A DNA stretch of 64,000 bases from the IMG/VR virus record IMGVR_UViG_3300001390_000008, positions 1 through 64,000 of that record; one strand, 5' to 3'. Of the stretch, positions 1-64,000 are shown piece by piece; positions within the stretch are counted from its first letter, which is position 1, and each line of letters opens with the position of its first letter. The position numbers were made by a program, and so were the translations under genes. The notes beneath the pieces are model-generated. The model was not told the origin of the DNA, made no database searches, and saw only the letters and a program-made list of their open reading frames with translations. The stretch comes from a virus.

Positions 1-52
1 CCCCCCCTACGTATACTTGAGGCGGCACCCGCTACCTTCCATACTGTCCAAC

Positions 53-457
53 TCATGTGCAGTCTTCCGGCGTTTCTACTCTAGGTAATTTACCTAAAAA
101 TCTCTGGCATAACTTCTTTCGCTCTTCTTCTGGCATATAGTTTTTTATTTTACGGAATAACTGCAATGCCTGCATTTCTGGCATTCTGTGTTCCCTGTCA
201 AATGCTAATTCTATACATAGCCCCAATATATTTTGTGGAAATATATCTTCTGTATAGTATTGAAAGACTAGCCAATAAGACCACCGGGCTTTAGTTCTTT
301 CAGGAACTAAAGCACTGTCATACCATCTGGAAAAGAACTCTATAAGAGTTAATGATTCATGTGCAGAAAAAACGGCTAAGGAGGGGGTACATGCCCCATT
401 ACCCTCCAGATAATCGTGCACTTCTTGCATTGTACTTTGGCCGGTAAAAAGAGCCAT
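53..457 (-). CDS. hypothetical protein at distal end of tail operon (134 aa)
   Basis: I do not recognise this protein. It follows the tail fibre-like gene by 6 nt, so it is the last visible gene of the virion operon and may be a fibre chaperone, a fibre accessory or the first gene of another function. It is mixed helical and soluble, rich in Trp, Phe and charged residues (FFSRWYDS, RWSYWLVFQYY), with a basic/acidic C-terminal third. No signal peptide or membrane helix is seen. ATG start, stop at the left side of the window. Confidence 0.75.
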   Translation of the reverse strand: MALFTGQSTMQEVHDYLEGNGACTPSLAVFSAHESLTLIEFFSRWYDSALVPERTKARWSYWLVFQYYTEDIFPQNILGLCIELAFDREHRMPEMQALQLFRKIKNYMPEEERKKLCQRFLGKLPRVETPEDCT

Positions 458-463
458 GTCATT

Positions 464-952
464 TTAAACGCCATCAGTTATGGGCAATCTTATTATCCCT
501 GTAGCGCCCCACTGCAATACATAATCTGCGGTCACATTACTTACTGCCGCCCCAAGGTCTATAGCTAAGAGTAGAGGGGATGTAGCAGTTGTGCCGCCCA
601 CCTTATATACGACTGCCCAAGTAGCGTTACTAAATCCATTAGTCGCATCCTGTAAAAAAGTAATATCAGGGCCATCGACTTTAACTACACCGTTATCCCA
701 ATTTACAGTAATTGGGGATATCAATAACCCGCCTGTTGGGTAAGTACCTACAGCACTCACCTCGTTAAATACAACGTCTAACCAGTGCAGATCTGTGGTG
801 ACTGTATCATAGTCGGGTTGTGCTGTAAGTAGCGCACAATTAATAGTATCCGCACCCCAATCTATTGGAAGGCCTGCTAGTCCATGCAGTGTCCCGTTAT
901 CCATTAAACTTATTGCATACCCTCGAAAAGGTCTATTATCTCCTGCTGCCAT
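464..952 (-). CDS. tail fibre / distal tail structural protein (162 aa)
   Basis: The protein resembles a family of small beta-rich phage structural proteins found next to tail fibres: an N-terminal INCALLTAQPDYD segment, a middle VFNEVSAVGTYPTGG segment, and a C-terminal stretch ending in LQWGATGIIRL. Function is inferred from family resemblance and position among distal tail genes; it would be virion-associated, perhaps a fibre tip or baseplate subunit. ATG start, 10 nt after the upstream gene's stop. No enzymatic motif is visible. Confidence 0.75.
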   Translation of the reverse strand: MAAGDNRPFRGYAISLMDNGTLHGLAGLPIDWGADTINCALLTAQPDYDTVTTDLHWLDVVFNEVSAVGTYPTGGLLISPITVNWDNGVVKVDGPDITFLQDATNGFSNATWAVVYKVGGTTATSPLLLAIDLGAAVSNVTADYVLQWGATGIIRLPITDGV

Positions 953-962
953 TATACTGCTC

Positions 963-2195
963 CTATATAAATGCCTGTATGGCTAATCTTGAAGCATCTG
1001 TGCGGGCCGTTATTAGGCCACCTACTACAATACGCTTCACCCAGAATGCCTTTACTTCTCTCCCCAGTAAATCTCCTACAGTTATTGCTGCTGTTGAAAA
1101 TACAACCCCTGCCGGGGCCACATCTTCAGTAGCTACAGTAGCTGCTACCCCCGTAGTTATACCATCCCCTACCCCCACCAAATCAAGACCTAGCTCTATA
1201 CTATCATTAACTGGCTGGGTTATTACACTTATAGATACATTGTACATTGTGTTACTGCGAGTATTTTTAATATAAAAACACCTATAGTCTACACTTCTTG
1301 CATTAATATCCAAAAAGGAAATATTATCATACGTATTATTCCTAATCGAAGATATAGTTATCTGATCAGCTAAATCTACAGATGGATTAATACCATCATG
1401 GTATATATATAGCTGCCCCTCTGTATAAACCCCTACTGTATAGTTACCTGCAATACTGGCACTTACACGGGGGCTTTCTGTACCCCCAAGAGACTGCCAT
1501 GTATACTCTGGCGGGCTACCGGTATACACCCGTAAAGTACCTGCTCCTGATGGGTTACCATAGACTTCTATTATATTAGCCCCTGTTATGTTTACCGGCT
1601 GTGTAAAGTTTTGTGATAATACCCCGCTATTACTGGCTAAAGAAATCATACCACCAAGGCTAACTGCCTGATCCTCATTAGTGGCCCCACCGGAATAGAT
1701 AACTGCCAGATCACCTATAGACTGAATAGCATCAACTGAGGCTACATGCCCCCCCAAAATCCCTATAGATGCCGCGTGTGCAATAGTGGATGATTGATTA
1801 AGGCCATAAGCTAAAACTCCGGCTACTTCTATACTGCTTGTCTTTGCAAGCAACTGCAAACTAGCGGAAGATAAAACACCTGCTAGAGATATCTGCGGTA
1901 CCTTTGCTGTAAGTCCATTTGTTGTAAGTAGGGCAGCATCTTGCCCCGTCAATATAAAAGAACCAGAACTGGTAGATAAGATCCTGCTGTATAATAATGC
2001 AGCATCTGTACCTATAGTAGAAAACGCACCAGAGGCCGCCACCAAAGTAGTGGCGCTGCTATTATAAAGTAATACTGCGGCTTGCCCAGATAGAGAAAAA
2101 GCGCCAGAATCAGCAGTAAGCGTTGAGGTGCTACTAGTAATCCCTGTTGAGGAGGGTCGTCTTCTTATACTAGACGCACCACGTATTATAGACAT
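963..2195 (-). CDS. tail fibre-like protein with internal repeats (410 aa)
   Basis: The N-terminal ~100 residues contain two to three degenerate repeats of the type SGAFSxxGxxAALLY, a pattern common in phage structural proteins. The C-terminal ~220 residues are clearly paralogous to the protein encoded at 3522-4310: NITGANIIEVYGN vs NITGVTVVDAYGN, YRCFYIKN vs YRCFYLQN, and AFWVKR vs AFWIKK near the C-terminus. The gene lies 4 nt after the next fibre gene. The duplicated C-terminal module probably forms a virion-exposed beta domain; receptor binding is inference. Confidence 0.8.
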   Translation of the reverse strand: MSIIRGASSIRRRPSSTGITSSTSTLTADSGAFSLSGQAAVLLYNSSATTLVAASGAFSTIGTDAALLYSRILSTSSGSFILTGQDAALLTTNGLTAKVPQISLAGVLSSASLQLLAKTSSIEVAGVLAYGLNQSSTIAHAASIGILGGHVASVDAIQSIGDLAVIYSGGATNEDQAVSLGGMISLASNSGVLSQNFTQPVNITGANIIEVYGNPSGAGTLRVYTGSPPEYTWQSLGGTESPRVSASIAGNYTVGVYTEGQLYIYHDGINPSVDLADQITISSIRNNTYDNISFLDINARSVDYRCFYIKNTRSNTMYNVSISVITQPVNDSIELGLDLVGVGDGITTGVAATVATEDVAPAGVVFSTAAITVGDLLGREVKAFWVKRIVVGGLITARTDASRLAIQAFI

Positions 2196-2199
2196 AAGA

Positions 2200-3513
2200 C
2201 TACACTTTAATTTCTGTTACTTTAATAAAAGAATTCGCTTTTCCTCCATATACGGGGGCACCTGCCGCGTCTGCATTTATATATGCTGTTCCACTACCTA
2301 CACCCATCCTCAGCTTAAACGTCGTTGCTATTGTGGAGTTTGAAGTATATTCAAAATCAACAAACGCACTTGAATACATAATAGAACCATAGGACATAGA
2401 AACGGCATCAGCTCCTGCATTACTATCCCTAAATAGTGCCATAGCTACTGTATCTTGCTCCCAACTGCCCCACATAACAGCCTGAACGTGCAATATACTA
2501 TTAGCATATTTGGGGGTATACAAGATTGTCGTTATTTCCTGACCTTCTGTATTTTGCGGGATTGTATTATCCCATGGAGTTAGCGCAGTAATAGTTGTTA
2601 CTGTAGTATAGTCTGCTCTTAGGTGGCCTACAACACCGGTTTGGGTAGCACTTATAGAATCCCCTACAACTTCATTTCTAACACCATAAATAACAATAGC
2701 AGTATTTGCTATAAAATTTTCTGCATCCAATGTAGGCCTAATAGTTATCCTATTTATAGAACTAACATTCTGCCAAAACATATTAGTTATATTAACCGAT
2801 AGATTAGTTGGGGATTCTCTACCAGCAAAGGATGTTGAATCGCATAATTTATATCTATTTTCTGTATACCCTTTTATATTAATATATAAATTCCCATAGT
2901 AGGAAGCTAGTGAGGCGTTAGTGCTAGCTTGACCAATAATAGCATCATTAATTGGGTAAAGTCCTACACTGCCCGCCCCATATATAGTTGCTGATTTATA
3001 GTTAGTTGAAATAATATCATTATTGATATACATCCGTATATTATCGTACCCGGTAGCAGCTTCGGTAGTTCTTGCATCTAGTAGCTCTATGTATAAATCA
3101 CCATAACCTTGACTTATATTTTGTATATCAAAAATTCCATCCACTGCTAGAATTTCTTCATATAGTTTAGTTTTTACCTGCTTTATACTTGTCGAGCCGG
3201 CTAAACTAGATTGTAGATCACCCGTAATATCATAAACACCCGTACTAATACAGGTAGTAACTATAGTAGCATTAGTCCCATAAGAAACTAAATTCTTATC
3301 TTGTGGTAAGTTTACTGTTGCTCCTGCTGTAGTAAATGTCTGTAACCCATCAATACTCTGAATAACAAATATATTACCAGCCGTTACCCCAGTAGAGGGT
3401 ATTGTAATTGCGAAAGCACCTGTGCATCTATAGGTTACAGAATCATCCCCCGCCCCTATATCCGCATCTGCTATTGTGAAAATACCTGATTTAGGTACGA
3501 TAGTAGTAGACAT
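2200..3513 (-). CDS. tail fibre / receptor-binding-like protein (437 aa)
   Basis: The first ~95 residues are a beta-rich phage tail-appendage domain (TCTGAFAITIPS-like segment, then GNIFVIQS). The last ~130 residues match a C-terminal head domain recurrent in phage fibres: TPWDNTIPQNTEGQE followed by alternating strands with VQAVMWGSWEQDTVAMALFRD. Such C-terminal domains usually trimerise and sit distally, which makes this the best candidate host-recognition protein here. Known from family: the domain is structural. Inferred: receptor binding. It sits 8 nt after the next gene. Confidence 0.8.
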   Translation of the reverse strand: MSTTIVPKSGIFTIADADIGAGDDSVTYRCTGAFAITIPSTGVTAGNIFVIQSIDGLQTFTTAGATVNLPQDKNLVSYGTNATIVTTCISTGVYDITGDLQSSLAGSTSIKQVKTKLYEEILAVDGIFDIQNISQGYGDLYIELLDARTTEAATGYDNIRMYINNDIISTNYKSATIYGAGSVGLYPINDAIIGQASTNASLASYYGNLYINIKGYTENRYKLCDSTSFAGRESPTNLSVNITNMFWQNVSSINRITIRPTLDAENFIANTAIVIYGVRNEVVGDSISATQTGVVGHLRADYTTVTTITALTPWDNTIPQNTEGQEITTILYTPKYANSILHVQAVMWGSWEQDTVAMALFRDSNAGADAVSMSYGSIMYSSAFVDFEYTSNSTIATTFKLRMGVGSGTAYINADAAGAPVYGGKANSFIKVTEIKV

Positions 3514-3521
3514 ATCGGTTC

Positions 3522-4310
3522 CTACGGGTTAGTAGTTAAAGAAAGACCTAGTGAGAATGTATTTTGAGCACTGGTCAGCCTATTTTCTGCCGGGGTTACC
3601 TTCTTTATCCAAAAAGCATAACTCTCGCCGGCAAGCATTGTTCCTAATAGTAGCCCGGTACTAGAACTACTGGGGGATGCGAAGGTAAGGGCTGATAGTA
3701 CATTAGTGGTATCTTCCGTATCTGCCAGGGGGCCGAGAGCAACCCCATTAAGCCCTGCTGGATCTAGACTAACAGATACAGTATCCGCCACATCTGGCTG
3801 GGCATTAACCCATATTGTTACTTTATATGCAGTAGCCGTAGCGTGATTATTTTGCAAGTAAAAACATCTATATTCTGTATTACCTGCAAATGACTGTACC
3901 TCAGTAATATCATCAAATATATTTTGGGGCACATTTGATATAGTCACTGAATCTTGTGCAGAGGCGGCAGGAAAGTTTGCGTATATCACATCTATTATAA
4001 GATACCCTGCCGCATTTCCTACAGTGTATGTGCCGTCCCCCGTAATATTTTTCCCAGTTCCGTTAGGCGACCCCGGAGGATACCACCACAAAGCGTCTGT
4101 GGACTTTGTATATTGTAAAGTACCTATTCCTTCCGTATTGCCGTAAGCATCTACTACAGTTACCCCAGTAATATTAGTGACCCCGGCAGCACTCTGGCTT
4201 CGTACTTCATTAGGAGTTCCCGCAGAGATAGCCCCACCTATACTTGCTAAAGGGGTTATAACGGCGGGGCCAGAAAATAGCATCAATATATCTGTAATAC
4301 TTATAGCCAT
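3522..4310 (-). CDS. tail protein, paralogue of the 963-2195 fibre C-terminus (262 aa)
   Basis: Nearly the whole protein aligns by eye with the C-terminal ~220 residues of the protein at 963-2195, so one arose by duplication or domain loss. Shared segments include the NITG strand, YRCFY, and the terminal AFWIKKV...NRLTSAQNTFSLGL. Start ATG overlaps the stop of the 823-aa gene by one base (TAATG), implying coupled translation. Likely beta-structured virion component. Confidence 0.78.
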   Translation of the reverse strand: MAISITDILMLFSGPAVITPLASIGGAISAGTPNEVRSQSAAGVTNITGVTVVDAYGNTEGIGTLQYTKSTDALWWYPPGSPNGTGKNITGDGTYTVGNAAGYLIIDVIYANFPAASAQDSVTISNVPQNIFDDITEVQSFAGNTEYRCFYLQNNHATATAYKVTIWVNAQPDVADTVSVSLDPAGLNGVALGPLADTEDTTNVLSALTFASPSSSSTGLLLGTMLAGESYAFWIKKVTPAENRLTSAQNTFSLGLSLTTNP

Positions 4311-6781
4311 TAGTAGACTCCTATCGGTAGATATTTAGTTCCAAAATTTAAAACCTTTTCTAATTCGTCTTTCCCCCCTTGGGGGTCTAGGTTTTTTATT
4401 AGAAAATTTTTAGGCTCATCTATCTTATCCTCTATCTCAGTCATTATAGATACAAACACCCACTCTGTCTCTGTTAGGTCTTTATTTACATGAGTGTACC
4501 TGCCTATGCCAAACTTCCTATGATTGTGTCTTGGTGTGTTTAGTAACATTTTCATACTAAGCCACTCTTCTAATTCCCTCTCAGTATAAATAATCCTTAC
4601 CAACAATGTCGCAGTATCAAACCAATAATAATCCATCACATACGCAGTAGTATGCCAGTATTTATCCTCATTCCATTTTTGGTAATCTAGGTGTCTTCTA
4701 TAATCATAGTATATACGTATATTTATCGCATCATTATGCCTAGGGTTTATTAAAGGCCACATTCCTATAGGCGGTTCTACTGGCACTACATCCCACCCCA
4801 TATCAATTTTCATAAAATCACTTGTATCCTCAGTACTCCACCCGCCATCCCAAGACGTAGTAGTAAAGGTTTCCGTAGTGGCCACTATAGTTCTCCACCC
4901 AAATTGCATAGCAGAAAAATTAAACCCATAACCCCCTGTATTAATCTCCTCCTCTTCTTGTAATTCCTCTCGTAGAATAAAACTATTACCTTCTGGTGTA
5001 CTGGCCTCCACAGGAGAAGCTACCTCAACCACCTCTCTAGTATGCATAATACGCATCCCATTAGTGTTTGGGTCTTGCGTATTATATAAAAAATCATGCT
5101 CCTGTTCTAAATACAAAACTAATTTTTTACGTATATCAAAAAAATGAATAAATCTCTCAGACATTCTTACTGCATATATCCCTTCTTGCCCCCCATTATC
5201 TAACTTCCAGTCAGAATCATACTGTGTCTTAGTTCCCATTATCCATTGGTCTAGAGTAAATTGCTGCGCTCCTTCTGTGGGGTGTGTCCATTTAAGTACT
5301 ATATCCCCTGTCTCATTTTCCCCTATATAGCTGTAATGGTCAGTAAACGTTGTAGGAGTTCCCGGTGCATTAGGGTAGTCATATGCTGGGCCAAAAGTGT
5401 TGCCAGGAGAATCCCCTGAATACTTACTTATATTCCCCCACAACCCCGTCTCCCCGCGCTGATTATTACTTATGTTATATAGTAAAGAGTTCTCCAACGT
5501 AGGGTCATCAACCCCCGCAACAAATTTCTGCTTTAAATCTCTATATTTAGCAAAATGTGCAGTTACCGGTATCTCGATATCCCCTACATAATCCCTAGCT
5601 ACAATAAGCTGCCCAGTAAGCCCGGATGTTATCTCTATAGTATCTTCTTGCCAGTTGTGTGTATGCACCTCTGTATCGCCCTGCCCCGGAAAGAGACCAT
5701 ACCAGCTATCCTCTACACCTCCGTCAGTATATATGGGTAGATGATCCTTCTTCGTAGTATTTGTAAATACTAGCTTATCCCCCCATGTGCCTTCTTGATT
5801 AGCTACAGTGTCGAGAGCTATCTTTGCAGTAGCCATATCTGTTACATAGCATTTTAATAAATACTGCCCATCTTCCTTTACATTACTCTGCCCATTATTG
5901 AAGCTGTCTTCAAACCTACGGGAAGCTACCGCCTCCGTACCAGACTCATTAAAAAACCATGGTGTCTCTGGGGTGTAGGCATTGGGTTGCTGAGGAAAAC
6001 TAAACAAAGACTCCCAACCAGACGGGTTATTCCCGCCCTTCATACTCTTGAAGGAGGCCCGTTTACTATCGTCCATATCCCCCTTTTTTATTGTTTCTGC
6101 CGGGTAGGGCCTACGGTACAGTATATCTTTCAAACCATCTTTACATATAGCCAGTAGCCACTTTTCATCTATCTCTAGCAGTTCCCCTGTTATAGGGTCA
6201 TATTGCTTATTCCCGTTTGCATCTAAATCAGGAACCCTCTCTATACGAAAACATGCACCTAATACCGGTTTAGGCGCAATAGCCAGATATCTACCTTGAT
6301 AATATATTTCTTCATGTGAGGTATCTGCCCCATAATAAAAATCATCAACATGTGCGGCAAAATATCTCATAGGGGGGCCATTGTAGGATATGCGCTCACG
6401 CCTCTTCTCTATAGCCCCTGTGCGCGTCCCATTACTATCTAATAGATAGGGGCCTATCCAGTCTATATTGCCATACACTTGATCTCCGGGGGCCTTAGCC
6501 CACACCCACTTATATTGCTGAGTCTTCTTATCCAAAGCCCTATAAAGGTGCTTTATTGCGTCCTTACCGCCAGAAGTTCCGTATGGCAGGTCTTCATATT
6601 CCGGTACAGCAGGATCTGCCCATGTATTTACGGGTTTCTTCTTAGCAAATGGCTTACCCCAACCTGCAGGGTTAGAGTCATCTACGGGGAAAAACATGAA
6701 TCCCTCTGCCGGGGGGTACTCAAAATTCTGTACAAGGCTGAATGGCCCTATTACATTTTGCCCTTGCCAGTTAATAGCCAC
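4310..6781 (-). CDS. large distal tail / baseplate protein of unknown fold (823 aa)
   Basis: Very Trp/Tyr/Asp-rich soluble protein with long polar stretches and no signal or membrane helix. N-terminus WQGQNVIGPFSL; a centre with GLFPGQGDTEVHTHNWQEDT; an acidic EEEEIN patch near residue 620. No enzymatic motif stands out. The position between small tail proteins and the fibres, and its size, fit a central tail tip, baseplate or wall protein. I cannot assign a named family. Confidence 0.75.
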   Translation of the reverse strand: MAINWQGQNVIGPFSLVQNFEYPPAEGFMFFPVDDSNPAGWGKPFAKKKPVNTWADPAVPEYEDLPYGTSGGKDAIKHLYRALDKKTQQYKWVWAKAPGDQVYGNIDWIGPYLLDSNGTRTGAIEKRRERISYNGPPMRYFAAHVDDFYYGADTSHEEIYYQGRYLAIAPKPVLGACFRIERVPDLDANGNKQYDPITGELLEIDEKWLLAICKDGLKDILYRRPYPAETIKKGDMDDSKRASFKSMKGGNNPSGWESLFSFPQQPNAYTPETPWFFNESGTEAVASRRFEDSFNNGQSNVKEDGQYLLKCYVTDMATAKIALDTVANQEGTWGDKLVFTNTTKKDHLPIYTDGGVEDSWYGLFPGQGDTEVHTHNWQEDTIEITSGLTGQLIVARDYVGDIEIPVTAHFAKYRDLKQKFVAGVDDPTLENSLLYNISNNQRGETGLWGNISKYSGDSPGNTFGPAYDYPNAPGTPTTFTDHYSYIGENETGDIVLKWTHPTEGAQQFTLDQWIMGTKTQYDSDWKLDNGGQEGIYAVRMSERFIHFFDIRKKLVLYLEQEHDFLYNTQDPNTNGMRIMHTREVVEVASPVEASTPEGNSFILREELQEEEEINTGGYGFNFSAMQFGWRTIVATTETFTTTSWDGGWSTEDTSDFMKIDMGWDVVPVEPPIGMWPLINPRHNDAINIRIYYDYRRHLDYQKWNEDKYWHTTAYVMDYYWFDTATLLVRIIYTERELEEWLSMKMLLNTPRHNHRKFGIGRYTHVNKDLTETEWVFVSIMTEIEDKIDEPKNFLIKNLDPQGGKDELEKVLNFGTKYLPIGVY

Positions 6782-6786
6782 ACGTA

Positions 6787-7206
6787 TTATCCGTAACTTG
6801 CGGGCAAATACCCTGCCTGTATGGCCATTTTAAGGCCTTTATTAAATATATCGGGCTGTATAGCCGCTAGTTTAGCAGACCATTTTCTAGATAATTCAGT
6901 AGGTACGGCACTAGCCCCAGATTGCGCTTGTATCTCAACTCCATCCAATTTAACAGGCCCGCCAAGTAAGTCCTGCTCATCTTTTGCTTCATCTATATCA
7001 AAGGCCATTCTATTAATGCGCCCCCCTTGATCAACCATCACAATCATGTGGACAACTTCTATTTCCAAAACCCCCGTACCATTATACTGCTCAGGTGTAT
7101 GGTCTTTTTTATAAATCCCGGTTTCCGTAACTATCTGATACTCTACTATCCGGTATAGTTCATCCCTGCCGTGATAAGGTTGTGTGGGGGAGAATTCGTT
7201 AGGCAT
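6787..7206 (-). CDS. tail-region hypothetical protein (139 aa)
   Basis: Compact soluble protein with a beta-rich N-terminal half (YRIVEYQIVTETGIY, LEIEVVHMIVMVD) and an amphipathic C-terminal half (KWSAKLAAIQPDIFNKGLKMAIQAGYLP). Located 5 nt upstream of the 823-aa gene in the tail operon, so probably a minor tail component. No recognised family. Confidence 0.75.
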   Translation of the reverse strand: MPNEFSPTQPYHGRDELYRIVEYQIVTETGIYKKDHTPEQYNGTGVLEIEVVHMIVMVDQGGRINRMAFDIDEAKDEQDLLGGPVKLDGVEIQAQSGASAVPTELSRKWSAKLAAIQPDIFNKGLKMAIQAGYLPASYG

Positions 7207-7214
7207 ATCATATA

Positions 7215-8531
7215 CTACGGATTATCTGGTGCGGCATAGGAATCAGACCCTTCTACGGAGGGGGCGGTTAATCTCAATGTACCTACCTGCTTTCTATTAA
7301 GCAGAGCAGGAGGCTTAGTATATGTTGCAATTATCGTAGCATTCTTAAATTTAACTATCCTGCCATTAATTCCTATCTCAGTATCGAAGGCATAGGGGTA
7401 TACACGGTAAGTTGTGGTATATGTAACCTTTATTAATCCTGCTATTTTTATCACAAAGCCTGCTATATCTGTAGCAACTATCTCACCTGGTTGTACAATT
7501 CTGTTTTGTGGCCTTCCCTTGTACTCACTAGGGTTAAGCCAATTAACCTCTTTTACTGTGTACCCTTCCTGCCTAAATATTACAGTAACCCTTCTGTTCC
7601 ATTGATCGACTATATCAGAATCCTCTTTTATACCCATCCTGCCCTGTGGAGGGTACTTTACATTCCTGCCATTCACCCCCTTAAAATTTATAGATTCATG
7701 TATAACCCTATAATTACCTTTTTGTGGGGTTAGCAGAGAGCCGTCTGTGACCTCTATCTTAGCCTCTACATCAGGATATACCCTTATGAGTGCAGAAGCT
7801 TCTAATACTGCGGTAGATGGCATACCTGCCTCAGTATACGTAGTTATAGCAGCAGGCCCATCTGCATCCACCTCTATCACTAGTCTCCCTACCCCACTAT
7901 TTCTACTTATATTAGCTAATTCGTATTCACACTTGGGGGCTTGTAAGGATATCGTAGCAAAGTCCCCGGAGGATGCCTCATACACCACTATTATCGCATC
8001 CTCATAAGGTATATATTTCTTAACATTTGCCCCGAAGGGGTTATATATAGACTGAGGAGATGGGGGGCCTGAATAGTCTGTTTCATAGGGGCAGCCCCAC
8101 CCCTCATAGAGAAATTTATACAATGTATATCTAGCTTTGTATGTGACCTTTATAACACCAAACCCTATTTTACTTGAGTCTATTGTATTAGTAGAGCCGT
8201 TAAACGATAAAAATGTTGTAGTTATATTTCCAGAAACATCATGGAATTTACCTAATAGCGATATAGCCACACTATAGGCTTTAGGGTAGGTTAGACGTAT
8301 CTGCTTGCTATTGGTAAAGGATAATATTTCTTCCACCTCCTTTACAGTACTTCCTAGCTTAACTAGTTGCCCTGAGCTCTCCCATACTTTCCCGGTACGT
8401 TCAGGGTAAACCCTTAGGTATTGCGTTCTTAGGGAGTACTTAGCCCGGTCATCAGCCTCTATCAGCAGAGATTGCTCTGCTGCACTACTGCTAAAATCTA
8501 CGGTAATAGTACTGGTTAGTCTCGTGCTCAT
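7215..8531 (-). CDS. tail/baseplate structural protein (438 aa)
   Basis: Long beta-rich protein with repeated strand patterns of the type VIKVTYKARYTLYKF and KVTYTTTYRVYPY, suggesting two or more related beta modules. Its start overlaps the upstream gene's stop by 4 nt (ATGA), so translation is coupled. Position and composition suggest a baseplate or distal tail subunit. No catalytic motif is visible. Confidence 0.75.
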   Translation of the reverse strand: MSTRLTSTITVDFSSSAAEQSLLIEADDRAKYSLRTQYLRVYPERTGKVWESSGQLVKLGSTVKEVEEILSFTNSKQIRLTYPKAYSVAISLLGKFHDVSGNITTTFLSFNGSTNTIDSSKIGFGVIKVTYKARYTLYKFLYEGWGCPYETDYSGPPSPQSIYNPFGANVKKYIPYEDAIIVVYEASSGDFATISLQAPKCEYELANISRNSGVGRLVIEVDADGPAAITTYTEAGMPSTAVLEASALIRVYPDVEAKIEVTDGSLLTPQKGNYRVIHESINFKGVNGRNVKYPPQGRMGIKEDSDIVDQWNRRVTVIFRQEGYTVKEVNWLNPSEYKGRPQNRIVQPGEIVATDIAGFVIKIAGLIKVTYTTTYRVYPYAFDTEIGINGRIVKFKNATIIATYTKPPALLNRKQVGTLRLTAPSVEGSDSYAAPDNP

Positions 8532-8806
8532 ACTACTTTATTACAGGATATTATATTTGTCTGCCGTAGTTGTACATCACTTGGGCGTTTTCTACTCCCA
8601 CCTCGTAATGCGGGTAGATGTCTACGGTTACCCTTTAGTTGTATTGACGGGTCATCATTTAGTTTTATTCTTTCCCTGAAGTACTCTATAGGGTTACCCA
8701 GAGTTACCCCAGGGTGGCCCCAATCTGCCTCCTCTATACCCATTTCAATCAGGTGCTGTTTTTCCTGCCGGGTGAAAGGTGCATCTTTAATTCTGGTAGT
8801 AGCCAT
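8528..8806 (-). CDS. small tail-region protein (92 aa)
   Basis: Basic soluble protein with a predicted helical N-terminus (FTRQEKQHLIEMGIEEADWGHPG) and a lysine/arginine-rich C-terminus (KGNRRHLPALRGGSRKRPS). The ATG is preceded by GAGGAAT at good spacing. That ribosome-binding site lies just downstream of one copy of the 22-bp duplication flanking the HNH gene, so this gene probably directly followed the 331-aa structural gene before the HNH gene arrived. Confidence 0.75.
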   Translation of the reverse strand: MATTRIKDAPFTRQEKQHLIEMGIEEADWGHPGVTLGNPIEYFRERIKLNDDPSIQLKGNRRHLPALRGGSRKRPSDVQLRQTNIISCNKVV

Positions 8807-8819
8807 TACGGATTCCTCA

Positions 8820-8841
8820 TGTCAACCCTAAGCAGATTCTC
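8820..8841. repeat. 22-bp direct repeat, copy at the 3' end of the HNH gene
   Basis: Copy 1 of a 22-bp near-identical repeat (2 mismatches with 9550-9571). On the minus strand both copies encode ...ESA and a TAG stop, so the HNH reading frame ends with the same residues as the structural gene it interrupts. Confidence 0.85.
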
Positions 8842-9496
8842 TACGCATTGAAGGTGTAGGAGTTGTTACCGCCTTTTTATGAGACCAGTTAAGAGCTAAC
8901 ACCCTTTTATTAATAGTGGAGCTAGGTATTCCTGTACGGCGAGACCACCCCGCTAAAGTATCCGTAACACCATCCACTGTAAGACGTACATTATTGCTTT
9001 TATTACTAGCTTGCTCTATAGAAGAAGCCCATTTACAATTACTAGGGGTGTAATCACCATTAAGGTTTTTACGTTCTAAGCTATATCCCTCTGGGCGTGG
9101 CCCCATATCTTTTAAGAATTGTGTTATATCTTCCCACCCATCACATACCTTTATCCCCCTACCACCATACCTACCCCATCTATTATTTTTAGGGTTGGTG
9201 CATCTATCATGCATGTTATGCCATATATGGTACAAAGGATGGTAACTTTTTCCGTGAGTTTTCTTCCCTACTTTTTGTAGGCACCCACATGATTTTGTAT
9301 GGCCACTTTTAAGATTATTGCCTTGTATAGTAACCCTTACCCCGCAATCACATAAACAATCCCATACAGGGGGGGAAGAGCCCTTTATGTATCTTTTTAC
9401 CAAAAGCGCATTAAATTTTTTATCGCATAAATCTATTATCCACTTCCATTGAGTACCATATCTACCCCTACCAAGATATCCTATTTTACCTTCCAT
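8828..9496 (-). CDS. HNH homing endonuclease, free-standing (222 aa)
   Basis: Phage-type HNH endonuclease. A Cys-rich N-terminal region (C47, C49, C51, C70, C72) probably binds zinc. The nuclease core carries H93/H96, the RYGGRGIKVCDGW segment near 109-121 and YSLERKNLNGDYTPSNCKWA near 138-157, typical of the family. The C-terminal ~50 residues look like a DNA-binding module. I chose the ATG at 9496 because GGAGAG lies just upstream; the frame is open for 29 more codons, which cover the flanking duplication. Role: a selfish gene that cuts an intron-less or HNH-less allele to spread. No intron is evident. Confidence 0.88.
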   Translation of the reverse strand: MEGKIGYLGRGRYGTQWKWIIDLCDKKFNALLVKRYIKGSSPPVWDCLCDCGVRVTIQGNNLKSGHTKSCGCLQKVGKKTHGKSYHPLYHIWHNMHDRCTNPKNNRWGRYGGRGIKVCDGWEDITQFLKDMGPRPEGYSLERKNLNGDYTPSNCKWASSIEQASNKSNNVRLTVDGVTDTLAGWSRRTGIPSSTINKRVLALNWSHKKAVTTPTPSMRRESA

Positions 9497-9549
9497 AATT
9501 GCTCTCCATACATTAATGAAGAACATAATATAGCTAAGAAGTATCACCG

Positions 9550-9571
9550 TGTCAATCCTAAGCGGATTCTC
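9550..9571. repeat. 22-bp direct repeat, copy at the 3' end of the structural gene
   Basis: Copy 2 of the duplication. It encodes the last residues (GESA) and stop of the 331-aa structural protein, and lies 5' of the HNH gene in the reading direction. With the copy at 8820-8841 it brackets about 730 bp containing the HNH gene. Confidence 0.85.
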
Positions 9572-10553
9572 CGTCAACCCCAACTATAACCTTATTATTC
9601 GACAAAGAAGCTGTGCCTGCTGGGATAGTCCTCTTTTGCCATATAGGTATAGCTGCTGGTGAGGTTGTAAATACCAGGGTATCCCCATTTGCAAAAACAC
9701 CGGCAAAGGCGGTATTAGTAATGGTGAAATAGGGCTTACTATAATCATTATTAGTTGGGGTAGCACCGGAACTTGTAGTGCCTGAACCCACAGAACCAAG
9801 AATATCCCCTACTATGCTGAATGAAGTAGCATCAGAAAAGGTTAGTGTCCACTGCTGCTCAACAGTGCCTATACTATCCATAGCAAGATAGACCGAATCA
9901 AAGGTTCCTGAACCCGCCACTGTAGCTACTACAGTACCATTTAGTGCCTCAACTGTCCCCGCCTGTATTACTGAGGATACTCTGGTATTTGCTGCTATAT
10001 ATCCATTAACCAGTGCGGGGGTAAAGCTTAGTGTAGCTACATCGCCTACATAGGTTACCACAGCATTGATGGTTATATATTCTTCCTTACCTACCACATC
10101 ATTGACATCTGTCATATCTGAGATGCGTACTAACATATTATTTTTGAAATAGGCTAAATTAAAATCTTCTGTAAGTACAGTAATACTCGTAACACCGGCT
10201 AATACATCTGCATCAAGAGTACCGCACCCATATTGCTGCTCAGCCCCAGATATAGCGGCCTCTGTATCCGTAGAGGTGCCCGGAAATATAGTTACAGCAT
10301 CCGCACCGGGCGTATTTGTTTCTATAAATACTCGGGTCTGTAGTAACTGTAGGTCTGCATCATTAGCTATGTGGCAATGTGATTTCCTATATTTTGTAGA
10401 TCCTGTACTTCTCTCTGACTGTGAAACATCAGGCCATAGGTTATTCTTTGCATTATCTATGATGGCATTTTTTGTCATTCTGCCGCCATTATTAGTGGTG
10501 TCGTCATTAGTTTCTGACTGGCGCCATATCATTTCTGAAGCTACGATACTCAT
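9558..10553 (-). CDS. distal tail structural protein (331 aa)
   Basis: The N-terminal ~70 residues are polar and helical, the rest is beta-rich (TFLVRISDMTD-like strands, ATLSFTPALVNGYIA, TLTFSDATSFSIVG). A VFIETNTPGADAVTIFPG segment recalls baseplate or fibre-hub proteins, but no firm family is claimed. It lies 10 nt after the small 127-aa tail gene. Its 3' end is duplicated on the far side of the HNH gene. Confidence 0.75.
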   Translation of the reverse strand: MSIVASEMIWRQSETNDDTTNNGGRMTKNAIIDNAKNNLWPDVSQSERSTGSTKYRKSHCHIANDADLQLLQTRVFIETNTPGADAVTIFPGTSTDTEAAISGAEQQYGCGTLDADVLAGVTSITVLTEDFNLAYFKNNMLVRISDMTDVNDVVGKEEYITINAVVTYVGDVATLSFTPALVNGYIAANTRVSSVIQAGTVEALNGTVVATVAGSGTFDSVYLAMDSIGTVEQQWTLTFSDATSFSIVGDILGSVGSGTTSSGATPTNNDYSKPYFTITNTAFAGVFANGDTLVFTTSPAAIPIWQKRTIPAGTASLSNNKVIVGVDGESA

Positions 10554-10563
10554 AATCTATCCC

Positions 10564-10947
10564 TCAAACTGTCATTAATTTAATAGTGCAAGTGTAATAA
10601 TCGCCCGGATCTGCATTATTCCTCTTTATTAATGCATCTGCAATAAAAGCAGGGGATTCATGGTGACGAAACTTTACCAAAAATGTTTGATACCCGGTAT
10701 CCAGAGAATACGCTGCTCCAGCCACATCAGCAAGTGCACGTACCTGATCCACCTGTGTCTTGGTCAACCACCCCTGATCTTCTTTAGCCACTAATGTAAT
10801 AGAGCGCCCTAAACTCAACTGCTGATCACGGACTACTAGATTACCCGCCAATGTTCGTTTAACAGAGGAGGCCACAGAACTATAGGTATCTTCGTCCTCC
10901 CATATCATGTGGGTGCTAAGGGTAACGCCTCCTAAAGTTATTGCCAC
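10564..10947 (-). CDS. minor tail protein next to tape measure (127 aa)
   Basis: Pattern known from a conserved phage protein adjacent to the tape measure gene: ITLGGVTLS...MIWEDE, RTLAGNLVV, GRSITLVAKEDQGWLT, TFLVKFRHHESPA and a final CTIKLMTV. Family members are usually called minor tail or hypothetical proteins; a distal-tail role is inferred. The start codon is GTG within a TAGTG overlap with the tape measure stop. Confidence 0.82.
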   Translation of the reverse strand: MAITLGGVTLSTHMIWEDEDTYSSVASSVKRTLAGNLVVRDQQLSLGRSITLVAKEDQGWLTKTQVDQVRALADVAGAAYSLDTGYQTFLVKFRHHESPAFIADALIKRNNADPGDYYTCTIKLMTV

Positions 10948-13900
10948 TATGCTATACCTTTTTCAAGTCCGTTCATTACATCTACAAAAGTCTCAACGGC
11001 ATCAGCCGCCCCGTATAAGGTGGATTCCTTGCCATTAAGAGTAATGTTTAAAGTAGTTACATTACCTACCTTACCAGACCCGCCACCGACAAGCCCCCCT
11101 CCAGCAAACGCGGGTAGCCCGCCTTTCATTTTTGGCCTACGCCCTGTTTTTGCAAGTGCTTGCAATCCTGAAAAAAAGCTGCCACCAAAGAACCTTGTGG
11201 TTATAGCATCCATAACAAACTCACCGTTAGATAACCATGCAGGTATAGAATCACTTGTTGAGGAGCCTGGCCCACTTACCTGCCCCCCAGAAGAGTACCC
11301 TACAATATTGTCGCCTGTATTAGTTACCTTACCATCAGCCCCTACTACACTGGTTATTATACCCCTAAGCTTTATATCCATCACGCCTAAAGCATCTATT
11401 CCTGTTTGTATCTGTACAGGATCAGGCTCAAGCTCCACCGGTAATTTCAGATTTGCAGCCTCTATGGCCCCCGCAACAGATTTAGCATATTCATAAGCAT
11501 TATTACTGTCAAAATCTATTTTAAGCTCTTCCTTTAACTTAGCATTAAACACTTTACTATAATTATTTGCATTAGCATTAATACTATCAAAGTCCAGTTT
11601 AAACTCTTCTTTGAATTTAGCGTTAAACACATCACTGTAGTCTTTTGCATTAGCCCCACCCGCCGCTATAAGTGCATCATGCCATTTAGTAAACCGATCT
11701 AATGCAGAATCACCAAAGGCCTGCCCATACTGAGTGCCCGCCTCTCTACCCTGTGTATAGAAATCTTTTCCTTGTGGGCCTTTTACCTTTAACTCAACGG
11801 GAAACTCAAAATCGTTAAATGTTCTTAATGCTGCATCTGCCCTTCTCTTCGCATCTAATGGATCTATTGTAAGACCAATCGTTATTTTACTGTCAGGGCT
11901 TTCTTCAAGATTACGTACCCCCTCTAAAACGGCAGTATCGTCTGGGGTTAAGTCTACGATAACTTTGGGGGGGTCACGATTAATTAGCTCTTGTATATAC
12001 TTGAAAGTATTTGCAATTTCTATATCTATTGGATCGGCAGCAAATGCTAGCTGTAATTTCTTTACAAGATCTTTACCCTCATTATCAAGTAATTCAGGCA
12101 GTATTTTTACAGGAATAGTAGTATCTGCTGATGCGGGGGAGAGAACAAAATCAAGCAACCCGGATAGTAGGCCTTTATCTTTATTGTCTATACTGGCTAC
12201 TATAGTAGCGTTTATCTTACGATTATCCTCAAGATTCTTTAGTGTGGTTAAATCATCCCCAACTAAAGAGATATCCACAGTTACTGGTACCTTTTCTGCA
12301 CCAACAGAGGTGTTAAGGCCACTATTAATGGCTTTTTTTATATCATTATCTATTTCATCCCCGTTAATATCTACATTTAACTCATAAGTGTCTGTAGCCC
12401 TTTTAAACCCATCTTCTACCCCATCCTTTATGCCGTCAGATACCGTTTTAGAGGTGGTACTTTTAAAAGCCTCTATCTTTTCTTTAGAGGGTATCCATGG
12501 ATTATTTGTTATATTATCCGGGGTACCTATAGCCCTGTGGGCATCTCGTGTTTTTTTACCCCCCTTTAACCCGGCATCACGATCAGCCTCTGCCTTTGTT
12601 AGCCTCTTTACGGCTTCTCTGTAAGCATCTATATCAACTACATCTTCTTTTGTAATAAACTTCGGGAAAGCCTTCTCTAATTGCTCACCTCTATAATTTA
12701 TATTAGACAAATAGTTAGACAATTCTTTTAATTTTTCAAGTACATTCTCCAATTTAGTTTCTAGGTAGGTGAGTACCGTAGTGAAATCCTCTGCCTGTTT
12801 TATTGCCGCAGTCTTTATAGTTTCTGCTGTACTACTAAGACCTGCCTCTAACTCTTTATCAAAAGCTAAGTAGTCCTTCTTGAGTTGCTCAAATTCCTCT
12901 TTAGGTATAAGGAATTCTGACTCTCCTGCATAATTAATCCTACGCAAGTCCTTTAGTTCATTTAATAGCCCCTGTCTACTCTTAAATTCTTCCTTAGAAT
13001 CCTTGCGTAAGGCTCGGGCACGATCTACCTCTCCTTTTTGTGTCGCAGCATCGACGTCCTTAAGTAATTGTAGCGACCTCTTCCTATTTGCTACTAGTTT
13101 TTCTTCTAGTTCATTACGACGTAAGGTAGATATCTCGTTAAGATTGTCCCCTTCAAGTAATTTTAACTGTTCTTTTAATTCAGCCTCTACTGCCTTTCTT
13201 GACCCTTCCCCACGTATTTTTATTTTTTCTTTTGCCTGCTTACGCAATAGATCTTTTTCTTCCTCTAAAGAATCGCTTAGCTCCTTACGGGCTTTTTCCC
13301 CACTTATAGTTAATTCACGATCTTTTAGCCCCTGATCGAAGTCTACAAGAAAATCTTGCAAATTATCCCTAAGGGCAACAAGCTCATTACCTACATTATT
13401 ATATGCAGATATAGCTGATTTTTTGTAAGCTAATGTAACACTTGTCAATTCTTTTTGTTTTGCTACAGCTTGTGCCAGGGCGACTTTTTCTATCTCTAGT
13501 GCAGAGGCTGATTTTTTATATGTTTCTATTATATTTACCCCAGATATATTTAACCCTTTCTGCGCCTCCATTGCTGCTTTTAAAGCTATACTAAACTGTT
13601 TTATTTTAGCAGCATCCATACTCCCTATAAGCTTATCAATTAGCTTCTGCTGTGTGGGGTTTATATTAGATACACGTTCAGGTTTAAATTGGTCACCACG
13701 ATTAAGGTATTTATTAAGATTATCGCTAGCTGCTCGGTAATTATCGTTTAGCTTACTCCATCTATCATTTAATACTCCAAGCGTCTCCGTCTCATTCTCT
13801 AAATCCCTTTTATTATTAGGGTCTACTAAACCCCCATCTACCGGTATCCCAGCTAAATTTCTATATTGATCTATTTCTTTAATTATTTTTTCTTGTGCTT

Positions 13901-16127
13901 CAAAGGCCTCTAATGCTGCTTGTTTAAATTTAACATAATCTAATGTGGTACTACCCATAGTCTTCGATATCGTCCCCCCAAAAGCATCTAGTATAAGTTG
14001 TACATATTCATCCATGTTTTCTTTTGCATTAGCGGTGCTTTCGGCTACCCCATCCATACTTTCTTTTAACGTAGATAGCCTATCGCCCAGGGTGCCCAGT
14101 TCTTCCTCTATATTGCCAACCTCTATAAAATATGGAGCACCAGCATACTTATAAGATTTTAGCTTTTTATACCTATTTGCTAATCTTACAAAAGCCTTTT
14201 CAGTTTTATTGTATTCCTTTTGCAGGCCGCTTTGTCTATCTTCATCTTCTTTAATCATATCTTGCAGACCTTCCATGGCTTGCCCGTATTTAGCTATTTC
14301 AGCAGTCATCTCCTTTAATATGGTTATCTGCTCTTTCCCACTAGTAAACTCACCAAAAGGATCTTCAGATGTAGGAACCCTGCCATTACGTATCTGATCA
14401 TTAAGTTCCCTGACAGCATCCTTAGATTTTTGTATTTTATTTTCATAGGCCTTTTGCGCTACCCTTGCTCTGCGTTCAAGTATGCGTGTCTTAGTGCTCA
14501 TAAAGCCGAACATTTTTTTTATGGTATTCCAGTTATCATAGATAATTGAACCTACTGAGGCTAGTATTACACCTATCACAGTAAATGCAACGGCAAATCT
14601 AGCCAGAAATCCAGCTACTTTACCAAAACGAGTAACTTTTAATATGGCTGCTTTACTAGCTGCTGTGTAGGCGATGATTGACCCTGTGGCGGAATCTACT
14701 GCTGTGGTTACCCTGGTCATTGCTACAGTAGTAGCTACAGCACCCTGTACTATCATGGCAAATGCAAGTCGGGCAGAGAACCCCATAAATATAAATAATG
14801 TAAAAATCCTCTTTACCAACCTTATAATTGGTCTAAGGACACTGAGGGTTAATGCTACAGACATACTAATAATCCATGTACTTACGTTATAGCCGATAAC
14901 CCCCGCTATTACATAACCTAAAGATCTCCATACCGCAGTAAATTTTACCAAAGCAGATACGGCCTCGCCTAAACTATCAACTACTACATTAATATTTTTA
15001 CCAAATCCAATAAAGAAATCCTGTAATGCAGGATCATTTAATGCATTTATAATACGTACTATATGCTTTTGTAGTGTCTTTAATGCCTCGCTGCCTGCAT
15101 CAATAGCCAGTGCACCAAAAGCACCTTTAGCTATTAAAAGCTGCTGCACAACAGACTTAGTTATAGTGGCGTACTCGTCAGCAGAGGATGTTGCTTCTTT
15201 ATACGCCTTTCTACCTATAGCTAATGCACGGTCAAGCTGGGTTACACTATTACCCGCATCATTAACCTGTTTAGCAAATACAGATAATGATCTGCTGCCC
15301 GCCCCTGCAAGGTTAATCATTTGCCCTATCTGTTCACTTTTAGGCAACCTGCTTATCTTGGTACTAATTATACGCAGGGCTTCCATGTTCCCTTTAGTGG
15401 CTATTATATCCTGCCAGTACCCTTTGGTAACCCCCAACACATCAGCAAATTTTTGTGCATTTACAAGGAATCGTGGGAATAGCTTAACGTAGAAGGTGGC
15501 ACCAACTTCATTCGTATTACCTAGCTGCTTTGTGGCTGCCGCTAGAGCAAGAACCTCTGTTATCTGATCACTGGCTACCGGGCCTATACGTTTAGTGATA
15601 TCAAGAAGGTCTTTAGCATTAGCCACTGTATTGTTTGATAATGCATTCATTACATCAAACACACGACCAACTTCATCAGGGCCTATATTGAATATTGCCG
15701 TTGCCTGCGAACCAAACTCAGCTAATTCCTGTGAGGTCAGACCTAGAGTGACGGTTGCTATTGCTACAGATTTAGTAAAGCTCTCGATAGCAGAGCGGCC
15801 AAAATCACCAAGGCCTAACTGCCCGGCAATAGCTGCTATCACACCGAGCTCTTTAGCGGCAATACCTATTGTTCTGGATAGGTTAAGGAGGGAGGTAGAC
15901 AGCCCTTTTATAGATTCATCAGTAAACCCTGTGGTCTTCTGAACATCCTTCATCTGCCTTTCAAATTCGGCAGCAGCTTTTACAGGGAATACTATTACAG
16001 CACCGGCGGCGAATGCCGCAGACATAGCGCCTACGACACGTATTACCGTAGACTCCATATTTTTTAATTTTTTTGTGGCCCTGTCATTAACAGCTACGTT
16101 AATGTTCATATTAGCTTTACTGGTCAC
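10947..16127 (-). CDS. tape measure protein (1726 aa)
   Basis: TP901-type tail tape measure protein. It sets tail length and is ejected with DNA. The N-terminal ~350 residues contain the conserved segments EFERQMKDVQKTTGF and LGLTSQELAEFGSQATAIFN. Residues ~370-540 hold several hydrophobic helices that may insert in the host membrane. The middle is long coiled coil (RELNDQIRNG, KARKELSDSLEEEKDLLRKQAKEKIKI). The C-terminal ~150 residues are glycine-rich (SSGGQVSGPGSSTSDSIPAW), typical of the family. Start is GTG at 16127 with AAAGGAG upstream; the frameshifted chaperone ends 11 nt inside it. Size predicts a long tail. Confidence 0.96.
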   Translation of the reverse strand: MTSKANMNINVAVNDRATKKLKNMESTVIRVVGAMSAAFAAGAVIVFPVKAAAEFERQMKDVQKTTGFTDESIKGLSTSLLNLSRTIGIAAKELGVIAAIAGQLGLGDFGRSAIESFTKSVAIATVTLGLTSQELAEFGSQATAIFNIGPDEVGRVFDVMNALSNNTVANAKDLLDITKRIGPVASDQITEVLALAAATKQLGNTNEVGATFYVKLFPRFLVNAQKFADVLGVTKGYWQDIIATKGNMEALRIISTKISRLPKSEQIGQMINLAGAGSRSLSVFAKQVNDAGNSVTQLDRALAIGRKAYKEATSSADEYATITKSVVQQLLIAKGAFGALAIDAGSEALKTLQKHIVRIINALNDPALQDFFIGFGKNINVVVDSLGEAVSALVKFTAVWRSLGYVIAGVIGYNVSTWIISMSVALTLSVLRPIIRLVKRIFTLFIFMGFSARLAFAMIVQGAVATTVAMTRVTTAVDSATGSIIAYTAASKAAILKVTRFGKVAGFLARFAVAFTVIGVILASVGSIIYDNWNTIKKMFGFMSTKTRILERRARVAQKAYENKIQKSKDAVRELNDQIRNGRVPTSEDPFGEFTSGKEQITILKEMTAEIAKYGQAMEGLQDMIKEDEDRQSGLQKEYNKTEKAFVRLANRYKKLKSYKYAGAPYFIEVGNIEEELGTLGDRLSTLKESMDGVAESTANAKENMDEYVQLILDAFGGTISKTMGSTTLDYVKFKQAALEAFEAQEKIIKEIDQYRNLAGIPVDGGLVDPNNKRDLENETETLGVLNDRWSKLNDNYRAASDNLNKYLNRGDQFKPERVSNINPTQQKLIDKLIGSMDAAKIKQFSIALKAAMEAQKGLNISGVNIIETYKKSASALEIEKVALAQAVAKQKELTSVTLAYKKSAISAYNNVGNELVALRDNLQDFLVDFDQGLKDRELTISGEKARKELSDSLEEEKDLLRKQAKEKIKIRGEGSRKAVEAELKEQLKLLEGDNLNEISTLRRNELEEKLVANRKRSLQLLKDVDAATQKGEVDRARALRKDSKEEFKSRQGLLNELKDLRRINYAGESEFLIPKEEFEQLKKDYLAFDKELEAGLSSTAETIKTAAIKQAEDFTTVLTYLETKLENVLEKLKELSNYLSNINYRGEQLEKAFPKFITKEDVVDIDAYREAVKRLTKAEADRDAGLKGGKKTRDAHRAIGTPDNITNNPWIPSKEKIEAFKSTTSKTVSDGIKDGVEDGFKRATDTYELNVDINGDEIDNDIKKAINSGLNTSVGAEKVPVTVDISLVGDDLTTLKNLEDNRKINATIVASIDNKDKGLLSGLLDFVLSPASADTTIPVKILPELLDNEGKDLVKKLQLAFAADPIDIEIANTFKYIQELINRDPPKVIVDLTPDDTAVLEGVRNLEESPDSKITIGLTIDPLDAKRRADAALRTFNDFEFPVELKVKGPQGKDFYTQGREAGTQYGQAFGDSALDRFTKWHDALIAAGGANAKDYSDVFNAKFKEEFKLDFDSINANANNYSKVFNAKLKEELKIDFDSNNAYEYAKSVAGAIEAANLKLPVELEPDPVQIQTGIDALGVMDIKLRGIITSVVGADGKVTNTGDNIVGYSSGGQVSGPGSSTSDSIPAWLSNGEFVMDAITTRFFGGSFFSGLQALAKTGRRPKMKGGLPAFAGGGLVGGGSGKVGNVTTLNITLNGKESTLYGAADAVETFVDVMNGLEKGIA

Positions 16128-16826
16128 TATACATCTCCTTTAAGGTATCAAGATATTTTGTCAGACTATCTTTTTCACCAAAAACACCAGCTATGGCCTG
16201 AGCCGTATCGACCACCATGACAGTTCTTTCTTTTGCTATTCTCCTATTTATAGACTTTGTACACAAATCTAACTTATCCAGAGTCATATTAAGTATTTCT
16301 GACTCTCTATAGCCGTGTTTTACGAGGAGCGTTATGCTGTCAACGAAAGTGCTGCCAGCGTCCTCTTTTAAGCTATACTGTCGCTTTTTTCGGGTTGGCT
16401 CAGACCGACGCGGGGCAGTACGCTCTTCAAGAAAAAACCTTTATTTACCTCAAATTGCTTGGTAACTAAAGTAATCATATCGTCTAGTTCCAGGTTTTCT
16501 ACATCTTCTGGGTCTAGATCGCATAAATCAGCACTAAGGTAGATTATTCTAGAGGCCGCTTTAGTAAGTAGCGGAAGTATCATATCCGGCTTCATAAAAT
16601 CAACTTCTTTAGGCATATCCCCGAAATTTTCTATATTCATTTCTACCATAACAAAGCCAATGAAATCCATGACACGACCAATATTTTTAGCCCTGCACTT
16701 AAAAATCTCTACTTCTTTACCATCTTTCATTATGGCAGTTATCTTGCCTTCATCAGACATAATATTTGCTGTCTCTGCCATTGCTTTAGCCGAACTGGCT
16801 TGTGTCTTTTTTTTCTGTCTAGTCAT
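16117..16826 (-). CDS. tail assembly chaperone, -1 frameshift product (236 aa)
   Basis: Long form of the tail assembly chaperone (G-T-like of lambda). The 0-frame protein stops at 16368, but the -1 frame is open from the A-run at 16385-16390 for 89 codons to a TAA at 16117, just inside the tape measure start. Its downstream part (e.g. DSITLLVKHGYRESEIL, KYLDTLKEMYSDQ) has no start of its own at a suitable site and looks coding. The slip occurs at A AAA AGC: 147 residues in frame, then 89 in -1. Known from the family: the short form coats and the fusion form recruits the tape measure before tube assembly. The hinge is seen in the sequence; use in vivo is inferred. Confidence 0.88.
16368..16826 (-). 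CDS. tail assembly chaperone, short form (152 aa)
   Basis: 0-frame product made when no slip occurs, ending in QPEKSDSIA. Soluble, helical, acidic C-terminal half (LCDLDPEDVENLELDD). It lies between the tail tube gene and tape measure, the canonical place for lambda G-type chaperones. A terminator-like hairpin separates it from the tail tube gene. Confidence 0.88.
   Translation of the reverse strand: MTRQKKKTQASSAKAMAETANIMSDEGKITAIMKDGKEVEIFKCRAKNIGRVMDFIGFVMVEMNIENFGDMPKEVDFMKPDMILPLLTKAASRIIYLSADLCDLDPEDVENLELDDMITLVTKQFEVNKGFFLKSVLPRVGLSQPEKSDSIA
16383..16389 (-). promoter_or_regulatory. -1 ribosomal frameshift site A AAA AGC
   Basis: Six adenines on the minus strand place P-site AAA on AAA in the -1 frame. 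The A-site AGC would re-pair with AAG with a mismatch, so this is not the classical X XXY YYZ form; slipping may be P-site only. Frame analysis on both sides supports the shift point. Confidence 0.75.
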
Positions 16827-16851
16827 AATTACACCTTTATCTCAATTTAAT

Positions 16852-16887
16852 AAAAAAGGACGCACCCCAAAAAGAGATGCGACCTTT
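16852..16887 (-). terminator. intrinsic terminator-like hairpin after tail tube gene
   Basis: Minus-strand stem AAAGG-T-CGCATCTC / GGGGTGCG-T-CCTTT with a T-rich loop, one internal mismatch and a run of six T. It would attenuate transcription after the tail tube gene, matching the need for far more tube protein than chaperone. Confidence 0.7.
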
Positions 16888-16915
16888 ACATTACCGCTAA
16901 TTAATTGTCCTCAAA

Positions 16916-17773
16916 TTACACGCCCTTTACTGTCTGGCTAAAGAATTTAGAGGAACCAGAACGTGTATCGTCTAGTAACAATGATCCTGTTAGCTCAAAA
17001 CTACCAATTTCCTCGTTAATAAGACCATAGCCTGTCAACGGGTCAAGATCCGCTTTAAACATATCTACAACAACAGGATCTCCTCCTTCTGTATTTAGAC
17101 CGGAAAAGCGTATCCACCGCTGCTGTGATGTCTTGGTAAAGGCGGCCAGGTTATCCAACGAACCGTGATCAAATGTAATATATAGAGGGTTTGTGTTTGC
17201 CAGATTGACTGTTGCCCCTCGCACTGTTTGTTTATCCGTATCATAGATATGGATATCGCCGGTTGCCAGATCTACCCAACCATTTAATGAATTAACTGTA
17301 TCTGAATCTGTATCACCAAACTGGTAGGTGGTGGTAGGTACCGCATCATCACTAATAACATAGGTTGCTGTAGTGATATCCGCATAGACCGTCCCTGTTG
17401 CATGATTAACGATAGGAACCACAGTCTCGCGTGATCTTGCCCCGGTAAGAGGTATACCTGACAATGCCGCAGTTATTTGGAATGCTACAGATACCGCTGC
17501 GGGGATATTTGCTGTAGCCCCCCAGAAGCCGAGTGCTAGATTTTCCATGTCCATGTCTTCCAATGTCATGGTAAATGTGCCTTTCTTTTCCTGCACGATA
17601 GTTAAGTCAACTGCACGAGAGCCCGACATTGATTCTTTATGCTCGAATTTAGTTGTCTCAATAGAAATCTCTAAACTAGGTACATTACCCACGCGAACAA
17701 AGCCGCCTGGATCTCCTGTAATTGCGTCTTTTTCTGCAACATAAATGTTGCCCTGCCCAGAATAATAAGCCAT
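16916..17773 (-). CDS. major tail tube protein (285 aa)
   Basis: Beta-rich protein with an N-terminus typical of tail tube subunits (YYSGQGNIYVAEKD...FVRVGNVPSLEISIET) and a C-terminal PLTGYGLINEEIGSFELTGS region. Position just upstream of the chaperones and downstream of the tail terminator is canonical. It polymerises into the tail tube. A strong hairpin follows it. Confidence 0.9.
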   Translation of the reverse strand: MAYYSGQGNIYVAEKDAITGDPGGFVRVGNVPSLEISIETTKFEHKESMSGSRAVDLTIVQEKKGTFTMTLEDMDMENLALGFWGATANIPAAVSVAFQITAALSGIPLTGARSRETVVPIVNHATGTVYADITTATYVISDDAVPTTTYQFGDTDSDTVNSLNGWVDLATGDIHIYDTDKQTVRGATVNLANTNPLYITFDHGSLDNLAAFTKTSQQRWIRFSGLNTEGGDPVVVDMFKADLDPLTGYGLINEEIGSFELTGSLLLDDTRSGSSKFFSQTVKGV

Positions 17774-17784
17774 GATTTATATCC

Positions 17785-18255
17785 TCAATTAGATGAAAGT
17801 CCGATTACCGGGAGATCAGTCTCCCATGTTTGGCCATAAAATATTGCACCTTCAATGTCCGTCTCTATTGGAGTTTCACCAGATAAAATCCAAGGCCGAT
17901 TATTAACACCTCTATATCCTAACACAATATCACGCACTTCATCCAATAGGTCTGTGGCGATAGGTTTAGTGTCTGTTGTAGCAGCATACTTGTAATTTAT
18001 CCCAACTACAACAGTAAAGAATGCAGTTAAATATACTGCACTTCTATTTAATGGCTGCCCCCGCCCACCATCTTCCTTGTTGCTAATGCCCTCAAATGTC
18101 ACACCAGCGAGAGGGTAGCCTACTGCACCTACGAAGGTAAAAAGTTCTTCTAGATTAAACACAGAGAAGCCCTTAGCATCAATAGATGGGGCGGTTTTAA
18201 CTAAAGTAACCAACTCTGTCATCATCTCCGCGACAGTTGCCGATGGCTTACCCAT
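17785..18255 (-). CDS. tail terminator-like protein (156 aa)
   Basis: Small alpha/beta protein placed between the virion-morphogenesis protein and the tail tube, as tail terminators are. It has an amphipathic N-terminal helix (VAEMMTELVTLVKTAPSI), a central VYLTAFFTVVVGINY strand region and a C-terminal YGQTWETDLPVI strand. Role: caps the tube and joins it to the head; inferred from position and size. The start overlaps the preceding stop by one base. Confidence 0.72.
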   Translation of the reverse strand: MGKPSATVAEMMTELVTLVKTAPSIDAKGFSVFNLEELFTFVGAVGYPLAGVTFEGISNKEDGGRGQPLNRSAVYLTAFFTVVVGINYKYAATTDTKPIATDLLDEVRDIVLGYRGVNNRPWILSGETPIETDIEGAIFYGQTWETDLPVIGLSSN

Positions 18256-18803
18256 TAAATGCGCCTCTTTATATTCTTTAATAGAGTTAATTCAAAAGTC
18301 TTAGCATCACGTTTAGATATGCCCATAAAAGGTCTTGCTGGAATTGTAGCCCCGCTTGGTGTTTTTCCGCCAAAGTTTTGTACGCCGGCATAAACTGCTG
18401 CCGCACCACGTATTCCAATAGAAAACACACCAAAACCCCCATTAATTCGTACATATGGGGGTAGCCGTTTAACAACATCTATTGCATTGCGTAGCTTACC
18501 CGTATCTACTAATGCCTGCGTTATCCCGGTAGTATTTACCTTACGCCGCCTAACAGTAGATTGTTTCGGCCCCCGCCAAAAACGGCCATCAGGCCCTCTT
18601 TGCGCATTACGATTTTTCCCTCTCGGGGCAAACCTTTCTATTGTCTTAGTAAGAAAATACTGCTCCAATAATGTCTTGGATAAGCCGACACGTACCCCCA
18701 TTCTTGCGCCACGCAACATACGCAATACCCTACCTTCCCCGGTAATAGAGGACTTAAAGAATCCCTTATTACTTCTGGTTTGACTAGGGTATAGTAAAGC
18801 CAT
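18255..18803 (-). CDS. virion morphogenesis / tail completion protein (182 aa)
   Basis: Resembles the phage virion-morphogenesis family (Mu gpG/P2 gpS type): a basic N-terminal half, LVDTGKLRNAIDV, YAGVQNFGG and IPARPFMGIS near the C-terminus. Family members act in head-tail joining or tail completion. Abuts the adaptor gene upstream (1-nt spacing). Confidence 0.85.
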   Translation of the reverse strand: MALLYPSQTRSNKGFFKSSITGEGRVLRMLRGARMGVRVGLSKTLLEQYFLTKTIERFAPRGKNRNAQRGPDGRFWRGPKQSTVRRRKVNTTGITQALVDTGKLRNAIDVVKRLPPYVRINGGFGVFSIGIRGAAAVYAGVQNFGGKTPSGATIPARPFMGISKRDAKTFELTLLKNIKRRI

Positions 18804-19427
18804 TTATAGCTCCGTAGAACGTACTGCATACAACCCATCATAGGGTGTAAAAATATGTTCATTTACATGTGTATATATAATATCCTGTAGGGGCTTGGAC
18901 ATATCCACAATATCTTTTTTATTGTGCGTTGCTGCATGTGTATGGTGTACATATACAGCAGCAGAGATTGCCGCCTCTTTAAGCCAACCAGGTATAGAAG
19001 CAGACCCTTCTTTAAACCCGGCAGTATACTTTACTGCTATGCCGGAGTAGGAGGTGTTTAGGCTGCCTAATATGCGTAATGTGCCCTTTTTTCTATCTAT
19101 AAAGTGATATAGGCTATCTATCTGGGTTAGCCCTGCTATATCGTCCAGTAATGCCTCATTAGCTGAGGTATTATATACTTCTATTGCATCACCGGTCAGG
19201 TGCCTCTGTGTAAGAAATAAAGTATATGGGGTAAAAGTATCATATAGGCCCAGTGTATTATTAAAATAGTCTATGCGGGTCTTATAGAATAGTTTAGTAC
19301 GCAATATTGACTCTATCATCGTAGTTGCCGATTCAAGAGAAGACTGGACAGAGTCAGTATTACCTACACCTACCATGTTCTGTAGATTCATTCTCTCCAG
19401 AACATCATTTACGTCGGCTAATATCAT
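18804..19427 (-). CDS. head-tail adaptor / connector protein (207 aa)
   Basis: Begins with ILADVNDVLERMNLQN and ESATTMIESILRTKLFY, a pattern of gp6-like connector proteins that bind under the portal. The C-terminal helix WLKEAAISAAVYVHHTH also fits. Position between capsid and completion protein supports this. ATG start, 16 nt gap to the next gene upstream. Confidence 0.75.
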   Translation of the reverse strand: MILADVNDVLERMNLQNMVGVGNTDSVQSSLESATTMIESILRTKLFYKTRIDYFNNTLGLYDTFTPYTLFLTQRHLTGDAIEVYNTSANEALLDDIAGLTQIDSLYHFIDRKKGTLRILGSLNTSYSGIAVKYTAGFKEGSASIPGWLKEAAISAAVYVHHTHAATHNKKDIVDMSKPLQDIIYTHVNEHIFTPYDGLYAVRSTEL

Positions 19428-19443
19428 CTATTTACCATGACGG

Positions 19444-19734
19444 TTAGGTACCCTTTTTACGACGGGTAGTCTTCTTCTCAACCGGCTCCACAGTAGGGTT
19501 CTTTTTTCTAGGGCTGGTTGTTTCTTTACCCATGTATGGGGCAGCTAGCTTATCCGATGTTTCTACAAATACCGGATGATCATTATTAGCACTGTCATAC
19601 CATACATGTGAGTCTAGATTAGCTGCTACCTCTTTAGAGACTGTAACTATATCCCCTTTCTTGATAGGACTTTTTGATAGTAAAGGTGACCCGAAATTTT
19701 CTGCACCTACTAAAACACGTTTTATATTAGCCAT
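19444..19734 (-). CDS. small head-region protein (96 aa)
   Basis: Short protein with a beta N-terminal part (IKRVLVGAENFGSPLLS, IKKGDIVTVSKEVAANL) and a strongly basic C-terminus (KKTTRRKKGT). Located between two head proteins; possibly a head-joining or minor capsid component. The upstream gap contains a one-mismatch version of the 16-bp palindrome at 19756-19771. Confidence 0.7.
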   Translation of the reverse strand: MANIKRVLVGAENFGSPLLSKSPIKKGDIVTVSKEVAANLDSHVWYDSANNDHPVFVETSDKLAAPYMGKETTSPRKKNPTVEPVEKKTTRRKKGT

Positions 19735-19772
19735 GATTCTTCACCTATTACTTATTTGAAGTTGATTACAAA

Positions 19773-20033
19773 TTACTGTTTAGGGTAGATAGTAAATAGA
19801 ACCGTATTGCCGGTCGTAACTGTAGTTACCTGTACAACATCTACTGCAGTTACTGAGGCTACCACAACACCCGGTACCCCTGCGGTGTATTCGATTGCTT
19901 TAACCTCATCGCCTACCTTAACCCCTACGATAGCAATATTGGTATTAGCTGCCACTCCTGCCGCTGTAGCATTCCATACACCCTGTAGCTGGCGTATTGC
20001 GTGTCCCTGATGTGCTTCTCTATTCCAAGCCAT
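19773..20033 (-). CDS. capsid decoration-like small protein (86 aa)
   Basis: The N-terminus AWNREAHQGHAIRQLQGV is followed by alternating hydrophobic beta strands (NIAIVGVKVGDEVKAIEY, VASVTAVDVVQVTTV). A small beta-rich protein directly after the major capsid gene is often a head decoration or stabilising protein; this is inference from position and size. Confidence 0.65.
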   Translation of the reverse strand: MAWNREAHQGHAIRQLQGVWNATAAGVAANTNIAIVGVKVGDEVKAIEYTAGVPGVVVASVTAVDVVQVTTVTTGNTVLFTIYPKQ

Positions 20034-20060
20034 GTTTATATCTCCTAATTATTAGGCTTA

Positions 20061-20076
20061 AGGGGCTGAAGCCCCT
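20061..20076 (-). promoter_or_regulatory. GC hairpin in leader of small head gene
   Basis: Perfect 6-bp stem AGGGGC/GCCCCT with a four-base loop, between the capsid gene and the next gene's ribosome-binding site. No T-run follows, so it may stabilise the capsid mRNA 3' end or act as a processing site rather than a terminator. Confidence 0.5.
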
Positions 20077-20175
20077 GTCACCTTAAATGTTAGTATACCT
20101 GTTCTCATGTTAATTAATGTTTAGGTAGAGCCCGCTTACCCCTTCCATAATACTTTGCAACAGGTCTTTTAATCA

Positions 20176-21117
20176 TCAAATATTAGTATATTTGACAGTC
20201 GCTGATTCATCATCCCACTTACAATCAATACGCATTGTCAGGACAATAATGATCAGGCGGGCACGAATATCTTTTTCAGTTTCAACGCTTACATCACGCT
20301 GGATACCAAATAAAATATTCTTGGGGAAAGTAAACAAACCCGTAGCTGCTGGCATCAAAGGGGAGGCCTCTACAGTGGTGCCGTATGCCACCAACTTCCC
20401 ATCCCCGGATAATGCTGAGTCACCATACCCCGTGGCACGTTTTGCAACATTAGCACGATATTTAATCGTATCCTGTACAGGGATAAACTGTCTCAAGTTA
20501 CTCAATACTCGTAAGTATTTCTGAGGCATAGTCAATAGGCCCTGCTCAAATACATCCGGGCTAATACCCACAGAGGCATTATCATAAACATTAGATACGG
20601 CGGTTTTTAACAAACCATCATTTAATGCCAGATAGGCATCGCCAGAAGCAGTATCTGCGGTTAATGCCCACGTCTCTAGATCCTCTGCTGCGCGTTCTGC
20701 TATCAGGCGCATAACATGATCCTCAAAAGAACGGCCTTCAATATTATCTTCCAAAAGATCATAAGGGATATGCACCTCGGCCATAACCTCTTTACTTGTC
20801 AAAGTGATTTGTGAAGTAACCGGCTTAGAGCGATCCGCTGCCGCGAGATAACGACTGTTAGTGCCTGCATCTGCTGCAAATGGGGGTGTCCCTTGCGGGG
20901 CCGCCTTCATAATTCTCTGACCAAAACCAAGACGATTAATCTTATGCGTTGGCGCAGGCATACGAATTACGCGGGCCTGATTAAGAATAGTAGGCTGTTC
21001 CACAATCATATCAATAAATGTATTTGCCTGCGTAGGGTTAAGCGAACCGCCATTTGCGTCCAGATCCGCTATAACGATATCTGCACGTTTGGCCAGTTCT
21101 TTATTAGTTAAAGCCAT
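20176..21117 (-). CDS. major capsid protein (313 aa)
   Basis: HK97-fold-like capsid protein by size, context and segments: a helical N-terminus, PPFAADAGTNSRYLAAADRSKPVTSQITLTSKEV (read as several shorter motifs), EVHIPYDLLEDNIEG, and an ERAAEDLETWAL spine-helix region. It follows scaffold and protease genes. ATG start with AGGAG upstream. Lacks an obvious long N-terminal delta domain, in line with a separate scaffold. Confidence 0.9.
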   Translation of the reverse strand: MALTNKELAKRADIVIADLDANGGSLNPTQANTFIDMIVEQPTILNQARVIRMPAPTHKINRLGFGQRIMKAAPQGTPPFAADAGTNSRYLAAADRSKPVTSQITLTSKEVMAEVHIPYDLLEDNIEGRSFEDHVMRLIAERAAEDLETWALTADTASGDAYLALNDGLLKTAVSNVYDNASVGISPDVFEQGLLTMPQKYLRVLSNLRQFIPVQDTIKYRANVAKRATGYGDSALSGDGKLVAYGTTVEASPLMPAATGLFTFPKNILFGIQRDVSVETEKDIRARLIIIVLTMRIDCKWDDESATVKYTNI

Positions 21118-21150
21118 GTGTATTTCTCCTGTTACAATTAAAAGTTACGG

Positions 21151-22596
21151 TTATCCGAGTTGACTGCCAAACATCCCGTTAAAACAGCTTTCTTCCCCGC
21201 TATTTCTACGAATGTTGTCTTCATCCTCAGAAGTATCATCATTATCTGAACGGGTCACCGTACTACCACCTAGCTCATCTACTTCCTGTTTAAGTGTCTC
21301 AAATTTTTCCTTGAAATCCTTACGCATAGCACTAATAGCCTGAATAACAGGGTCATCAGACTCGTCATCATCCTGTGTAGTGCCTTTTTCTTTACCTCCT
21401 AATACATCACGCATGACTTCAGAAACAATATCCTTCATTTCACCACGGGTGACATAATCCGGGTTATCTTCTGTATTTTCCTCAGAAGTTTTTTCATCAC
21501 CTTCTGTAGTAGTGTCCTTCGCCTCTGATCTAGATACCTTCTCATCATTAGATGTTTTTGCATCCTTATCAATTTTATCCTCTTCTGCTGTTTTGGCAGA
21601 ATCTTCGCGTTTTGCTTTTAAATCTTTATCTTTTTGTGACATGGTATGTGTCTCCGGTTTAGCGTTACGTTCTGCACTTGCTTGTTTGATAACTGCACGG
21701 GGCAAGCTATCCATCAGGCTAACAATGTATGAAGTAAAATCATTCGTTGCATTTTGAACAAGTGTTTTTCTTTCGTCAAGGGGAAGTCCACTATAAATTA
21801 TAATATTTTCCAAAATACTCTGTAGAATATAAATAGCATCCCACGACTTATCAGTGAATTCGGGATCAGCTAAAGCTGTTGCAAAATTAAGATGCCCCCA
21901 GCCCCAATTCCCGTATGCCTGCTCAATAACCGAGCGATACACCATTGCAGGAACATCCGTCTTTTCTGTACGCGAAACTAAACCAGTAACGCCTTCAGCA
22001 ATACGTACTTTCCGTACTTCGTTATCTTCAGGAACCTCATGTCTGGTGACGATTGCCCCGCCTTCCAACATTTCAATACCATCAGTTTTGTAATTTACGC
22101 CACGACTATCAAGCCACCCCTGTACCTCTTCCATAGTCTCGAAGCCATCCATCTCCAGACCAACAAGAGTAACCCCAGTTATGGCGGGCGCATCTCTGGC
22201 GACAAAAGATGCCGCATCTACATTAGCTGTGTAGCCCCCACCTAAATCTATGGGAGCTATATCTTGTATATCGTCAGATTCCTTTCGTTTAAGAAAGTAG
22301 TTCCCTTCTTCATCAGTACGTAGCTCGTAATCCTCAGACATACCAAACTGAATCATCAGGTCGGCGGCCTCCCCTTCAGTAACCCCAAAAGGAAGATCTA
22401 TAGATAAAAGTGAATTATCACTTCTCTTTTTCCTACGTTTACGCGTGGGAATTATGTCTTTTCCGCCATTAGCACTTCTCAAAACTTTAAATCCTGTCCT
22501 ATTTGCCGGTAATCCTACAACAGAAAGGAACTCTGGTTCAACTAATTTCATTAACTGTGCTTTCTGCCTCTCTACCTTCTTTGTCTTCTTTGCCAT
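21151..22596 (-). CDS. scaffold / prohead core protein (481 aa)
   Basis: The N-terminus carries FLSVVGLPANRTGFKVLR, seen in phage proteins encoded between protease and capsid. The C-terminal ~170 residues are extremely charged and helical (DLKAKREDSAKTAEEDKIDKD, DEKTSEENTEDNPDYVTRGEM), as in scaffolds. It probably templates procapsid assembly and is cleaved by the upstream-encoded protease. Shares one base with the protease gene's stop region. Confidence 0.78.
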   Translation of the reverse strand: MAKKTKKVERQKAQLMKLVEPEFLSVVGLPANRTGFKVLRSANGGKDIIPTRKRRKKRSDNSLLSIDLPFGVTEGEAADLMIQFGMSEDYELRTDEEGNYFLKRKESDDIQDIAPIDLGGGYTANVDAASFVARDAPAITGVTLVGLEMDGFETMEEVQGWLDSRGVNYKTDGIEMLEGGAIVTRHEVPEDNEVRKVRIAEGVTGLVSRTEKTDVPAMVYRSVIEQAYGNWGWGHLNFATALADPEFTDKSWDAIYILQSILENIIIYSGLPLDERKTLVQNATNDFTSYIVSLMDSLPRAVIKQASAERNAKPETHTMSQKDKDLKAKREDSAKTAEEDKIDKDAKTSNDEKVSRSEAKDTTTEGDEKTSEENTEDNPDYVTRGEMKDIVSEVMRDVLGGKEKGTTQDDDESDDPVIQAISAMRKDFKEKFETLKQEVDELGGSTVTRSDNDDTSEDEDNIRRNSGEESCFNGMFGSQLG

Positions 22597-23177
22597 TACT
22601 TATCTCCCTCACTAATCACGAAATTATATCTATGTGAATGTTCAAAAGCCGAATCAGTTACTGTGTGTATACTAATTGTATGGCTGTGCCCATTAGACAT
22701 AGAGGTACCACCAAACATAACATTACCTTCATCATCAAGCCAGATAAAAAAATTATGTACATGGCCGTCATAAGGGTCTGGTTCTGTTACACCGTATCTG
22801 GAATTGTCTGAGTTTACCTGCACATCTATATTAAAAGTGTTTACCAGGGCCTCGTAAGAGTACCCATTTAATTCACCACTTAAAATTTTCTGCCAAACAT
22901 CATCAGCTTCGACATACATACCCACGACCCAAGATCCCTCTATGAAGGTGGGGTCGCCTTCCCGTGCTATGAATGATTCTATAACGTATAAATCCTGTCT
23001 GTCCACTTTATCATGATCAATATCCTTAAGAAAACCATTAATCATGAAATGATATGCAAAATCTTTTATAGACTCTTCTGTATGAAAATCGCCATAAGTG
23101 TTAGTTGTATTTGGTATCAAAACCTCAGCAAACACTATCCTATGAAAGCCTTCACTATCTATAACCATCTCTTTCAT
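22596..23177 (-). CDS. prohead protease, XkdF/S78-like, with His-rich C-terminus (193 aa)
   Basis: Serine protease of capsid maturation. Candidate catalytic residues are H55 (DIDHDKV) and S107 (GELNGYSYEA), with the family segment GSWVVGMYVEADDVWQKILSGE between them. After ~residue 135 the protein carries paired histidines (H139/H141, H164/H166, H180/H182) like the small YmaF domain, apparently fused here and possibly metal-binding. Start ATG overlaps the stop of the 38-aa gene (ATGA). Confidence 0.88.
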   Translation of the reverse strand: MKEMVIDSEGFHRIVFAEVLIPNTTNTYGDFHTEESIKDFAYHFMINGFLKDIDHDKVDRQDLYVIESFIAREGDPTFIEGSWVVGMYVEADDVWQKILSGELNGYSYEALVNTFNIDVQVNSDNSRYGVTEPDPYDGHVHNFFIWLDDEGNVMFGGTSMSNGHSHTISIHTVTDSAFEHSHRYNFVISEGDK

Positions 23178-23290
23178 AAACGTACCATGCCTCTAAAACT
23201 TACAGATAGGCTATGTAGAGAGGATAGACTAATAATAAGAAAATCAACAGTTATATCCTGTTTGACTATAAAGTTATGTATATGTTGCAT
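23174..23290 (-). CDS. 38-aa coupled gene between portal and protease
   Basis: Unrecognised peptide with a hydrophobic middle (DFLIISLSSLHSLSVSF). Its ATG overlaps the portal stop (TAATG) and its TGA overlaps the protease start (ATGA). Such back-to-back coupling makes it likely to be translated and to transmit ribosomes from portal to protease. It might be a small head-assembly peptide; function unknown. Confidence 0.7.
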   Translation of the reverse strand: MQHIHNFIVKQDITVDFLIISLSSLHSLSVSFRGMVRL

Positions 23291-24900
23291 TATTCCTGGC
23301 CGTGCTCTACTGCTTGTGAAACGGCCCCCGTTTCCCCGACTTTTTCTACTTTTTTTACAGTGCCGTCTTTAATACCTGATAGTGCAGCCGCTTCACCTTC
23401 CCCGGTTTGCTGAGTACTACCCATGGTTTTTATAGACAATGAAATAGGTACATCCATCCACTCTTCATAATACTCCTCCCCTTTCTCTGGGTAGAGCGGC
23501 AGCGATAATTGCATTGTCTCATTAATCATCATGATTGCAGATCTTGGGGTTACACCCCCCATTACATTAACAGCAGTCAACGTCTTAACTACCTGATCGG
23601 GGTTAGTTACACTGGGGCCACGGCTTTCCAATTTCACCGTTTTCAGATTTAGCCCACTTGGGTGATTAATAAAATTTTTATTAGCAAATTCATCATGAAT
23701 CTTACGCTCAGGCAGGAATACTTGGGTCTCTGCCACATACATACTAGTCTGGGCTGTACTGAAGTTTACATCCTGCGACATCCCGATAACTACCGGCGGT
23801 AGTCTAAAAGAAGATCGTACTTTATTTATATTTGAGTCATCATACTCTTTAAACAAACCGTCACTCGGCCTTTCAGATGTCAATTTGTCTACCTGTATTC
23901 TTGCTATGCCCTTATCATCCAATCCTGTAGTTTCAGGTATGGCTTCTATTAGTAGAATTTGGTTTTGCCTGTCCTTACCGACCCCTTTTGCTTTTAATAG
24001 CCTATTAAGATCTTCAAATGACTGCTTGGTTAGTCGCCCACCGGCCACAGATAAAATCATGGGGGGTACAGTATTATCCTCGAAATACCTAAGATTCACC
24101 TCCTCCGATTCACGGCTACCTAATATGGAGGGGAGCTGGGATACCCACCTAGGGAGCCCATAAGAATCATCCGAGTATTGTCTATGATGTAACAATTCTG
24201 TAGCCATATCTTCTTTTTTTATTATATATGCAATACTACCTTTGCCATCTGCTTTAGTAGCATATTTGCCAGTACGGTAATCCATATCACGTGGATCACC
24301 GAACTCTTTAAAATAGGTTTTAGTTGATCCGGTTATTTGTATAAACTTTCTAAATTTTTTACGTTCAGTTATCCTACTACGCCCACCACCCCGAAGTATC
24401 TCAGTAGTTATTGTAACGCTTTTGCCTGATTTGCGTAGTAGGCGTATGTTAAATGCACTGGCATGTTTTATTAAAGTGGGCTTTCTTCTAGCATTGCGTA
24501 TTACTTCATAAAAACCAAAGCCATATCGTTCATAATCTTTTACCACCTTAGCCTGTACGGTCATAAAAGATTCATTTACATTAGCTGCTGTTATAAATGA
24601 CTGTAATATTTTTTTCTCTTCTTCGTCTACCTCTACGCCCTCTTCTATCGGGATTACCCTCGAACCGAAGCGCACAACATTGGTTATCATCGCTTCTATA
24701 CACTGGGGTACTATATTTGACTGGTCAACAAACCCTGATAAAGAAGGGATGTAGTAGGGTGTGGCTAATATTATATCAGCTACATCTGCCCCGAAATTAT
24801 CTGTATCCTCAGACTGTCTGGATATGTCATTTCTCTTCTCCCTACTTGCCATCCTTCGTATTCTAATACCATCATTCTTACTGCGGCGTGTACGGTTCAT
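23290..24900 (-). CDS. portal protein (536 aa)
   Basis: PBSX/HK97-type portal by context and motifs: a basic N-terminus, VKDYERYGFGFYEVIRN, a stem/wing region with DDSYGLPRWVSQLPSILGS and the LPPVVIGMSQDVNFSTAQTS segment typical of the family. Forms the dodecameric DNA channel at one vertex. Starts in an ATGA overlap with the nuclease-fold gene. Confidence 0.93.
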   Translation of the reverse strand: MNRTRRSKNDGIRIRRMASREKRNDISRQSEDTDNFGADVADIILATPYYIPSLSGFVDQSNIVPQCIEAMITNVVRFGSRVIPIEEGVEVDEEEKKILQSFITAANVNESFMTVQAKVVKDYERYGFGFYEVIRNARRKPTLIKHASAFNIRLLRKSGKSVTITTEILRGGGRSRITERKKFRKFIQITGSTKTYFKEFGDPRDMDYRTGKYATKADGKGSIAYIIKKEDMATELLHHRQYSDDSYGLPRWVSQLPSILGSRESEEVNLRYFEDNTVPPMILSVAGGRLTKQSFEDLNRLLKAKGVGKDRQNQILLIEAIPETTGLDDKGIARIQVDKLTSERPSDGLFKEYDDSNINKVRSSFRLPPVVIGMSQDVNFSTAQTSMYVAETQVFLPERKIHDEFANKNFINHPSGLNLKTVKLESRGPSVTNPDQVVKTLTAVNVMGGVTPRSAIMMINETMQLSLPLYPEKGEEYYEEWMDVPISLSIKTMGSTQQTGEGEAAALSGIKDGTVKKVEKVGETGAVSQAVEHGQE

Positions 24901-25247
24901 ATTCTGCCCTCATAAATATAACCCTTAGCCTTCAATATGTCATTAAGGCACTCGTTTGAGTCATTGGGGCCTAAGTATAGAGACACCTTCCATCCGCCCG
25001 CACCTATGGTATGCACTTTAATAAAACAGCGTTTATGTATTGTTAATGTTTGTACGTGTTTTCTAACCTGGCCTGCTTCTGTGTTTGCTGTGGTCTTATA
25101 TGCGTCTGGGGTATCTACCCCATGTAGCCTAGCACGTACTCTTTTATGCAGCCCATCTATCCCCAAGTCTACCATTAGTACTAAATCATCACCAGAATGA
25201 ACCTCAACCACATCAACGTGATACTGTTTAGTACATAGCTTGCTCAT
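24897..25247 (-). CDS. staphylococcal-nuclease-fold protein (116 aa)
   Basis: The HSGDDLVLMVDLG...RVRARLHGVDTPD arrangement matches the OB-fold core of thermonucleases (Asp and RxxGxDTPE motifs). Here the usual Glu of TPE is Asp and the protein is shorter than the usual ~150 residues, so activity is uncertain. First gene of the virion operon, 40 nt after a sigma70-like promoter, and coupled to portal. It may act in DNA degradation or simply be structural. Confidence 0.75.
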   Translation of the reverse strand: MSKLCTKQYHVDVVEVHSGDDLVLMVDLGIDGLHKRVRARLHGVDTPDAYKTTANTEAGQVRKHVQTLTIHKRCFIKVHTIGAGGWKVSLYLGPNDSNECLNDILKAKGYIYEGRI

Positions 25248-25288
25248 GTAATGTATTACTCGCCAGTAGAATATAGATGCATTTCTGC

Positions 25289-25318
25289 ATTATAGGCAAA
25301 ATAATCAGGATACTACAA
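25289..25318 (-). promoter_or_regulatory. sigma70-like promoter of the head/tail operon
   Basis: Minus strand -35 TTGTAG (25318-25313), 18-bp spacer, -10 TATAAT (25294-25289), about 40 nt upstream of the nuclease-fold gene. This is the only well-formed promoter found before the long virion gene set. Confidence 0.7.
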
Positions 25319-25323
25319 GGAAT

Positions 25324-25345
25324 AAAAACTTATTGAGGAAATAAG
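25324..25345 (-). terminator. weak AT-rich hairpin with T-run
   Basis: Minus strand CTTATT-TCCTC-AATAAG followed by five T, right after the 113-aa gene and upstream of the virion promoter. The stem is AT-only, so termination would be weak. Confidence 0.4.
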
Positions 25346-25348
25346 CCG

Positions 25349-25690
25349 TTAGTTATCTGCAAATTTTATTCTCTTAACCCACTCAGGCAAGTGGTCTGAT
25401 TTCCAGAGCTTTACAGATTTTGATTTGTTACTGTAGCAACACCATACATCATAATAGTTGTGCATTTTTACAATTTTTAAATAAGACAAATCCTCGCGGC
25501 CTATGCCATAAGGCATTTTCCTGCCAACAATACTTACTACTGTCTTATCGAATCTTATATGGCAATACCCTATACCATTATCGTATATTAGTACCACACC
25601 ACTTAGGGGCATCCCTTCCTGTGGGTTTCTGGCAGGCCATATACTTAATTTCTTTTCCTTAGTCCACGCATATTTTGCAGCCGATTTCAA
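25349..25690 (-). CDS. hypothetical protein, related to 43994-44299 (113 aa)
   Basis: Unrecognised. The C-terminus (MHNYYDVWCCYSN...LPEWVKRIKF) resembles that of the 101-aa protein at 43994-44299 (YDLWYYTNSNLPRWARKIL), so the two seem paralogous. Mixed alpha/beta, no signal or membrane helix. Last gene of the unit driven from 28.5 kb. Confidence 0.7.
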   Translation of the reverse strand: MKSAAKYAWTKEKKLSIWPARNPQEGMPLSGVVLIYDNGIGYCHIRFDKTVVSIVGRKMPYGIGREDLSYLKIVKMHNYYDVWCCYSNKSKSVKLWKSDHLPEWVKRIKFADN

Positions 25691-25695
25691 AATTG

Positions 25696-26184
25696 CTATC
25701 TCTTAGTAAATATAGCTTCTGTTGCATCTGGTATTGCTACTTCGCCCAAGCCCTCTGTACCAATATAGGTATCATCATCTATAGCTAGATCCAAAACCGG
25801 CTCTATGTCTGTATAATCGTACATGTTGGTATCAAATGTATCTATATACCGTAGTAGGTCTGCTATTTCGCTGTTTCCATCTACTGCATTTATAGAGTCT
25901 ACTATATGCAGTTCTCTGATATTACCTACAGATTTAAACAGATTCTCAACTAACTCATTAACTTCTTCGTTTTCCCCGTCTGTGCTACTACTATAATTAG
26001 CTAAAGAAGTCATGATATCTAGAAGAATAATCCGTAATATCTGAGAATTGGCCTCTAAATCAAGTATTCTACTATGTAGGGGGCTTATCTCTGCCTTTAT
26101 CATAGCAGAAACACCTTCTTGCGTTAAAAGTACAGGATCGCCCTTCTTTTCCCTGGATACTCTAACAATACGGTCTTTACCCAT
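25696..26184 (-). CDS. acidic hypothetical protein (162 aa)
   Basis: Starts MGKDRIVRVSREKKGD with a basic head, then long acidic helical stretches (AEISPLHSRILDLEANSQ, DGENEEVNELVENLF) and a very acidic C-terminal part (DTYIGTEGLGEVAIPDATE). I chose the ATG at 26184, which overlaps the upstream stop by 8 nt with GGAAAAGG before it; 32 more codons are open but lie inside the preceding gene. Confidence 0.65.
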   Translation of the reverse strand: MGKDRIVRVSREKKGDPVLLTQEGVSAMIKAEISPLHSRILDLEANSQILRIILLDIMTSLANYSSSTDGENEEVNELVENLFKSVGNIRELHIVDSINAVDGNSEIADLLRYIDTFDTNMYDYTDIEPVLDLAIDDDTYIGTEGLGEVAIPDATEAIFTKR

Positions 26185-26536
26185 GCCTTTTCCTTCTATG
26201 TCCTCTTTTTGTCGATTTTTCATCATTTCCTGCAATGAAATACCATTCTTTCTGTAGATAGGGCATACCCGGATGATCACAGGGCATAAATATACTTTTT
26301 AGCATATTTTCGTCATATTTACCCCTTTTCCACCTAAAAGACCAACATCCAGAGATAGTTACTGATTTTTCAGCTAAAACACCATTATCTACTAGTGTTT
26401 TTTCTATACTGCCCCTAAGCCGGTCTGTATCTATAAATCCTAGATGAAAATACTGATATTTCTTATCAAAATCCATGCCGTTGCCAAGTCTCTTATTGAC
26501 AACCACTGAAGCCTTCTTTCGTCTTTGTCTTCCCAT
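26177..26536 (-). CDS. basic hypothetical protein (119 aa)
   Basis: Unrecognised soluble protein, highly basic at both ends (MGRQRRKKASVVVNKRL; STKRGHRRKRHG), with a DFDKKYQYFHLGFIDTDRLR core. Could bind nucleic acid; no motif proves it. Directly abuts the upstream gene (stop adjacent to ATG). Confidence 0.65.
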   Translation of the reverse strand: MGRQRRKKASVVVNKRLGNGMDFDKKYQYFHLGFIDTDRLRGSIEKTLVDNGVLAEKSVTISGCWSFRWKRGKYDENMLKSIFMPCDHPGMPYLQKEWYFIAGNDEKSTKRGHRRKRHG

Positions 26537-26959
26537 CTAAAGTACATCCACGAGTATACCATTTTCCGGTTCTATGGTTAGGGTATCACTGTATTTCAAT
26601 AAACCTACTGTACTCTGTGGTAGCTGAAGAGACACCCATATATCTGAATTACTCTCATTAAACCCTACTAAGTCCCTAGGTACATTAACGAGTATCTTTA
26701 ATACTGTATAGGAGTGTGGAACATCTATAAATATCCTGCCTACCTTAATACATTTAGCGGCATAATCAATTTCATAGGGAATACCGTATATTATCTTTCC
26801 TTCTTTTTGTGTCTTGTCCCACATTACATGTATATGCATTAATAGGTTATTATCTTTTAGAGGCCGGGTACTATCATCTATATAGTCCACATCTTTTTCA
26901 GGTTTTTTACCTTCAGCTACTACAAGTAATGAAGTTCTATTAATTATTATATTACTCAT
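26537..26959 (-). CDS. hypothetical beta-rich protein (140 aa)
   Basis: Alternating strands (IIINRTSLLVVAEG, GKIIYGIPYEIDY, LTIEPENGILVDVL) suggest a beta domain; YTVLKILVNVPRDLVG is a likely core strand. No family recognised. Upstream RBS region is AGGGAAAAAGG before ATG. Confidence 0.7.
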   Translation of the reverse strand: MSNIIINRTSLLVVAEGKKPEKDVDYIDDSTRPLKDNNLLMHIHVMWDKTQKEGKIIYGIPYEIDYAAKCIKVGRIFIDVPHSYTVLKILVNVPRDLVGFNESNSDIWVSLQLPQSTVGLLKYSDTLTIEPENGILVDVL

Positions 26960-26985
26960 CCTTTTTCCCTGCCATAAATATATAA

Positions 26986-27447
26986 TTAATAAAAACCACC
27001 ATCTTCCCTCCTTATAAAAGATTGCCTATTTTTCTTTTTACCCCTATCCTTATCTTCCCTTTTTACTTTTGCATTTACTGTGTTAGTAGTAAGCTGCCTG
27101 AGTCTAGTTAATTCCTTATTAAGCACTACTACTCTTTTTTGTAAAATATTGCTTCTTTCACTTATAGTAGACAAAGTGTTCTGCAATGAATCAAACTTTT
27201 CTATGCAGAGCTTTGCATTGTCTTCTATGACTTTTTGATTAAATTCTGCTTTTTCCTTTTCCTCTAAATATTTACCACTTAATTTTAGCAAGGCATTCTC
27301 TAATTCAATTACCCTATCACTGTCCCTTTCTTTAACAAAATTATACCCCTCTATGTAGCCTTTCTCATACCCTTTCTCGCCCGCATCTTCTATTGCCTGG
27401 CGCACCCCGTCTTTATCCCCCTGATTTAGTCGTACACGTATATTCAT
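26986..27447 (-). CDS. coiled-coil protein (153 aa)
   Basis: Long helical heptad pattern from residue ~45 to ~125 (RVIELENALLKLSGKYLEEKEKAEFNQKVI..., QNTLSTISERSNILQKRVVVLNKELTRLRQL) and a basic C-terminal tail (KVKREDKDRGKKKNRQ). Overlaps the upstream gene by 4 nt. Possibly a structural or regulatory oligomer. Confidence 0.68.
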   Translation of the reverse strand: MNIRVRLNQGDKDGVRQAIEDAGEKGYEKGYIEGYNFVKERDSDRVIELENALLKLSGKYLEEKEKAEFNQKVIEDNAKLCIEKFDSLQNTLSTISERSNILQKRVVVLNKELTRLRQLTTNTVNAKVKREDKDRGKKKNRQSFIRREDGGFY

Positions 27448-27845
27448 AGCTGTAATAGCATTACTTCTTTCAGTTTACTGTTGTGTAGTTCTATTGCATC
27501 ATCGCCCGCACCAATATAACAGGATAGTTCTACACGTGTAGTGTACCCGCCATGAAAAGGAACCCCAAGACCAATAGTAATGGGTTCTACCGTCTCTATA
27601 CTAACTCCATCTATATTAAATACTTTTCCATTGAATGATGGTGCATACTTTTTAGTATACGGGTTGTTACCCTTACTACCAAAAGCTAATAGTACTTTTA
27701 TTTCGTCTTCTGCTTTATTGAGCAAGAGTTTTACCTCTGCAAGTTTCCTATTACTTTCTTCTAATCTACCTTGCATATCTACTATCATAGATATTTCAGG
27801 GTCTTTATCCCTAGCACTTTTTTTGTGTATTCTTACATTATGCAA
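27444..27845 (-). CDS. hypothetical protein with N-terminal coiled coil (133 aa)
   Basis: Residues ~18-50 form an amphipathic helix (MIVDMQGRLEESNRKLAEVKLLLNKA), followed by a beta-rich half (IDGVSIETVEPITIGLGVPF, TTRVELSCYIGAG). Coupled to the next gene by a 4-nt overlap. Not recognised. Confidence 0.68.
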   Translation of the reverse strand: MHNVRIHKKSARDKDPEISMIVDMQGRLEESNRKLAEVKLLLNKAEDEIKVLLAFGSKGNNPYTKKYAPSFNGKVFNIDGVSIETVEPITIGLGVPFHGGYTTRVELSCYIGAGDDAIELHNSKLKEVMLLQL

Positions 27846-27864
27846 AATACTTTCCCCTATTACC

Positions 27865-28143
27865 CTAATATACCGCTGCCATAAACCCTTTACGCAATCT
27901 CATTATTCTTTTTTCAATAGTATGTATGGTCGAATCACACCTACTTACAATATCTTGACGGCCTGTAAGCAGCATGTGACTCCTGTGTTCTTTTAAATAG
28001 CCTATGTATGCCTCCCAGTATTCTATGCGGCCAGATGTTGTTATGGCTGTCCTACTGGCTAGTTTATGCAGCCTGTTATCTAGAATACCTTGCATAAAGC
28101 TTATTTTTCTATGTGCTGGCTGTTTTACTATAACTGAATGCAT
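27865..28143 (-). CDS. hypothetical basic helical protein (92 aa)
   Basis: His/Arg-rich, helical (KEHRSHMLLTGRQDIVSRCDS, TIEKRIMRLRKGFMAA). Two nt after the upstream gene. Small nucleic-acid-binding role possible; no evidence beyond charge. Confidence 0.68.
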   Translation of the reverse strand: MHSVIVKQPAHRKISFMQGILDNRLHKLASRTAITTSGRIEYWEAYIGYLKEHRSHMLLTGRQDIVSRCDSTIHTIEKRIMRLRKGFMAAVY

Positions 28144-28145
28144 AA

Positions 28146-28433
28146 TTACATACCTTTAAACTGTGGGTTTTTCCTTAATACCGCTATCTCTGCTTCTGCA
28201 ATACTTATTGTTATTTCTTTATCGGCTAGTCTAATAGCCTCTTCCAGAGGCCTCCCCTCTAATCTATTTTTAATTATATGTAATACAGATACTAAACCAA
28301 TATAATCACCTATTTCCATTACTTCCTGTAAGGATACGCCCCGCTTTCCTAGCACCTCTCTAAGTAATGAAGTATATTCTAGTAATACTCTCGACAGGTC
28401 TAGATCGCTACATAGCATTTCTCTGCGTATCAT
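28146..28433 (-). CDS. hypothetical helical protein (95 aa)
   Basis: First gene after the promoter at 28468-28496. Predominantly helical (DLSRVLLEYTSLLREVLGKR, EEAIRLADKEITISIAEAEIAVLRKN). ATG preceded by GGAGATGAGTAATA. Heads an eight-gene unit down to 25349. Not recognised. Confidence 0.7.
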   Translation of the reverse strand: MIRREMLCSDLDLSRVLLEYTSLLREVLGKRGVSLQEVMEIGDYIGLVSVLHIIKNRLEGRPLEEAIRLADKEITISIAEAEIAVLRKNPQFKGM

Positions 28434-28467
28434 TATTACTCATCTCCTAAACTATTTGTAAAGCCGC

Positions 28468-28496
28468 ATTATACCTCTAGCCGGGGGGCACATCAA
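28468..28496 (-). promoter_or_regulatory. strong sigma70-like promoter
   Basis: Minus strand -35 TTGATG (28496-28491), 17-bp spacer, perfect -10 TATAAT (28473-28468). Expected transcription start is about 28461, giving a ~28-nt leader before the 95-aa gene. It marks the boundary between the accessory block and the genes leading into the virion operon. Confidence 0.75.
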
Positions 28497-28520
28497 CTAT
28501 GATTTGTATATAGTTAGCTA

Positions 28521-28583
28521 TTAAATAGCTTCTACCATAATAACAATTATCCACAGCAATGCATTAATTGTAATCAATGTCAT
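28521..28583 (-). CDS. 20-aa hydrophobic peptide
   Basis: Reads MTLITINALLWIIVIMVEAI: essentially one membrane helix. ATG overlaps the stop of the 69-aa gene (ATGA). Its 5' end coincides with a variant of the 16-bp palindrome (28568-28583), so either the peptide or the site, or both, may be functional. Confidence 0.45.
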   Translation of the reverse strand: MTLITINALLWIIVIMVEAI

Positions 28584-28789
28584 TTTAATACCTCATAAAG
28601 TTCTTGAGTCCAGTCTTTAGGCGGGGCAATATGGTATAAAAATATTTCTTTTCCTTTTTCTGTACGCCAAAGTGACATCGAATAATATTTCTTTGGTTCA
28701 TGTGAATAGCCATAAACCCAGCCGTCGTTATCTGTAGCCATAAATTTAACCCAATTTGGAAATTTAATCTCTACTTGCATTGTTCTCAT
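28580..28789 (-). CDS. hypothetical protein (69 aa)
   Basis: Starts MRTMQVEIKFPNWVKF after GGGGAAAAACG; the frame is open 20 codons further but the RBS decides the start. Aromatic-rich with WVYGYSHEPKKYYSMSLW and PPKDWTQELYEVL, a style shared with the 113- and 101-aa proteins at 25349 and 43994. Confidence 0.7.
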   Translation of the reverse strand: MRTMQVEIKFPNWVKFMATDNDGWVYGYSHEPKKYYSMSLWRTEKGKEIFLYHIAPPKDWTQELYEVLK

Positions 28790-28849
28790 CGTTTTTCCCC
28801 ACCATATAGTTGTTAGCCACAACCGGCCCATACCAGTTGTGGCACACAA

Positions 28850-29020
28850 TTATTTCTCTACTTCTTTAACACTAATTTCACGCCCATCGTAGACAGTACG
28901 ATCTGCGCTACCACCATCCTGCAGGGTTAGTTCTTCGACTGACTTTCCATTATCAGTAACAGAAATTTTCACTTCTTTCGTATTCGCGCAGTGCGCTGTA
29001 ATAACAACATTTGTAGTCAT
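28850..29020 (-). CDS. conserved small phage protein (56 aa)
   Basis: Starts MTTNVVITAHCANTKEVKISV and ends YDGREISVKEVEK. The pattern (short beta protein with ITAHC...KEV, LQDG, DRTVYDGREI) is one I know from small conserved phage proteins of unknown function. ATG preceded by AAAGGGCATCTAACC. Function unknown. Confidence 0.78.
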   Translation of the reverse strand: MTTNVVITAHCANTKEVKISVTDNGKSVEELTLQDGGSADRTVYDGREISVKEVEK

Positions 29021-29117
29021 GGTTAGATGCCCTTTTAAATTGCAGTGGATAATAAATTATCATACCAGACAGCACCCACTACACTATACTTGCTGGTAAA
29101 TTCAATCAATTTGGGAA

Positions 29118-29471
29118 TTAAATTTCAAATGACCCTCGGAAACTAGGAGGAGAATCTATGTTGCGGATAAGGCAGTGATCTTTCATGTTTCTAATTCGCC
29201 TTACTAATTCTTCAAACTCACCGTCTCCTAAATCATAGAACCTAACATACGCCCTCCTCTTGTACACCCCAGTTAGAATGATTGTATTGTTCCCTCGAAT
29301 TCCTACATCAGCATCAACTCGTGTGTATTCTTTAAGTTCTGCTACTTTTGATGCAACAAAGCTCCTATGCTCATTAATCATTGCACGGAGTTGGTTTACT
29401 GAAATCCATAATTGAGCATTTTCTTCTTCAAGTGCTGTTATGCCTAGTTTATTTTTAATCCATTCCATCAT
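29118..29471 (-). CDS. hypothetical coiled-coil protein (117 aa)
   Basis: N-terminal helix MEWIKNKLGITALEEENAQLWISVNQLRAM (coiled coil) and a C-terminal alpha/beta half (NTIILTGVYKRRAYVRFYDLGDGEF). Start placed at the ATG in an ATGA overlap with the upstream gene, with GGTGG before it; four more codons are open upstream. Looks like a phage scaffold/adaptor-type small protein, but not recognised. Confidence 0.68.
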   Translation of the reverse strand: MMEWIKNKLGITALEEENAQLWISVNQLRAMINEHRSFVASKVAELKEYTRVDADVGIRGNNTIILTGVYKRRAYVRFYDLGDGEFEELVRRIRNMKDHCLIRNIDSPPSFRGSFEI

Positions 29472-29731
29472 ATCTGCCACCATTTTCGTTCAATATCCTC
29501 CTCTACCACATTACAGAGAAGGCGTATATGTTCTTTTGGTATCCTGACCGTTGGGTTTCCATGCTCACTATACAGTTTAAGATATCTGCGTATTTCCGCG
29601 GTTAATAGCCTAGCTTTGGTTTTGTTCATTAACCCCCCTCTACTCTCAATAAGATTATCAAGATAATATGTTTCGAGGCCGCCGCCCAAATAACCCATAG
29701 CTCTCTTTATTAATTGAAATGCTTCTTTCAC
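29468..29731 (-). CDS. hypothetical protein (87 aa)
   Basis: Helical, basic (RGGLMNKTKARLLTAEIRRYLKLYSEHG; PKEHIRLLCNVVEEDIERKW). Coupled by ATGA overlaps on both sides. Not recognised. Confidence 0.68.
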   Translation of the reverse strand: MKEAFQLIKRAMGYLGGGLETYYLDNLIESRGGLMNKTKARLLTAEIRRYLKLYSEHGNPTVRIPKEHIRLLCNVVEEDIERKWWQI

Positions 29732-30069
29732 CTACCATAGCTCTTTAAAAACTCAACCACATTTTTAGTATTACGAATCCACCGTGTCATCTGGTCTATG
29801 TCAGCCGATGGGTTCCCCTTAAGTATGGACACATACACTTCATCCTCCCCTAATGTAATAATTTTATTAAGTAGGGTAGCCATCTGCATACAATCATTTC
29901 CTTTTATCTTGTTATGCACTATTACTGATATACGGCATCTATCCGCCCTGGCTGACATTGCTTCTACCATTCCATATAACTCAGAAAATGTGGGGGTAGT
30001 CTGCGCTCTAGCATAAGCGGATAATACTAGTAAAATAAATAGACCCTTTGCTATATTTTTTATCTTCAT
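29728..30069 (-). CDS. putative exported protein with signal peptide (113 aa)
   Basis: N-terminus MKIKNIAKGLFILLVLSAYARA is a textbook Sec signal peptide with likely cleavage after ARA. The mature part has two cysteines (DRCRIS, NDCMQM) that could form a periplasmic disulfide. The only clear secreted protein in the window; candidates are superinfection exclusion, lysis accessory or envelope modification. Confidence 0.72.
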   Translation of the reverse strand: MKIKNIAKGLFILLVLSAYARAQTTPTFSELYGMVEAMSARADRCRISVIVHNKIKGNDCMQMATLLNKIITLGEDEVYVSILKGNPSADIDQMTRWIRNTKNVVEFLKSYGR

Positions 30070-30071
30070 TT

Positions 30072-30503
30072 CTAATCTCCATGTTGTTCATGTACGTCCC
30101 TCATGTCTTTAGCCTTTGTAACTGCTACTACGGCATCTTTCATAAGTTCTGTGCTGATATAAACACTATACTTCCCCCGTGGAAAGTTATAGCCCCTCTC
30201 ATTGTTTATAATAGTTTCCAGTATATCTGTCATCCTGGCCAGCAGCCTGTCTCGCGCCCATCTTTCATCAGCACATGGTGGGTGACTGTTGCCGCCTATC
30301 GTCCTTTCCAGCGCCAGTAGCCTGTTCTCTAGCTGTGTGATGGTATCGCTACATTCTTTTTGTGCAGAAAGTAGCCCAGCATTAGCCCAGACCCTTTCCA
30401 GGAAATCGCGCTCTACCCTTATTTCTCTATGATAGTCGCACTCTCTAATCCATTGGCCGCCGTCCTCATCAGGCGGTATACAATCACAACTTGGCATCCC
30501 CAT
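30072..30503 (-). CDS. hypothetical protein (143 aa)
   Basis: N-terminal Cys/His cluster (CDCIPPDEDGGQWIRECDYHRE) suggests a small metal site; then helical (ERVWANAGLLSAQKECSDTITQLENRLLALE). Shares an AGLLSAQKE helix with the neighbouring 170-aa protein (AGLLKAQES), hinting at paralogy. Confidence 0.7.
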   Translation of the reverse strand: MGMPSCDCIPPDEDGGQWIRECDYHREIRVERDFLERVWANAGLLSAQKECSDTITQLENRLLALERTIGGNSHPPCADERWARDRLLARMTDILETIINNERGYNFPRGKYSVYISTELMKDAVVAVTKAKDMRDVHEQHGD

Positions 30504-30505
30504 AA

Positions 30506-31018
30506 TTATTCTCCTATATTTTGTTTTAGATTATTTATAGCTAATTCAAGCCTGTTCATTAATGGTATTGTGCCACACGTTTCATCAACAATATCTGATG
30601 ATAGAAATGGTGTTGCAGCTTCGATTAGCTCATTAACTAGATCAACATATCTGTTATGAGATTCCTGAGCTTTTAGCAATCCAGCATGACTGCAAAGTTT
30701 TTTTAGCCCAGTCTGCTCTGCATCTAAAATCGCATTTGCAAACTGTATGCAAAATTTATCTGCTGCTGGATGATTAAGATGGTGTGCATCATTCAATTTT
30801 GCTATTTCAAGTATTTTTTCTGTATTCATCTTTTCCAATACTCCAATCACATTATCTATCAGTAGGGTAGCGTCGTTTAGCTCTATCAACCCGTCTCCCT
30901 TATCTATTTCTTCCTTGCGGTCTGCATATAGGACATAATCCCCCTCTACACACTCATCCATTGGGGGGGCCCAGAAGCTATTAGACCTGTATCGTTTTAT
31001 ATACCCATCGCCCATCAC
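30506..31018 (-). CDS. hypothetical helical protein (170 aa)
   Basis: Soluble helical protein (ATLLIDNVIGVLEKMNTEKILEIAKL; NRYVDLVNELIEAATPFLSS). Helix LCSHAGLLKAQESHNR resembles one in the 143-aa neighbour. Two-nt gap to that gene. Function unknown. Confidence 0.7.
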   Translation of the reverse strand: MMGDGYIKRYRSNSFWAPPMDECVEGDYVLYADRKEEIDKGDGLIELNDATLLIDNVIGVLEKMNTEKILEIAKLNDAHHLNHPAADKFCIQFANAILDAEQTGLKKLCSHAGLLKAQESHNRYVDLVNELIEAATPFLSSDIVDETCGTIPLMNRLELAINNLKQNIGE

Positions 31019-31038
31019 TTACCTCCTTTGTAGCTAAT

Positions 31039-31164
31039 TTACCCCCATATAATCCACAAAGTAACAATGGCCGCAATTGCTATTACCACTAAAGCGACTA
31101 TTGCAAAATTTTTCTCACTCTGAGAAAGTGTTTCTGCCACTCTTTTTACTGGTTCCTTATTCAT
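31039..31164 (-). CDS. 41-aa single-span membrane protein
   Basis: Polar N-terminus MNKEPVKRVAETLSQSEKN followed by a hydrophobic helix AIVALVVIAIAAIVTLWII. ATG preceded by AAGGGGATTAAA. Clear coding features and standard spacing. One of several micro membrane proteins in the accessory block. Confidence 0.72.
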   Translation of the reverse strand: MNKEPVKRVAETLSQSEKNFAIVALVVIAIAAIVTLWIIWG

Positions 31165-31187
31165 TTTAATCCCCTTTTATATAGTTA

Positions 31188-31427
31188 TCAGGCTTTTCCC
31201 GAAGCTACATCGGAAACAAAGCGGTGGCATTCATCATGCACCCCCTCCAATATGGCTATCGCCGCATTTACACTAACCTTTTCATTACTTATAACATCTT
31301 CAATATGCATCATTGCTGTAACACCTGCGTAAAATGCCAATCGCATTTCATTAATTTGTATATCTGCCGCATCTTTAGGCACCACCTGTGCTAAAAACGT
31401 ACTCCATTGTTCCTGTATTGTATTCAT
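31188..31427 (-). CDS. hypothetical protein (79 aa)
   Basis: Helical: QWSTFLAQVVPKDAADIQI, FYAGVTAMMHIEDVISN, NAAIAILEGVHDECHRF. The pattern (FYAGVTAMMHI...) occurs in small conserved phage proteins of unknown role. Confidence 0.7.
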   Translation of the reverse strand: MNTIQEQWSTFLAQVVPKDAADIQINEMRLAFYAGVTAMMHIEDVISNEKVSVNAAIAILEGVHDECHRFVSDVASGKA

Positions 31428-31435
31428 TTAAATTA

Positions 31436-31705
31436 TTACTCCTCTGCAATTCCTTCAAATTCAATACACATGTAACGTAATCTTTTTGCATCTTCTCTGG
31501 TCAATATCCAACAATCCCAATGCCCATATTTGCTCTTATAATTAAAGATATATTTAATGCCAACCCATACCCTTTTCCATAAAGGCCGCCACTGGTTTAA
31601 ATAGACCTCTGTATGTAATTCCCCGTCTTCCTTATCCAGCACAAACCGTAACGTATGTTCAGAACTACCACACCGGCACTCAAAATAATGTGTTCCATCT
31701 AGCAT
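31436..31705 (-). CDS. hypothetical protein with N-terminal Cys pair (89 aa)
   Basis: HYFECRCGSSEHTLRF at the N-terminus gives a CxC motif; middle LNQWRPLWKRVWVGIKYIFNYK, then DCWILTREDAKRLRYMCIEFEG. The CRC...DCW.L arrangement is seen in small conserved phage proteins; function unknown. Confidence 0.72.
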   Translation of the reverse strand: MLDGTHYFECRCGSSEHTLRFVLDKEDGELHTEVYLNQWRPLWKRVWVGIKYIFNYKSKYGHWDCWILTREDAKRLRYMCIEFEGIAEE

Positions 31706-31710
31706 CTATT

Positions 31711-32031
31711 TCACCTTTCCCTTTCTTTATATTTGACTATTAAAGCTAGTGCATTTAGGTACTCGCCTTTAACACTAAGCGATTCTTTGTTGTAGTACGA
31801 GGAGGCCCCCATTACATTTGTTATGTAGGACAGGCTATATACTAGTTCGTTAATACTACCACGATGTTTTTTTACTTTTTCATTAAGTCTACCTTTATCC
31901 CTTACTAATTCCCTGTAATCATCGCATAATAGCCCATAGTCTGTTTTCATATTCTGTATTGTCCTAAGTAACCGGGTAATACGCTTCTCTTTATCTCTTA
32001 TTTCAATAAGTGCCTTATCGTATTCAAGCAT
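31711..32031 (-). CDS. coiled-coil hypothetical protein (106 aa)
   Basis: Helical through residues ~5-65 (LIEIRDKEKRITRLLRTIQNM; DYRELVRDKGRLNEKVKKHRG), highly charged. No recognised domain. Confidence 0.68.
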   Translation of the reverse strand: MLEYDKALIEIRDKEKRITRLLRTIQNMKTDYGLLCDDYRELVRDKGRLNEKVKKHRGSINELVYSLSYITNVMGASSYYNKESLSVKGEYLNALALIVKYKERER

Positions 32032-32036
32032 GATAT

Positions 32037-32225
32037 TTAATTCCTCTTAGTTGTTTCATACCAATCTCCTGCTAAAAGTGGCGGGTTAGGGTAGAATCGA
32101 ACTACCTTTTTAATCCAAATCGGTTCATATATCACCAGTGCTATAGTAGCTTTATACTTGCCTACTAACCCGTGTGTATTTTCCTCGTATCTTAGCTGCC
32201 AACAATCTCGTGGGTTCTCTCCCAT
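32037..32225 (-). CDS. hypothetical protein (62 aa)
   Basis: Basic/aromatic (KATIALVIYEPIWIKKVVRFY). Its ATG lies 34 nt inside the upstream gene and lacks a clear RBS, so the start is uncertain; GAGGAAAA occurs further downstream but without a canonical start. Confidence 0.45.
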   Translation of the reverse strand: MGENPRDCWQLRYEENTHGLVGKYKATIALVIYEPIWIKKVVRFYPNPPLLAGDWYETTKRN

Positions 32226-32512
32226 ACAAACTCATCAAGTGGGAAGTGCTTTTCGCATTTAATACAAAATGTTCCACCATAAAATTTAGGATCTCGCGCA
32301 TATGTTTCCGCAATCGAACGAGCCATTTTTGTGACGGCTCCACATTTATTATGAACATAATAAAGTCTTAATGGCCGTACATATCCCTTTGCTCGTTCTT
32401 CTGGGCATAGCACAACATAACCTTTTTGTTGGCCTGTTTTTGAATCAATGTCCCTATGGTCATCTGTCACAGGGCCGCCGTCTGCTAAACAAATTTTTTC
32501 TTTATCGCTCAT
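32192..32512 (-). CDS. conserved phage zinc-binding protein (106 aa)
   Basis: Contains C8, and the later C(74?)GAVTKMAR ... GGTFCIKCEKHFPLDEFVWE segment: a CxxC pair with the FYGGTFCxxCxxHxPLxEFxW pattern found in many small phage proteins. Likely binds zinc. Function unknown. Confidence 0.75.
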   Translation of the reverse strand: MSDKEKICLADGGPVTDDHRDIDSKTGQQKGYVVLCPEERAKGYVRPLRLYYVHNKCGAVTKMARSIAETYARDPKFYGGTFCIKCEKHFPLDEFVWERTHEIVGS

Positions 32513-32723
32513 TTTTTAATTTCCCTTTGTTTTCTCTGCACTCTTTCTGCGCTTTTTCAATAAATGGCTGTAATTTTGCAACAAAATCATACTCAACCAT
32601 TAAATTAACAGTGTTCTCGGTTAGACCGGGGGCTTGTTTATAAACATAGCCAGCATCATCCAGTATCCGTTTGAATATAGGGAGCTTCCAATCATCTATC
32701 ATTACTCCTACTTTTTTACTCAT
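32502..32723 (-). CDS. hypothetical protein (73 aa)
   Basis: Reads MSKKVGVMIDDWKLPIFKR...AGYVYKQAPGLTENTVNLMVEY. The DDWKLPIFKRIL..AGY pattern recalls small phage proteins of unknown function. ATG at 32723 chosen because GGGGTGG precedes it; overlaps the next gene by 11 nt. Confidence 0.7.
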   Translation of the reverse strand: MSKKVGVMIDDWKLPIFKRILDDAGYVYKQAPGLTENTVNLMVEYDFVAKLQPFIEKAQKECRENKGKLKNER

Positions 32724-32769
32724 GACCACCCCAAAACGGATAGGGTGGTGTGCTTTATATTTCGCTTTT

Positions 32770-32964
32770 TCATATCAGTATTTCCTCAACAATAATAAAC
32801 TCAACTCCATGACATTTTAAACATTTCCGCTCCTGTATAAGCGGGGCATCTTTAGGGATATGGTGCATGGTATTCGTCGAACTCCAGCGTTTGTGGGGTA
32901 CTCCTACATTTTCCCATTCATGTGGGCAATCCCAAAGAGGCTGTGGCGTATAACTAATCGTCAT
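32770..32964 (-). CDS. Cys/His-rich hypothetical protein (64 aa)
   Basis: Starts MTISYTPQPLWDCPHEWENVG; C13, H15 and C52xxC55 (RKCLKCHG) may form a zinc site. ATG overlaps the 3' end of the upstream gene by 11 nt; a longer frame exists but lacks an RBS. Confidence 0.68.
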   Translation of the reverse strand: MTISYTPQPLWDCPHEWENVGVPHKRWSSTNTMHHIPKDAPLIQERKCLKCHGVEFIIVEEILI

Positions 32965-33325
32965 TTTTGACCCCAAGTGTATAAGTAATTTTCGCGTATG
33001 CGCGTTCACTTGAATCAGGTACTATCGCTCTGAGATGTTCTTCTTGCCTAACAAACTCTATAAACCTGTTAATATCAAGAAATTCTGACCGCCTATTATC
33101 GTTTCTTACGCTTACCCAGTATAGTATTCCAGCGTACCCGTACCTCCAAAAAAGTTCTGCTACTTCTGGTAGGCACTCATCTGGTACGTACTCACCATCC
33201 GCAAATGCCCAGGCCCACGTATCATTCATATTGAGCGTTTGCTCTGCCTTTGGGTCTTCTTCATCTAGGTAGTAAAACGCTAAAGTTAAAAGCTCTTCTG
33301 CTTCTTTCTGTTTAAACATTGCCAT
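32954..33325 (-). CDS. hypothetical acidic protein (123 aa)
   Basis: Aromatic and acidic (LLTLAFYYLDEEDPKAEQT; NDTWAWAFADGEYVPDECLPEVAELFWRYGYAGILYW). Pattern WAWA.ADGE.VP....EVA.LF..YG known from small conserved phage proteins. ATG preceded by AGAGATGGCA. Confidence 0.7.
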   Translation of the reverse strand: MAMFKQKEAEELLTLAFYYLDEEDPKAEQTLNMNDTWAWAFADGEYVPDECLPEVAELFWRYGYAGILYWVSVRNDNRRSEFLDINRFIEFVRQEEHLRAIVPDSSERAYAKITYTLGVKNDD

Positions 33326-33377
33326 CTCTAATTACCCCCAATATTCCCCTGAGTTCTCGGATTGTCTCATTCTGCAA

Positions 33378-33629
33378 CTAGTCATCTTTGACCCTATAGG
33401 CATATTCACCATTTTCTGCCCTCATTAGGCCCATGCTTATATCATACCCATCAAGGTTCTTCGGTGGCTTTTCCATACCAATATCCATCCATGTGTTAAG
33501 TAAATAGGCTGCAGAATCAATTCGCATTTGTAAGTACGCCCCATCAGGTAGGTTTTCATCGACCATTTCAAACGAGCCAAGAAAAAAATCTCTATTCCTG
33601 TCCAGCCACTTCAAGTTTTGTTTATTCAT
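33378..33629 (-). CDS. hypothetical protein (83 aa)
   Basis: Soluble, helical start (NKQNLKWLDRNRDFFLGSFEMVDE), then GAYLQMRIDSAAYLLNTWMDIG. Coupled to upstream gene by a 4-nt overlap. Not recognised. Confidence 0.7.
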   Translation of the reverse strand: MNKQNLKWLDRNRDFFLGSFEMVDENLPDGAYLQMRIDSAAYLLNTWMDIGMEKPPKNLDGYDISMGLMRAENGEYAYRVKDD

Positions 33630-34159
33630 TTTTCAATTTCCTCCACGAATTTAACTTGTCCTAGGCAACTGGACATAGCTGCTTGTACTGCGTCATCAAG
33701 TGTATTGTAGCTCTCACAAGCAAGATAGTTAGGGTACTTGTTTCTCCAGCATACCTCAGGTTCACATTTCACTCCCTCATCATCCATACCATCGTCAAAT
33801 GATATTAAGTGAGATAAATCCTTAATCTTTGTTACTGGGGCTATTTCATCCCAGCCATTTAGCATCCCAGAAATATCTTCCGTAATAAACTTCCCTTCAA
33901 ACATACCGCGATAGATACACCCAAAATCTTTAAACGGTGAGCCCGCTATTTTAACCAGTACTGGCTCCCCTACATCAGCAGCCCATTCTTCTACTTCCTC
34001 GATGAGGCGGTATCTAAAATTAGCGTTTACATTTTTAGATGTTTTCCGCCTCCACTTTGGCTTTGTTGGCGTCGGGTATGTATCCGCCCATTCAACATAC
34101 TTGCCATCTTCAAGCGCCTGTGCCGTCTCGACAAAGGTTAAATCTGTATATTTTTTCAT
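33626..34159 (-). CDS. hypothetical protein (177 aa)
   Basis: Contains TDLTFVETAQALEDGKYVEW and FRYRLIEEVEEW, which resembles phage proteins that begin with 'FxEAxxALxxGKxVxR' plus WRxK. ATG is preceded by AAGGGGCAATAAC, a start module shared with 34709. Function unknown. Confidence 0.7.
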   Translation of the reverse strand: MKKYTDLTFVETAQALEDGKYVEWADTYPTPTKPKWRRKTSKNVNANFRYRLIEEVEEWAADVGEPVLVKIAGSPFKDFGCIYRGMFEGKFITEDISGMLNGWDEIAPVTKIKDLSHLISFDDGMDDEGVKCEPEVCWRNKYPNYLACESYNTLDDAVQAAMSSCLGQVKFVEEIEK

Positions 34160-34242
34160 GTTATTGCCCCTTCTTGTGTCCCATCATTTAAATTTATCAA
34201 GCAATAGATGGTAACCGCCGTCCTTGGCAGTAAATTAAATTA

Positions 34243-34395
34243 TCAATCCTTGTTTTTAATGGCATCCAAGGTCAATGCTGTGTTCGCCAAATTCAGCGCG
34301 GATTGGCTCAACTGCATAACCTCGTGCGCTTTAAAAGACTTATCAGGATTGTCAATAAGATCGTTTATCTTCTTTATAGTTTCTTCTATATTCAT
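34243..34395 (-). CDS. 50-aa helical protein
   Basis: Translated from a gap: MNIEETIKKINDLIDNPDKS... ending LANTALTLDAIKNKD. Amphipathic helices, acidic/basic balance and a proper length make coding likely. AGGTAGAACCAG precedes the ATG. Confidence 0.65.
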   Translation of the reverse strand: MNIEETIKKINDLIDNPDKSFKAHEVMQLSQSALNLANTALTLDAIKNKD

Positions 34396-34499
34396 CTGGT
34401 TCTACCTCAGTTAAATGCCACGTTTTTGCTTGTCGTGACTAACAAGTAAATCAAATCTACCTTATGGGATGTGTACTTTTCCTGTCATTGCCCCTTATT

Positions 34500-34709
34500 T
34501 TATGGCTGCTCAACAGCACTATTAATCAAGTCTATTCGTATGGCTATTTTATCACCTGTGGATCTTTCATTATAATCAAGCATTGCATTTACTTTTCCAT
34601 CAACAATAATGCCGCTCGCCCACACATCACAATGATTATCTACACGCATAACAAAGACGCCCTTACGGGGGTGGTCAATCAAATATGTTTTACCGTTTTC
34701 TAGTTTCAT
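34500..34709 (-). CDS. small beta protein, paralogue of 45610-45846 (69 aa)
   Basis: Shares a fold-like pattern with the 78-aa protein at 45610: LENGKTYLIDHPRKGVFVMRV vs LENGKRYLITHSRKGTFTVEV, and GDKIAIRI vs GDEIIIHR. Likely an SH3-like barrel. RBS AAGGGGAATAAC. Function unknown. Confidence 0.72.
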   Translation of the reverse strand: MKLENGKTYLIDHPRKGVFVMRVDNHCDVWASGIIVDGKVNAMLDYNERSTGDKIAIRIDLINSAVEQP

Positions 34710-34903
34710 GTTATTCCCCTTTTCAATAGATCTTTTGCCCCTGCTGCATAACCGGCTTTATATCTTTCTTTACAAGTGCATTCATACTCCCCATCAAGGA
34801 AGTCCTGAAATTTAGCTGCAATTTCTCTAATGGTAGAATTATTGCTAAACCCCATTTCATGCAGTAGCTCTTCCTGTGTCATTGCAGAAATTGGAAGTAT
34901 CAT
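34706..34903 (-). CDS. hypothetical protein (65 aa)
   Basis: Starts MILPISAMTQEELLHEMGF; DGEYECTCKERYKAGYAAGAKDLL near the C-terminus. Coupled by 4-nt overlap to the paralogous beta protein downstream. Not recognised. Confidence 0.65.
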   Translation of the reverse strand: MILPISAMTQEELLHEMGFSNNSTIREIAAKFQDFLDGEYECTCKERYKAGYAAGAKDLLKRGIT

Positions 34904-34949
34904 GTTATTTTCTTCCCTATGTATGTTATATTCTTCGGATTAGTGCACA

Positions 34950-35189
34950 CTAACTAAATAACTCATCGGGCCAATCAATGCTCAGGAAATGAGTTATGTG
35001 TGGTATCCACGTCTTCATTGACACGTGGTCATACCCAAAAACGTCAACCCAATCACCGTTCAGCAAGGTTCCTAAATACAGCAGCTTTCTTCCAGTAGCA
35101 GAGGATTCAACTAATACAAAATAAGTCCCACCTCCCGCCGGTGTTTTACTCACTGGTAATAGGTTGCCAATAATTTCATCACTATTCAT
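34950..35189 (-). CDS. hypothetical protein (79 aa)
   Basis: Start MNSDEIIGNLLPVSKTPAGG chosen for the ATGA overlap and AGAGAGG RBS. Beta-strand pattern TYFVLVESSATGRKLLYLGTL then GDWVDVFGYDHVSMKTWIPHITHF. Not recognised. Confidence 0.66.
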   Translation of the reverse strand: MNSDEIIGNLLPVSKTPAGGGTYFVLVESSATGRKLLYLGTLLNGDWVDVFGYDHVSMKTWIPHITHFLSIDWPDELFS

Positions 35190-35380
35190 CTTGTGTCCCT
35201 CTCTATCAGTACCCCTATGGCGGGTTTCTTGAAATGGCCAACAGGAAATACATCTAGCCTGGTACGACAAAATCCGCACCAGCAAAAACCGACTGCCCCT
35301 GACTCCAGTGGCTCTTTAAGTTCATACGTCTCAAGAAACAAATGGCCACAACTGCATTGTGCTGGGTAAATTACATTCAT
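35186..35380 (-). CDS. zinc-ribbon-like protein (64 aa)
   Basis: Two Cys pairs, CSCGH near the N-terminus and CWCGFC mid-protein, suggest a zinc ribbon. Start MNVIYPAQ follows AGCAGGGGGAAC; eight further codons are open upstream. Possibly a nucleic-acid-binding accessory protein. Confidence 0.7.
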   Translation of the reverse strand: MNVIYPAQCSCGHLFLETYELKEPLESGAVGFCWCGFCRTRLDVFPVGHFKKPAIGVLIERDTR

Positions 35381-35415
35381 ATTAGTTCCCCCTGCTATAG
35401 CCAACTCTTTTTGAG

Positions 35416-35688
35416 TTATACCAAGCGCACCCCATCTTCTGAATACCCATGAACCCAGAGCCTTTCGTTTAAATAATCGCCTTTTCCACTTTCAAGTGTC
35501 AATGAATATAATGGCGTCCCGTCACAATCACGAGTATGCTTTGCTGTGAACAGTCTCACACCATTACTAAGTTCAACCAGTACCCCAAGCCCGTATTTGT
35601 GCGGTGTGGCGTTATTCACCTGCCTATATGTACGACCTTGTTGGTCGTTAGGGTCTTTTAAATCCGCAACATTTATCATTTCAATCAT
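35416..35688 (-). CDS. hypothetical protein (90 aa)
   Basis: Beta-rich (KYGLGVLVELSNGVRLFTAKHTRDCDGTPLYSLTLESG). The start is in the recurring translation module AGGAGATTGATATG. The pattern YGLGxxVELxxGxRLFxxxHxRDCDGTPLY is familiar from small conserved phage proteins; function unknown. Confidence 0.72.
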   Translation of the reverse strand: MIEMINVADLKDPNDQQGRTYRQVNNATPHKYGLGVLVELSNGVRLFTAKHTRDCDGTPLYSLTLESGKGDYLNERLWVHGYSEDGVRLV

Positions 35689-35689
35689 A

Positions 35690-35800
35690 TCAATCTCCTT
35701 TAACCTTAACCATTACATTTACAGAAGCACCCCGTGGCCTTAATTCAACGGCTATTAGTGTTTTGCTTTCATGGGGGGCTACCCCATTTATACTTAGCAC
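35690..35800 (-). CDS. possible 36-aa peptide with GTG start
   Basis: The frame reads like protein (VLSINGVAPHESKTLIAVELRPRGASVNVMVKVKGD, in two stretches) and ends just before the RBS of the 90-aa gene. The only start is GTG in a TAGTG context without a clear RBS, so it could equally be the 3' part of a degraded gene. Confidence 0.35.
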   Translation of the reverse strand: MLSINGVAPHESKTLIAVELRPRGASVNVMVKVKGD

Positions 35801-35831
35801 TATGTTACCGCTTCATTGCACCACGGGACGG

Positions 35832-35905
35832 GCCGGAGGCGGGAGTCGAACCCGCTCATTCCAAAACCAGCCCACTCTCGTCAGAGCTGCGTCTATCTTC
35901 CGCCA
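35832..35905 (-). pseudogene. degenerate tRNA-like sequence (3' half intact)
   Basis: Minus strand has a perfect T-arm (GCGGG-TTCGACT-CCCGC, 35839-35855) and a following CTCCGGC acceptor strand, and a leucine-tRNA-like D-region (TGGCGGAA...TAGACGCAGC). The matching 5' acceptor strand, a normal anticodon arm and CCA are missing, so I do not call a functional tRNA. Could be a remnant or an attachment-site-like fragment. Confidence 0.4.
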
Positions 35906-35963
35906 GTGCTTCTGTAAATATAATCTTCATATGTCATACCAATCTCCTGTGGTGGTTACTTGC

Positions 35964-36176
35964 TTACGATTCAATATCAAAGCACGTTAAGATAATTCCT
36001 TTACTGCTTTCTGTCATTGCCTCTAATCCTTTAATAATTGACCCCCACTTGCCATTATTAATTTCTCTAACAACTTCAACATGCACTGGTAAATCGTCAT
36101 TTTTTTCAGCTAAATATTGCTTTAGTTCTTTAACTGTAAATCCGTCATTTTCTTTATTCATCATAGTTGGGCACAT
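35964..36176 (-). CDS. small conserved phage protein (70 aa)
   Basis: FTVKELKQYLAEKNDDLPVHVEVV matches the small phage 'TVKEL...L....D..V.V' family, also seen at 52555-52740 (MTVRDLIKELLDYNPNAQIYP). AGGATTAAAAC precedes ATG. Function unknown. Confidence 0.68.
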   Translation of the reverse strand: MCPTMMNKENDGFTVKELKQYLAEKNDDLPVHVEVVREINNGKWGSIIKGLEAMTESSKGIILTCFDIES

Positions 36177-36194
36177 GTTTTAATCCTGTAGTGG

Positions 36195-36416
36195 TTATTT
36201 GCCAGCCCTGTATGGTTTAACCGTATCAACCAGACCATCATATTCATCTGGCAGCAATGTATTTTCATACCCATGTATTTGCGTCTGGTCAATGAAGCCG
36301 ATAGCAGTGGTGATTACCTTATCTTTAGCGGCCATTTCAGCATCTACCTCAGATTTCTGGTAAAACAATCTGCTCTCTTCTGTTAATCCAGCCCCGCCGA
36401 AATATCTTGTTTTCAT
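36195..36416 (-). CDS. hypothetical protein (73 aa)
   Basis: Starts MKTRYFGGAGLTEESRLFYQKSEVDAEMAAKDK. Coupled to the upstream gene by a 4-nt overlap. Helical and charged. Not recognised. Confidence 0.65.
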   Translation of the reverse strand: MKTRYFGGAGLTEESRLFYQKSEVDAEMAAKDKVITTAIGFIDQTQIHGYENTLLPDEYDGLVDTVKPYRAGK

Positions 36417-36673
36417 TTCATAACCTCATTAGCCCGTTGTATAATTTCTTTTGTCGCGCCAAGGATTGTGTAATCAGCTATACCAATAAGTGCGTTTACA
36501 TACTCCTGTAATTCCTGTGACATTTCTTTAACCGTGCCTCTTAGATCGCTTATCAGCCTATCACTGGCTGCTATTTCTTCTTTGTGGTCTTTGAATAGGA
36601 CTACAGTTTCTGTTTTTGCGTGGTGATACTTACCATCGCAATCATACACAGTTGCACTATAGTGTTTAATCAT
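36413..36673 (-). CDS. hypothetical protein (86 aa)
   Basis: Start MIKHYSATVYDCDGKYHHAKTE placed after AGGGAGCTGGTGAA. A helical middle (EEIAASDRLISDLRGTVKEMSQELQEYVNAL) and a C-terminal helix. One base separates it from the stop of the 59-aa gene upstream. Not recognised. Confidence 0.65.
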   Translation of the reverse strand: MIKHYSATVYDCDGKYHHAKTETVVLFKDHKEEIAASDRLISDLRGTVKEMSQELQEYVNALIGIADYTILGATKEIIQRANEVMK

Positions 36674-36674
36674 T

Positions 36675-36854
36675 TCACCAGCTCCCTTGTTTCTGCACAC
36701 CAATTATCTTCATTATAAGCCTGTGGCAGGCGGCCAGTTCTTTAATTGCTTTTTCGCCCTCTTTAATTCTGCTGGCGGCCCATTCAGGCTCTCGCAGTAT
36801 CATTTGCTGTATGTTGCAATTATTTCCGCCAGAATCAACATATGTGTTGCTCAT
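36675..36854 (-). CDS. 59-aa hypothetical protein
   Basis: Read from a gap: MSNTYVDSGGNNCNIQQMIL...EWAASRIKEGEKAIKELAACHRLIMKIIGV. GGGGGGAG precedes the ATG. The RBS lies beside the left arm of the 17-bp inverted repeat, so the structured element could control it. Confidence 0.7.
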   Translation of the reverse strand: MSNTYVDSGGNNCNIQQMILREPEWAASRIKEGEKAIKELAACHRLIMKIIGVQKQGSW

Positions 36855-36876
36855 TTCTCCCCCCTAATAGAGTTTG

Positions 36877-37056
36877 TTATATTTTGGTTGCACACTGGAT
36901 TTACACCAGTCGGCATTAATATGTTCGTTTCCATCTGGCCCGGATAGCTATCCTGCCTGTACTGGCCAGGTATCGCAATTCTGCGAATTTATATATTTTA
37001 GACCAGTTTCCCGTACCTGCTACCGCGTATAGCAGTTCGGTGCAACCAAAATATAA
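36877..37056. repeat. 180-bp element with perfect 17-bp terminal inverted repeats
   Basis: The arms 36877-36893 and 37040-37056 are exact inverted copies of TTATATTTTGGTTGCAC. Between them lie several local hairpins: ACTGG/CCAGT with 7-base loop (36893-36909), CTGGCC/GGCCAG enclosing a GGATAGCTATCC palindrome, TCGCA/TGCGA with a 4-base loop, and CTGCTA/TAGCAG with 7-base loop. Tiny open frames cross it (a 22-aa frame from 37066 and a 27-aa frame ending in ATGA at 36851). Best read as a structured RNA or a MITE-like insertion; strand of action unknown. Confidence 0.65.
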
Positions 37057-37084
37057 AATTTCTCATTTCTCCACTTCAATCGGC

Positions 37085-37201
37085 TCAATATCTACACCAG
37101 ACCTTAACCCAATTGTAAAAAACCTTATCTTTAGTATCGAAAGATGCACATACCGCAGCCCCAAAAACTGCATTAATTATTATATAAAGTAGATATTCCA
37201 T
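37085..37201 (-). CDS. 38-aa hydrophobic N-terminus protein
   Basis: Reads MEYLLYIIINAVFGAAVCASF then a polar tail with KVFYNWVKVWCRY. GGGGTAG precedes the ATG. Probably a small membrane-associated peptide. A palindrome variant lies at 37283-37298 upstream. Confidence 0.5.
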   Translation of the reverse strand: MEYLLYIIINAVFGAAVCASFDTKDKVFYNWVKVWCRY

Positions 37202-37310
37202 GATTTACTACCCCTATGAATTCTATACCTATAAAATTAGAAATTAAATTCTGGGTGTAGAGTGAATTAGTGCTTTTACTTTTTGTAATTGATTTCAATA
37301 TATGTTTCAT
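37173..37310 (-). CDS. possible 45-aa peptide
   Basis: ATG with GGGGGG upstream; the product is basic then hydrophobic (MKHILKSITKSKS...NFIGIEFIGVVN). It overlaps the 38-aa gene and its 5' end contains the 16-bp palindrome, so the stretch may instead be a leader/promoter. Confidence 0.3.
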   Translation of the reverse strand: MKHILKSITKSKSTNSLYTQNLISNFIGIEFIGVVNHGISTLYNN

Positions 37311-37387
37311 CTTTACGCCCCCCTTGAGTCCACTTGATTGATAACCCATTATATATCTTTGTGTCTTATGCTGTCAACTATGGTATT

Positions 37388-37807
37388 CTATATAGACGAT
37401 TCATATTTTTTTCTACGTGTACACCATTTTTTTCTACTATCGTTATACCATCTGAATATAGTACGTGATGATACCTTACAAGCTTCTGCTGCATCATCTG
37501 TTGTATTATATTCTATCCCATGTATTACCCATATAAATGACGTTGATCTATTGTTAGCTTGTTCTACACTTGTAGACCATTTACAATTATTTAAATTATA
37601 GTTACCATTATTATTTTTCCTATCTAAAGTTTTGCCCTCTGGTTTTTCCCCCATGTCTTCTAAAAAATTTTCAAATTTTTCCCATCTTTTACATACTCGT
37701 ATTCCTCTAGCCCCATAATATTTATTATTAATATTTTTAGTTCTAGTTATCATACTGCTCCATATATTGTATGTACTTGTTCCTGTCATGCGATGTGTTG
37801 TACCCAT
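37388..37807 (-). CDS. HNH endonuclease, second copy (139 aa)
   Basis: Same family as the HNH protein at 8828 but lacking its Cys-rich head: YGARGIRVCKRWEKFENFLEDMG, TLDRKNNNGNYNLNNCKWS. A C-terminal DDAAEACKVSSRTIFRWYND segment looks like a helix-turn-helix. I set the start at 37807 (GGGGGGAG upstream). The gene is strongly AT-rich compared with neighbours, a sign of recent arrival. Stands between two transcription units; no flanking duplication noticed. Confidence 0.82.
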   Translation of the reverse strand: MGTTHRMTGTSTYNIWSSMITRTKNINNKYYGARGIRVCKRWEKFENFLEDMGEKPEGKTLDRKNNNGNYNLNNCKWSTSVEQANNRSTSFIWVIHGIEYNTTDDAAEACKVSSRTIFRWYNDSRKKWCTRRKKYESSI

Positions 37808-38064
37808 TACTCCCCCCCCTTCGTTTTTATTACTATAATATACCAGTTTATTTATGTCAACTATGGTATTATATGTAGATGAATTGAAAGTGGCTATGGC
37901 GCGGAGAGTTACTACAGAAAAAATTACAGATTTTTTATGTATGGCTACGCTCAATTTATTGTAATATTATAATATACTTATATGCCAGCATGTAAGCTGA
38001 TCTAAACAATTAATTGCAGCACCCCTAATGCTACTATTAATAAAAATAGATCGTTGATTTTCAC

Positions 38065-38154
38065 TTATTGGCATGCACCTTGCATTATGAAATTATATGC
38101 CAACTTAATAATTAACAATAAAAAAAATGAGCCACCAATTACGGCGGCCCACAT
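38065..38154 (-). CDS. possible 29-aa membrane peptide
   Basis: Open frame with hydrophobic helix (AAVIGGSFFLLLIIKLAYNFI) and a plausible ATG, but no strong RBS. Part of a run of tiny hydrophobic frames. Confidence 0.35.
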   Translation of the reverse strand: MWAAVIGGSFFLLLIIKLAYNFIMQGACQ

Positions 38155-38164
38155 TAAATACTAA

Positions 38165-38196
38165 TTATTACAGCCGTAGAATTTTGGCTGTAATAA
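38165..38196. repeat. 11-bp perfect inverted repeat
   Basis: TTATTACAGCC / GGCTGTAATAA with a 10-base loop. It spans the end of the 20-aa frame and could be a weak terminator or mRNA-stabilising hairpin; no clear T-run. Confidence 0.5.
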
Positions 38197-38230
38197 CCAG
38201 GATAATAATAATCAAGATTACTATATCCAT
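38168..38230 (-). CDS. possible 20-aa membrane peptide
   Basis: ATG immediately follows the stop of the 60-aa gene; product MDIVILIIIILVITAKILRL is one hydrophobic helix with a basic end, like phage and toxin micro-peptides. Confidence 0.4.
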   Translation of the reverse strand: MDIVILIIIILVITAKILRL

Positions 38231-38413
38231 TTAACTATGCACCCACCCAGTCGGATCAATACCACATAATATATTTTCCCACCATACAATGGCCGTATCA
38301 TGTACGCCCACCATCGGGCTTATTGAGCGCCTGAATGCAAGATATGATATGCCCTGCCCCTTATATTCCCATAGATAGAATAGTGCCTTAGATTGTTGCT
38401 TATTCAGTTTCAT
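38231..38413 (-). CDS. hypothetical protein (60 aa)
   Basis: Starts MKLNKQQSKALFYLWEYKGQG in an ATGA overlap with the 69-aa gene. Contains FRRSISPMVGVHDTAIVWWENILCGID..GWVHS, a pattern I associate with small conserved phage proteins of unknown function. Confidence 0.68.
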   Translation of the reverse strand: MKLNKQQSKALFYLWEYKGQGISYLAFRRSISPMVGVHDTAIVWWENILCGIDPTGWVHS

Positions 38414-38619
38414 GCGATGCGCTCCATAGACCATACAGGGCTATCGGCGGGCAGCTTATCCATAAAACATAATATATCATCATAATTATGAATGTATGTA
38501 TTACCGCCCATAATATCTCGCAAATATTTATGACGCGAATCGTCCGCGTTTGTTGTATAAACTTGCTGTATATTATTATCATCAAGATAAAATGTACTTA
38601 CATTAGTTTGCTTTTTCAT
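38410..38619 (-). CDS. hypothetical protein (69 aa)
   Basis: MKKQTNVSTFYLDDNNIQQVYTTNADDSRHKY and C-terminal DKLPADSPVWSMERIA. ATG after a GGGGTAAC context. Not recognised. Confidence 0.65.
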   Translation of the reverse strand: MKKQTNVSTFYLDDNNIQQVYTTNADDSRHKYLRDIMGGNTYIHNYDDILCFMDKLPADSPVWSMERIA

Positions 38620-38666
38620 TTTTGTTACCCCTGCTTTAATAAAATAACTTACTATATTGTATATCC

Positions 38667-38834
38667 CTAGGTACGTGGTTTCTCCACCACAACAAAGCTC
38701 TCTTTAGTCAGAGTCTTATCCATAAACATTTTAGAATCCCCGTAGCGAGCGATCCATTTACTACCGCGTTCGATGCTCCATGTTATGCAGTGTACTGCCA
38801 GCGGGTTATCCTTCTCTATTACTTGATATTCCAT
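38667..38834 (-). CDS. 55-aa hypothetical protein
   Basis: Read from a gap: MEYQVIEKDNPLAVHCITWSIERGSKWIARYGDS..., ending VVVEKPRT. GAGGTAACAAA precedes ATG. Looks like a compact alpha/beta protein. Not recognised. Confidence 0.68.
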   Translation of the reverse strand: MEYQVIEKDNPLAVHCITWSIERGSKWIARYGDSKMFMDKTLTKESFVVVEKPRT

Positions 38835-38838
38835 TTTG

Positions 38839-38925
38839 TTACCTCACATATTTAATAAGTAGATAAACGGCGGTAACGACTATAATCGCTGAGTATAGAA
38901 TTGATACAAAATCGTGTATTAACAT
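38839..38925 (-). CDS. 28-aa single-span membrane peptide
   Basis: MLIHDFVSILYSAIIVVTAVYLLIKYVR: one helix flanked by a polar start and basic end. GGCGGGTAAA lies before ATG and the TAA merges with the next gene's RBS. Confidence 0.5.
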   Translation of the reverse strand: MLIHDFVSILYSAIIVVTAVYLLIKYVR

Positions 38926-38935
38926 TTTACCCGCC

Positions 38936-39013
38936 TTATTTAAGATAGCCGTTTTTTATACAATAGATAATTGTACAAATTGCGGCCCCCGTTATTATTA
39001 ATGCAATAATCAT
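38936..39013 (-). CDS. 25-aa membrane peptide, first gene after promoter
   Basis: Short helix MIIALIITGAAICTIIYCIKNGYLK with AGGGGAAAC upstream. Lies directly after the strong promoter at 39054-39083, which argues for expression. Confidence 0.52.
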   Translation of the reverse strand: MIIALIITGAAICTIIYCIKNGYLK

Positions 39014-39053
39014 TTTAGTTTCCCCTGTTTAAATTATTTACTAGCCATACAGT

Positions 39054-39083
39054 ATTATACCCACATTTTGCAATTAATGTCAA
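39054..39083 (-). promoter_or_regulatory. consensus promoter with operator over the -35
   Basis: Minus strand -35 TTGACA (39083-39078), 18-bp spacer, -10 TATAAT (39059-39054). The 16-bp palindrome variant TTGACATTAATTGCAA (39068-39083) covers the -35, so a binding protein would block RNA polymerase. Drives the micro-peptide genes below. Confidence 0.75.
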
Positions 39084-39111
39084 ACATAATTCTACAGATT
39101 AATTAGATATT

Positions 39112-39325
39112 TTGAAATCGCTTGCAAAATAGAATATTAGAATATTAGAATTTAATTACATTATTATATTATTATATTAGAACTTAATTACATTATTACA
39201 TTAGAGTTTAATTACATTATAATATTAGAATTTAATTACATTATTATATTAGAATGTTAGAATAGTATTCAGTATACCCTGCGAGCAGTATTCGGTATGC
39301 CCTGCGAACATAACCGGGTGTCCCC
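39112..39325. repeat. AT-rich/CTGCG module, copy 1
   Basis: Palindrome variant TTGAAATCGCTTGCAA (39112-39127), then tandem AT units of the type ATTAGAATTTAATTACATT, then two units with TATACCCTGCGAGC / TATGCCCTGCGAAC. Intergenic, no open frame of note. The same architecture recurs at 40448 and 47510. Confidence 0.75.
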
Positions 39326-39343
39326 CCATTTATAATTTTGGCG

Positions 39344-39371
39344 TAAAAAAAGCCCACGTATTAGGTGGGCT
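39344..39371 (-). terminator. intrinsic terminator after radC
   Basis: Perfect 7-bp stem AGCCCAC/GTGGGCT with a 7-base loop followed by a run of T on the minus strand, 27 nt past the radC stop. The best terminator in the window. Confidence 0.88.
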
Positions 39372-39397
39372 AAACAACCATGAGGCAAACTATAAAA

Positions 39398-39880
39398 TTA
39401 TATTAACCCATGCTCAGAAAACGTGTAAGTATCTTCTCCAATGATTATATGATCTATCACCCGCACGTCTATAAGTGCTAGCGCGTCCTTTAGTCTTATA
39501 GTCAGGGCCTTATCCGCTTCTGAAGGTGTACTGATACCGGCTGGATGATTATGCGCCAGTATAACGGCGGCGGCATTATGTTCCAGCGCCCGCTTAACTA
39601 CCTCTCTAGGGTATACACTGGCCCCATCTATTGTACCGTGAAACATAACATCAAAAGATATTACACGGTGGCGGTTATCCATAAACAGCACCGCGAATAC
39701 CTCGGATTCATTGTGCGCTATACATGCCCTTATATAATCCTGCGCATGTTCGGGTGATGTGAGGCCCACAGATTCACGGATAAAATATTCCTGTGCATTG
39801 TCTATTAATATAGTAGCCAATGCGGCGGCCTCATATGTTCCGTTGATTATAAACTTACCGTCTTTTGTTTTGGTTATCAT
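39398..39880 (-). CDS. radC: RadC-like JAMM protein (160 aa)
   Basis: JAMM metal site: E60, then H110-N-H112-P and S..D123 in the run [14 protein letters not shown]. The whole protein corresponds to the C-terminal RadC domain, without the N-terminal helix-hairpin-helix. Function in the family is unsettled; phage and plasmid copies are common. Start M at 39880 (GAGGCAATAAA upstream). Ends before a strong terminator. Confidence 0.9.
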
Positions 39881-39881
39881 T

Positions 39882-40121
39882 TTATTGCCTCGCACTAATC
39901 AGATGCAGGTTAACGCTATCTAGCACCTGTAAGGCTAGTTTATCGTACTTGTGGCCTAGTAGATCATCGGTAACTATAGGTGTACTAGAGGGGCATTGTG
40001 TTAATAATTGTGCCATTATTTCAAGCACATTTATTTTTGACTCAGTAGTCGCGTATTGCCAGTCAATACTTTTTTGCAGATTATCGTATGACTTAGCTGT
40101 TTGGTTGTTTGCGATACTCAT
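39882..40121 (-). CDS. hypothetical protein (79 aa)
   Basis: Helical, polar ([37 protein letters not shown]). Shares the start module CGAGGCAATAAAATG with the radC gene downstream and lies 1 nt from it. Not recognised. Confidence 0.68.
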
Positions 40122-40160
40122 TTTATTGCCTCGTTTATATATTTATATTTATATTTTGAA

Positions 40161-40194
40161 ATTATACACTAACATATTTTGAAATTGATTACAA
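40161..40194 (-). promoter_or_regulatory. palindrome box and TATAAT upstream of radC unit
   Basis: TTGAAATTGATTACAA (40179-40194) with a TATAAT 13 bp further (40166-40161, minus strand). The -35 match is poor, so activation or repression by a box-binding protein is plausible. Confidence 0.5.
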
Positions 40195-40202
40195 ACATTT
40201 AT

Positions 40203-40382
40203 TTAATGACAATATTTACCGCCCATATTCCGCCTGTATTCCCATATCTTTATTTTCTGCTTTCCGCATTCATTCGGCGGGACACAACCTAACTTCCCCT
40301 CATAATCTGTTCCTTTGTTTTTTAAAGTTTCTGTAAGTATTAATTTACCCTTGCGGTATATTTTATGTATACATTTACTCAC
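40203..40382 (-). CDS. 59-aa Cys-containing protein, GTG start
   Basis: Read from a gap: starts (GTG) SKCIHKIYRKGKLILTETL, contains GCVPPNECGKQKIKIWEYRR and ends GGKYCH. Four Cys/His could hold zinc. GGGGGACTAC precedes GTG. A palindrome at 40448 lies upstream. Confidence 0.68.
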   Translation of the reverse strand: MSKCIHKIYRKGKLILTETLKNKGTDYEGKLGCVPPNECGKQKIKIWEYRRNMGGKYCH

Positions 40383-40447
40383 GTAGTCCCCCTTGATTTT
40401 AATTAGCTAAGATGTAGTATTTATTTGTTCTATTATTAGACCATAAT

Positions 40448-40690
40448 TTGTAATTAATTACAAGAAAACATTTTTATACGAACATAAATTTAATCTATAT
40501 TAGAATTTAATTACATTATTATATTAGAATTTAATTACATTTTGCAAGCGATTTCAAAATATTATTATATTATAATATTACTATATTATTAACAGTGAGG
40601 CGGGATTCTGCGAATGGTATTAGGTATGCCCTGCGGGGGCGAGTAGGTATAGTAAGGTATGAGGCCCGGCCCCGCGAATACTTGAGGGGG
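40448..40690. repeat. AT-rich/CTGCG module, copy 2, with two palindromes
   Basis: Perfect palindrome TTGTAATTAATTACAA (40448-40463), a ~45-nt block nearly identical to that in copy 3, ATTAGAATTTAATTACATT units, second palindrome TTGCAAGCGATTTCAA (40542-40557), then GC-rich segments with ATTCTGCGAATGG and TATGCCCTGCGGG. On the minus strand the first palindrome carries TTGTAA-17-TCTAAT, a possible promoter for the 59-aa gene. Confidence 0.75.
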
Positions 40691-40701
40691 GGGGTATATA
40701 A

Positions 40702-40839
40702 CTACTTACCCCTTCCCTCTATTCTCCACACTGCTATAGATATGTAGGCGGCGTATAGCATACACAACTCAACTCTAAGAAGAGTCAATCTACTATAGAG
40801 AATTACTACTTTAAATATATTTTTTATACTAACCACCAT
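40702..40839 (-). CDS. 45-aa membrane-associated protein
   Basis: Starts MVVSIKNIFKVVILYSRL after AAAGGAGTC; contains a hydrophobic LCMLYAAYISIAVW segment and ends basic (RIEGRGK). A longer frame upstream exists but the RBS favours this ATG. Confidence 0.5.
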   Translation of the reverse strand: MVVSIKNIFKVVILYSRLTLLRVELCMLYAAYISIAVWRIEGRGK

Positions 40840-40876
40840 GACTCCTTTTTTTTGGGGCGCATATATCCTTATGTAT

Positions 40877-40905
40877 ATTATACTACTATAGCAAGTCAAG
40901 TTTAA
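40877..40905 (-). promoter_or_regulatory. promoter candidate for the 45-aa gene
   Basis: Minus strand TTAAAC (40905-40900), 17-bp spacer, TATAAT (40882-40877); leader of about 35 nt. A palindrome variant lies 20 bp upstream. Confidence 0.5.
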
Positions 40906-40919
40906 GTTAAATAAATATT

Positions 40920-40940
40920 ATTTTATGTAATCAATGTCAA
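40920..40940 (-). promoter_or_regulatory. palindrome box abutting TAAAAT
   Basis: Minus strand TTGACATTGATTACAT (40940-40925) whose last T begins TAAAAT. Also offers a TTGACA -35. Part of the recurring box set. Confidence 0.5.
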
Positions 40941-41002
40941 ATAAAATTTACTATTAAATTATTATAGATAAATTCAATTTTGGTTGTCGACGGAAAATTT
41001 GC

Positions 41003-41140
41003 TACAAATAAGTAAATAAGTAAATAAGTAAATAGACAAAACAGGGTATATACTGCCACACGTAATTAATTACAAATAAGTAAATAGGTAAATACAAAAA
41101 GGGATATACTGTCACAGGTAGACAATTACAACTAATATAA
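41003..41140. repeat. iteron-like AT-rich direct repeats
   Basis: Two imperfect ~65-bp direct repeats, each with AAGTAAAT units (four in the first, two in the second), followed by GGTATATACTGCCACA or GGATATACTGTCACA. The first ends in a palindrome variant (41060-41075). No open frame. Iterons plus AT-richness suggest an origin or a protein-binding array. Confidence 0.65.
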
Positions 41141-41211
41141 AAGACTAGCTGTTTATATCTATCTCTCTATTACTCTCTATCTATATATTATGTTATGTGG
41201 CCCCCCAAACT

Positions 41212-41385
41212 TTAAACATACATTCTCTGTAGGAGAAGAACTAATATAGCGATGCAAGTAGACGCCCACCCAAAAGTTGCAGTAATGTTTTTATCCCTTA
41301 TCCCTAGATATACGTTGATTATAGATACAGCAAACCACACATAAAGAACAATATTCGCTATTACTTTAGTGTCATAATAAGTCAT
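41212..41385 (-). CDS. 57-aa two-span membrane protein
   Basis: Read from a gap: helices VIANIVLYVWFAVSIINVYLG and ATFGWASTCIAILVLLLQ joined by a short charged loop (RDKNIT). AGGGGAAAATGAA precedes ATG. Holin-like in shape only; no lysis genes are adjacent. Confidence 0.65.
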   Translation of the reverse strand: MTYYDTKVIANIVLYVWFAVSIINVYLGIRDKNITATFGWASTCIAILVLLLQRMYV

Positions 41386-41386
41386 T

Positions 41387-41509
41387 TCATTTTCCCCTGT
41401 TTAGATATAGCAAAATAGTGAGTAGTTTTCCATCATGCTCAGGATGTCGAATGCTTGTTTCATGTACGCTCCTAAGGGAGAGAATCCGATAGTACTGGTC
41501 GGCTGCCAT
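41387..41509 (-). CDS. possible 40-aa protein
   Basis: ATG with AAAAAGG just before; reads MAADQYYRILSLRSVHETSIRH...LLTILLYLNRGK. Ends next to the start of the membrane gene. A 20-aa frame in another phase with TTAGGAG competes, so this call is tentative. Confidence 0.42.
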   Translation of the reverse strand: MAADQYYRILSLRSVHETSIRHPEHDGKLLTILLYLNRGK

Positions 41510-41656
41510 CCTTTTTATCACATAGCCTGATCCCGTGATCCGTTTGTTATCCTACGCTATAATAAGCAAGGGACTAAAATACCCGTGAGGGCTATAGCTG
41601 CATTTCACTAATAAGATTCACCGCCAGGGTGCGCGTCATGTTTTCCCGCACTCTAT

Positions 41657-41767
41657 TTAATGTTTACTCCTATTTAATACCAAATAACCAGACTCAAGTA
41701 TAACCCTGTCTATATTAGTAGCCATAATTGCCGCAAGCTCTAAAAAGTCATAAGTAGGATAATCCAT
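41657..41767 (-). CDS. 36-aa hypothetical protein
   Basis: MDYPTYDFLELAAIMATNIDRVILES... looks like a compact helical peptide; AGGGGGCATTAC precedes ATG. The sequence style (DRVILESGYLVL) recalls phage antitoxin-like or cro-like peptides, but no claim is made. Between 41510 and 41656 I see only short frames. Confidence 0.5.
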   Translation of the reverse strand: MDYPTYDFLELAAIMATNIDRVILESGYLVLNRSKH

Positions 41768-41788
41768 GTAATGCCCCCTATAGTTTAA

Positions 41789-42052
41789 TTATACACAGTA
41801 TATATTTATATGTTTACTTTCCATTGAATACCCGTGCCCGATTGACCCGCCGCCTTTAGATAATCTATGCCCTGTTTTGTCTGATATGATTTTACAGGCC
41901 TCGGCATAGTTCCCCTTAGTTGATGCTGCGTTTATTTTATCGTTATGCCCTATATATAAGGGTTTATTATGACCTAGTAACTGGTATACCATCACTGTTC
42001 GATTAAACCCTCTAGCACCCCTCTCTGATCCCATATAGATAAATGTTTTCAT
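41789..42052 (-). CDS. hypothetical protein (87 aa)
   Basis: Contains GHNDKINAASTKGNYAEACKIISDKTGHRLSKGGGSIGHGYSM, a pattern I have seen in small conserved phage proteins. Basic N-terminus with TFIYMGSERGARGFNRTVMVY. Function unknown. RBS GGGGCATATC. Confidence 0.7.
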   Translation of the reverse strand: MKTFIYMGSERGARGFNRTVMVYQLLGHNKPLYIGHNDKINAASTKGNYAEACKIISDKTGHRLSKGGGSIGHGYSMESKHINIYCV

Positions 42053-42101
42053 GATATGCCCCTATCAGTATTTGCGCCTAGATAACTGCACTATCTAGTT
42101 G

Positions 42102-42383
42102 TTAATAACTCAATCCTAGGTTATCAAGGCGCGATTCATATCTGTGTAAGATTAAACCAGCCTCTATTAATACGCTGGTATCATAATCAATCAATACTTG
42201 ATGCCAGTAGTCACCTGTACCAATACTGGCGCTCGGTTTATAGCCCCATGATGCAGGGGTATATTCACCGCGATCATTTAATTGATCGCAGATTGAAAAA
42301 TGCAGGTTCATACTTGATCCCCATGGATCTGCAATATCCCGCACAAGCTTATATTCTGCCAGCAGTTCTTTATAGGTATACAT
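42102..42383 (-). CDS. hypothetical protein (93 aa)
   Basis: Aromatic soluble protein (YKELLAEYKLVRDIADPWGSS; SIGTGDYWHQVLIDYDTSVLIEAGLILHR). Not recognised. ATG spacing to the RBS is loose. Confidence 0.66.
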   Translation of the reverse strand: MYTYKELLAEYKLVRDIADPWGSSMNLHFSICDQLNDRGEYTPASWGYKPSASIGTGDYWHQVLIDYDTSVLIEAGLILHRYESRLDNLGLSY

Positions 42384-42423
42384 AATAATTACCTCAGTTT
42401 GGGGGTATCAGGCCGCTGGTGTA

Positions 42424-42639
42424 TCATCTTTGTTTCCCTTTATTTAAATCGTAGTGCTTAGCGTTTCTTTGTATATCCGACCAGCCGTCGAGCATGTTCA
42501 GAAGACCGTGTAGAGCATCAAAGTTAGATTTTCCAACGCGCAATATATCAAGCCCATGAACATGCCTGGCTAGAATTAAGCGTTGTTTTTCTAACAGTTC
42601 AAAGTCTACACCTTGAATTACTAAAGTCTTTTTAGTCAT
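42424..42639 (-). CDS. hypothetical protein (71 aa)
   Basis: TKKTLVIQGVDFELLEKQRLILARHVHG then LDGWSDIQRNAKHYDLNKG. Helical. ATGA overlap with the interrupted gene upstream. Confidence 0.66.
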   Translation of the reverse strand: MTKKTLVIQGVDFELLEKQRLILARHVHGLDILRVGKSNFDALHGLLNMLDGWSDIQRNAKHYDLNKGKQR

Positions 42640-42890
42640 ATTACCTTCCCCATATTAATAGCTTCTTGCAGTGCCTTCGCTATAGTTATTTCCAGAACAT
42701 CTCTATCTAAAACTATTTGCCCCATGAACTCATGAGACGTAACATAGCGTATACTGGTTATTTCACCACTATAGTTAGTTGTGGTTAAAATGTCGGTTAT
42801 CTGTTAGACATAACGGAGGTCTTTGATCTGCCTATTGCGATTAGTTAATCGTTGAAACTTTTGCCCTATTTTATATTTTGGTGTTTTCAT
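42636..42890 (-). pseudogene. small phage gene interrupted by an in-frame TAA
   Basis: ATG at 42890 (GGGGCATATC upstream) opens a frame that reads as one protein except for a TAA at codon 29 (42804-42806): MKTPKYKIGQKFQRL... DLRYV / QITDILTTTNYSGEI...VLDRDVLEITIAKALQEAI. It ends in an ATGA overlap with the next gene, as a working gene would. So a nonsense mutation, sequence error or readthrough; other genes here use TAA as stop. Confidence 0.65.
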
Positions 42891-42902
42891 GATATGCCCC
42901 TA

Positions 42903-43118
42903 TCAGTTATGCCCCTGCTTATACCATGACGTTTCAGCCATCCGCATACGGTACTTTTTATACCTATTACAAATTCTCCTCCGATCTTTTTTAACTGGTT
43001 TTAAGCCGTACAAATTAACTCCCTCATATTTTAGTTGCCCGTATAACTCACGTATTGGCCACAATTTTTCATCGTGTAACATACAGACATGTCCGGCAGC
43101 ATCGCGGCGCGGATTCAT
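42903..43118 (-). CDS. hypothetical basic protein (71 aa)
   Basis: Main body WPIRELYGQLKYEGVNLYGLKPVKKDRRRICNRYKKYRMRM, strongly basic. The first 14 residues overlap, in another frame, with the 32-aa frame upstream that contains CRTC, so a frameshift may separate one gene into two. Confidence 0.55.
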   Translation of the reverse strand: MNPRRDAAGHVCMLHDEKLWPIRELYGQLKYEGVNLYGLKPVKKDRRRICNRYKKYRMRMAETSWYKQGHN

Positions 43119-43167
43119 CTATCTGGTTTAGTAGCCAGTGTATATTTGTTTCCGGTAAAGTTTTCAT
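43069..43167 (-). CDS. 32-aa frame, possible 5' half of the neighbouring gene
   Basis: MKTLPETNIHWLLNQIDESAPRCCRTCLYVTR. It looks like an N-terminus and includes CC..C; the natural continuation (DEKLWPIRELY) is in the 71-aa frame. Either a separate peptide or a broken gene. Confidence 0.4.
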   Translation of the reverse strand: MKTLPETNIHWLLNQIDESAPRCCRTCLYVTR

Positions 43168-43198
43168 TTTAATCAACTGCCTCCCATTCTATATTTTA

Positions 43199-43645
43199 TT
43201 ACTTAGGTGTCACTTTTAACTGATCTGGTTTTTGCGTGGTGTGCCCAGTAATAGTAATCTTATCAACCTCTTTTTCTGATAACACCTGCTTAACTTTACC
43301 CATAGGCACAGTAGCCGTATTAAAAAAATCCTTCTTCGATACCTTGCTAAAGAATTTTTTTATATCAACACTATTAGAGGCCCGTATTGGCGGCGTATAT
43401 ATTTCACCCACCCCCTTACTAGTCTCTACTAAACGTGCCCCGGCCTCTACCATTCTGGTTTCCAGCTTTTCCTCATTCTCTTTAATACGGGCCGCCAGCA
43501 TTTTCTGGAGTTTCATATCTTCAGATATTTTATTGACTAACACCTTAAGGTCTTTCGTATCTGTGCTTGTCTGTTTACGTGCCCTGTTATTACTAGTTGT
43601 CTTTGCTACTGTACTTTTACGTGTACGTGTTCTTACTTGTGCCAT
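43199..43645 (-). CDS. basic helical protein (148 aa)
   Basis: Arg/Lys-rich N-terminus (QVRTRTRKSTVAKTTSNNRARK) then helices (VLVNKISEDMKLQKMLAARIKENEEKLETRMVEAG) and FFSKVSKKDFFNTATVPMGKVKQVLSEKEVDKI. Possibly DNA-binding or a virion-packaged internal protein; unproven. Promoter with palindrome lies upstream. Confidence 0.68.
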   Translation of the reverse strand: MAQVRTRTRKSTVAKTTSNNRARKQTSTDTKDLKVLVNKISEDMKLQKMLAARIKENEEKLETRMVEAGARLVETSKGVGEIYTPPIRASNSVDIKKFFSKVSKKDFFNTATVPMGKVKQVLSEKEVDKITITGHTTQKPDQLKVTPK

Positions 43646-43672
43646 GTTTCTGTCCTCTTTGTTTATGTATCT

Positions 43673-43693
43673 ATTATATGAAATTAATTACAA
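43673..43693 (-). promoter_or_regulatory. palindrome box abutting TATAAT
   Basis: Minus strand TTGTAATTAATTTCAT (43693-43678) whose last T begins TATAAT (43678-43673). Expected start falls ~20 nt upstream of the 148-aa gene RBS. -35 match is poor, so the box itself may set promoter strength. Confidence 0.62.
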
Positions 43694-43814
43694 AATATAT
43701 AATTAAAATTATCTATAACCCTATTAATAAATACCTATCTAATTGAGCAAAAAGGGTACGATGTTGCACATTTTGCCCAGTTTCACAGTTTAATAGCATT
43801 ATTGCTATTTTTAC

Positions 43815-43997
43815 TTACCCCTCCTCATATGAGTCAAAAGGCATTCCTATGGCCTCAACTAATTCATCATCATCCAGATCTTTTAGCCTTTTTATGATAG
43901 CTTCTCTAAACATAATTGGTGTAATATCTTCGCCGCCTTTACTAATTGAGTGTGGTATGGCGAAGGCAATGTCATAAGCGTGGTTATATGTAATCAT
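43815..43997 (-). CDS. conserved small phage protein (60 aa)
   Basis: Pattern YDIAFAI...EDITPIMFREAIIKRLKDLDDDELVEAIGMPFDSYEE matches small phage proteins frequently seen in accessory blocks. Acidic C-terminus. Coupled (4 nt) to the 101-aa gene upstream. Function unknown. Confidence 0.75.
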   Translation of the reverse strand: MITYNHAYDIAFAIPHSISKGGEDITPIMFREAIIKRLKDLDDDELVEAIGMPFDSYEEG

Positions 43998-44299
43998 AAT
44001 ATTTTCCTAGCCCATCGAGGCAAATTTGAGTTTGTGTAATACCATAAATCGTATAGGCCGTTATGCGTTTCAATTCCAAAAACCCACCGATTATTTAATT
44101 TTTCTAAGTACAGCCGGGTATCCCTAGGCTCAACCTTACACACCTGATAAATCATGAGATAAAGTGCGGATGGCATGTAGATAGATATTTTACCTACATA
44201 TTCAGTTGCATTATCTTTATACAAATACAGTTGCCTGCCTTTTTTTTCTTTGCCCTTTCCTCTAATAATTATTGGCCACTTTGGCGTATCGAAAATCAT
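43994..44299 (-). CDS. hypothetical protein, related to 25349-25690 (101 aa)
   Basis: C-terminal YDLWYYTNSNLPRWARKIL mirrors the end of the 113-aa protein at 25349. N-terminal half is basic/beta (IIIRGKGKEKKGRQLYLYKDNATEYVGKISIYM). Coupled to both neighbours. Confidence 0.7.
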   Translation of the reverse strand: MIFDTPKWPIIIRGKGKEKKGRQLYLYKDNATEYVGKISIYMPSALYLMIYQVCKVEPRDTRLYLEKLNNRWVFGIETHNGLYDLWYYTNSNLPRWARKIL

Positions 44300-44445
44300 G
44301 CAATAAATATTACTGCGAAAGAAAACCCCACCTTAAGGATATAGTAGAGTATAGTTAACACTAATGATATAAACGGCGAGGCTATTATTACCACTGCTAT
44401 AATAACAAACACCACCGCCATGCTTTCAGATTCATCATAGTTCAT
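44296..44445 (-). CDS. 49-aa two-helix membrane protein
   Basis: Reads MNYDESESMAVVFVIIAVVIIASPF...ILYYILKVGFSFAVIFIA; acidic N-terminus and two hydrophobic helices. TGA overlaps the next gene's ATG; its start overlaps the upstream gene's end by 11 nt. Confidence 0.65.
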   Translation of the reverse strand: MNYDESESMAVVFVIIAVVIIASPFISLVLTILYYILKVGFSFAVIFIA

Positions 44446-44614
44446 CAGTGCTTGCCCCATCTTTCATTTCGTCTACAGACATCACCCAGTCCCCGCCAAA
44501 ATACTCCTGATATTCCGTAGCTAGATAGTCGGCATCTTCCTTACATGGCAGCCCCCAATCTATTACATGCACTTCATCCAGTCCAAGTTCCCTACCTATT
44601 ACCCTCCAATACAT
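44435..44614 (-). CDS. 59-aa acidic protein
   Basis: Reads MYWRVIGRELGLDEVHVIDW...DADYLATEYQEYFGGDWVMSVDEMKDG. Looks like a small alpha/beta protein; GGGGTAAAATT precedes the ATG. Not recognised. Confidence 0.68.
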   Translation of the reverse strand: MYWRVIGRELGLDEVHVIDWGLPCKEDADYLATEYQEYFGGDWVMSVDEMKDGASTDEL

Positions 44615-44641
44615 AATTTTACCCCTATTTATAAAACAGTT

Positions 44642-45244
44642 TTAATGCGGTCTACCGTCTATATCAAATTCATACTCATTATTTTCTATAGTTTCTTCTA
44701 CAGATTCGTTTGATGTGAGGTATTCATAATCGTTTTGCAGTCGTGTATAGATCCATCTCATTAATTTCCTTAGCTCTTCTGCAATACTCTTTTCAGTATC
44801 AGCAAAAGTATCGGAGTATCTAGTACACCCCAGATCAACATCAATATCTGTACAATATTCATGGTAATAGTATCCCCTGTGTTTAATGTTAGCGGTTAAT
44901 CTATAAAAATAAGGCAGCTGTACTTCCCTCAATTTTTTTGCAATCGCCTGCAATATTTCATCTTTAGGGGCATATTCTTCTATGGCCTTAACTGATCCCT
45001 TCTTATACTGATAGCTACCCTCAAAGCAAGCACCATCCCCTTGATTCCAGAAACCAGTAAAGAGGATTTTATCTATCTCTATTCCCATCAGTGCGGCGGC
45101 TGTAGTAACGTCTTCATCTATGCCTTCGTGCCAAAGCTCATACCCTGTATTGATGTCTCGTAAATTATCTAATACAGTGGCCTTTACTTCGCCGGGCAAT
45201 TCAGCATATTTATATAAATTAGTATGTGTTGTTTGTACTCTCAT
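44642..45244 (-). CDS. conserved phage protein (200 aa)
   Basis: Contains ALMGIEIDKILFTGFWNQGDGACFEGSYQYKKG, the hallmark of a widespread phage/prophage protein of unknown function, sometimes annotated loosely as an antitoxin-like protein. Acidic, helical C-terminus (DYEYLTSNESVEETIENNEYEFD). Function not established. Confidence 0.8.
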   Translation of the reverse strand: MRVQTTHTNLYKYAELPGEVKATVLDNLRDINTGYELWHEGIDEDVTTAAALMGIEIDKILFTGFWNQGDGACFEGSYQYKKGSVKAIEEYAPKDEILQAIAKKLREVQLPYFYRLTANIKHRGYYYHEYCTDIDVDLGCTRYSDTFADTEKSIAEELRKLMRWIYTRLQNDYEYLTSNESVEETIENNEYEFDIDGRPH

Positions 45245-45257
45245 TTTGACATTTCCT

Positions 45258-45419
45258 CTATCTTGCTGCTGACTTTACTACTATGGGTTCACGGCTACTC
45301 TCTATTGTATCCGCATAATACCGGGCCTGTTCATAGGTGTGGAAAGTGCGGCCAACTATGCGCATCTTCCCGCCTTCGCTAAAATAAATAACATAATAAC
45401 TATGAGGAAGTTTAGCCAT
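45258..45419 (-). CDS. 53-aa hypothetical protein
   Basis: Read from a gap: MAKLPHSYYVIYFSEGGKMRIVGRTFHTYEQARYYADTIE... . Resembles the small phage 'YEQARxYAD' proteins. Good length and separation between neighbours. Function unknown. Confidence 0.7.
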   Translation of the reverse strand: MAKLPHSYYVIYFSEGGKMRIVGRTFHTYEQARYYADTIESSREPIVVKSAAR

Positions 45420-45422
45420 AAT

Positions 45423-45617
45423 CTACCCTCTTTCAGTCGCTTTTTCCCAAATAGTATTCAATATATCGCTTTGCTTCCTAGACAAACCGATACTTTTAAA
45501 TAATTGATCATTAATTGAGTCTATAAAATTAGTCTCCCAATCAGATAACCTTGATTCCCTAGCCTCACAATCTTCTACCATTTGTTGCCATTCTTCTTGG
45601 TCTTTAAAATTAGGCAT
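45423..45617 (-). CDS. hypothetical protein (64 aa)
   Basis: Sequence style PNFKDQEEWQQMVEDCEARESRLSDWETNFIDSINDQL...GLSRKQSDILNTIWEKAT matches phage proteins that carry an FI-D-S-I motif. Helical. Overlaps the upstream gene by 8 nt. Confidence 0.7.
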   Translation of the reverse strand: MPNFKDQEEWQQMVEDCEARESRLSDWETNFIDSINDQLFKSIGLSRKQSDILNTIWEKATERG

Positions 45618-45846
45618 TAGTTTCTTCCGCGCTTACTATAAAACTACGATGGATAATAATTTCATCCCCCGGCCTTTTTGTAATATACCCACATAATGTT
45701 TTTGTCTTACCTTTTATAATTACACAGTAAACCGCCTCATCTTTCTGCGATTTTACCTCTACCGTGAAAGTGCCTTTACGTGAGTGTGTTATTAAATACC
45801 TTTTACCATTTTCTAACTGTATATCTGATTTGTTGCTTTTATTCAT
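45610..45846 (-). CDS. small beta protein, paralogue of 34500-34709 (78 aa)
   Basis: Same pattern LENGKRYLITHSRKGTFTVEV...GDEIIIHRSFIV as the protein at 34500, with an additional 10-residue N-terminal extension. Coupled by overlaps to both neighbours. Function unknown. Confidence 0.72.
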   Translation of the reverse strand: MNKSNKSDIQLENGKRYLITHSRKGTFTVEVKSQKDEAVYCVIIKGKTKTLCGYITKRPGDEIIIHRSFIVSAEETNA

Positions 45847-46094
45847 TCACCCTTCCCCCACCCATCAGATATATCGATCTCAGTAACCTCAACCCCTAAA
45901 AGACTAGCCCAATCGTCTGCGGTACGTTTAGGACACCTATATATCTCATTCGTATAATCTAGCCATTTTGTTTCCCCATTACAGCCTATTATCTTAGCCT
46001 GATAACTTATTTTAGGGGCAGTTCCGTGCCTTGGTATTCTAGAGTCTGGCCTGTACTTAACCAACACTACTTTTAATTTATTACTCGTTGTCAT
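45843..46094 (-). CDS. hypothetical protein (83 aa)
   Basis: Start MTTSNKLKVVLVKYRP chosen at the first ATG; includes KISYQAKIIGCNGETKWLDY and RTADDWASLLGVEVTEIDISDGWGKG. Overlaps the zinc-ribbon gene by 14 nt. Not recognised. Confidence 0.66.
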   Translation of the reverse strand: MTTSNKLKVVLVKYRPDSRIPRHGTAPKISYQAKIIGCNGETKWLDYTNEIYRCPKRTADDWASLLGVEVTEIDISDGWGKGE

Positions 46095-46248
46095 AATCAA
46101 CCTCTAATGATTCATAAGGGTATCTATTATCGTCTATCCCACAATTGGGGCAAAATCCAACCTCGTCATGTTTCCCCTTAGACGCCCATTCATGCCCACA
46201 TTCCGGGCATCTATAGTGATTAGCATACATAAAGTAAGGCTTAGGCAT
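46081..46248 (-). CDS. zinc-ribbon protein (55 aa)
   Basis: Clear CPECGHEW ... CPNCG pair (rubredoxin-like knuckles) with an acidic tail (YESLEVDYDNE). ATG overlaps the upstream stop by 8 nt. Could bind nucleic acid or serve as an adaptor. Confidence 0.75.
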   Translation of the reverse strand: MPKPYFMYANHYRCPECGHEWASKGKHDEVGFCPNCGIDDNRYPYESLEVDYDNE

Positions 46249-46465
46249 TATCATCTAACTCCCTTAGTACCATGTCTGCGTAAAGGTCTGTATCATCTAC
46301 TGATACCGCCCAGCCACTTAACAAATTAAGCCCAAAGTACCTATGTATACGATAACTGTCTTCCTCTTCGTGCTTTAATACTACACGAACACAACTCTCT
46401 GTAGTTATCTTACATATTACTGTAAGCCCCTCCTCCCATTCTTTCCTAAGTTCTTCTAGTGTCAT
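46241..46465 (-). CDS. hypothetical protein (74 aa)
   Basis: TLEELRKEWEEGLTVICKITTESCVRVVLKHEEEDSYRIHRYFG; mixed alpha/beta, acidic. Overlaps the upstream gene by 20 nt with GAGGTG before ATG. Not recognised. Confidence 0.66.
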   Translation of the reverse strand: MTLEELRKEWEEGLTVICKITTESCVRVVLKHEEEDSYRIHRYFGLNLLSGWAVSVDDTDLYADMVLRELDDNA

Positions 46466-46682
46466 TTATCCACACCTCTTTATTAATTATGAAATACGCC
46501 CCTTCTAACCACAAAGCTACTTCAAAGAGGTTATCAAAATAAATTATAGGCTGGTGCTTGTCGCGTATTACAAAATTATCATTTACTACAGATCGACTAA
46601 CTACCTCTACCTCCAAATTTAAAGCCTCCGCTAACTGCTCAATTCGTATCCATGTCTTTACTGTTTTTGCTGCACACGCCAT
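46446..46682 (-). CDS. hypothetical protein (78 aa)
   Basis: TVKTWIRIEQLAEALNLEVEVVSRSVVNDNFVIRD could be a small winged-helix/HTH-type DNA-binding fold (IEQLAEALN...), but this is weak. First gene after the promoter at 46715. Confidence 0.6.
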   Translation of the reverse strand: MACAAKTVKTWIRIEQLAEALNLEVEVVSRSVVNDNFVIRDKHQPIIYFDNLFEVALWLEGAYFIINKEVWINDTRRT

Positions 46683-46714
46683 TTATCTACTCTCTTTTAT
46701 TAACTGTTATGTAT

Positions 46715-46736
46715 ATTATATTGTAATTAATTTCAA
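46715..46736 (-). promoter_or_regulatory. palindrome box directly upstream of TATAAT
   Basis: Minus strand TTGAAATTAATTACAA (46736-46721) followed immediately by TATAAT (46720-46715). The palindrome fills the space where the spacer should be; -35 would be TGGTAA, a weak match. Confidence 0.65.
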
Positions 46737-46767
46737 TTTACCAATAGAAACTTTTTATGGGGCCATT

Positions 46768-47001
46768 TTATTTTCCTTTTAATAGCGCATTTAACTTAAC
46801 TACACAAGCGGGTATATTACAACGAAAAACATAGTCATACGAATAGCGCCCTATGGGCGGCTGTAGCTTCAAACTGTCCCCGGTTCTTGACCGTATTTTA
46901 CACCAGTAGTCAAAATCCCCATCTGATGATAAATAATATTTTTCATCAGATGTCATTATGTGTCCTTTTTTAGAAATAATGTCCTTTGTTGTATATTCCA
47001 T
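46768..47001 (-). CDS. hypothetical protein (77 aa)
   Basis: MEYTTKDIISKKGHIMTSDEKYYLSSDGDFDYWCKIRSRTG and VFRCNIPACVVKLNALL. Start after GGGGGTAAAA. Cysteines C31?, C62 and C67 could bind metal. Not recognised. Confidence 0.66.
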   Translation of the reverse strand: MEYTTKDIISKKGHIMTSDEKYYLSSDGDFDYWCKIRSRTGDSLKLQPPIGRYSYDYVFRCNIPACVVKLNALLKGK

Positions 47002-47003
47002 TT

Positions 47004-47402
47004 TTACCCCCAATTTGCGGCTTTGTACCCTGGAGCTTCATCTAACAAATCTTCCATGATGGTTACCAGGATCTTATAAGCGTCGGTTTGGTAGTAGTCG
47101 TCAGTTTCGCAAGACTGATACTCTAAACAGCTAAGGTGCTTAGCTATCTGCCCCGTAGACACCGAGACACTACGCTTTACAAGTTCCTTGCACTGGTTAA
47201 TATACATAAAATCCGCTTCGTCGGGCTCCCTCTCGTAACGTGCGCTAACTGACCTAATGTTTTCCTCGGCTAAAATTTCAGCTATTTTTTCAGGCTCAAA
47301 TATGCCCCGCCCCGCTAAAATTCCATAGTTACAGCATTTGTGGGCCGCTGCATAACTTGCCAGTGCTGCGATAGTTTCGGCTTGTACTAAAAATGCACTC
47401 AT
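47004..47402 (-). CDS. conserved phage protein (132 aa)
   Basis: MSAFLVQAETIAALASYAAAHK plus LSCLEYQSCETDDYYQTDAYKILVTI: the MSAFLV...YQSCE pattern belongs to a frequent phage protein of unknown function. AGGTGAGGTAAAAATT precedes ATG. Directly follows the third palindrome module. Confidence 0.8.
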   Translation of the reverse strand: MSAFLVQAETIAALASYAAAHKCCNYGILAGRGIFEPEKIAEILAEENIRSVSARYEREPDEADFMYINQCKELVKRSVSVSTGQIAKHLSCLEYQSCETDDYYQTDAYKILVTIMEDLLDEAPGYKAANWG

Positions 47403-47509
47403 AATTTTTACCTCACCTTAATAGTATTAATCTTTATACCAATAGCCATAAATACAACGCCAGGTTTAGATGTAAATCCGTCATTATATGCTTATTATTA
47501 AACCATAAT

Positions 47510-47831
47510 TTGTAATTAATTACAAGAAAACATTTTTATACGAACATAAATTTAATTTATATTAGAATTTAATTACATTAGAATATTAGAATTTAATTAT
47601 ATTATTATATTTTGCAAGCGATTTCAAAATATTATTGTATTAGAATATTATGATATTAGAATACTCTAATATTACTAGTGATACGAAATCTCTGCGATGG
47701 CAAGTGGGTGTCGTAAATATGACTAGTGGTGAGAAATCTCTGCGACCAGAGATGGGTGTGAGGTACAGCTCTGCGACCAGAATCGGGTGTCGTACTAGTG
47801 GTGGAAAATCTCTGCGGTGGTGAATGGGTGT
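47510..47831. repeat. AT-rich/CTGCG module, copy 3, with tandem repeats
   Basis: Palindrome TTGTAATTAATTACAA (47510-47525), the block shared with copy 2, second palindrome TTGCAAGCGATTTCAA (47612-47627), then about four tandem units of ~37-48 bp (start 47675, 47723, ~47761, 47795), each with ...CTCTGCGA...GGGTGTCGTA and most beginning CTAGTGGTG. No gene. On the minus strand it may drive the MSAFLV gene (TTGTAA-17-TTTAAT). Confidence 0.78.
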
Positions 47832-47999
47832 TTATTTTACTAACCTAATAGCAGATCTTAATATTATATTCTCTTTTTGTATTCTTTCAATATCTACTTC
47901 CATCCCAGCAGCCCACGACATTAAAAGATTAAAAGAATCTTCTACATCGGTGCCTTTTACTGCTTCCTGTACATCAAAAATATGGTCTTGTATACTCAT
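47832..47999 (-). CDS. 55-aa hypothetical protein
   Basis: Minus-strand frame MSIQDHIFDVQEAVKGTDVEDSFNLLMSWAAGMEVDIERIQKEN...; coiled and acidic. AAGGAGTGGCAAAC precedes ATG. The opposite strand also has an open frame of 64 codons, but composition and direction favour this one. Confidence 0.68.
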   Translation of the reverse strand: MSIQDHIFDVQEAVKGTDVEDSFNLLMSWAAGMEVDIERIQKENIILRSAIRLVK

Positions 48000-48022
48000 G
48001 TTTGCCACTCCTTGCTAATGTA

Positions 48023-48094
48023 TTAAAAACTGTGTGTGCAGTAATCGGTATCCCAATATACGGAGGCCCACGTATTTATGTCTAAATGCCCCAT
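48023..48094 (-). CDS. possible 23-aa peptide
   Basis: MGHLDINTWASVYWDTDYCTHSF after GAGGTAATTAT. Short and unsupported beyond the RBS. Confidence 0.3.
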   Translation of the reverse strand: MGHLDINTWASVYWDTDYCTHSF

Positions 48095-48112
48095 ATAATT
48101 ACCTCACCTTTG

Positions 48113-48310
48113 CTAGCCATATTCAGATATTATTTCTATTGCCCTTTTTCTTAGTAGCTTAAGACTGCTACAGATTATTTCCTCCTCAATATTTCCATTA
48201 GCCTCATACTGCAATTTGTATAGATTTACATCTATTTTAGAAATATCCACTGAATAATAAGAGAAGCCCTCTATATCTAATGTAGCTTTAAATATCGTTA
48301 TTAATGCCAT
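48113..48310 (-). CDS. hypothetical protein (65 aa)
   Basis: ALITIFKATLDIEGFSYYSVDISKID...; acidic/hydrophobic alternation suggests a small alpha/beta domain. GGGGCAGTAAAACAA precedes ATG. Not recognised. Confidence 0.65.
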   Translation of the reverse strand: MALITIFKATLDIEGFSYYSVDISKIDVNLYKLQYEANGNIEEEIICSSLKLLRKRAIEIISEYG

Positions 48311-48348
48311 TTGTTTTACTGCCCCGCCTTCTGCATATCTAGATATAT

Positions 48349-48444
48349 TTAGTCAATGTGGTGGATTACTTTATCTGCTATCTCACTGGCAATTTCAGAT
48401 ATATATTCTTTTTCTTCACAGTCGCTTCTCTCAATTGCCTTCAT
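48349..48444 (-). CDS. 31-aa frame, maybe C-terminus of a longer gene
   Basis: MKAIERSDCEEKEYISEIASEIADKVIHHID with GAGGAAGTGAAG before ATG. The same frame is open another 22 codons upstream (RIHTEHYCNATCSLKLHEEVK) right to the methyltransferase stop, without any start codon. That upstream segment looks protein-like, so the true start or a readthrough product is uncertain. Confidence 0.5.
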   Translation of the reverse strand: MKAIERSDCEEKEYISEIASEIADKVIHHID

Positions 48445-48513
48445 CTTCACTTCCTCGTGTAGTTTTAGCGAACATGTTGCATTACAGTAATGCTCGGTAT
48501 GTATGCGTGGCTG

Positions 48514-49230
48514 TTAGGCATCAGAAATTCTGTCCTTTGCCGTATTAAAATAATCATCATCCAATTCAATACCAATAAAATCTCTACCTGTTTTTTTGCA
48601 GGCCGCGCCAGTTGTCCCAGTCCCCATAAATGGGTCTAAAACAACTGAATCAACTTTGCTAAATAATCTAATTACTTTTTCTGCTAATTCCTGCGGAAAT
48701 ACCGCGCCATGGTCTTTGCTTACTTTCTTTCCGCGCTTTATACTCCAAACATTTGAAAGCACCCCTCTATCAAACTGTGCAGTTTTAAATGACCTGCTTT
48801 CAGGCGCACTGTTTTGAAGCACAATCAAAACCTCAAATTGGCTATTCATTACGCCTTTCCCTATTGCAGGCTGCGCGTTTAACTTATCCCATATAATAAA
48901 TTCTTTTACTTTGCCGCTAAATTCACCAAGCAGTTTAAAAAGAGCAGGTTTGTTACCTGTGAGGAATTGCACATTGTAAAAAACCAAATCAGAAACCCTT
49001 AAACACTCATTTAAAACTTTCTTGTTAAACTCAAAATAATCGTCAATAGGCAAATTATCGTCAAAGCTTTTATATTTTGTACTTATCTCTTTAACTATCT
49101 GCCTAGAGCAATATTTACCATTTCTAATCCTGAGATTCATATTGTACGGCGGGCTGGTTAATACAATATCAACACTTCCGCTTGGTATTTCTTTCATTTT
49201 TTCTAAACAATTACCTCTTAATAATTTCAT
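48514..49230 (-). CDS. DNA methyltransferase, N4/N6 type (238 aa)
   Basis: Beta-class arrangement: catalytic motif TSPPYN at 25-30, then a target region, and AdoMet motif DPFMGTGTTG at 199-208, followed by IGIELDDDYF. Modifies adenine N6 or cytosine N4. No restriction endonuclease is adjacent, so it is an orphan: anti-restriction or regulation. GAGGTAATTG precedes ATG. Confidence 0.93.
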   Translation of the reverse strand: MKLLRGNCLEKMKEIPSGSVDIVLTSPPYNMNLRIRNGKYCSRQIVKEISTKYKSFDDNLPIDDYFEFNKKVLNECLRVSDLVFYNVQFLTGNKPALFKLLGEFSGKVKEFIIWDKLNAQPAIGKGVMNSQFEVLIVLQNSAPESRSFKTAQFDRGVLSNVWSIKRGKKVSKDHGAVFPQELAEKVIRLFSKVDSVVLDPFMGTGTTGAACKKTGRDFIGIELDDDYFNTAKDRISDA

Positions 49231-49235
49231 TTGTT

Positions 49236-49586
49236 TTACTGCCTCGCCTTTTTTGCTATTTCTACTAGCTCATTCCAGTCACGATGGCCTGTGTTACAAT
49301 GCTTTATAGCTAAAACTAATAGTCTACCCCGCTCAGGTTCAAGAGAGAATATGTAATTTCTAAGCCCCTGCATTTCTGCGGTCTGTGTTCCGGCCCCGCC
49401 GCAGATACACTTCTTTCCGCTTACTGGCTTTCCCTGCCCGGCACAAACACTACACATAGCCGACTCTTTAGTACACTCTATGTGTCTCAATGTAAATTCA
49501 ACCATTTCATCCGCACCTAGATTATCCCATCTATTTAACTCATCTGCCTGCTTATTCCAGGCTTCTATAATATCGTTAATTTGCAT
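49236..49586 (-). CDS. Cys-rich protein (116 aa)
   Basis: A central CSVCAGQG...CKICGGAG-like segment (CSVCAGQGKPVSGKKCICGGAG) resembles a DnaJ-type zinc finger repeat (CxxCxGxG); a helical C-terminus follows. May bind zinc and nucleic acid or act as a chaperone adaptor. Start module GGAGCTAATTACTATG. Confidence 0.75.
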   Translation of the reverse strand: MQINDIIEAWNKQADELNRWDNLGADEMVEFTLRHIECTKESAMCSVCAGQGKPVSGKKCICGGAGTQTAEMQGLRNYIFSLEPERGRLLVLAIKHCNTGHRDWNELVEIAKKARQ

Positions 49587-49591
49587 AGTAA

Positions 49592-49740
49592 TTAGCTCCA
49601 GCCGACGTAGTGTGCGTCAGTATTTTCGTTAAATTTAAGCTCATGTGCCCCGCCCATTACGCGGCTGAGCATGGCGTTATATTGCTCGTTCCCCGCTTGG
49701 ACTGCTTCGCCGCCAGTTAATTCAGTCGTTATAAACCTTT
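49592..49740 (-). other. open -1 frame after the second methyltransferase
   Basis: In the -1 frame relative to the 180-aa methyltransferase, 49 codons are open and protein-like (RFITTELTGGEAVQAGNEQYNAM, then MGGAHELKFNENTD...HYVGWS) up to a TAA at 49592, directly before the RBS of the Cys-rich gene. It lacks an early start codon. It is either the frameshifted C-terminus of the methyltransferase or a programmed extension. Confidence 0.55.
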
Positions 49741-50271
49741 CTGCTCAACAGTAACAATAGTATCGTTATGCCATCCGCCATGCGGTACTAGCAGTATTTC
49801 AAGTTGCTTAAAACCCGCTGTTTTTCCTATCCCACCGCTATTCCATCCGCATGTAATCGCCTTCCCTTTTGGCCTTACAATTCTGCTGATTTCTTTTTTC
49901 ATACTGCCCCAAAAGCTTGCTTGTGTTGTTTGCATATTCACACTCATATTAAGCGACTTATAACATTCACTTACTTGTCTTGGCGAATATGGCGGGTCAA
50001 AAAGAACAGTATCAATACTTTCATCTTCAAACATTTTTAAAAAATCAAGCGCATCTAAATGGTGACATGTATCAAATTCAGTATTCAGGTCATTAGTCAC
50101 GGTTGCTAGTTTATTACTATTTGCAAACGGATCAATGCTCTTGCCTGATAAATGCCTTTCTATTAACTCTCCTATAGGTTTTATACTAAATGTGTTTTTA
50201 TTAGGCATAGCCCAAACACGGCTTATAACAAGTCGCTCAACCGGACTCGTCTCTTCATTCGCTTCACTCAT
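49729..50271 (-). CDS. DNA adenine methyltransferase-like protein (180 aa)
   Basis: Carries FDPPYS (residues 91-96), a methyltransferase motif IV, and IDPFANSN near 46-53 as motif-I-like. The family is found in many phages (DPPYSPRQVSECYKS). 0-frame ends VTVEQKGL. Target probably adenine N6. Orphan enzyme with no nuclease neighbour. Coupled by a 4-nt overlap to the ribbon-helix-helix gene. Confidence 0.85.
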   Translation of the reverse strand: MSEANEETSPVERLVISRVWAMPNKNTFSIKPIGELIERHLSGKSIDPFANSNKLATVTNDLNTEFDTCHHLDALDFLKMFEDESIDTVLFDPPYSPRQVSECYKSLNMSVNMQTTQASFWGSMKKEISRIVRPKGKAITCGWNSGGIGKTAGFKQLEILLVPHGGWHNDTIVTVEQKGL

Positions 50272-50693
50272 TTCACCATGCTCCTTGCTCTCCTGAGTAG
50301 TTTATCTACGCCCCCAAAAGAAGTGGGGTGCACGAATCTTGGGTTTTCTATTACGGCAATCATCTCACCTATCAGCTTGCCTCGGGCGGCTATTTCTTCC
50401 TCGTGCTCTGCCCTTGCCTCCTCAAACAGTCGATTACCATCAAAGGTTGCCGCTTTGTAGCCTTTTGACCAATCCTCTTCAATCTGCTTCATGTGTTCTT
50501 GCAACCTTGTAGCTGACTCTTCTGGTTTGTTCAGAGTCTCTACCCCTTTTTGCAGGGCCATATACAAAAAACTATTTATAGACATGTTCCTATGCTCTGC
50601 CTCCCTTTTTATCTCACCATATTCTACTCTGGGCATCCTGATGGCCGCTGTAGAGAGTGCCCGTTTACTTGTTAGAGGTGCTTGTTTAGTCAT
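50268..50693 (-). CDS. Arc-like ribbon-helix-helix protein (141 aa)
   Basis: Residues ~16-55 (AAIRMPRVEYGEIKREAEHRNMSINSFLYMALQKGVE) fit a MetJ/Arc strand-helix-helix: a short strand, then two helices. The C-terminal ~90 residues are a long charged helical extension, as in phage Arc-family proteins with an extra domain. A good candidate regulator for palindromic operators in this block. Confidence 0.78.
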   Translation of the reverse strand: MTKQAPLTSKRALSTAAIRMPRVEYGEIKREAEHRNMSINSFLYMALQKGVETLNKPEESATRLQEHMKQIEEDWSKGYKAATFDGNRLFEEARAEHEEEIAARGKLIGEMIAVIENPRFVHPTSFGGVDKLLRRARSMVK

Positions 50694-50712
50694 ATCAATT
50701 TCCAGTGTTGTG

Positions 50713-50925
50713 TTAACCAGAATCGCTCAGGTACATGATAACCCTATTATGGTTAAGTCCGAATTTATCAACTATAGCGAAAAAAGCCTCGTCGTTATAA
50801 GCTATAGATTCACCTCGATGCAATCTTCCCTGGTTTTCTGCTTTCATCCCCTCAATCTCTGCCAGAGCACAAACTGCCTGAGAATTAATAAATGCTATCA
50901 GCTGCTCTTTGTCCATATCAATCAC
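50713..50925 (-). CDS. hypothetical protein (70 aa)
   Basis: MIDMDKEQLIAFINSQAVCALAEIEGMKAENQGRLHRGESIAYNDEAF. Helical, acidic. First of a run of six ~70-codon genes that share the start module GGAGATTGATATG. Not recognised. Confidence 0.68.
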   Translation of the reverse strand: MIDMDKEQLIAFINSQAVCALAEIEGMKAENQGRLHRGESIAYNDEAFFAIVDKFGLNHNRVIMYLSDSG

Positions 50926-51130
50926 CTGCTACCTGTTCGTAATCTTTACATTTCTTCGCGGCAATAATATGCTCCCTATATTCCTCTAGTGACCCATAAT
51001 TATCCATTTCCCAATAATTTTTATTGCATGATATTGTCGCACCATACCCAGGGGTAGCTTCAGAATACCCTGGGCAACCCATGTCAAAATAGAAATGTTT
51101 GCAAAACACACATAAAACATCTTCACTCAT
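50918..51130 (-). CDS. Cys-rich hypothetical protein (70 aa)
   Basis: CVFCKHFYFDMGCPGYSEATPGYGATISC...KCKDYEQ: several cysteines in the CxxC ... C ... C arrangement of small phage proteins that bind zinc or iron. Overlaps the downstream gene by 8 nt. Function unknown. Confidence 0.75.
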   Translation of the reverse strand: MSEDVLCVFCKHFYFDMGCPGYSEATPGYGATISCNKNYWEMDNYGSLEEYREHIIAAKKCKDYEQVAGD

Positions 51131-51131
51131 A

Positions 51132-51332
51132 TCAATCTCCTAATTTATTAGCTAATTCCCTGAAATGTATACCGTCCAACCTCATGTCCTCGGCTAACTT
51201 ATCAAGATAATGCTCAAGCTTCCGTGTGCTTATCGTTTTCTGGGTTTCGCAAATGCCATATAAAACATTAAGCCTGGTGCCTGACACTAAAGAAGCCGCC
51301 TTCACTACGGCGTTTCGTTTCACATATGTCAT
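51132..51332 (-). CDS. hypothetical protein (66 aa)
   Basis: Basic helical N-terminus (TYVKRNAVVKAASLVSGTRLNVLYGICETQKTIS). One nt from its downstream neighbour. Start module CAGGAGATTGATATGAC. Not recognised. Confidence 0.66.
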   Translation of the reverse strand: MTYVKRNAVVKAASLVSGTRLNVLYGICETQKTISTRKLEHYLDKLAEDMRLDGIHFRELANKLGD

Positions 51333-51333
51333 A

Positions 51334-51555
51334 TCAATCTCCTGAACTATCTGTTTGCTGACTACGCAGCTGCAAATACTCGATCAATCCTAATGCCTCC
51401 TTAGCAACATCATTAATTTGTATAGTGCAATAGCCATCTCTGCCCAGTTCGTCCTCACCATAAATTTCATAATCATTAGATTCAATCTGGTATGGTTCTG
51501 CTGCCCCCAGCTCGGCTAGCATCCATTTAATAGATGCAATGTCATCTTCAGTCAT
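51334..51555 (-). CDS. acidic hypothetical protein (73 aa)
   Basis: TEDDIASIKWMLAELGAAEPYQIESNDYEIYGEDELGRDGYCTIQINDVAKEALGL. Acidic mimic-like composition, but without evidence of function. Start module CAGGAGGCTGATATGAC. Confidence 0.67.
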   Translation of the reverse strand: MTEDDIASIKWMLAELGAAEPYQIESNDYEIYGEDELGRDGYCTIQINDVAKEALGLIEYLQLRSQQTDSSGD

Positions 51556-51556
51556 A

Positions 51557-51793
51557 TCAGCCTCCTGTCTCTAGAAACCTCTGAATTATTTCAAAATCTT
51601 CAAATGGCATTTTGTTGCCTACTGCCTCCAGCTTTGCATAAGCCGCATCTTCCCACGTTTGGTTTCGCAGAATAGACAATTCAAAGGCTAACCGCCTCAC
51701 GATATCCCTGCCCGGCTCCAACATGTTTTCATCACTCATTAGCCGCGCTATTTCTATCTCAGTTACTTTTGTTTGCAGTTGTTTACTATCCAT
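51557..51793 (-). CDS. helical hypothetical protein (78 aa)
   Basis: DSKQLQTKVTEIEIARLMSDENMLEPGRDIVRRLAFELSILRNQ; the pattern DEN.LEPGRD..RRLA.ELS.LR recalls repressor- or Ner-like helices but is unproven. Start module CGGAGATTGATATGGA. Confidence 0.66.
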   Translation of the reverse strand: MDSKQLQTKVTEIEIARLMSDENMLEPGRDIVRRLAFELSILRNQTWEDAAYAKLEAVGNKMPFEDFEIIQRFLETGG

Positions 51794-51794
51794 A

Positions 51795-51995
51795 TCAATC
51801 TCCGAATAGCTCTATTAATTCTCTTGCCCTTGTACTTGCACAATTACAAGTAAATGGGTGCTTACATATTTTTGGCCCCCCGCAATTACTGTTATATAGG
51901 TCTTCGAGGGCGGAATACAGTTTGGCAATATCACGGCTATATTGCTTCGTCATGATTAAGTATTTTTCTTTGTAGTCGATTTCATATTCTGGCAT
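51795..51995 (-). CDS. Cys-containing hypothetical protein (66 aa)
   Basis: Start MPEYEIDYKEKYLIMTKQYSRDI. Four cysteines in the stretch NCGGPKICKHPFTCNC. Coiled N-terminal half. Short gap to the next gene. Not recognised. Confidence 0.64.
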   Translation of the reverse strand: MPEYEIDYKEKYLIMTKQYSRDIAKLYSALEDLYNSNCGGPKICKHPFTCNCASTRARELIELFGD

Positions 51996-52009
51996 ATTAG
52001 TCCCCAAAT

Positions 52010-52327
52010 TTACCCTATATTGCTATATGTGGGTACCTCTTCATCTACTGCTGTCTGTGGTCTTGGCCCATTCTTTTTTTTCCACCATAAGCTATATTCT
52101 TCCAGCCATTCAAGTGTGTATGGGTTAAAATAACTATCATATTTTTTTGAATAGATCTTATCCACCTGCCTACGATACCCGCACCAGGGGCAATATTTAA
52201 AAATAGGGGCAGTGTACTTAGGTGCGGATTCGCGGCCACAACAATATATCGTCATATCCTCTATTTCATGTATGCCTATGCGCCAATCAGGGCAATCACA
52301 AGTTTTCAAATGTATTCTATTTTCCAT
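52010..52327 (-). CDS. zinc-ribbon-like protein (105 aa)
   Basis: Cysteines at CDCPDW, YCCGRES and YCPWCGYRR fit one or two zinc knuckles; the C-terminal half is Trp/Tyr-rich (WLEEYSLWWKKK). Start overlaps the upstream stop by one base (TAATG). Confidence 0.68.
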   Translation of the reverse strand: MENRIHLKTCDCPDWRIGIHEIEDMTIYCCGRESAPKYTAPIFKYCPWCGYRRQVDKIYSKKYDSYFNPYTLEWLEEYSLWWKKKNGPRPQTAVDEEVPTYSNIG

Positions 52328-52542
52328 TACTTACCACCTGTATGTAATTTATGTTTAGGTCTATTGCGTAATTGCCATTTAGTTTTTTTAGGTCTGGCAT
52401 ACTCTATAATAGTGCGAGGGGGCAGGCCCCAAGCTATCTGTATTCCGTGCAGTAGGCATATAGGTATATGGTGCCCCGTATTATTTTTAATTGATCTGGA
52501 GAGCAAATACGCCCGCCACTCTATACTGTATGGTTCAATCAT
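52327..52542 (-). CDS. hypothetical basic protein (71 aa)
   Basis: IEPYSIEWRAYLLSRSIKNNTGHHIPICLLHGIQIAWGLPPRTIIEYARPKKTKWQLRNRPKHKLH: basic C-terminus, soluble. Not recognised. Confidence 0.65.
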   Translation of the reverse strand: MIEPYSIEWRAYLLSRSIKNNTGHHIPICLLHGIQIAWGLPPRTIIEYARPKKTKWQLRNRPKHKLHTGGK

Positions 52543-52554
52543 ATTGTGATTACT

Positions 52555-52740
52555 CTACTCTACCGCCTCGTGTTGATTAAGCTCATCACATTCAATGCAA
52601 ACAAAACTACAGTTTTCTTTTTTACACCCGACACCCCCAAAGCTAATGGAGAAAGGTTGTGTTGAATTATTTGCAATCGGATAGATCTGCGCGTTAGGGT
52701 TATAATCAAGTAATTCTTTTATCAAATCTCGTACAGTCAT
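52555..52740 (-). CDS. small conserved phage protein (61 aa)
   Basis: MTVRDLIKELLDYNPNAQIYPIANN matches the same short 'TVRDLI...L' family as 35964-36176; a CxxxxC..C stretch (GCKKENCSFVCIECDEL) suggests zinc. Start module GGAGATTAATATGAC. First protein gene after the tRNA. Confidence 0.7.
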   Translation of the reverse strand: MTVRDLIKELLDYNPNAQIYPIANNSTQPFSISFGGVGCKKENCSFVCIECDELNQHEAVE

Positions 52741-52759
52741 ATTAATCTCCAAAATTGTA

Positions 52760-52836
52760 TGGTGGACTAGCAGGGACTCGAACCCCGATAGTATGGATTA
52801 TGAGCCCACTGCATTTTCCAATTATGCTACCAGTCC
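52760..52836 (-). tRNA. tRNA with CAT anticodon (Met, or Ile2 if modified)
   Basis: Complete cloverleaf on the minus strand: acceptor GGACTGG/CTAGTCC with one G-T wobble, D-arm GCAT/ATGC with GG in the loop, anticodon arm with loop CTCATAA (CAT), T-arm CGGGG-TTCGAGT-CCCTG, discriminator A, and encoded CCA. Elongator Met versus lysidine-modified Ile cannot be decided by eye. Driven by the palindrome promoter at 52905. Confidence 0.92.
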
Positions 52837-52904
52837 ACTGCATTTTTATGTAACTCGCCTGTTCTTTTTTAAATACTTTTGGGGTGTCTTCTATTACTTT
52901 CCTA

Positions 52905-52924
52905 GAATATGAAATTGCTTGCAA
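52905..52924 (-). promoter_or_regulatory. palindrome box abutting TATTCT, upstream of tRNA
   Basis: Minus strand TTGCAAGCAATTTCAT (52924-52909) with last T starting TATTCT (52910-52905), ~70 nt before the tRNA. Same arrangement as at 43673 and 46715. Confidence 0.55.
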
Positions 52925-53034
52925 AATGTTATTTGTCGCACTGCCGCCCCCAATACTTTGTCGTTGCCGTGCTGCCCCTTTAAATTCCCCTTAACTAAAT
53001 AGAATGCCTAGTTTACACTATGAATTACATATAG

Positions 53035-55962
53035 TCAATGTCTATCCGTATCACTTCGCTCACCTGCATCACTTCTGCCGTCGTCATGCATATCACTATC
53101 TGTCCCCCCATTTGGCATAACCCACGAAGAGGCCCTACTAAGTAATAAATTATATGCACCACATAAAGAATCGGCTGCATCCTTTGCCCCGATTATACTA
53201 TGATCAACTTTTCCTTCTTTACCTTTATTTTCATCAAATTCTAAAGACAATAATTCTTCCAGTAGTACGGGCTGATTATATAGCAGTATGCGCCCATCAT
53301 AAAAGGCATCACGTAATTGGCGGTAAGGGGTGGGGGATCTGTCTACGGATATAAGGCCGGTCTTCATCCCCTGTCTCTTCCATGCTTGCCTGGATTCAAC
53401 ACTATTATACCCATCATAACTGACCGCCTTAATAGGATACCCATATGTGCTATATAGTAGCTTTATCCATGAACGTATATTTGCCACATCTACTTCATTA
53501 CCGTGGTCTGGCTGAACGGTCATACACATTTCCATGGATACAAGGGGCAGTGCCTCCTGCTCCCCGTCCACCCTCTCTACCCATTGTAGGCCGTCAAACC
53601 TAACCATACATATCCCTGTTCTATCTTGTGTAGAGCTTAAATCAATATGTACATATCTGGGTTTACCTGGATTACTACAAAAATGCCCCTTAATAGGTAG
53701 AGGTAGGCCTTGGTGCCTTAGTATTATGTTATCTTCCGGTAAGAAGGACTTTAAGCCCGCTTCTTCGCCTTTTGCCACACATTGCATAACCTTCTGGGGC
53801 TGCCTTATAAAAGGCGATATAGCGTTCGTAGAGAGGCCGGATATATCCCGTAGTGCTTTGGTGGGGTTTTTAACGAATTGCTCTCTGTACTCCACGGGCA
53901 CCTGTATAACGCGGCCCCCAATAGCCTTCTCATTATCCCCCATAACACGCACAGACATAGCTGCATCACTACCAATAAACAAGTTAAACTTATCCCCACA
54001 AAACCTGTTCTGCGGAACTACTTCATATTGAGCATACCCGAACACAAAAGTAGTGCTTATGTGCTCCCTGCGTACAATCTCTTCTAAGCGATCGGTGTAG
54101 TCCCCCTTGTACCTTGTAGAAGATGAGCAGATAATCATCCCCACCTGTGGGCCTGGCAGGGTAAACCGGCTTTTACGACGTGTGCTAAGGGCATCATGTA
54201 TAGCTTCTGCCTGATCATACTTAGATGATCTGCCCATACTGACGCGTACCTTCTTTGATCTCTCAATAACACTCATGAAATTTACTTCATCTATTAGAGC
54301 AAAAATCATAGCTTCGCCTAATGCCGCATCATCATCTGCCCCGCCTGGAACCACACGAATGTTTTGTTCTACAAAATACATTTCAGAATCTAATAGTTTA
54401 TCGGGCCTCATGTTCTTGCGAAACCACGGCATAGTCTCTATATACTTTCGTAGGGGGGCATAAACTACTTTCTTGGTAACGTGTGGTTTTGCCGCTTGAA
54501 TAATAAATAGAATAGAAGTAGCAGAGGGTAGGCCCCAATAGGTCTGGGGGGTTTTCATGCACCCTAATATATGCAAATGATAGGCTATTGTAATTTTAGC
54601 TAATTCCGTGTTGTGTGTGACAGTAAAATCGCCCAGCAAATATCTATGATCCCCCCCAATTACAACCCCATAATAATTACCCTTTCCTATAGGCTCTACC
54701 TTAAACCCTGTTACAAGTACATCTTTTTTCTGCCCCCTTACCGGTGCCTTTTTATTAATTGATAATGTAGGTATTAGATGACAATCGCCACTTATAAATA
54801 CACGATAATAGATGCCAGTAAATCCTGTTGATTTTATACCTTTAATTACCTCTTTCTTATATGCAGCGAACCCTAATGATCTGCATAAATAAACAGCCTG
54901 ATCTGCAAAGCATTCATCCTTAGCTATAAAATCAAACCCACCACATGATAGGCGGCCACCCCCGTCTAATATCCCGGCTAATAATTGTAATCTATTTTTC
55001 CTGCTGTTTATTAAATACTCTTTTGGTATCCTTCTTCTATGTAGATAATCCGTTAATGACTCTCTTATATCGGCAAATCCCAAAAGGCTAATATCCCATG
55101 CACCTCTGTCGTAGTTTACCTGTCCTATCTGTACATGCTTCTTTACCCGCTCTAGGCAAAGTAATTTATTACCCCCCAAAGACAGAGCACTACGGTATTT
55201 ACAACCATCCGCTAAATACAGACCTATGGTGTAAGGGTCAAATACTTTAATCTCCAGGAACTCTACGCCTACACGATATTGTTTATGCAAGTGTTTAAAT
55301 GTCTTTGATTTATTCAAATATTCTTTTACTGTAATATTTACTATATCCCCTGCATACCTGTCCCCACTTCTTATTTTAGTACGTTTAAGGCTCAGTATAT
55401 GATCTGCATTACATGTCCATGATTCCCCTTTAACAGGGGTAATACGGTACATATCGCCATAACTTTCATTAGCTTGTAATACTGGTTGCGGGTTTGACTC
55501 CGGCCCCATTAAAACATCGCCCTTGTTTATATTCTGGGATAGCTTTATACCCCCATCATATAATAGTACAGGGACGTCCACCCCTAAGCACTTTCCGGTA
55601 CCTGTTGCGCGAGAGAATATAGCCTGGTCATAATGTTTATCCGCGCCTTTCCACCAATGGCTATTAAGCTCAATAACCGCCTCTCTTACTTTAGGCCATA
55701 GTTTTAGATCTGTGGAGCCCATAAACTGATCAGAATCTATAAATTCTTCTATGGATACGGGGGGCTGTTTTAAGTGTTCTATGAAATTTAAAAAGTTATG
55801 GTTATTATGCATTGCTGCTTGCTTTATTGCATGAACATAAAATTCAGCAAACATTTTATTATTTAATGTACTAACAGAGGCCTCGGCAGCATCTATCATT
55901 AACTGCGCTTTTCTTGTCAGATTACCGCTCTGGGTAGCCAACTTTCTTTTACGTCTAGTCAC
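53035..55962 (-). CDS. terminase large subunit with P-loop intein (975 aa precursor)
   Basis: DNA-packaging ATPase/nuclease. Precursor carries an intein at residues 125-451; the spliced protein would be ~648 aa. The P-loop reads GTGK (residues 121-124) and, after splicing, T; Walker B is ALIDEVNF. The nuclease part has YVHIDLSS, SYDGYNSVESRQ and a late DAADSLCG acidic motif. Follows the small terminase by 47 nt. Start MTRRKRK. Far (28 kb) from portal, which is unusual. Confidence 0.96.
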   Translation of the reverse strand: MTRRKRKLATQSGNLTRKAQLMIDAAEASVSTLNNKMFAEFYVHAIKQAAMHNNHNFLNFIEHLKQPPVSIEEFIDSDQFMGSTDLKLWPKVREAVIELNSHWWKGADKHYDQAIFSRATGTGKCLGVDVPVLLYDGGIKLSQNINKGDVLMGPESNPQPVLQANESYGDMYRITPVKGESWTCNADHILSLKRTKIRSGDRYAGDIVNITVKEYLNKSKTFKHLHKQYRVGVEFLEIKVFDPYTIGLYLADGCKYRSALSLGGNKLLCLERVKKHVQIGQVNYDRGAWDISLLGFADIRESLTDYLHRRRIPKEYLINSRKNRLQLLAGILDGGGRLSCGGFDFIAKDECFADQAVYLCRSLGFAAYKKEVIKGIKSTGFTGIYYRVFISGDCHLIPTLSINKKAPVRGQKKDVLVTGFKVEPIGKGNYYGVVIGGDHRYLLGDFTVTHNTELAKITIAYHLHILGCMKTPQTYWGLPSATSILFIIQAAKPHVTKKVVYAPLRKYIETMPWFRKNMRPDKLLDSEMYFVEQNIRVVPGGADDDAALGEAMIFALIDEVNFMSVIERSKKVRVSMGRSSKYDQAEAIHDALSTRRKSRFTLPGPQVGMIICSSSTRYKGDYTDRLEEIVRREHISTTFVFGYAQYEVVPQNRFCGDKFNLFIGSDAAMSVRVMGDNEKAIGGRVIQVPVEYREQFVKNPTKALRDISGLSTNAISPFIRQPQKVMQCVAKGEEAGLKSFLPEDNIILRHQGLPLPIKGHFCSNPGKPRYVHIDLSSTQDRTGICMVRFDGLQWVERVDGEQEALPLVSMEMCMTVQPDHGNEVDVANIRSWIKLLYSTYGYPIKAVSYDGYNSVESRQAWKRQGMKTGLISVDRSPTPYRQLRDAFYDGRILLYNQPVLLEELLSLEFDENKGKEGKVDHSIIGAKDAADSLCGAYNLLLSRASSWVMPNGGTDSDMHDDGRSDAGERSDTDRH
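54610..55590 (-). other. TerL intein, class 1 with LAGLIDADG domain (327 aa)
   Basis: Starts with Cys, ends with His-Asn before Thr (+1). Block B is CNADHILSL and the C-terminal block is YYGVVIGGDHRYLLGDFTVTHN-like (two halves). Endonuclease motifs: TIGLYLADG (intein residues 121-129) keeps its Asp, but LAGILDGGG (204-212) has Gly where the second catalytic Asp should be. Splicing residues are intact. Insertion separates the P-loop Lys from the Thr. Confidence 0.92.
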
Positions 55963-56009
55963 AGTAAATTATCTAAATTGTGGGCGGCTTTTTCTAAAAC
56001 ATGTACTTT

Positions 56010-56723
56010 TCATATTATCTGTATTTCTTGTTCCTCTTCCCCAAGAAAATCTTCATTAGTAATCGACTCTATATCTTTTGCTGTCATGGAGTCTGTACCC
56101 TCATTAAGGATAGCTTTAGTAATGGCTACCATTTTTTCTATATCGCTTTGCCCTTCATTCTCCACCGACTGATACCGAAGAACATCAAGAACCCCCGCAC
56201 TATTAAGAAACCGAAACTGATCATTCTTCGATGCTAGTGCAGTGCGCAAGGCTGCTAGCCGCATATTCATAGGGGCTTTTTTCATTGTAGCCATCCTCAA
56301 ACTCATGGCCTGTAGCTCCTGATAGAACCCTAATGTATCGCCTATAAGGTGGTTAATATCTAGATTTTTAGCCTCATCCTGTAGACGCCTACGCAATTCT
56401 TTTCTGTCTCGCATAATCGTATGTATAGAGACATCCATCTCCTCTGCTATAGTGTCCAGAGACACGCCCCTCATTAACATACGATGAACCATCTTTAGTC
56501 TATACTCTTTAGCATAAGACTTAGATCCAACTGCTATACCTGCTATTCTATCTTTTATATCAAGTACATCTTCCTGAGAGGGATCTGGGGTATTAGTTTT
56601 GTCTCGCACACTGGTATTGAGGTCTGCATCTATTAGTCGTAGCCCTTCTGCTTTACTTGCTGACGAACTACTCCCTAGCTTTACTCGCCTCTGTCTACGC
56701 TTTCCTTTCGGGGCTTCTTGCAT
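56010..56723 (-). CDS. terminase small subunit-like HTH protein (237 aa)
   Basis: A HTH segment (KMVHRMLMRGVSLDTIAEEMDVSIHTIMRDRKEL) in the N-terminal half, followed by a long helical part, and location immediately 5' of the large terminase support TerS. It would recognise the packaging site. Start at 56723 (AGGGAG upstream); the earlier in-frame TTG lacks an RBS. Family match to known TerS is not strong, so function is mainly contextual. Confidence 0.75.
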   Translation of the reverse strand: MQEAPKGKRRQRRVKLGSSSSASKAEGLRLIDADLNTSVRDKTNTPDPSQEDVLDIKDRIAGIAVGSKSYAKEYRLKMVHRMLMRGVSLDTIAEEMDVSIHTIMRDRKELRRRLQDEAKNLDINHLIGDTLGFYQELQAMSLRMATMKKAPMNMRLAALRTALASKNDQFRFLNSAGVLDVLRYQSVENEGQSDIEKMVAITKAILNEGTDSMTAKDIESITNEDFLGEEEQEIQII

Positions 56724-56882
56724 CAAATACTCCCTATAACGCTGGATACCCCTTTTATAGCACAAAAAAACAAAGGCTACATTAATAAAGCAATAAGAAG
56801 AAAGCTATATCCCACACAGCTAAAGGCCCCGCCCCTTATATAAATTAGAGGCAGAGCCCTTTTTACTACTATTTTTTTACTT

Positions 56883-58253
56883 TTACTTCTTTTTACTTCC
56901 TTTACCTTTACCTTTTGTTTGCTTCTTAACATTAAGATTCTGTGCTGCCCACTCAGCCATAATGTGCTCGAATGCTTCATTTTCATTTGTAAGGCCGAGC
57001 ATTTCCATGCCTGCTTCCAAATACCCTTTAGTAATATCTGCGGCATCTTCCTCCAGACGAAACTTGAAAGTAATACGCTTAACCAGCTTGCCCGCTTTAC
57101 GGCCAACTTCAACATAGCTTTCTTTAATAGTTTCCTTTAAGTCCACCACCGTATTTTCTTTAGCAAGCAATATCAACTCTTCGGCATTATCCATATCCAT
57201 GACCTGTGCAATGTCGATAGCCTTAGTCCAACCAACAGCACCAAGCTCTTCGGGGGATAAGCCGAATTTATTCCACTTAGCGTAAATTTTTATCAAATGC
57301 ATAGCTTTACGGTAGTGTACCCCCAGCTCTTTTTCTGTATAAAGAGCGAACCCTTTATTGCCCGCATACTCATCATTCAATTCTTTGTATGCTTTGCTTA
57401 TGTATACATGATACAAAATACCGCCTAGCTTATAATCGGAGTTAGAGGCCTCTTCCGCTATCTCTTCAGCCAGTTCACATAAATCATCAGCAGCATTGAT
57501 CAGAGCAAGTATTTCTTCATCCTCTTCATCTTCTTTAAGTATGAGAATGCCCTTGCTATCTACCTCACTAGAAGACTCATTACTATCCTTCTTCTTTTTC
57601 TTACCCTCTTTCTTACCCTTCTTCCCTGACTTAGCTGTTTTCTTTTTTTCGTCTTTTTTACTATCCTTTTTCTTCTTACCCTTAGCTTTACTTTCAGTAA
57701 TAGGCTCTTCGGCTTCCTCAGCTTCCTCAGCTTCTTCGGCCTCTTCCTCGCCTGCTTCTTTAGGTATATAAGAAATACGCTGAATTTCCTTATGCTTTAA
57801 GCGCAAATACCCTTCCTCATTACCGTCATCAATATCTACACTGGCTTTTAGTAGCTTAACTACTTCACCAATTATCTCTTCGCCATTACCATCCACAAAA
57901 GTATAAGTATTACCGACTTCAAGACTATCCACTGTAGTTTCTGGTGGGGTTTCCTCTGGCTTGGTGGGCGTACCCTCTACCTCCCCAGAAATTTCATCCG
58001 CGTAGACTTCAACATTAATAAATTCCTTGTTGTTTTTTGTCTTACGCTTTTCTGGGTCATAATCAGGGTTCGGTACCGGCAGGCCGTAGCAGGGCTCATC
58101 ATCATCCTCCCCTGCGTCCACTACAGCTATTGTGTATACCGTGCCTTCTTCCAGCAATTCAGCATTATCTGGTTCATCCCCTTTGTCCCCCGTAAATCCT
58201 ACAAATACTACTTCTTGGCCTTCAACAAATTCATTACTCTTAGTTTTACCCAT
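56883..58253 (-). CDS. large acidic/lysine-rich protein (456 aa)
   Basis: N-terminal SH3-like beta part (QEVVFVGFTGDKGD, GNTYTFVDGNGEEIIGE), a middle low-complexity charged stretch (EAEEAEEAEEAE then KKKKDSKKDEKK), and a C-terminal helical domain (YAGNKGFALYTEKELGVHYRKAMHLIKIYAKWNKFGLSPEELGAVGWTKAI) that is conserved-looking. Probably DNA-binding; role unknown. GAGGCAGTAAA precedes ATG. Confidence 0.75.
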   Translation of the reverse strand: MGKTKSNEFVEGQEVVFVGFTGDKGDEPDNAELLEEGTVYTIAVVDAGEDDDEPCYGLPVPNPDYDPEKRKTKNNKEFINVEVYADEISGEVEGTPTKPEETPPETTVDSLEVGNTYTFVDGNGEEIIGEVVKLLKASVDIDDGNEEGYLRLKHKEIQRISYIPKEAGEEEAEEAEEAEEAEEPITESKAKGKKKKDSKKDEKKKTAKSGKKGKKEGKKKKKDSNESSSEVDSKGILILKEDEEDEEILALINAADDLCELAEEIAEEASNSDYKLGGILYHVYISKAYKELNDEYAGNKGFALYTEKELGVHYRKAMHLIKIYAKWNKFGLSPEELGAVGWTKAIDIAQVMDMDNAEELILLAKENTVVDLKETIKESYVEVGRKAGKLVKRITFKFRLEEDAADITKGYLEAGMEMLGLTNENEAFEHIMAEWAAQNLNVKKQTKGKGKGSKKK

Positions 58254-58349
58254 TTTACTGCCTCCTGTTCACCATTCACCGAATAGGTAAGTGTAGCTGC
58301 CCTTAATTATCCGATATTATTACATAACTATGAATTCTATGCAACTAGA

Positions 58350-58898
58350 TTATTTGCATAATTGCATAGAACATCCGTTTAGCGCATCAATTCTGTACTT
58401 TTTCCTAGCTTTTCTACAATCTATATAAGCTATGCCCATTTGCATTAGAGCAAAAGCATCCGCTTCATCATTGTGCGGGATATTGTACCCCCATACATCC
58501 ATGATTGATTTAATAACATCATCTTTAGTTGAATTCCCCTTTCCTGTAGCAAATTTTTTAAGACTGTGCGGCGGGACTAATAATACATCAACCCCTCTCC
58601 TATATGCAATCAATTTCAATAATCCAAGCTCACCTATATCAAAAAATCGGCCAACACCGCCCCCCCTTTTCTTAGGTATACCCATAGCATACCCCTCATA
58701 AACAACTAAGGGCGGGGCCTTATAGTAGATGACCATAGTATTTAATATAGACTCAAAAGACTCCGCCACAAAATCCAGTCTGGGTGCCCCCCTGGTCTTT
58801 GGTCTTATCCTGCCTGTATGCACCTCACCGGTACTGTCAGTATACGCAAAACCAGAGCTGGTCAATGAGGGGTCAAACCCAACTACATTACTATTCAT
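58350..58898 (-). CDS. RuvC-like Holliday junction resolvase (182 aa)
   Basis: RNase H fold resolvase: GFDPSLTSSGFAY (D9), VVYEGYAMG (E68) and HNDEADAF (D144, D147) give the four acidic metal ligands. Nearest relatives are phage RuvC-like enzymes. Would cut recombination or replication junctions before packaging. Ends in a hairpin-forming 3' region (arms 58335-58344 and 58362-58371). Confidence 0.9.
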   Translation of the reverse strand: MNSNVVGFDPSLTSSGFAYTDSTGEVHTGRIRPKTRGAPRLDFVAESFESILNTMVIYYKAPPLVVYEGYAMGIPKKRGGGVGRFFDIGELGLLKLIAYRRGVDVLLVPPHSLKKFATGKGNSTKDDVIKSIMDVWGYNIPHNDEADAFALMQMGIAYIDCRKARKKYRIDALNGCSMQLCK

Positions 58899-58924
58899 AT
58901 ATTACCCATTACACTTATTATTTA

Positions 58925-59170
58925 TTACATGTCATAAATAATAGAGGCCTCACGACTAGCGCACATTTTAAGTTTATTTAATATCTTCAACTCTCTTGAG
59001 TGGTATTTAATATCAATATCTATTTTACTAACTTCTTCAGCCAACTTAACTAATCTGTTAAGCAGCTTAGTTTTATGATAAATCAATACATTAATTTCAT
59101 TAAATTTAATTTTGCGTTCAATACTACCCATGTTTGCCAGCTCTTCAATAAAGACTTTTTCATTAAACAT
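58925..59170 (-). CDS. coiled-coil hypothetical protein (81 aa)
   Basis: Charged helical protein (IERKIKFNEINVLIYHKTKLLNRLVKLAEEVSKIDIDIKYHSRELKILNKL). Between recombination genes; might be an accessory subunit. Not recognised. Confidence 0.65.
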   Translation of the reverse strand: MFNEKVFIEELANMGSIERKIKFNEINVLIYHKTKLLNRLVKLAEEVSKIDIDIKYHSRELKILNKLKMCASREASIIYDM

Positions 59171-59209
59171 TACTACCCCCTTATTATTTCCGTTTTACCC
59201 TAACCGCAT

Positions 59210-59503
59210 TCACTGATATTCAGTCTTGGTGGGTCTCGGTATTGCTATGATAGTAAGACCCCTCTCGCGGAGAAGACTATATAGATCCACTGCACTACTA
59301 CTATACTTACCATTCTGCTTTTCTATCCAGTCTACCTGATCCTGGTATAAATAGATGGCAGTAGGTCTAGGGACAACTTTCAAATATTTGTAAATCAGGC
59401 CAAAAATATCACCCATTTTTGGGGGCGGATCACGAAAAGGGTATTTATGGTATGTTACCCTGGTCTTTCCTATTGTCAGCATATTGTAATGATAATAACA
59501 CAT
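59210..59503 (-). CDS. hypothetical protein (97 aa)
   Basis: MLTIGKTRVTYHKYPFRDPPPKMGDIFGLIYKYL; basic and aromatic. Start with GAGGGAGTAAACT. Next to the Cas4-like nuclease. No motif recognised. Confidence 0.65.
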   Translation of the reverse strand: MCYYHYNMLTIGKTRVTYHKYPFRDPPPKMGDIFGLIYKYLKVVPRPTAIYLYQDQVDWIEKQNGKYSSSAVDLYSLLRERGLTIIAIPRPTKTEYQ

Positions 59504-59586
59504 AGTTTACTCCCTCTATTGATGTAAATAATACTATAGATATCAACTACACAAAGCCTAACTTTTTACTTAAGTACGACATTCTC

Positions 59587-60516
59587 TTAATCCTTCCAAG
59601 CAAAGCACACACTGCACATCTCACAACTCACAGCCCGCTTATCCCCCTTTGTACGACATGCTTTATAGGGTAATTTACCTCCCTCTCTGGCTATTTTTAA
59701 CTCCATTGCTTCCTCTTTATAATCCTCTATTCTACACAAATATTCTTGAGGATCTAGGACAAATTCCTTGAAAGGTGATTTACCGAATACATAACTCTTA
59801 GTAACATAAAATACGGACACTTGTTGGTGTATTGCATACCCCATTTCTTTTGCCAGCCACCAGTAAAATATAATCTGTAATATATGCGCGGGCAATGGTG
59901 CAGTTAATGCCTCCCACGCTTCATGCTTTATAGACTTGATTTCACTAAGATATAGCAGACCGTTTATCAGATGGGCTAGATCAACCGCCCCACTTATCAT
60001 GTACTCGTCATTTGTTAATAGTAGTTCTTCATACTTGGTAGGAAGCTCTCCACATTTAGAGCAGGTTGCTGGCCCTTTCTTTGTGGACATAGCCTTATTG
60101 TATGTCCCTACTACCTCTGTCCCCCCACAATAGCACTGCCATCTACCATATATTTCCTCTGGGTTATTTCTTATTGCTTTAGCCTTAACATAGTCATGTA
60201 TGGCATTACCTATAGCGAAAGTAACCCCAGTATTATCGTAGAGTGCCTCACCGTGTAAATCTACCTTTGTAACGTATGACAAGGCAACCATACGCATACA
60301 CTTACCTATAATATCAGATACATGGGTATACTCACCGTACCTAAACCCATTCATCTTAAATACCCCAGATAGCCTGCTTATAAGCACCTCTGGATCATCC
60401 ATGGGTAGTATTATCCCATCGGTTTCACACCCTTCTTTATCCCGTCTATTACGGCGTTTAAGCATCCTGGATACACTAACCCCTCCCGAACTTACCCTTG
60501 GTATTCTTCTAGCCAC
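59587..60516 (-). CDS. Cas4/RecB-like PD-(D/E)XK nuclease with Cys cluster (309 aa)
   Basis: Nuclease core: H108, ISGAVDLAHL (D179), SEIKS (E192, K194) and the QIIFY motif (Q214). C73 with C298, C301 and C304 (and C287) fit the four-Cys Fe-S cluster of Cas4/AddB-type nucleases. An extra CYCGG...CSKC pair (residues 128-155) inserts a zinc finger between H108 and D179. Likely a 5'-3' exonuclease feeding RecA. No CRISPR array or cas gene nearby. Confidence 0.88.
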   Translation of the reverse strand: MARRIPRVSSGGVSVSRMLKRRNRRDKEGCETDGIILPMDDPEVLISRLSGVFKMNGFRYGEYTHVSDIIGKCMRMVALSYVTKVDLHGEALYDNTGVTFAIGNAIHDYVKAKAIRNNPEEIYGRWQCYCGGTEVVGTYNKAMSTKKGPATCSKCGELPTKYEELLLTNDEYMISGAVDLAHLINGLLYLSEIKSIKHEAWEALTAPLPAHILQIIFYWWLAKEMGYAIHQQVSVFYVTKSYVFGKSPFKEFVLDPQEYLCRIEDYKEEAMELKIAREGGKLPYKACRTKGDKRAVSCEMCSVCFAWKD

Positions 60517-60528
60517 TAACTCACTCCT

Positions 60529-60882
60529 TTATCTCTCTATAAAATGTAGTGCATAAGTAGGAATAATAGCTATCTCCATCTCGGGGGCTCCCCTTTCATC
60601 AATGAACTCTATAACTATGGCTGGTATCTCTGTATTACATAGAGCAGCCTCCTCTATCTTGTTAAGCATATCTCTGGTAACACTAAATGATTTATTCTTA
60701 GTAGTCTTTGCCTCTATGCGGATAATACCATAGCACCCTTTAACATCACCTTTTTGGTGCCCAGACCCAGAACCGGGAACTAATGCACCTTTAAACCTAT
60801 TTGCTAATTCTAGCTCCTGTTTGGGGGAGCGTACATGGGATACACTCTGCTTACCCCGTTCGCTTTTAGGTATCTTAAGCAT
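60529..60882 (-). CDS. small PD-(D/E)XK nuclease-like protein (117 aa)
   Basis: GSGHQKGDVKGCYGIIRIEAKTTKNKSF: D..(8-12)..ExK pattern plus preceding basic helix typical of archaeal-resolvase- or VRR-like folds. Could resolve junctions or nick DNA in the recombination block. One-base overlap with RecA stop region. Confidence 0.72.
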   Translation of the reverse strand: MLKIPKSERGKQSVSHVRSPKQELELANRFKGALVPGSGSGHQKGDVKGCYGIIRIEAKTTKNKSFSVTRDMLNKIEEAALCNTEIPAIVIEFIDERGAPEMEIAIIPTYALHFIER

Positions 60883-63062
60883 TAAGTAATCCTACATATA
60901 AACTCATTAGGCATACCTAACTTTTCTGCCTGCTTGCGTATAATGTGGGTACGTAATTCCCAATATATATCGGGCTCCTCACGTAACATTTGTATAGCAT
61001 CTTCCTGTAGACTAAACTTAGTTTTATAGTCTAGAAATTCTAACCACTGATTTGCCCCCGCCCCACCCACAAAACCAAACTTCTTTGCTACTGAAAATAC
61101 AGTACGTGCATCATCTACATCCCCTACACCCATACCTGTTTTTTCATCAGGATCCCTTATTATAGTAAACTCACCTGTGCGAGGGCCGTTATTCATTTTA
61201 TTTTTAGTTATAGTATATGAATGTTCATTATGTGTGATGGTTTCCATTGCATTAGTATCGTTACCTTTTATCTCCCTATTTTTCATAATAATATCAAAAC
61301 TAGTAGCGTGGCCCAGCGCCCGGCCCCCTGGAACCTTTCTAGGGTTCATACCATGACCTCCAATATCACTCCTAAATTGATTGGTATTAACTAGTGTTAC
61401 GTAGTGATTTCGCCGCCTTTCCTCTATCATAATAGAAGTAGTCTTGCGTACAAACTCTGCAATAAGCCTGGCGTGGAAGGCAACAAGATGATCTTCTGCG
61501 CTGGATTCTCTTTCTTTCATTGGTTCCATAGCTGCGATAGAATCTACGACTACTAGGGAGGTTTCTACGGACTGTAGTATAGCATCTGCAATATCAAGTG
61601 CCATCTCACCTGTCTCGCATTCAATAACCTCTAAAGCATCTATATCCACCCCCAACTTTTCTGCCCATACACTTTCAAAAGTACCTTCGGTGTCTAGTAC
61701 AATAACTTTTTGATCTGGAAATTGCCTCTGTGCATTAGCTATTATCTTATTAGACAACATACTATTATGTGTAACTATATAGTCTTGTGTAATGTATAAA
61801 TTGTCTTCTGCCTCAATGCTAATACAGACCATATCACAATCTTCATCTGGCACTATATGTGAGATGGATCTTACTGGCCCTCTACGCTTTCTACCGCCAT
61901 AAGCCTCTACCTTTTTCTTACACGCCTTAAATGTGGGCACCCCCAAAGGCAGCACAATAGAAACTGTTTGCTCGTACACCTCATCTTCTTCTCTGTAACT
62001 TTGACTAATAGATGCAGTTCCCCCTAGTGACTGGGCTAACTCCTGAACACCTAATGCTAATTGCCTTGAGTACGAGTGATATCTAGCCCCTGCATAATGT
62101 TTATCTTCTTCCTTATTTAAATATACTGTAGACCCATCACAATCCATTAACCCGTTTAATAAAGAAATTCTGTCATCAATAGAGGCTCTTAAGTAGACTT
62201 CTGGGATAAACTTATCCCTAGATAATTTTCCCCATATACCTAAAACTCTAAGACTACTTATTGTCGTATTCCTTTTCTTTTTTTCTACATCAAATACCTT
62301 CCAGTGTCTAGTACCCTCCACGTAGGTTCTTTCTGCTACGATTACCCCACTGCCTCGTATTAGGCTATTTACATAAGCTAAAACATCTACATCATTTGTT
62401 GCTATATCTATACTCCCGGCCAAATTACCATTAGCTAACATTACCCCCATAAGGTAAGGGTTTATAGGTAGATTCTCACTATCAAAAACCACAGGAGATA
62501 CCAAAGGTATCCTATATTTACACATACCAGAATTCTTATCCCTTAGCCTACTATGAAATAATTCATCAGTTGTTTTTATAAAATGATTACCTGAGGTATG
62601 CGCTTGTTTCCTAGACTGAACATGCCATAGATGATCTTTCCCAACTACAAGCTCAGACTTATCAGTAAACGCTACTTTGTATGTGTGTATTCGCCCTCTC
62701 GGATATACTCCCGTGACTCTGGTTGCATGTCCGTCTGCCCCAATAACTAAATCGCCTACGGACAAATCTCCAAATAAACACCACCCATCAGGGGTCAGTA
62801 TATTATCCGTATATTTTTGGGCCTTCCCACAGTGTTTTTCCCCGAGTATGTGTGAGGATCTACTACACCCTATTCCACCTAGTGTTGAAAAATCTAGAAC
62901 AAAGATGCCCATAGAAATTCTATCTGGCTGTAGTATCTGCGAGCCCTTCCTTACAGAAGTATCCCCATACCTTTTTCTGACTTGATTTAGTGTATCCTTT
63001 AGCTCATTAGTCTTTTTTTCTTTCTTAACTGACTTCTTAGTAGACTTTCTACGCCTAGCCAT
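60882..63062 (-). CDS. recA: RecA recombinase with P-loop intein (726 aa precursor)
   Basis: Phage RecA/UvsX-like strand-exchange ATPase. P-loop GEKHCGK, interrupted before its Ser; Walker B SLVVVDSIAAM; ATP-sensing and pairing segments (LVNTNQFRSDIGG, PGGRALGHATS) follow. Spliced length ~373 aa. Start at MARRRKS (GAGAG upstream), with an 8-nt overlap with the upstream gene; a longer frame exists but lacks an RBS. Basic N-terminus. Confidence 0.95.
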   Translation of the reverse strand: MARRRKSTKKSVKKEKKTNELKDTLNQVRKRYGDTSVRKGSQILQPDRISMGIFVLDFSTLGGIGCSRSSHILGEKHCGKAQKYTDNILTPDGWCLFGDLSVGDLVIGADGHATRVTGVYPRGRIHTYKVAFTDKSELVVGKDHLWHVQSRKQAHTSGNHFIKTTDELFHSRLRDKNSGMCKYRIPLVSPVVFDSENLPINPYLMGVMLANGNLAGSIDIATNDVDVLAYVNSLIRGSGVIVAERTYVEGTRHWKVFDVEKKKRNTTISSLRVLGIWGKLSRDKFIPEVYLRASIDDRISLLNGLMDCDGSTVYLNKEEDKHYAGARYHSYSRQLALGVQELAQSLGGTASISQSYREEDEVYEQTVSIVLPLGVPTFKACKKKVEAYGGRKRRGPVRSISHIVPDEDCDMVCISIEAEDNLYITQDYIVTHNSMLSNKIIANAQRQFPDQKVIVLDTEGTFESVWAEKLGVDIDALEVIECETGEMALDIADAILQSVETSLVVVDSIAAMEPMKERESSAEDHLVAFHARLIAEFVRKTTSIMIEERRRNHYVTLVNTNQFRSDIGGHGMNPRKVPGGRALGHATSFDIIMKNREIKGNDTNAMETITHNEHSYTITKNKMNNGPRTGEFTIIRDPDEKTGMGVGDVDDARTVFSVAKKFGFVGGAGANQWLEFLDYKTKFSLQEDAIQMLREEPDIYWELRTHIIRKQAEKLGMPNEFICRIT
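61764..62822 (-). other. RecA intein, class 3 type, with LAGLIDADG domain (353 aa)
   Basis: First residue is Ala, not Cys/Ser. The W/C/T signature of class 3 inteins is present: W66 in block B (GKDHLWHV), C333 in block F (MVCISIEAED) and T351 before the final His-Asn; Ser is +1. Endonuclease motifs: LMGVMLANG (124-132) has Asn at the catalytic Asp position while LNGLMDCDG (222-230) retains Asp. Inserted at the same P-loop position as the TerL intein. Confidence 0.92.
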
Positions 63063-63390
63063 TATCACTCTCAGTACTAATGTACTGCTCCACTTCATTC
63101 TCAAGCATCTCACTTACCTGATCTGCAATAGCCTCATAAGTCTCGTTCACCATTTCTTTATAACATGGCATCATAATAGATACATCTACCCGCAGGAACT
63201 CATACTGAGCTAAACTACGCGTTACCCCTGCCTTAACACTGACATAGGCGGGATCGACATCAAACACTTCAACCTCTTTTGTTACTAGTTCGGTTTCCTC
63301 GCCCTTTACTACTGAAGTAGTTACCGTCTTTGTAGACATAACTACTATCTTTTCCTTACTTTTTCTCTTACGCTTTTTCCGCTCTGCCAT
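63055..63390 (-). CDS. conserved phage protein upstream of recA (111 aa)
   Basis: Basic head (ERKKRKRKSKEK) then VKAGVTRSLAQYEFLRVDVSIMMPCYKEMVNETYEAIADQVSEMLENEVEQYI, matching a conserved phage protein with V.AG.T.....E..RVDV. Its role is not known; adjacency to recA suggests recombination/replication. Stop overlaps the recA start by 8 nt. Confidence 0.75.
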   Translation of the reverse strand: MAERKKRKRKSKEKIVVMSTKTVTTSVVKGEETELVTKEVEVFDVDPAYVSVKAGVTRSLAQYEFLRVDVSIMMPCYKEMVNETYEAIADQVSEMLENEVEQYISTESDNG

Positions 63391-63401
63391 TATCTTGCCC
63401 T

Positions 63402-63947
63402 CTATATTTTTTGTTTACGATATGCCTCGATACCCTGCCACATAAGATGCACTGTTTGTACATGCTCGGTAAGAAAATAGGTATACTCTTTTTCGTGGTT
63501 CCTTAGTATTGTTGCAATCACTTGCAATTCCCCAACACTATAATGATTAAATCCCCTTATAGTATCCTGTAAAATAGGGGGTGGTATCATTTCATCCTTT
63601 ATCCATCGCTTAAATGCTAGAGGGGTTTTACCCAAAGCGTTAGCCGCTTCCGTCATATTATAGACAGGGACTACGATAGGGTATTCTAGTTTATCCCCAA
63701 CAACCTCCTTATCCAGAGCATCAAATAACAGCCCACGGGTAAGCTTACTTTCTTTCTTTGGGTTATTACGTCTATAGTTTTTTCTATTACCCTCCTTTAC
63801 CCGCTCGCGATACCCCTCATTACTACTGTATTTTTCCCGTCGGGGGCTATGACTATCCTCGCCTTCTTTAACTCCGCCCCTCTTCTTATTACCTCTGTTC
63901 GTAGCTTGCTTGTGTTTATTTTTCGTGTGCCTTTGCGTGGGTGCCAT
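63402..63947 (-). CDS. MerR/excisionase-like HTH protein (181 aa)
   Basis: Very basic N-terminal half (THKNKHKQATNRGNKKRG). Residues ~97-125 (NMTEAANALGKTPLAFKRWIKDEMIPPPI) resemble a MerR/Xis-type winged HTH in which the second helix reads promoter DNA. It may be a transcription or DNA-architecture factor of this block and is a candidate partner for the palindromes. ATG preceded by GGAGATATACCA; further upstream lies outside the window. Confidence 0.78.
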   Translation of the reverse strand: MAPTQRHTKNKHKQATNRGNKKRGGVKEGEDSHSPRREKYSSNEGYRERVKEGNRKNYRRNNPKKESKLTRGLLFDALDKEVVGDKLEYPIVVPVYNMTEAANALGKTPLAFKRWIKDEMIPPPILQDTIRGFNHYSVGELQVIATILRNHEKEYTYFLTEHVQTVHLMWQGIEAYRKQKI

Positions 63948-64000
63948 TGGTATATCTCCGCGTTGCTTTCCTCGTATTCGGATATGCGTTTAAGGAATTT

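Follow-up and report, generated by a model that had tools for sequence, protein, structure and literature searches.

A free-standing HNH endonuclease gene bracketed by two copies of a neighbouring gene end in a virus genome

Results

Organization of the HNH1 locus

The window analysed here comprises bases 1-64000 of the 93,804-base virus record IMGVR_UViG_3300001390_000008, and the features of the HNH1 locus all lie on its minus strand. Gene A (9558..10553), recognized as an open reading frame with a PHROG match, codes for a 331-aa protein of phrog_6128 (unknown function) that ends in GVDGESA-stop. It is located two genes downstream of the tape-measure gene; HNH1 (8828..9496) lies within the tail operon. 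The 3' end of gene A, its stop codon and a -35 hexamer, TTGACA (9555-9550), together form the proximal copy of a 22-nt direct repeat (GAGAATCCGCTTAGGATTGACA, 9550..9571), while the distal copy (GAGAATCTGCTTAGGGTTGACA, 8820..8841) comprises the end and stop of HNH1, followed again by TTGACA. The copies are identical at 20 of 22 positions, with identity ending at both edges, and in each the ESA codons and stop share the reading frame of the protein that they terminate, GVDGESA-stop in gene A and SMRRESA-stop in HNH1, whose last three codons are those of the repeat. HNH1 starts at the ATG at 9496, which has a good RBS (TGGAGAGCAATTATG), and is a free-standing HNH endonuclease gene of 222 aa. Directly after the distal copy the sequence reads TGAGGA (8814..8819), the RBS of an open reading frame for a 92-aa protein of unknown function (8528..8806), the ATG of which follows. 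The original prediction had described an HNH gene bracketed by a 22-bp duplicated end of the preceding gene, with ESA-stop in both copies, 2 of 22 bases different and the RBS of the neighbour right after the distal copy; the coordinates, identity and reading frames bear out this anatomy, including the position of TGAGGA at 8819-8814.

Inside the repeats, the HNH1 reading frame is preceded by only 53 nt and followed by none, so that no intron fits, and the reading frame of gene A is complete before HNH1. A search with Rfam revealed neither a group I intron nor another known RNA within or near the HNH gene, which therefore stands outside any intron or intein. As in the mobile ORFs considered below, the upstream gene is completed by an extra end and the other end lies downstream of the ORF, with ESA-stop in both copies. 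Even with up to 6 mismatches allowed, the 22-nt repeat has no further occurrence in the 93.8-kb record, and its score at the HNH1 junctions was 16, compared to a maximum of 11 for random position pairs (up to 60) in the same stretch.

The HNH1 and HNH2 proteins

A family search revealed two HNH genes in the virus. HNH1 matched PHROG_374 ("HNH endonuclease") with an E-value of 9.6e-59 and a second PHROG_374/PHROG_3377 profile with 9.4e-51, and HNH2 matched the PHROG_374/PHROG_3377 profiles with 2.8e-33 and 2.4e-35; on the basis of these profiles, both are assigned to the phage HNH endonuclease family PHROG_374/3377. Pfam and NCBIfam gave no HNH match or no model for HNH1. Its layout consists of an N-terminal part with CxC/CGC motifs resembling a zinc-binding site, an HNH core and C-terminal HTH-like helices, whereas HNH2 (139 aa) lacks the N-terminal part. 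The AlphaFold2 model of HNH1 reached a pLDDT of 87, and, in the comparison for a His-Me finger fold, the only solved structure matching it with Z of at least 5 was the HNH enzyme PacI (Z 6.1, rmsd 3.0, 76 residues, over residues 82-171). A Foldseek search with HNH1 gave nothing significant, and sequence searches retrieved no solved structure for it. In the phage records OR602703, OR640346 and PP758848 (H21, H23 and H16), HNH proteins of the PHROG_374 type are labelled deoxyuridine 5'-triphosphate nucleotidohydrolase, which is likely a propagated misannotation.

A second bracketed HNH gene and other repeat pairs

The second HNH gene of the virus, HNH2 (37388..37807, minus strand), is also bracketed by a direct repeat, in this case of 25 nt with 2 mismatches. 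Its proximal copy (TCTACATATAATACCATAGTTGACA, 37855..37879, minus strand) ends in the -35 hexamer TTGACA and its distal copy (TCTATATAGAATACCATAGTTGACA, 37372..37396, minus strand) overlaps the HNH2 stop; overlap of the distal copy with the HNH stop codon is thus common to both cases. The whole record was scanned for pairs of direct repeats that match at 20 or more of 22 positions and lie 0.2-6 kb apart, with AT-rich pairs excluded. Only six pairs were found in 93.8 kb, and two of them bracket exactly the two HNH genes of the virus, for which reason the bracketing of HNH1 is not due to chance.

Four pairs lie elsewhere. Copies of a 31-nt gene-start/RBS segment (GGCRGGGCAGTAAAACAAATG, 48302-48332 and 49222-49252) flank a DNA methyltransferase gene (49230-48514) and a small gene, and 31-nt RBS/start copies (ACTGATAGGGGCATATCATGAAAACA, 42042-42072 and 42880-42910) flank several small ORFs; neither cassette contains an HNH gene. 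The remaining two pairs, at 39010/41382 and at record positions 75160/78366, share at least 20/22 identity and are unexplained. AT-rich repeat arrays with a unit like ATATTAGAATTTAATTACATT occupy 39140-39240 and 40495-40540, in a gene-poor region. Two further ORFs of the window carry apparent inteins: that of the large terminase (53035-55962; CLGVD...VTHNT), to which phage relatives align as two separate pieces, together 65% of the query, and a RecA-like one (60882-63113; AQKYTDNILTPDGW...YITQDYIVTHNS).

Predicted promoters and a hairpin at the RBS of HNH1

Both the HNH1 and the HNH2 repeats end exactly at the -35 hexamer TTGACA. At HNH1, a -10 hexamer, TATATT (9527..9532, minus strand), follows 17 nt after the proximal TTGACA, forming a candidate sigma-70-like promoter with an 11/12 consensus match. 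At HNH2, the proximal TTGACA is likewise followed after 17 nt by TATAGT (37837-37832, minus strand; 11/12), and the distal one after 18 nt by TATAAT (37353-37348, minus strand), a 12/12 match to the consensus and a putative promoter for the downstream sequence. Both HNH2 and the sequence downstream of it would thus keep a promoter. No -10 box follows the distal copy of HNH1. Consensus matches of at least 11/12 number eight in 93.8 kb, three of which are at the HNH1 and HNH2 repeats.

In read-through RNA from gene A, a predicted hairpin with a 10-bp stem and a 6-nt loop (9500..9525, minus strand) pairs the whole HNH1 RBS. Its dG is -11.5 kcal/mol, a stability reached by none of 500 shuffles, and its z of -4.5 is below those of all 74 other gene starts compared in the window. 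The predicted transcription start of HNH1, at about 9520, lies inside the 5' arm of the hairpin, such that RNA initiated there would lose part of the arm and the RBS would open: in predicted folding, the unpaired probability of the RBS is 0.0 in the read-through RNA, compared to 0.3-0.9 for starts at 9521-9517. The hairpin would accordingly block translation from read-through RNA of the tail operon and restrict it to RNA from the gene's own predicted promoter. There is no hairpin at the HNH2 start, and as a family-wide trait the RBS hairpin was rejected (6.4% of the family below z -2, versus 5.3% of control genes).

Survey of other HNH loci

The bracketing repeat is not a universal mark of the HNH family; none was found in a first panel of 20 phage or IMG/VR loci, and few in a set of 223 non-redundant HNH loci. 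In this larger set, repeats spanning both ends of the HNH gene were compared with repeats at randomly chosen positions of these loci. Bracketing repeats exceeded chance, with three loci at a score of at least 14 (0.22 expected) and seven at a score of at least 12 (2.2 expected). About 97% of the surveyed loci have no such repeat, and in this most PHROG_374/PHROG_3377 members surveyed differ from HNH1 and HNH2; the repeat-free majority may reflect age or another route.

Three loci of the survey, L044, L189 and L159, which come from phages unrelated to this virus, are clearly bracketed, and the duplicated piece is a 3' gene end in the first and a 5' gene end in the other two. In L044, the preceding gene ends in WENRKIDRND-stop, and the distal copy, which closely follows the HNH stop, would encode WENRKKDTP-stop, its stop overlapping the next ATG. 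L123, which is 98% identical to L044, has the same layout and also carries the HNH gene, yet the ATG is absent within its repeat, which supports a later start for the next gene. Two different HNH genes stand side by side in L044 (1856-3473), separated by one small gene, the first of them being bracketed by the 22-nt duplicated gene end. In L189 (1465-2064), a Comamonas genome contig, the N-terminus of the HNH protein, MITLTLPYPVS, is a captured rusA start, and a complete rusA gene follows (RusA Pfam E 7.5e-19). In L159 (1352-2846), the HNH gene stands between a 25-codon 5' stub of a Glyco_hydro_108 gene, on its upstream side, and the complete gene, downstream of it. No promoter like that of HNH1 was found at the repeats of L044, L189 or L159.

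Divergence of the repeat copies

The copies of a repeat differ by 8-13%. Among the 16 coding differences pooled over HNH1, L044, L189 and L159, 14 are synonymous; of the other two, one is a GTG/TTG start codon. The synonymous excess is significant (P 4e-8, or 6e-4 with a generous expectation of 45%). HNH1 contributes a single coding difference, which is silent, and HNH2 has none that can be scored, while in L159 every difference is silent except that in the start codon. Duplications of the transposon type would be identical or differ at random, which is not the pattern of these four loci. Neither a dead stub nor an HNH N-terminus would be expected to preserve the amino acids of a neighbour; the copies therefore most likely diverged while they were ends of functional genes. 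The synonymous excess thus indicates that they are probably not a fresh duplicate, but two diverged alleles, donor and resident, from different phages, joined by recombination. For HNH1 itself this reading is an extension by analogy, the main support for a donor allele coming from L159 and L189, both of which are 5'-end cases.

Relatives and the empty site

No close kin of the virus were found in the collections searched; its terminase shares 47% identity with the terminases of SM1, PaMx31 and similar Pseudomonas phages. An HNH-less relative of the HNH1 or HNH2 locus was found neither in phage DNA, nor by the repeat pattern in viral contigs, nor among protein relatives, and the DNA of the HNH1 locus in particular had no match in phages, nor its repeat pattern in viral contigs. 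The pre-insertion state at the two loci is therefore a reconstruction. Relatives of gene A are at most 44% identical, and the nearest (L001, 44%) has no HNH gene, different downstream genes and a different C-terminus; the 92-aa gene had no relatives in the searches. For the L044 empty site only L123 was retrieved, in which the HNH gene is also present, and a search of 120 genomes for L159 gave distant matches only. For the whole L189 locus, no HNH-less close copy occurs among 299 genomes of its family, where only rusA homologues were found. Three genomes related to L189 have rusA genes without HNH, starting MI.LTLPYPISAN.YW, in which the start is present in one copy. At L189, and only by analogy for HNH1, the comparison with HNH-less relatives that had been proposed as a check thus comes out as the insertion reading would have it.

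Discussion

Proposed route of insertion

On balance, the anatomy of these loci makes it rather probable that HNH1 and HNH2 are free-standing homing-type genes which arrived by break repair together with the neighbouring gene end or promoter of a donor, leaving the native end downstream. Cleavage close to a gene end or promoter would be followed by recombinational repair, in which the upstream side of the break would be elongated using as template a donor with the HNH gene beside its own allele of the neighbouring sequence. Copying would end beyond HNH and join the resident DNA, and the gene end or promoter start of the resident would stay downstream. The presumed single-copy junction, in which gene A meets the 92-aa gene without HNH, would read ...GTTGACGGAGAATCYGCTTAGGRTTGACATGAGGAATCC... 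The proximal repeat, which now terminates gene A, would then be of the donor type and the distal one of the resident type; HNH1 would have lost its own stop codon and would continue into what is left of the resident end (RRESA-stop). The invaded gene would remain whole, the next gene would keep its RBS and, at HNH2, also its predicted promoter, and the HNH promoter would be assembled from the -35 of the shared repeat and a -10 from the insert. The nuclease activity of HNH1 and HNH2, the transcription starts, the order of events, the donor and the cut are all deduced here from sequence.

The original prediction had proposed an insertion that leaves the host protein intact and needs no intron. 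This part fits the anatomy and the lack of an intron, and it recurs at HNH2 and L044, as well as at L189 and L159 with 5' ends; the idea that the copies are a fresh duplicate made by the insertion does not hold up against the synonymous differences. In contrast to ordinary homing, the empty site is rebuilt, across 22 bp or more, by the distal copy and the sequence that follows it; a short target would hence still be cut, and its splitting could not by itself protect the carrier. Resistance of the carrier would have to derive from the two mismatches, from a target that extends further upstream or from one located elsewhere, as in T4 intronless homing.

A more far-reaching possibility, which we regard as doubtful, is that HNH genes carry the gene end or promoter of a neighbour as landing homology, which would also restore the invaded gene and supply the -35 of their own promoter, with the RBS hairpin silencing RNA from the host operon.

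Alternative explanations

The two copies could also stem from the insertion itself, in the manner of a transposon, if the HNH enzyme nicked both strands about 22-27 bp apart, HNH DNA were joined and fill-in produced two copies. The similar repeat lengths in four cases (22, 25, 22 and 23 nt) suit such a scheme, as does the fact that several HNH homing enzymes are nickases, such as I-PfoP3I (PMC3428280). It is nevertheless unlikely, in view of the 8-13% divergence and its synonymous bias, which extends to L159, with a dead stub as one copy, and to L189, with an HNH N-terminus as one copy, of the L159 repeat of at least 36 nt, and of the lack of a transposase or of any shared terminal sequence beyond TTGACA. 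Alternatively, the copies may have come first, by local duplication or mosaic phage recombination, with HNH placed between them later or by nuclease-free illegitimate recombination. The HNH-less cassettes bracketed in the same genome (48302/49222 around the DNA methyltransferase, and 42042/42880) favour this order, and they imply that insertion may proceed without the enzyme; joining could reflect phage recombination in general, in which HNH genes often travel as passengers. Against it stand the bracketing of both HNH genes, with just four further pairs in 93.8 kb, and the HNH-linked excess over random positions in the 223-locus survey, which make it decidedly unlikely.

The repeat might instead be kept as a regulatory site, the HNH protein binding the shared sequence upstream of the -35 and repressing its own promoter, with the insertion history being secondary. 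Both repeats do end at TTGACA with an 11/12 predicted promoter, and passages of a review describe I-TevI as repressing its own late promoter via an operator that resembles its homing site (PMC2988022). Yet the HNH1 and HNH2 repeats have only about RTTGACA in common, the distal copy of HNH1 has no -10, and the repeats of L044, L189 and L159 lack such a promoter, all of which render this explanation very improbable.

Comparison with known mobile genes

The closest parallel is found in the mobile ORFs of fungal mitochondria, in which an inserted foreign C-terminus completes the gene, an endonuclease ORF follows and the native C-terminus lies beyond (PMC3630166). In atp6 of Allomyces macrogynus and in atp6, atp9, cox2 and nad3 of Glomus, as at HNH1, an endonuclease ORF stands at the 3' end of a gene, with the extra end upstream and the native end downstream, and the copies, like those of the phage loci, differ mostly at silent sites (PMC3630166). 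These elements differ in that they carry LAGLIDADG-type ORFs and involve roughly 50-280 nt (PMC3630166), compared to phage DNA, an HNH gene and a gene end of about 22 nt in the present case. The phage HNH gene also has its own RBS and a predicted promoter, and 5' ends are used at other loci.

The free-standing Seg and Mob genes of phage T4, which act by intronless homing, likewise lie between conserved phage genes, and, as predicted for the HNH loci, promoters of the neighbours occur near or in the endonuclease gene and the timing of the endonuclease is controlled, as passages of the review describe (PMC2988022). The cleavage sites in T4 intronless homing are there placed up to hundreds of bp away, and the review passages on Seg and Mob contain no bracketing gene-end duplication (PMC2988022). 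The predicted control of HNH1 resembles that of I-TevI in the T4 td intron, whose RBS is, in those passages, sequestered by a hairpin in read-through RNA and accessible in RNA from its own promoter (PMC2988022). For HNH1, however, such control is predicted only, the gene is free-standing and the promoter is sigma-70-like, whereas that of I-TevI is described in the same passages as a T4 late promoter (PMC2988022). Among Cluster J mycobacteriophages, the HNH genes Courthouse 46 and Omega 51 are also inserted between phage genes, and in Omega the upstream gene acquired a new 3' end (PMC3706429). These insertions were precise or involved a 35-bp loss (PMC3706429), in contrast to the duplicated end described here. 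Literature searches found no paper on phage HNH insertion with gene-end duplication.

Conclusions

How free-standing homing genes arrive at new phage sites without harm to the host gene is poorly known. The duplicated ends offer a sequence signature of the event which can be searched for at large scale, gives the junctions to the base and points to donor alleles, and the bracketed loci provide concrete substrates for cleavage and transfer tests. The pattern ties phage HNH genes to the mobile ORFs of fungal mitochondria. If the gene ends and promoters were carried by the HNH genes as landing homology, these would represent a compact, self-regulating and intronless mobile gene, with a general route to new sites.

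Follow-up and report, generated by a model that had tools for sequence, protein, structure and literature searches.

A predicted class 3 intein, equipped with a LAGLIDADG domain, that splits Walker A of a diverged phage RecA

The gene considered here raises the question what kind of insert divides the ATP-binding loop of a phage RecA, how the insert would be removed and from where it came. The virus record that holds it, a single metagenomic contig, is 93,804 bases long, and its bases 1-64,000 form the window, i.e. the whole stretch of DNA that was analysed and to which all positions refer unless stated otherwise. The open reading frame (60882-63113, minus strand) comprises 743 stop-free codons and would in its longest version start with GTG 63113, while the likely start of the precursor is ATG 63062, which overlaps the gene upstream and is preceded at a distance of approximately 8 bases by GAGAG. 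Taken together, it is very probable that this gene encodes a phage RecA interrupted by a spliced class 3 intein, which bears a LAGLIDADG domain and has its ancestry in helicase-type P-loops. The precursor is composed as follows:

60882-63062, minus strand: phage RecA precursor with intein, 726 codons from ATG 63062 plus stop (Pfam RecA, PHROG 97)
62823-63062, minus strand: RecA N-extein, which ends within Walker A with GEKHCGK (aligned with uninterrupted phage RecAs)
61764-62822, minus strand: predicted class 3 intein of 353 aa, with a LAGLIDADG domain set into its HINT splicing domain (junctions, alignment, Pfam and fold)
61761-61763, minus strand: Ser+1, putative second nucleophile, which would become the Mg-binding Ser of Walker A once the exteins are joined (junction sequence; Thr or Ser at +1 in 70 of 80 relatives from viral contigs)
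60882-61763, minus strand: RecA C-extein with Walker B and the remaining ATPase core (RecA profile match)

The extein is a RecA according to Pfam (PF00154, 8.7e-31), with a match over its C-terminal half and over a short stretch on the N-terminal side, and the precursor matches the UvsX-like recombinases of PHROG 97 (5e-46). The PHROG 97 profile gave no match to the intein alone, hence the known UvsX family represented there does not include the intein. The ATPase-core residues GEKHCGKS (once spliced), DTEGTF, LVVVDS and NQ are kept in the extein; Walker A (once spliced), Walker B, the catalytic Glu and the Gln that mark a member of the RecA family are all present. Judged by its sequence the host is a diverged phage RecA/UvsX-like protein, because the interrupted protein scored 114.9 bits with the bacterial RecA equivalog TIGR02012, far under the curated cut-off of 325. 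Furthermore, the gene is part of a recombination operon, and its order RecA-HJR-Cas4-RuvC is shared with the Rhodobacter phage RcKickapoo:

60529-60882, minus strand: Holliday junction resolvase (PHROG 2002, 5e-20)
59587-60516, minus strand: Cas4-like exonuclease (PHROG 2506, 1e-43)
58350-58898, minus strand: RuvC-like resolvase (PHROG 159, 4e-29)

The intein runs from AQKYTDN to YIVTHN and is preceded by GEKHCGK and followed by SMLSNK. Uninterrupted phage RecAs read through this site, for example with GERHSGKTT in the viral loci L096 and L143 (50% identical over the whole protein, the highest value among them), hence splicing out the insert gives GEKHCGKS. A first-pass annotation of the sequence had placed the intein at 62822-61764, had numbered its key residues W66 and C333 and had described Walker A as split into GEKHCGK and S; the coordinates and residue numbers proved to be exact, and the split is borne out by the comparison with the uninterrupted phage RecAs. 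The altered endonuclease motif, the Cys at extein position -3 and two further P-loop inteins of the phage, all described below, had escaped that annotation. Because the intein parts the P-loop Lys from the Mg-ligand Ser, and in view of the precedent of RadA, where a P-loop intein was reported to disrupt the ATPase activity (PMC6195587), we consider it a reasonable inference that RecA would be unable to bind ATP before splicing.

Class 3 inteins lack the N-terminal nucleophile and are recognised by Trp at B:12, Cys at F:4 and Thr at G:5 (WCT), together with His at B:10, Asn at G:7 and Ser or Thr at +1 (PMC3196547, PMC5222942). The RecA intein shows A1, H64-L65-W66, C333, T351-H352-N353 and S+1; the Ala at the beginning, the Trp after His-Leu, the Cys of block F and the Thr before His-Asn with the following Ser, all of which had been noticed at first sight, are thus found at the exact junctions. 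The intein was aligned with 114 homologues (phage records supplied 10 of them, viral contigs 80 and closer scans another 24), and the columns conserved among them indicate that the signature residues are not due to chance:

62631-62633, minus strand: His64, block B:10 (114 of 114 relatives)
62625-62627, minus strand: Trp66, block B:12, class 3 signature (110 of 114)
61824-61826, minus strand: Cys333, block F:4, which would start splicing as nucleophile and serve as branch point (114 of 114)
61764-61772, minus strand: Thr351-His352-Asn353, blocks G:5 to G:7 (Thr in 113, His in 114 and Asn in 114 of the 114)

The first column of the alignment is variable among the relatives (A in 49, G in 11, Q in 9, others in the remainder), and class 3 DnaB inteins that have been characterised carry their signature residues in the corresponding columns. 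Another Cys at the block F position would have spoken against the early assignment; the only other one nearby, C329, was rejected, since it is situated four residues upstream of C333 and outside the conserved column. Hence, the proposed class 3 membership is supported by all sequence features of the class; alignment and predicted fold agree with it, and the tree, with its single class 1 row, is compatible. On these grounds the assignment to class 3 is close to certain and the intein very likely splices. Regarding the family as a whole, four of the 114 relatives have Phe or His at the Trp position, so the W of WCT is not absolute in it. A simple search did not show the H-x-W pattern of block B in the relatives L024, L064, L071 and L081.

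The predicted structure is consistent with this assignment. The intein was modelled with AlphaFold together with ten residues of the N-extein and eight of the C-extein; the model reached a mean pLDDT of 92 and a pTM of 0.92 and displays the Hedgehog/intein (HINT) fold. In Foldseek searches, the best match of the whole model was PI-SceI (E 2e-19), the splicing domain matched the class 3 inteins MchDnaB1 (6rix/6riy, 30% identity) and MsmDnaBi1 (6bs8, 26%), and the endonuclease part matched I-DmoI. By alignment with MchDnaB1, for which a Cys-His-Thr triad was described in the structure paper (PMC7664689), Cys333, His64 and Thr351 are predicted to form the catalytic triad. Cys333, packed by Trp66, would then attack the bond between Lys(-1) and Ala1, giving a branched thioester at block F; the N-extein would pass to Ser+1, Asn353 would cyclise, and ligation of the exteins would join GEKHCGK to S, restoring a whole Walker A and an active RecA. 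Since the intein sits where a failure to splice would leave RecA without ATPase, the selection on splicing would be strong.

One may ask whether the intein serves the phage as a regulator rather than being a neutral parasite, i.e. whether ssDNA on RecA, or oxidation through a disulfide between Cys333 and a Cys at extein position -3, controls splicing:

62829-62831, minus strand: Cys(-3) in the Walker A loop GEKHC-GK (counted among RecAs and class 3 hosts)

This residue is rare, as uninterrupted phage RecAs have Ser at the position in 66 of 68 cases and Cys in two, and a count over 92 GK-type class 3 hosts gave no Cys(-3); moreover, it would lie close to the scissile bond. There are precedents for both kinds of control: in the class 3 P-loop intein DnaBi1 of M. 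smegmatis a disulfide between the block F Cys and Cys48 turns splicing off (PMC6195587), and RadA P-loop inteins, whose host is likewise a recombinase of the RecA family, are activated by ssDNA (PMC5790916). However, the partner Cys48 of DnaBi1 is absent from the RecA intein, where Thr47 aligns, Cys(-3) could be neutral, and a delay would bring little obvious gain to a lytic phage. We regard such a conditional switch as rather unlikely.

The second domain of the intein belongs to the homing endonucleases:

61908-62471 (approximate limits), minus strand: LAGLIDADG homing-endonuclease domain (Pfam LAGLIDADG_3, 3.9e-6; Foldseek PI-SceI, I-DmoI)
62430-62432, minus strand: Asn131 in place of the catalytic Asp, motif 1 LMGVMLANG (Asp in 95 of 114 relatives, Asn in 19)
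62136-62138, minus strand: Asp229, catalytic Asp kept, motif 2 LMDCDG (114 of 114)

The LAGLIDADG fold is present in the model, but of the two motifs, each of which carries a catalytic acidic residue in an active endonuclease, only the second has retained it. The loss of one of the two LAGLIDADG Asp residues normally abolishes double-strand cutting. Hence, the endonuclease that would once have driven the spread of the intein has lost one catalytic Asp, and an ordinary double-strand cut would probably be impossible; the intein may persist because it splices precisely and is inherited vertically, with nicking as another possibility. The motif 1 variant ANG is common to 16 inteins, with MDCDG, MDGDG or MDADG as motif 2. 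Fourteen of them form a clade (support 95/90), namely the RecA intein and those of L054, L055, L077, L238, L240-L246, L249 and L255, while the ANG inteins of L239 and L256 are placed elsewhere on the tree. A single origin of ANG was rejected, as the distribution of the 16 ANG rows over the tree requires three or more changes. The persistence of the ANG domain across the lineage could possibly be explained by nicking, by another metal ligand or by a structural role. Combining nicking with the regulatory idea, one could imagine a recombination switch in which the ATPase of RecA stays off until ssDNA, or reduction of a disulfide between Cys(-3) and Cys333, frees Cys333, while inteins of the ANG lineage, with one catalytic Asp left, nick their target and home by nick-dependent recombination, possibly run by RecA itself; we consider this combination distinctly improbable. 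The altered motif could also mark the onset of decay, in which case splicing would be failing or lost and RecA dispensable for the phage, and the inactive class 3 pseudogene Arth_1007 provides a precedent (PMC3196547). Nevertheless, all splicing residues, both exteins and the reading frame are intact, RecA is located in a conserved recombination operon, and ANG recurs across a clade of 14 diverged inteins, unlike what would be expected from recent decay. Therefore, a decaying intein is very unlikely, and a splicing-competent intein with an altered endonuclease remains the preferred reading.

The same phage carries two further inteins:

54610-55590 (TerL open reading frame 53035-55962), minus strand: class 1 intein that splits Walker A of TerL, the terminase large subunit, ATGTGK/CLGVDV...FTVTHN/TELAK
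76551-77408 of the genome, outside the window (12551-13408 of locus L178), minus strand: class 1-type intein with HNH endonuclease domain, which splits Walker A of an AAA+ ATPase, GIPG/C...LIVHN/SGKS

All three inteins found in the phage interrupt Walker A loops, and they represent two classes and two endonuclease types. The P-loop of its DnaB-like helicase is empty. Motif 2 of the LAGLIDADG domain in the TerL intein reads LDGGG, with Gly in the place of the catalytic Asp. The assumption that the RecA intein is a class 1 or class 2 intein carrying W, C and T by chance can be given next to no probability. Class 1 inteins, gp41-1 for example, do have THN and a similar N-terminal sequence, but Ala as residue 1 makes class 1 chemistry impossible. 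Class 2 inteins are without WCT, and KlbA is the only host from which they were reported (PMC3196547). In addition, W, C and T recur in every or almost every one of the 114 relatives, and the class 1 TerL intein of this very phage contrasts with C1, Leu at B:12 and Gly at F:4. As to the remainder of the phage, the capsid protein is closest to PaMx31-like phages of Pseudomonas (~93 kb), with 52% identity. A protein of 437 aa (2200-3513, minus strand) matches the Pgp3 C-terminal domain with its C-terminal part (Pfam Chlam_vir, 2.4e-9) and probably belongs to a tail fibre or a receptor-binding protein. Near other structural genes there is also an open reading frame for 513 aa (3669-5210 of locus L179, minus strand; approximately 82669-84210 of the genome) with many short SGxFxLSGTxAxL repeats.

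Over its whole length, the class 3 RecA intein shares approximately 29-38% identity with phage inteins (587 records matched). The relatives reside in SF2 helicases, terminases, DnaB-like ATPases, primase-helicases and PhoH, and 70 of the 80 relatives from viral contigs (~88%) are inserted at GK/T or GK/S, a count that is biased towards these sites by setting the start to the nearest GK, while the end at THN/T or THN/S was defined independently. In the trees, the RecA intein falls in supported WCT clades, apart from the class 1 TerL intein, which was the only class 1 row. The 54-row tree places it as sister to the primase-helicase P-loop inteins of L238 and L249 (99/90), and these three are nested in a clade of helicase inteins (97/98). 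The simplest reading of these sequence relationships is that the intein moved from a helicase-type P-loop to RecA, and its ancestors would have resided in P-loops of SF2 and SF4 ATPases of phages. The branch of the RecA intein is long (1.4-1.6 changes per site). Its base composition (GC 0.392, GC3 0.309) matches that of the C-extein (GC 0.399, GC3 0.316), hence it gives no support for a recent import. Long branch and matching composition together suggest that the arrival in RecA was not recent.

To judge how unusual the combination is, several collections were considered. A scan of viral contigs with the whole precursor found no relative, therefore intein and extein were searched separately. 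When 50,697 phage records were queried with a chimeric junction sequence, the junction-spanning matches listed were all non-RecA proteins (helicases, terminases and others), and a RecA profile run against the exteins of 104 intein loci found no RecA among them, giving weak matches of which the best were at DnaB-like helicases. The first RecA scan relied mostly on an empty-site pattern and has little weight against inteins. The RecA C-extein, a query that does not depend on an empty P-loop, gave 58 viral loci in which the P-loop was intact or merely divergent without any insert; the one unclear P-loop among them (L203) reads GGESSGKT. The alignment of ANG inteins found only three bacterial loci in genome contigs, none of them in RecA, and a class 3 intein in RecA was not found in the literature searched either. 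Within this material no second RecA with the intein turned up that would speak for a lasting arrangement. Each half of the combination is known separately: class 3 P-loop inteins were described in DnaB, TerL hosts both class 3 inteins and inteins of the P-loop (PMC6195587, PMC5050341), and the P-loop inteins of archaeal RadA are of class 1 (PMC5790916). A class 3 intein in the P-loop of RecA thus appears to be a new combination, with RecA as a class 3 host not seen before within the collections and literature searched, where absence does not amount to proof.

Among known systems, the mycobacterial DnaB inteins (MsmDnaBi1, MchDnaB1 and MleDnaB) resemble the RecA intein in WCT, the missing N-terminal nucleophile, the GK/S site and the HINT fold (26-30% identity), but they interrupt a replicative helicase, are mini-inteins without endonuclease, and the redox Cys48 of DnaBi1 has no counterpart in RecA. 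Phage class 3 inteins (Catera/Alice-type helicase, Bethlehem/Omega-type TerL, viral contigs L016-L095) are relatives along their entire length, with the endonuclease domain included, whereas their hosts are SF2 helicases, TerL, DnaB-like proteins and PhoH, none of them RecA, and their motif 1 is mostly GDG. The sister inteins of L238 and L249 share ANG with the RecA intein and differ in their primase-helicase host. The RecA inteins of Mycobacterium tuberculosis and M. leprae likewise combine a RecA host with a LAGLIDADG domain; however, they are class 1 inteins, are inserted at other sites of RecA and are cellular rather than of phage origin. The inteins of Pyrococcus horikoshii and Thermococcus sibiricus RadA also occupy the P-loop of a RecA-family recombinase (PMC5790916), but they are class 1 (C1), archaeal and without endonuclease, with RadA as host.

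With the present locus, RecA joins the hosts of class 3 inteins, and the recombinase that the phage itself encodes has one in its catalytic loop. The finding supports the movement of class 3 inteins among P-loop ATPases that are not related to one another; in this case RecA would have received its intein from a helicase-type host. Archaeal RadA, an enzyme of the same family, gave the first example of ssDNA-triggered splicing, and a clean comparison between RecA and RadA inteins becomes available, in which loop and enzyme family are equal and the splicing chemistry is different. Moreover, the ANG sublineage offers a testable case of persisting altered homing endonucleases, and three differing inteins in the Walker A loops of one phage provide a natural case for the question why inteins gather at P-loops.
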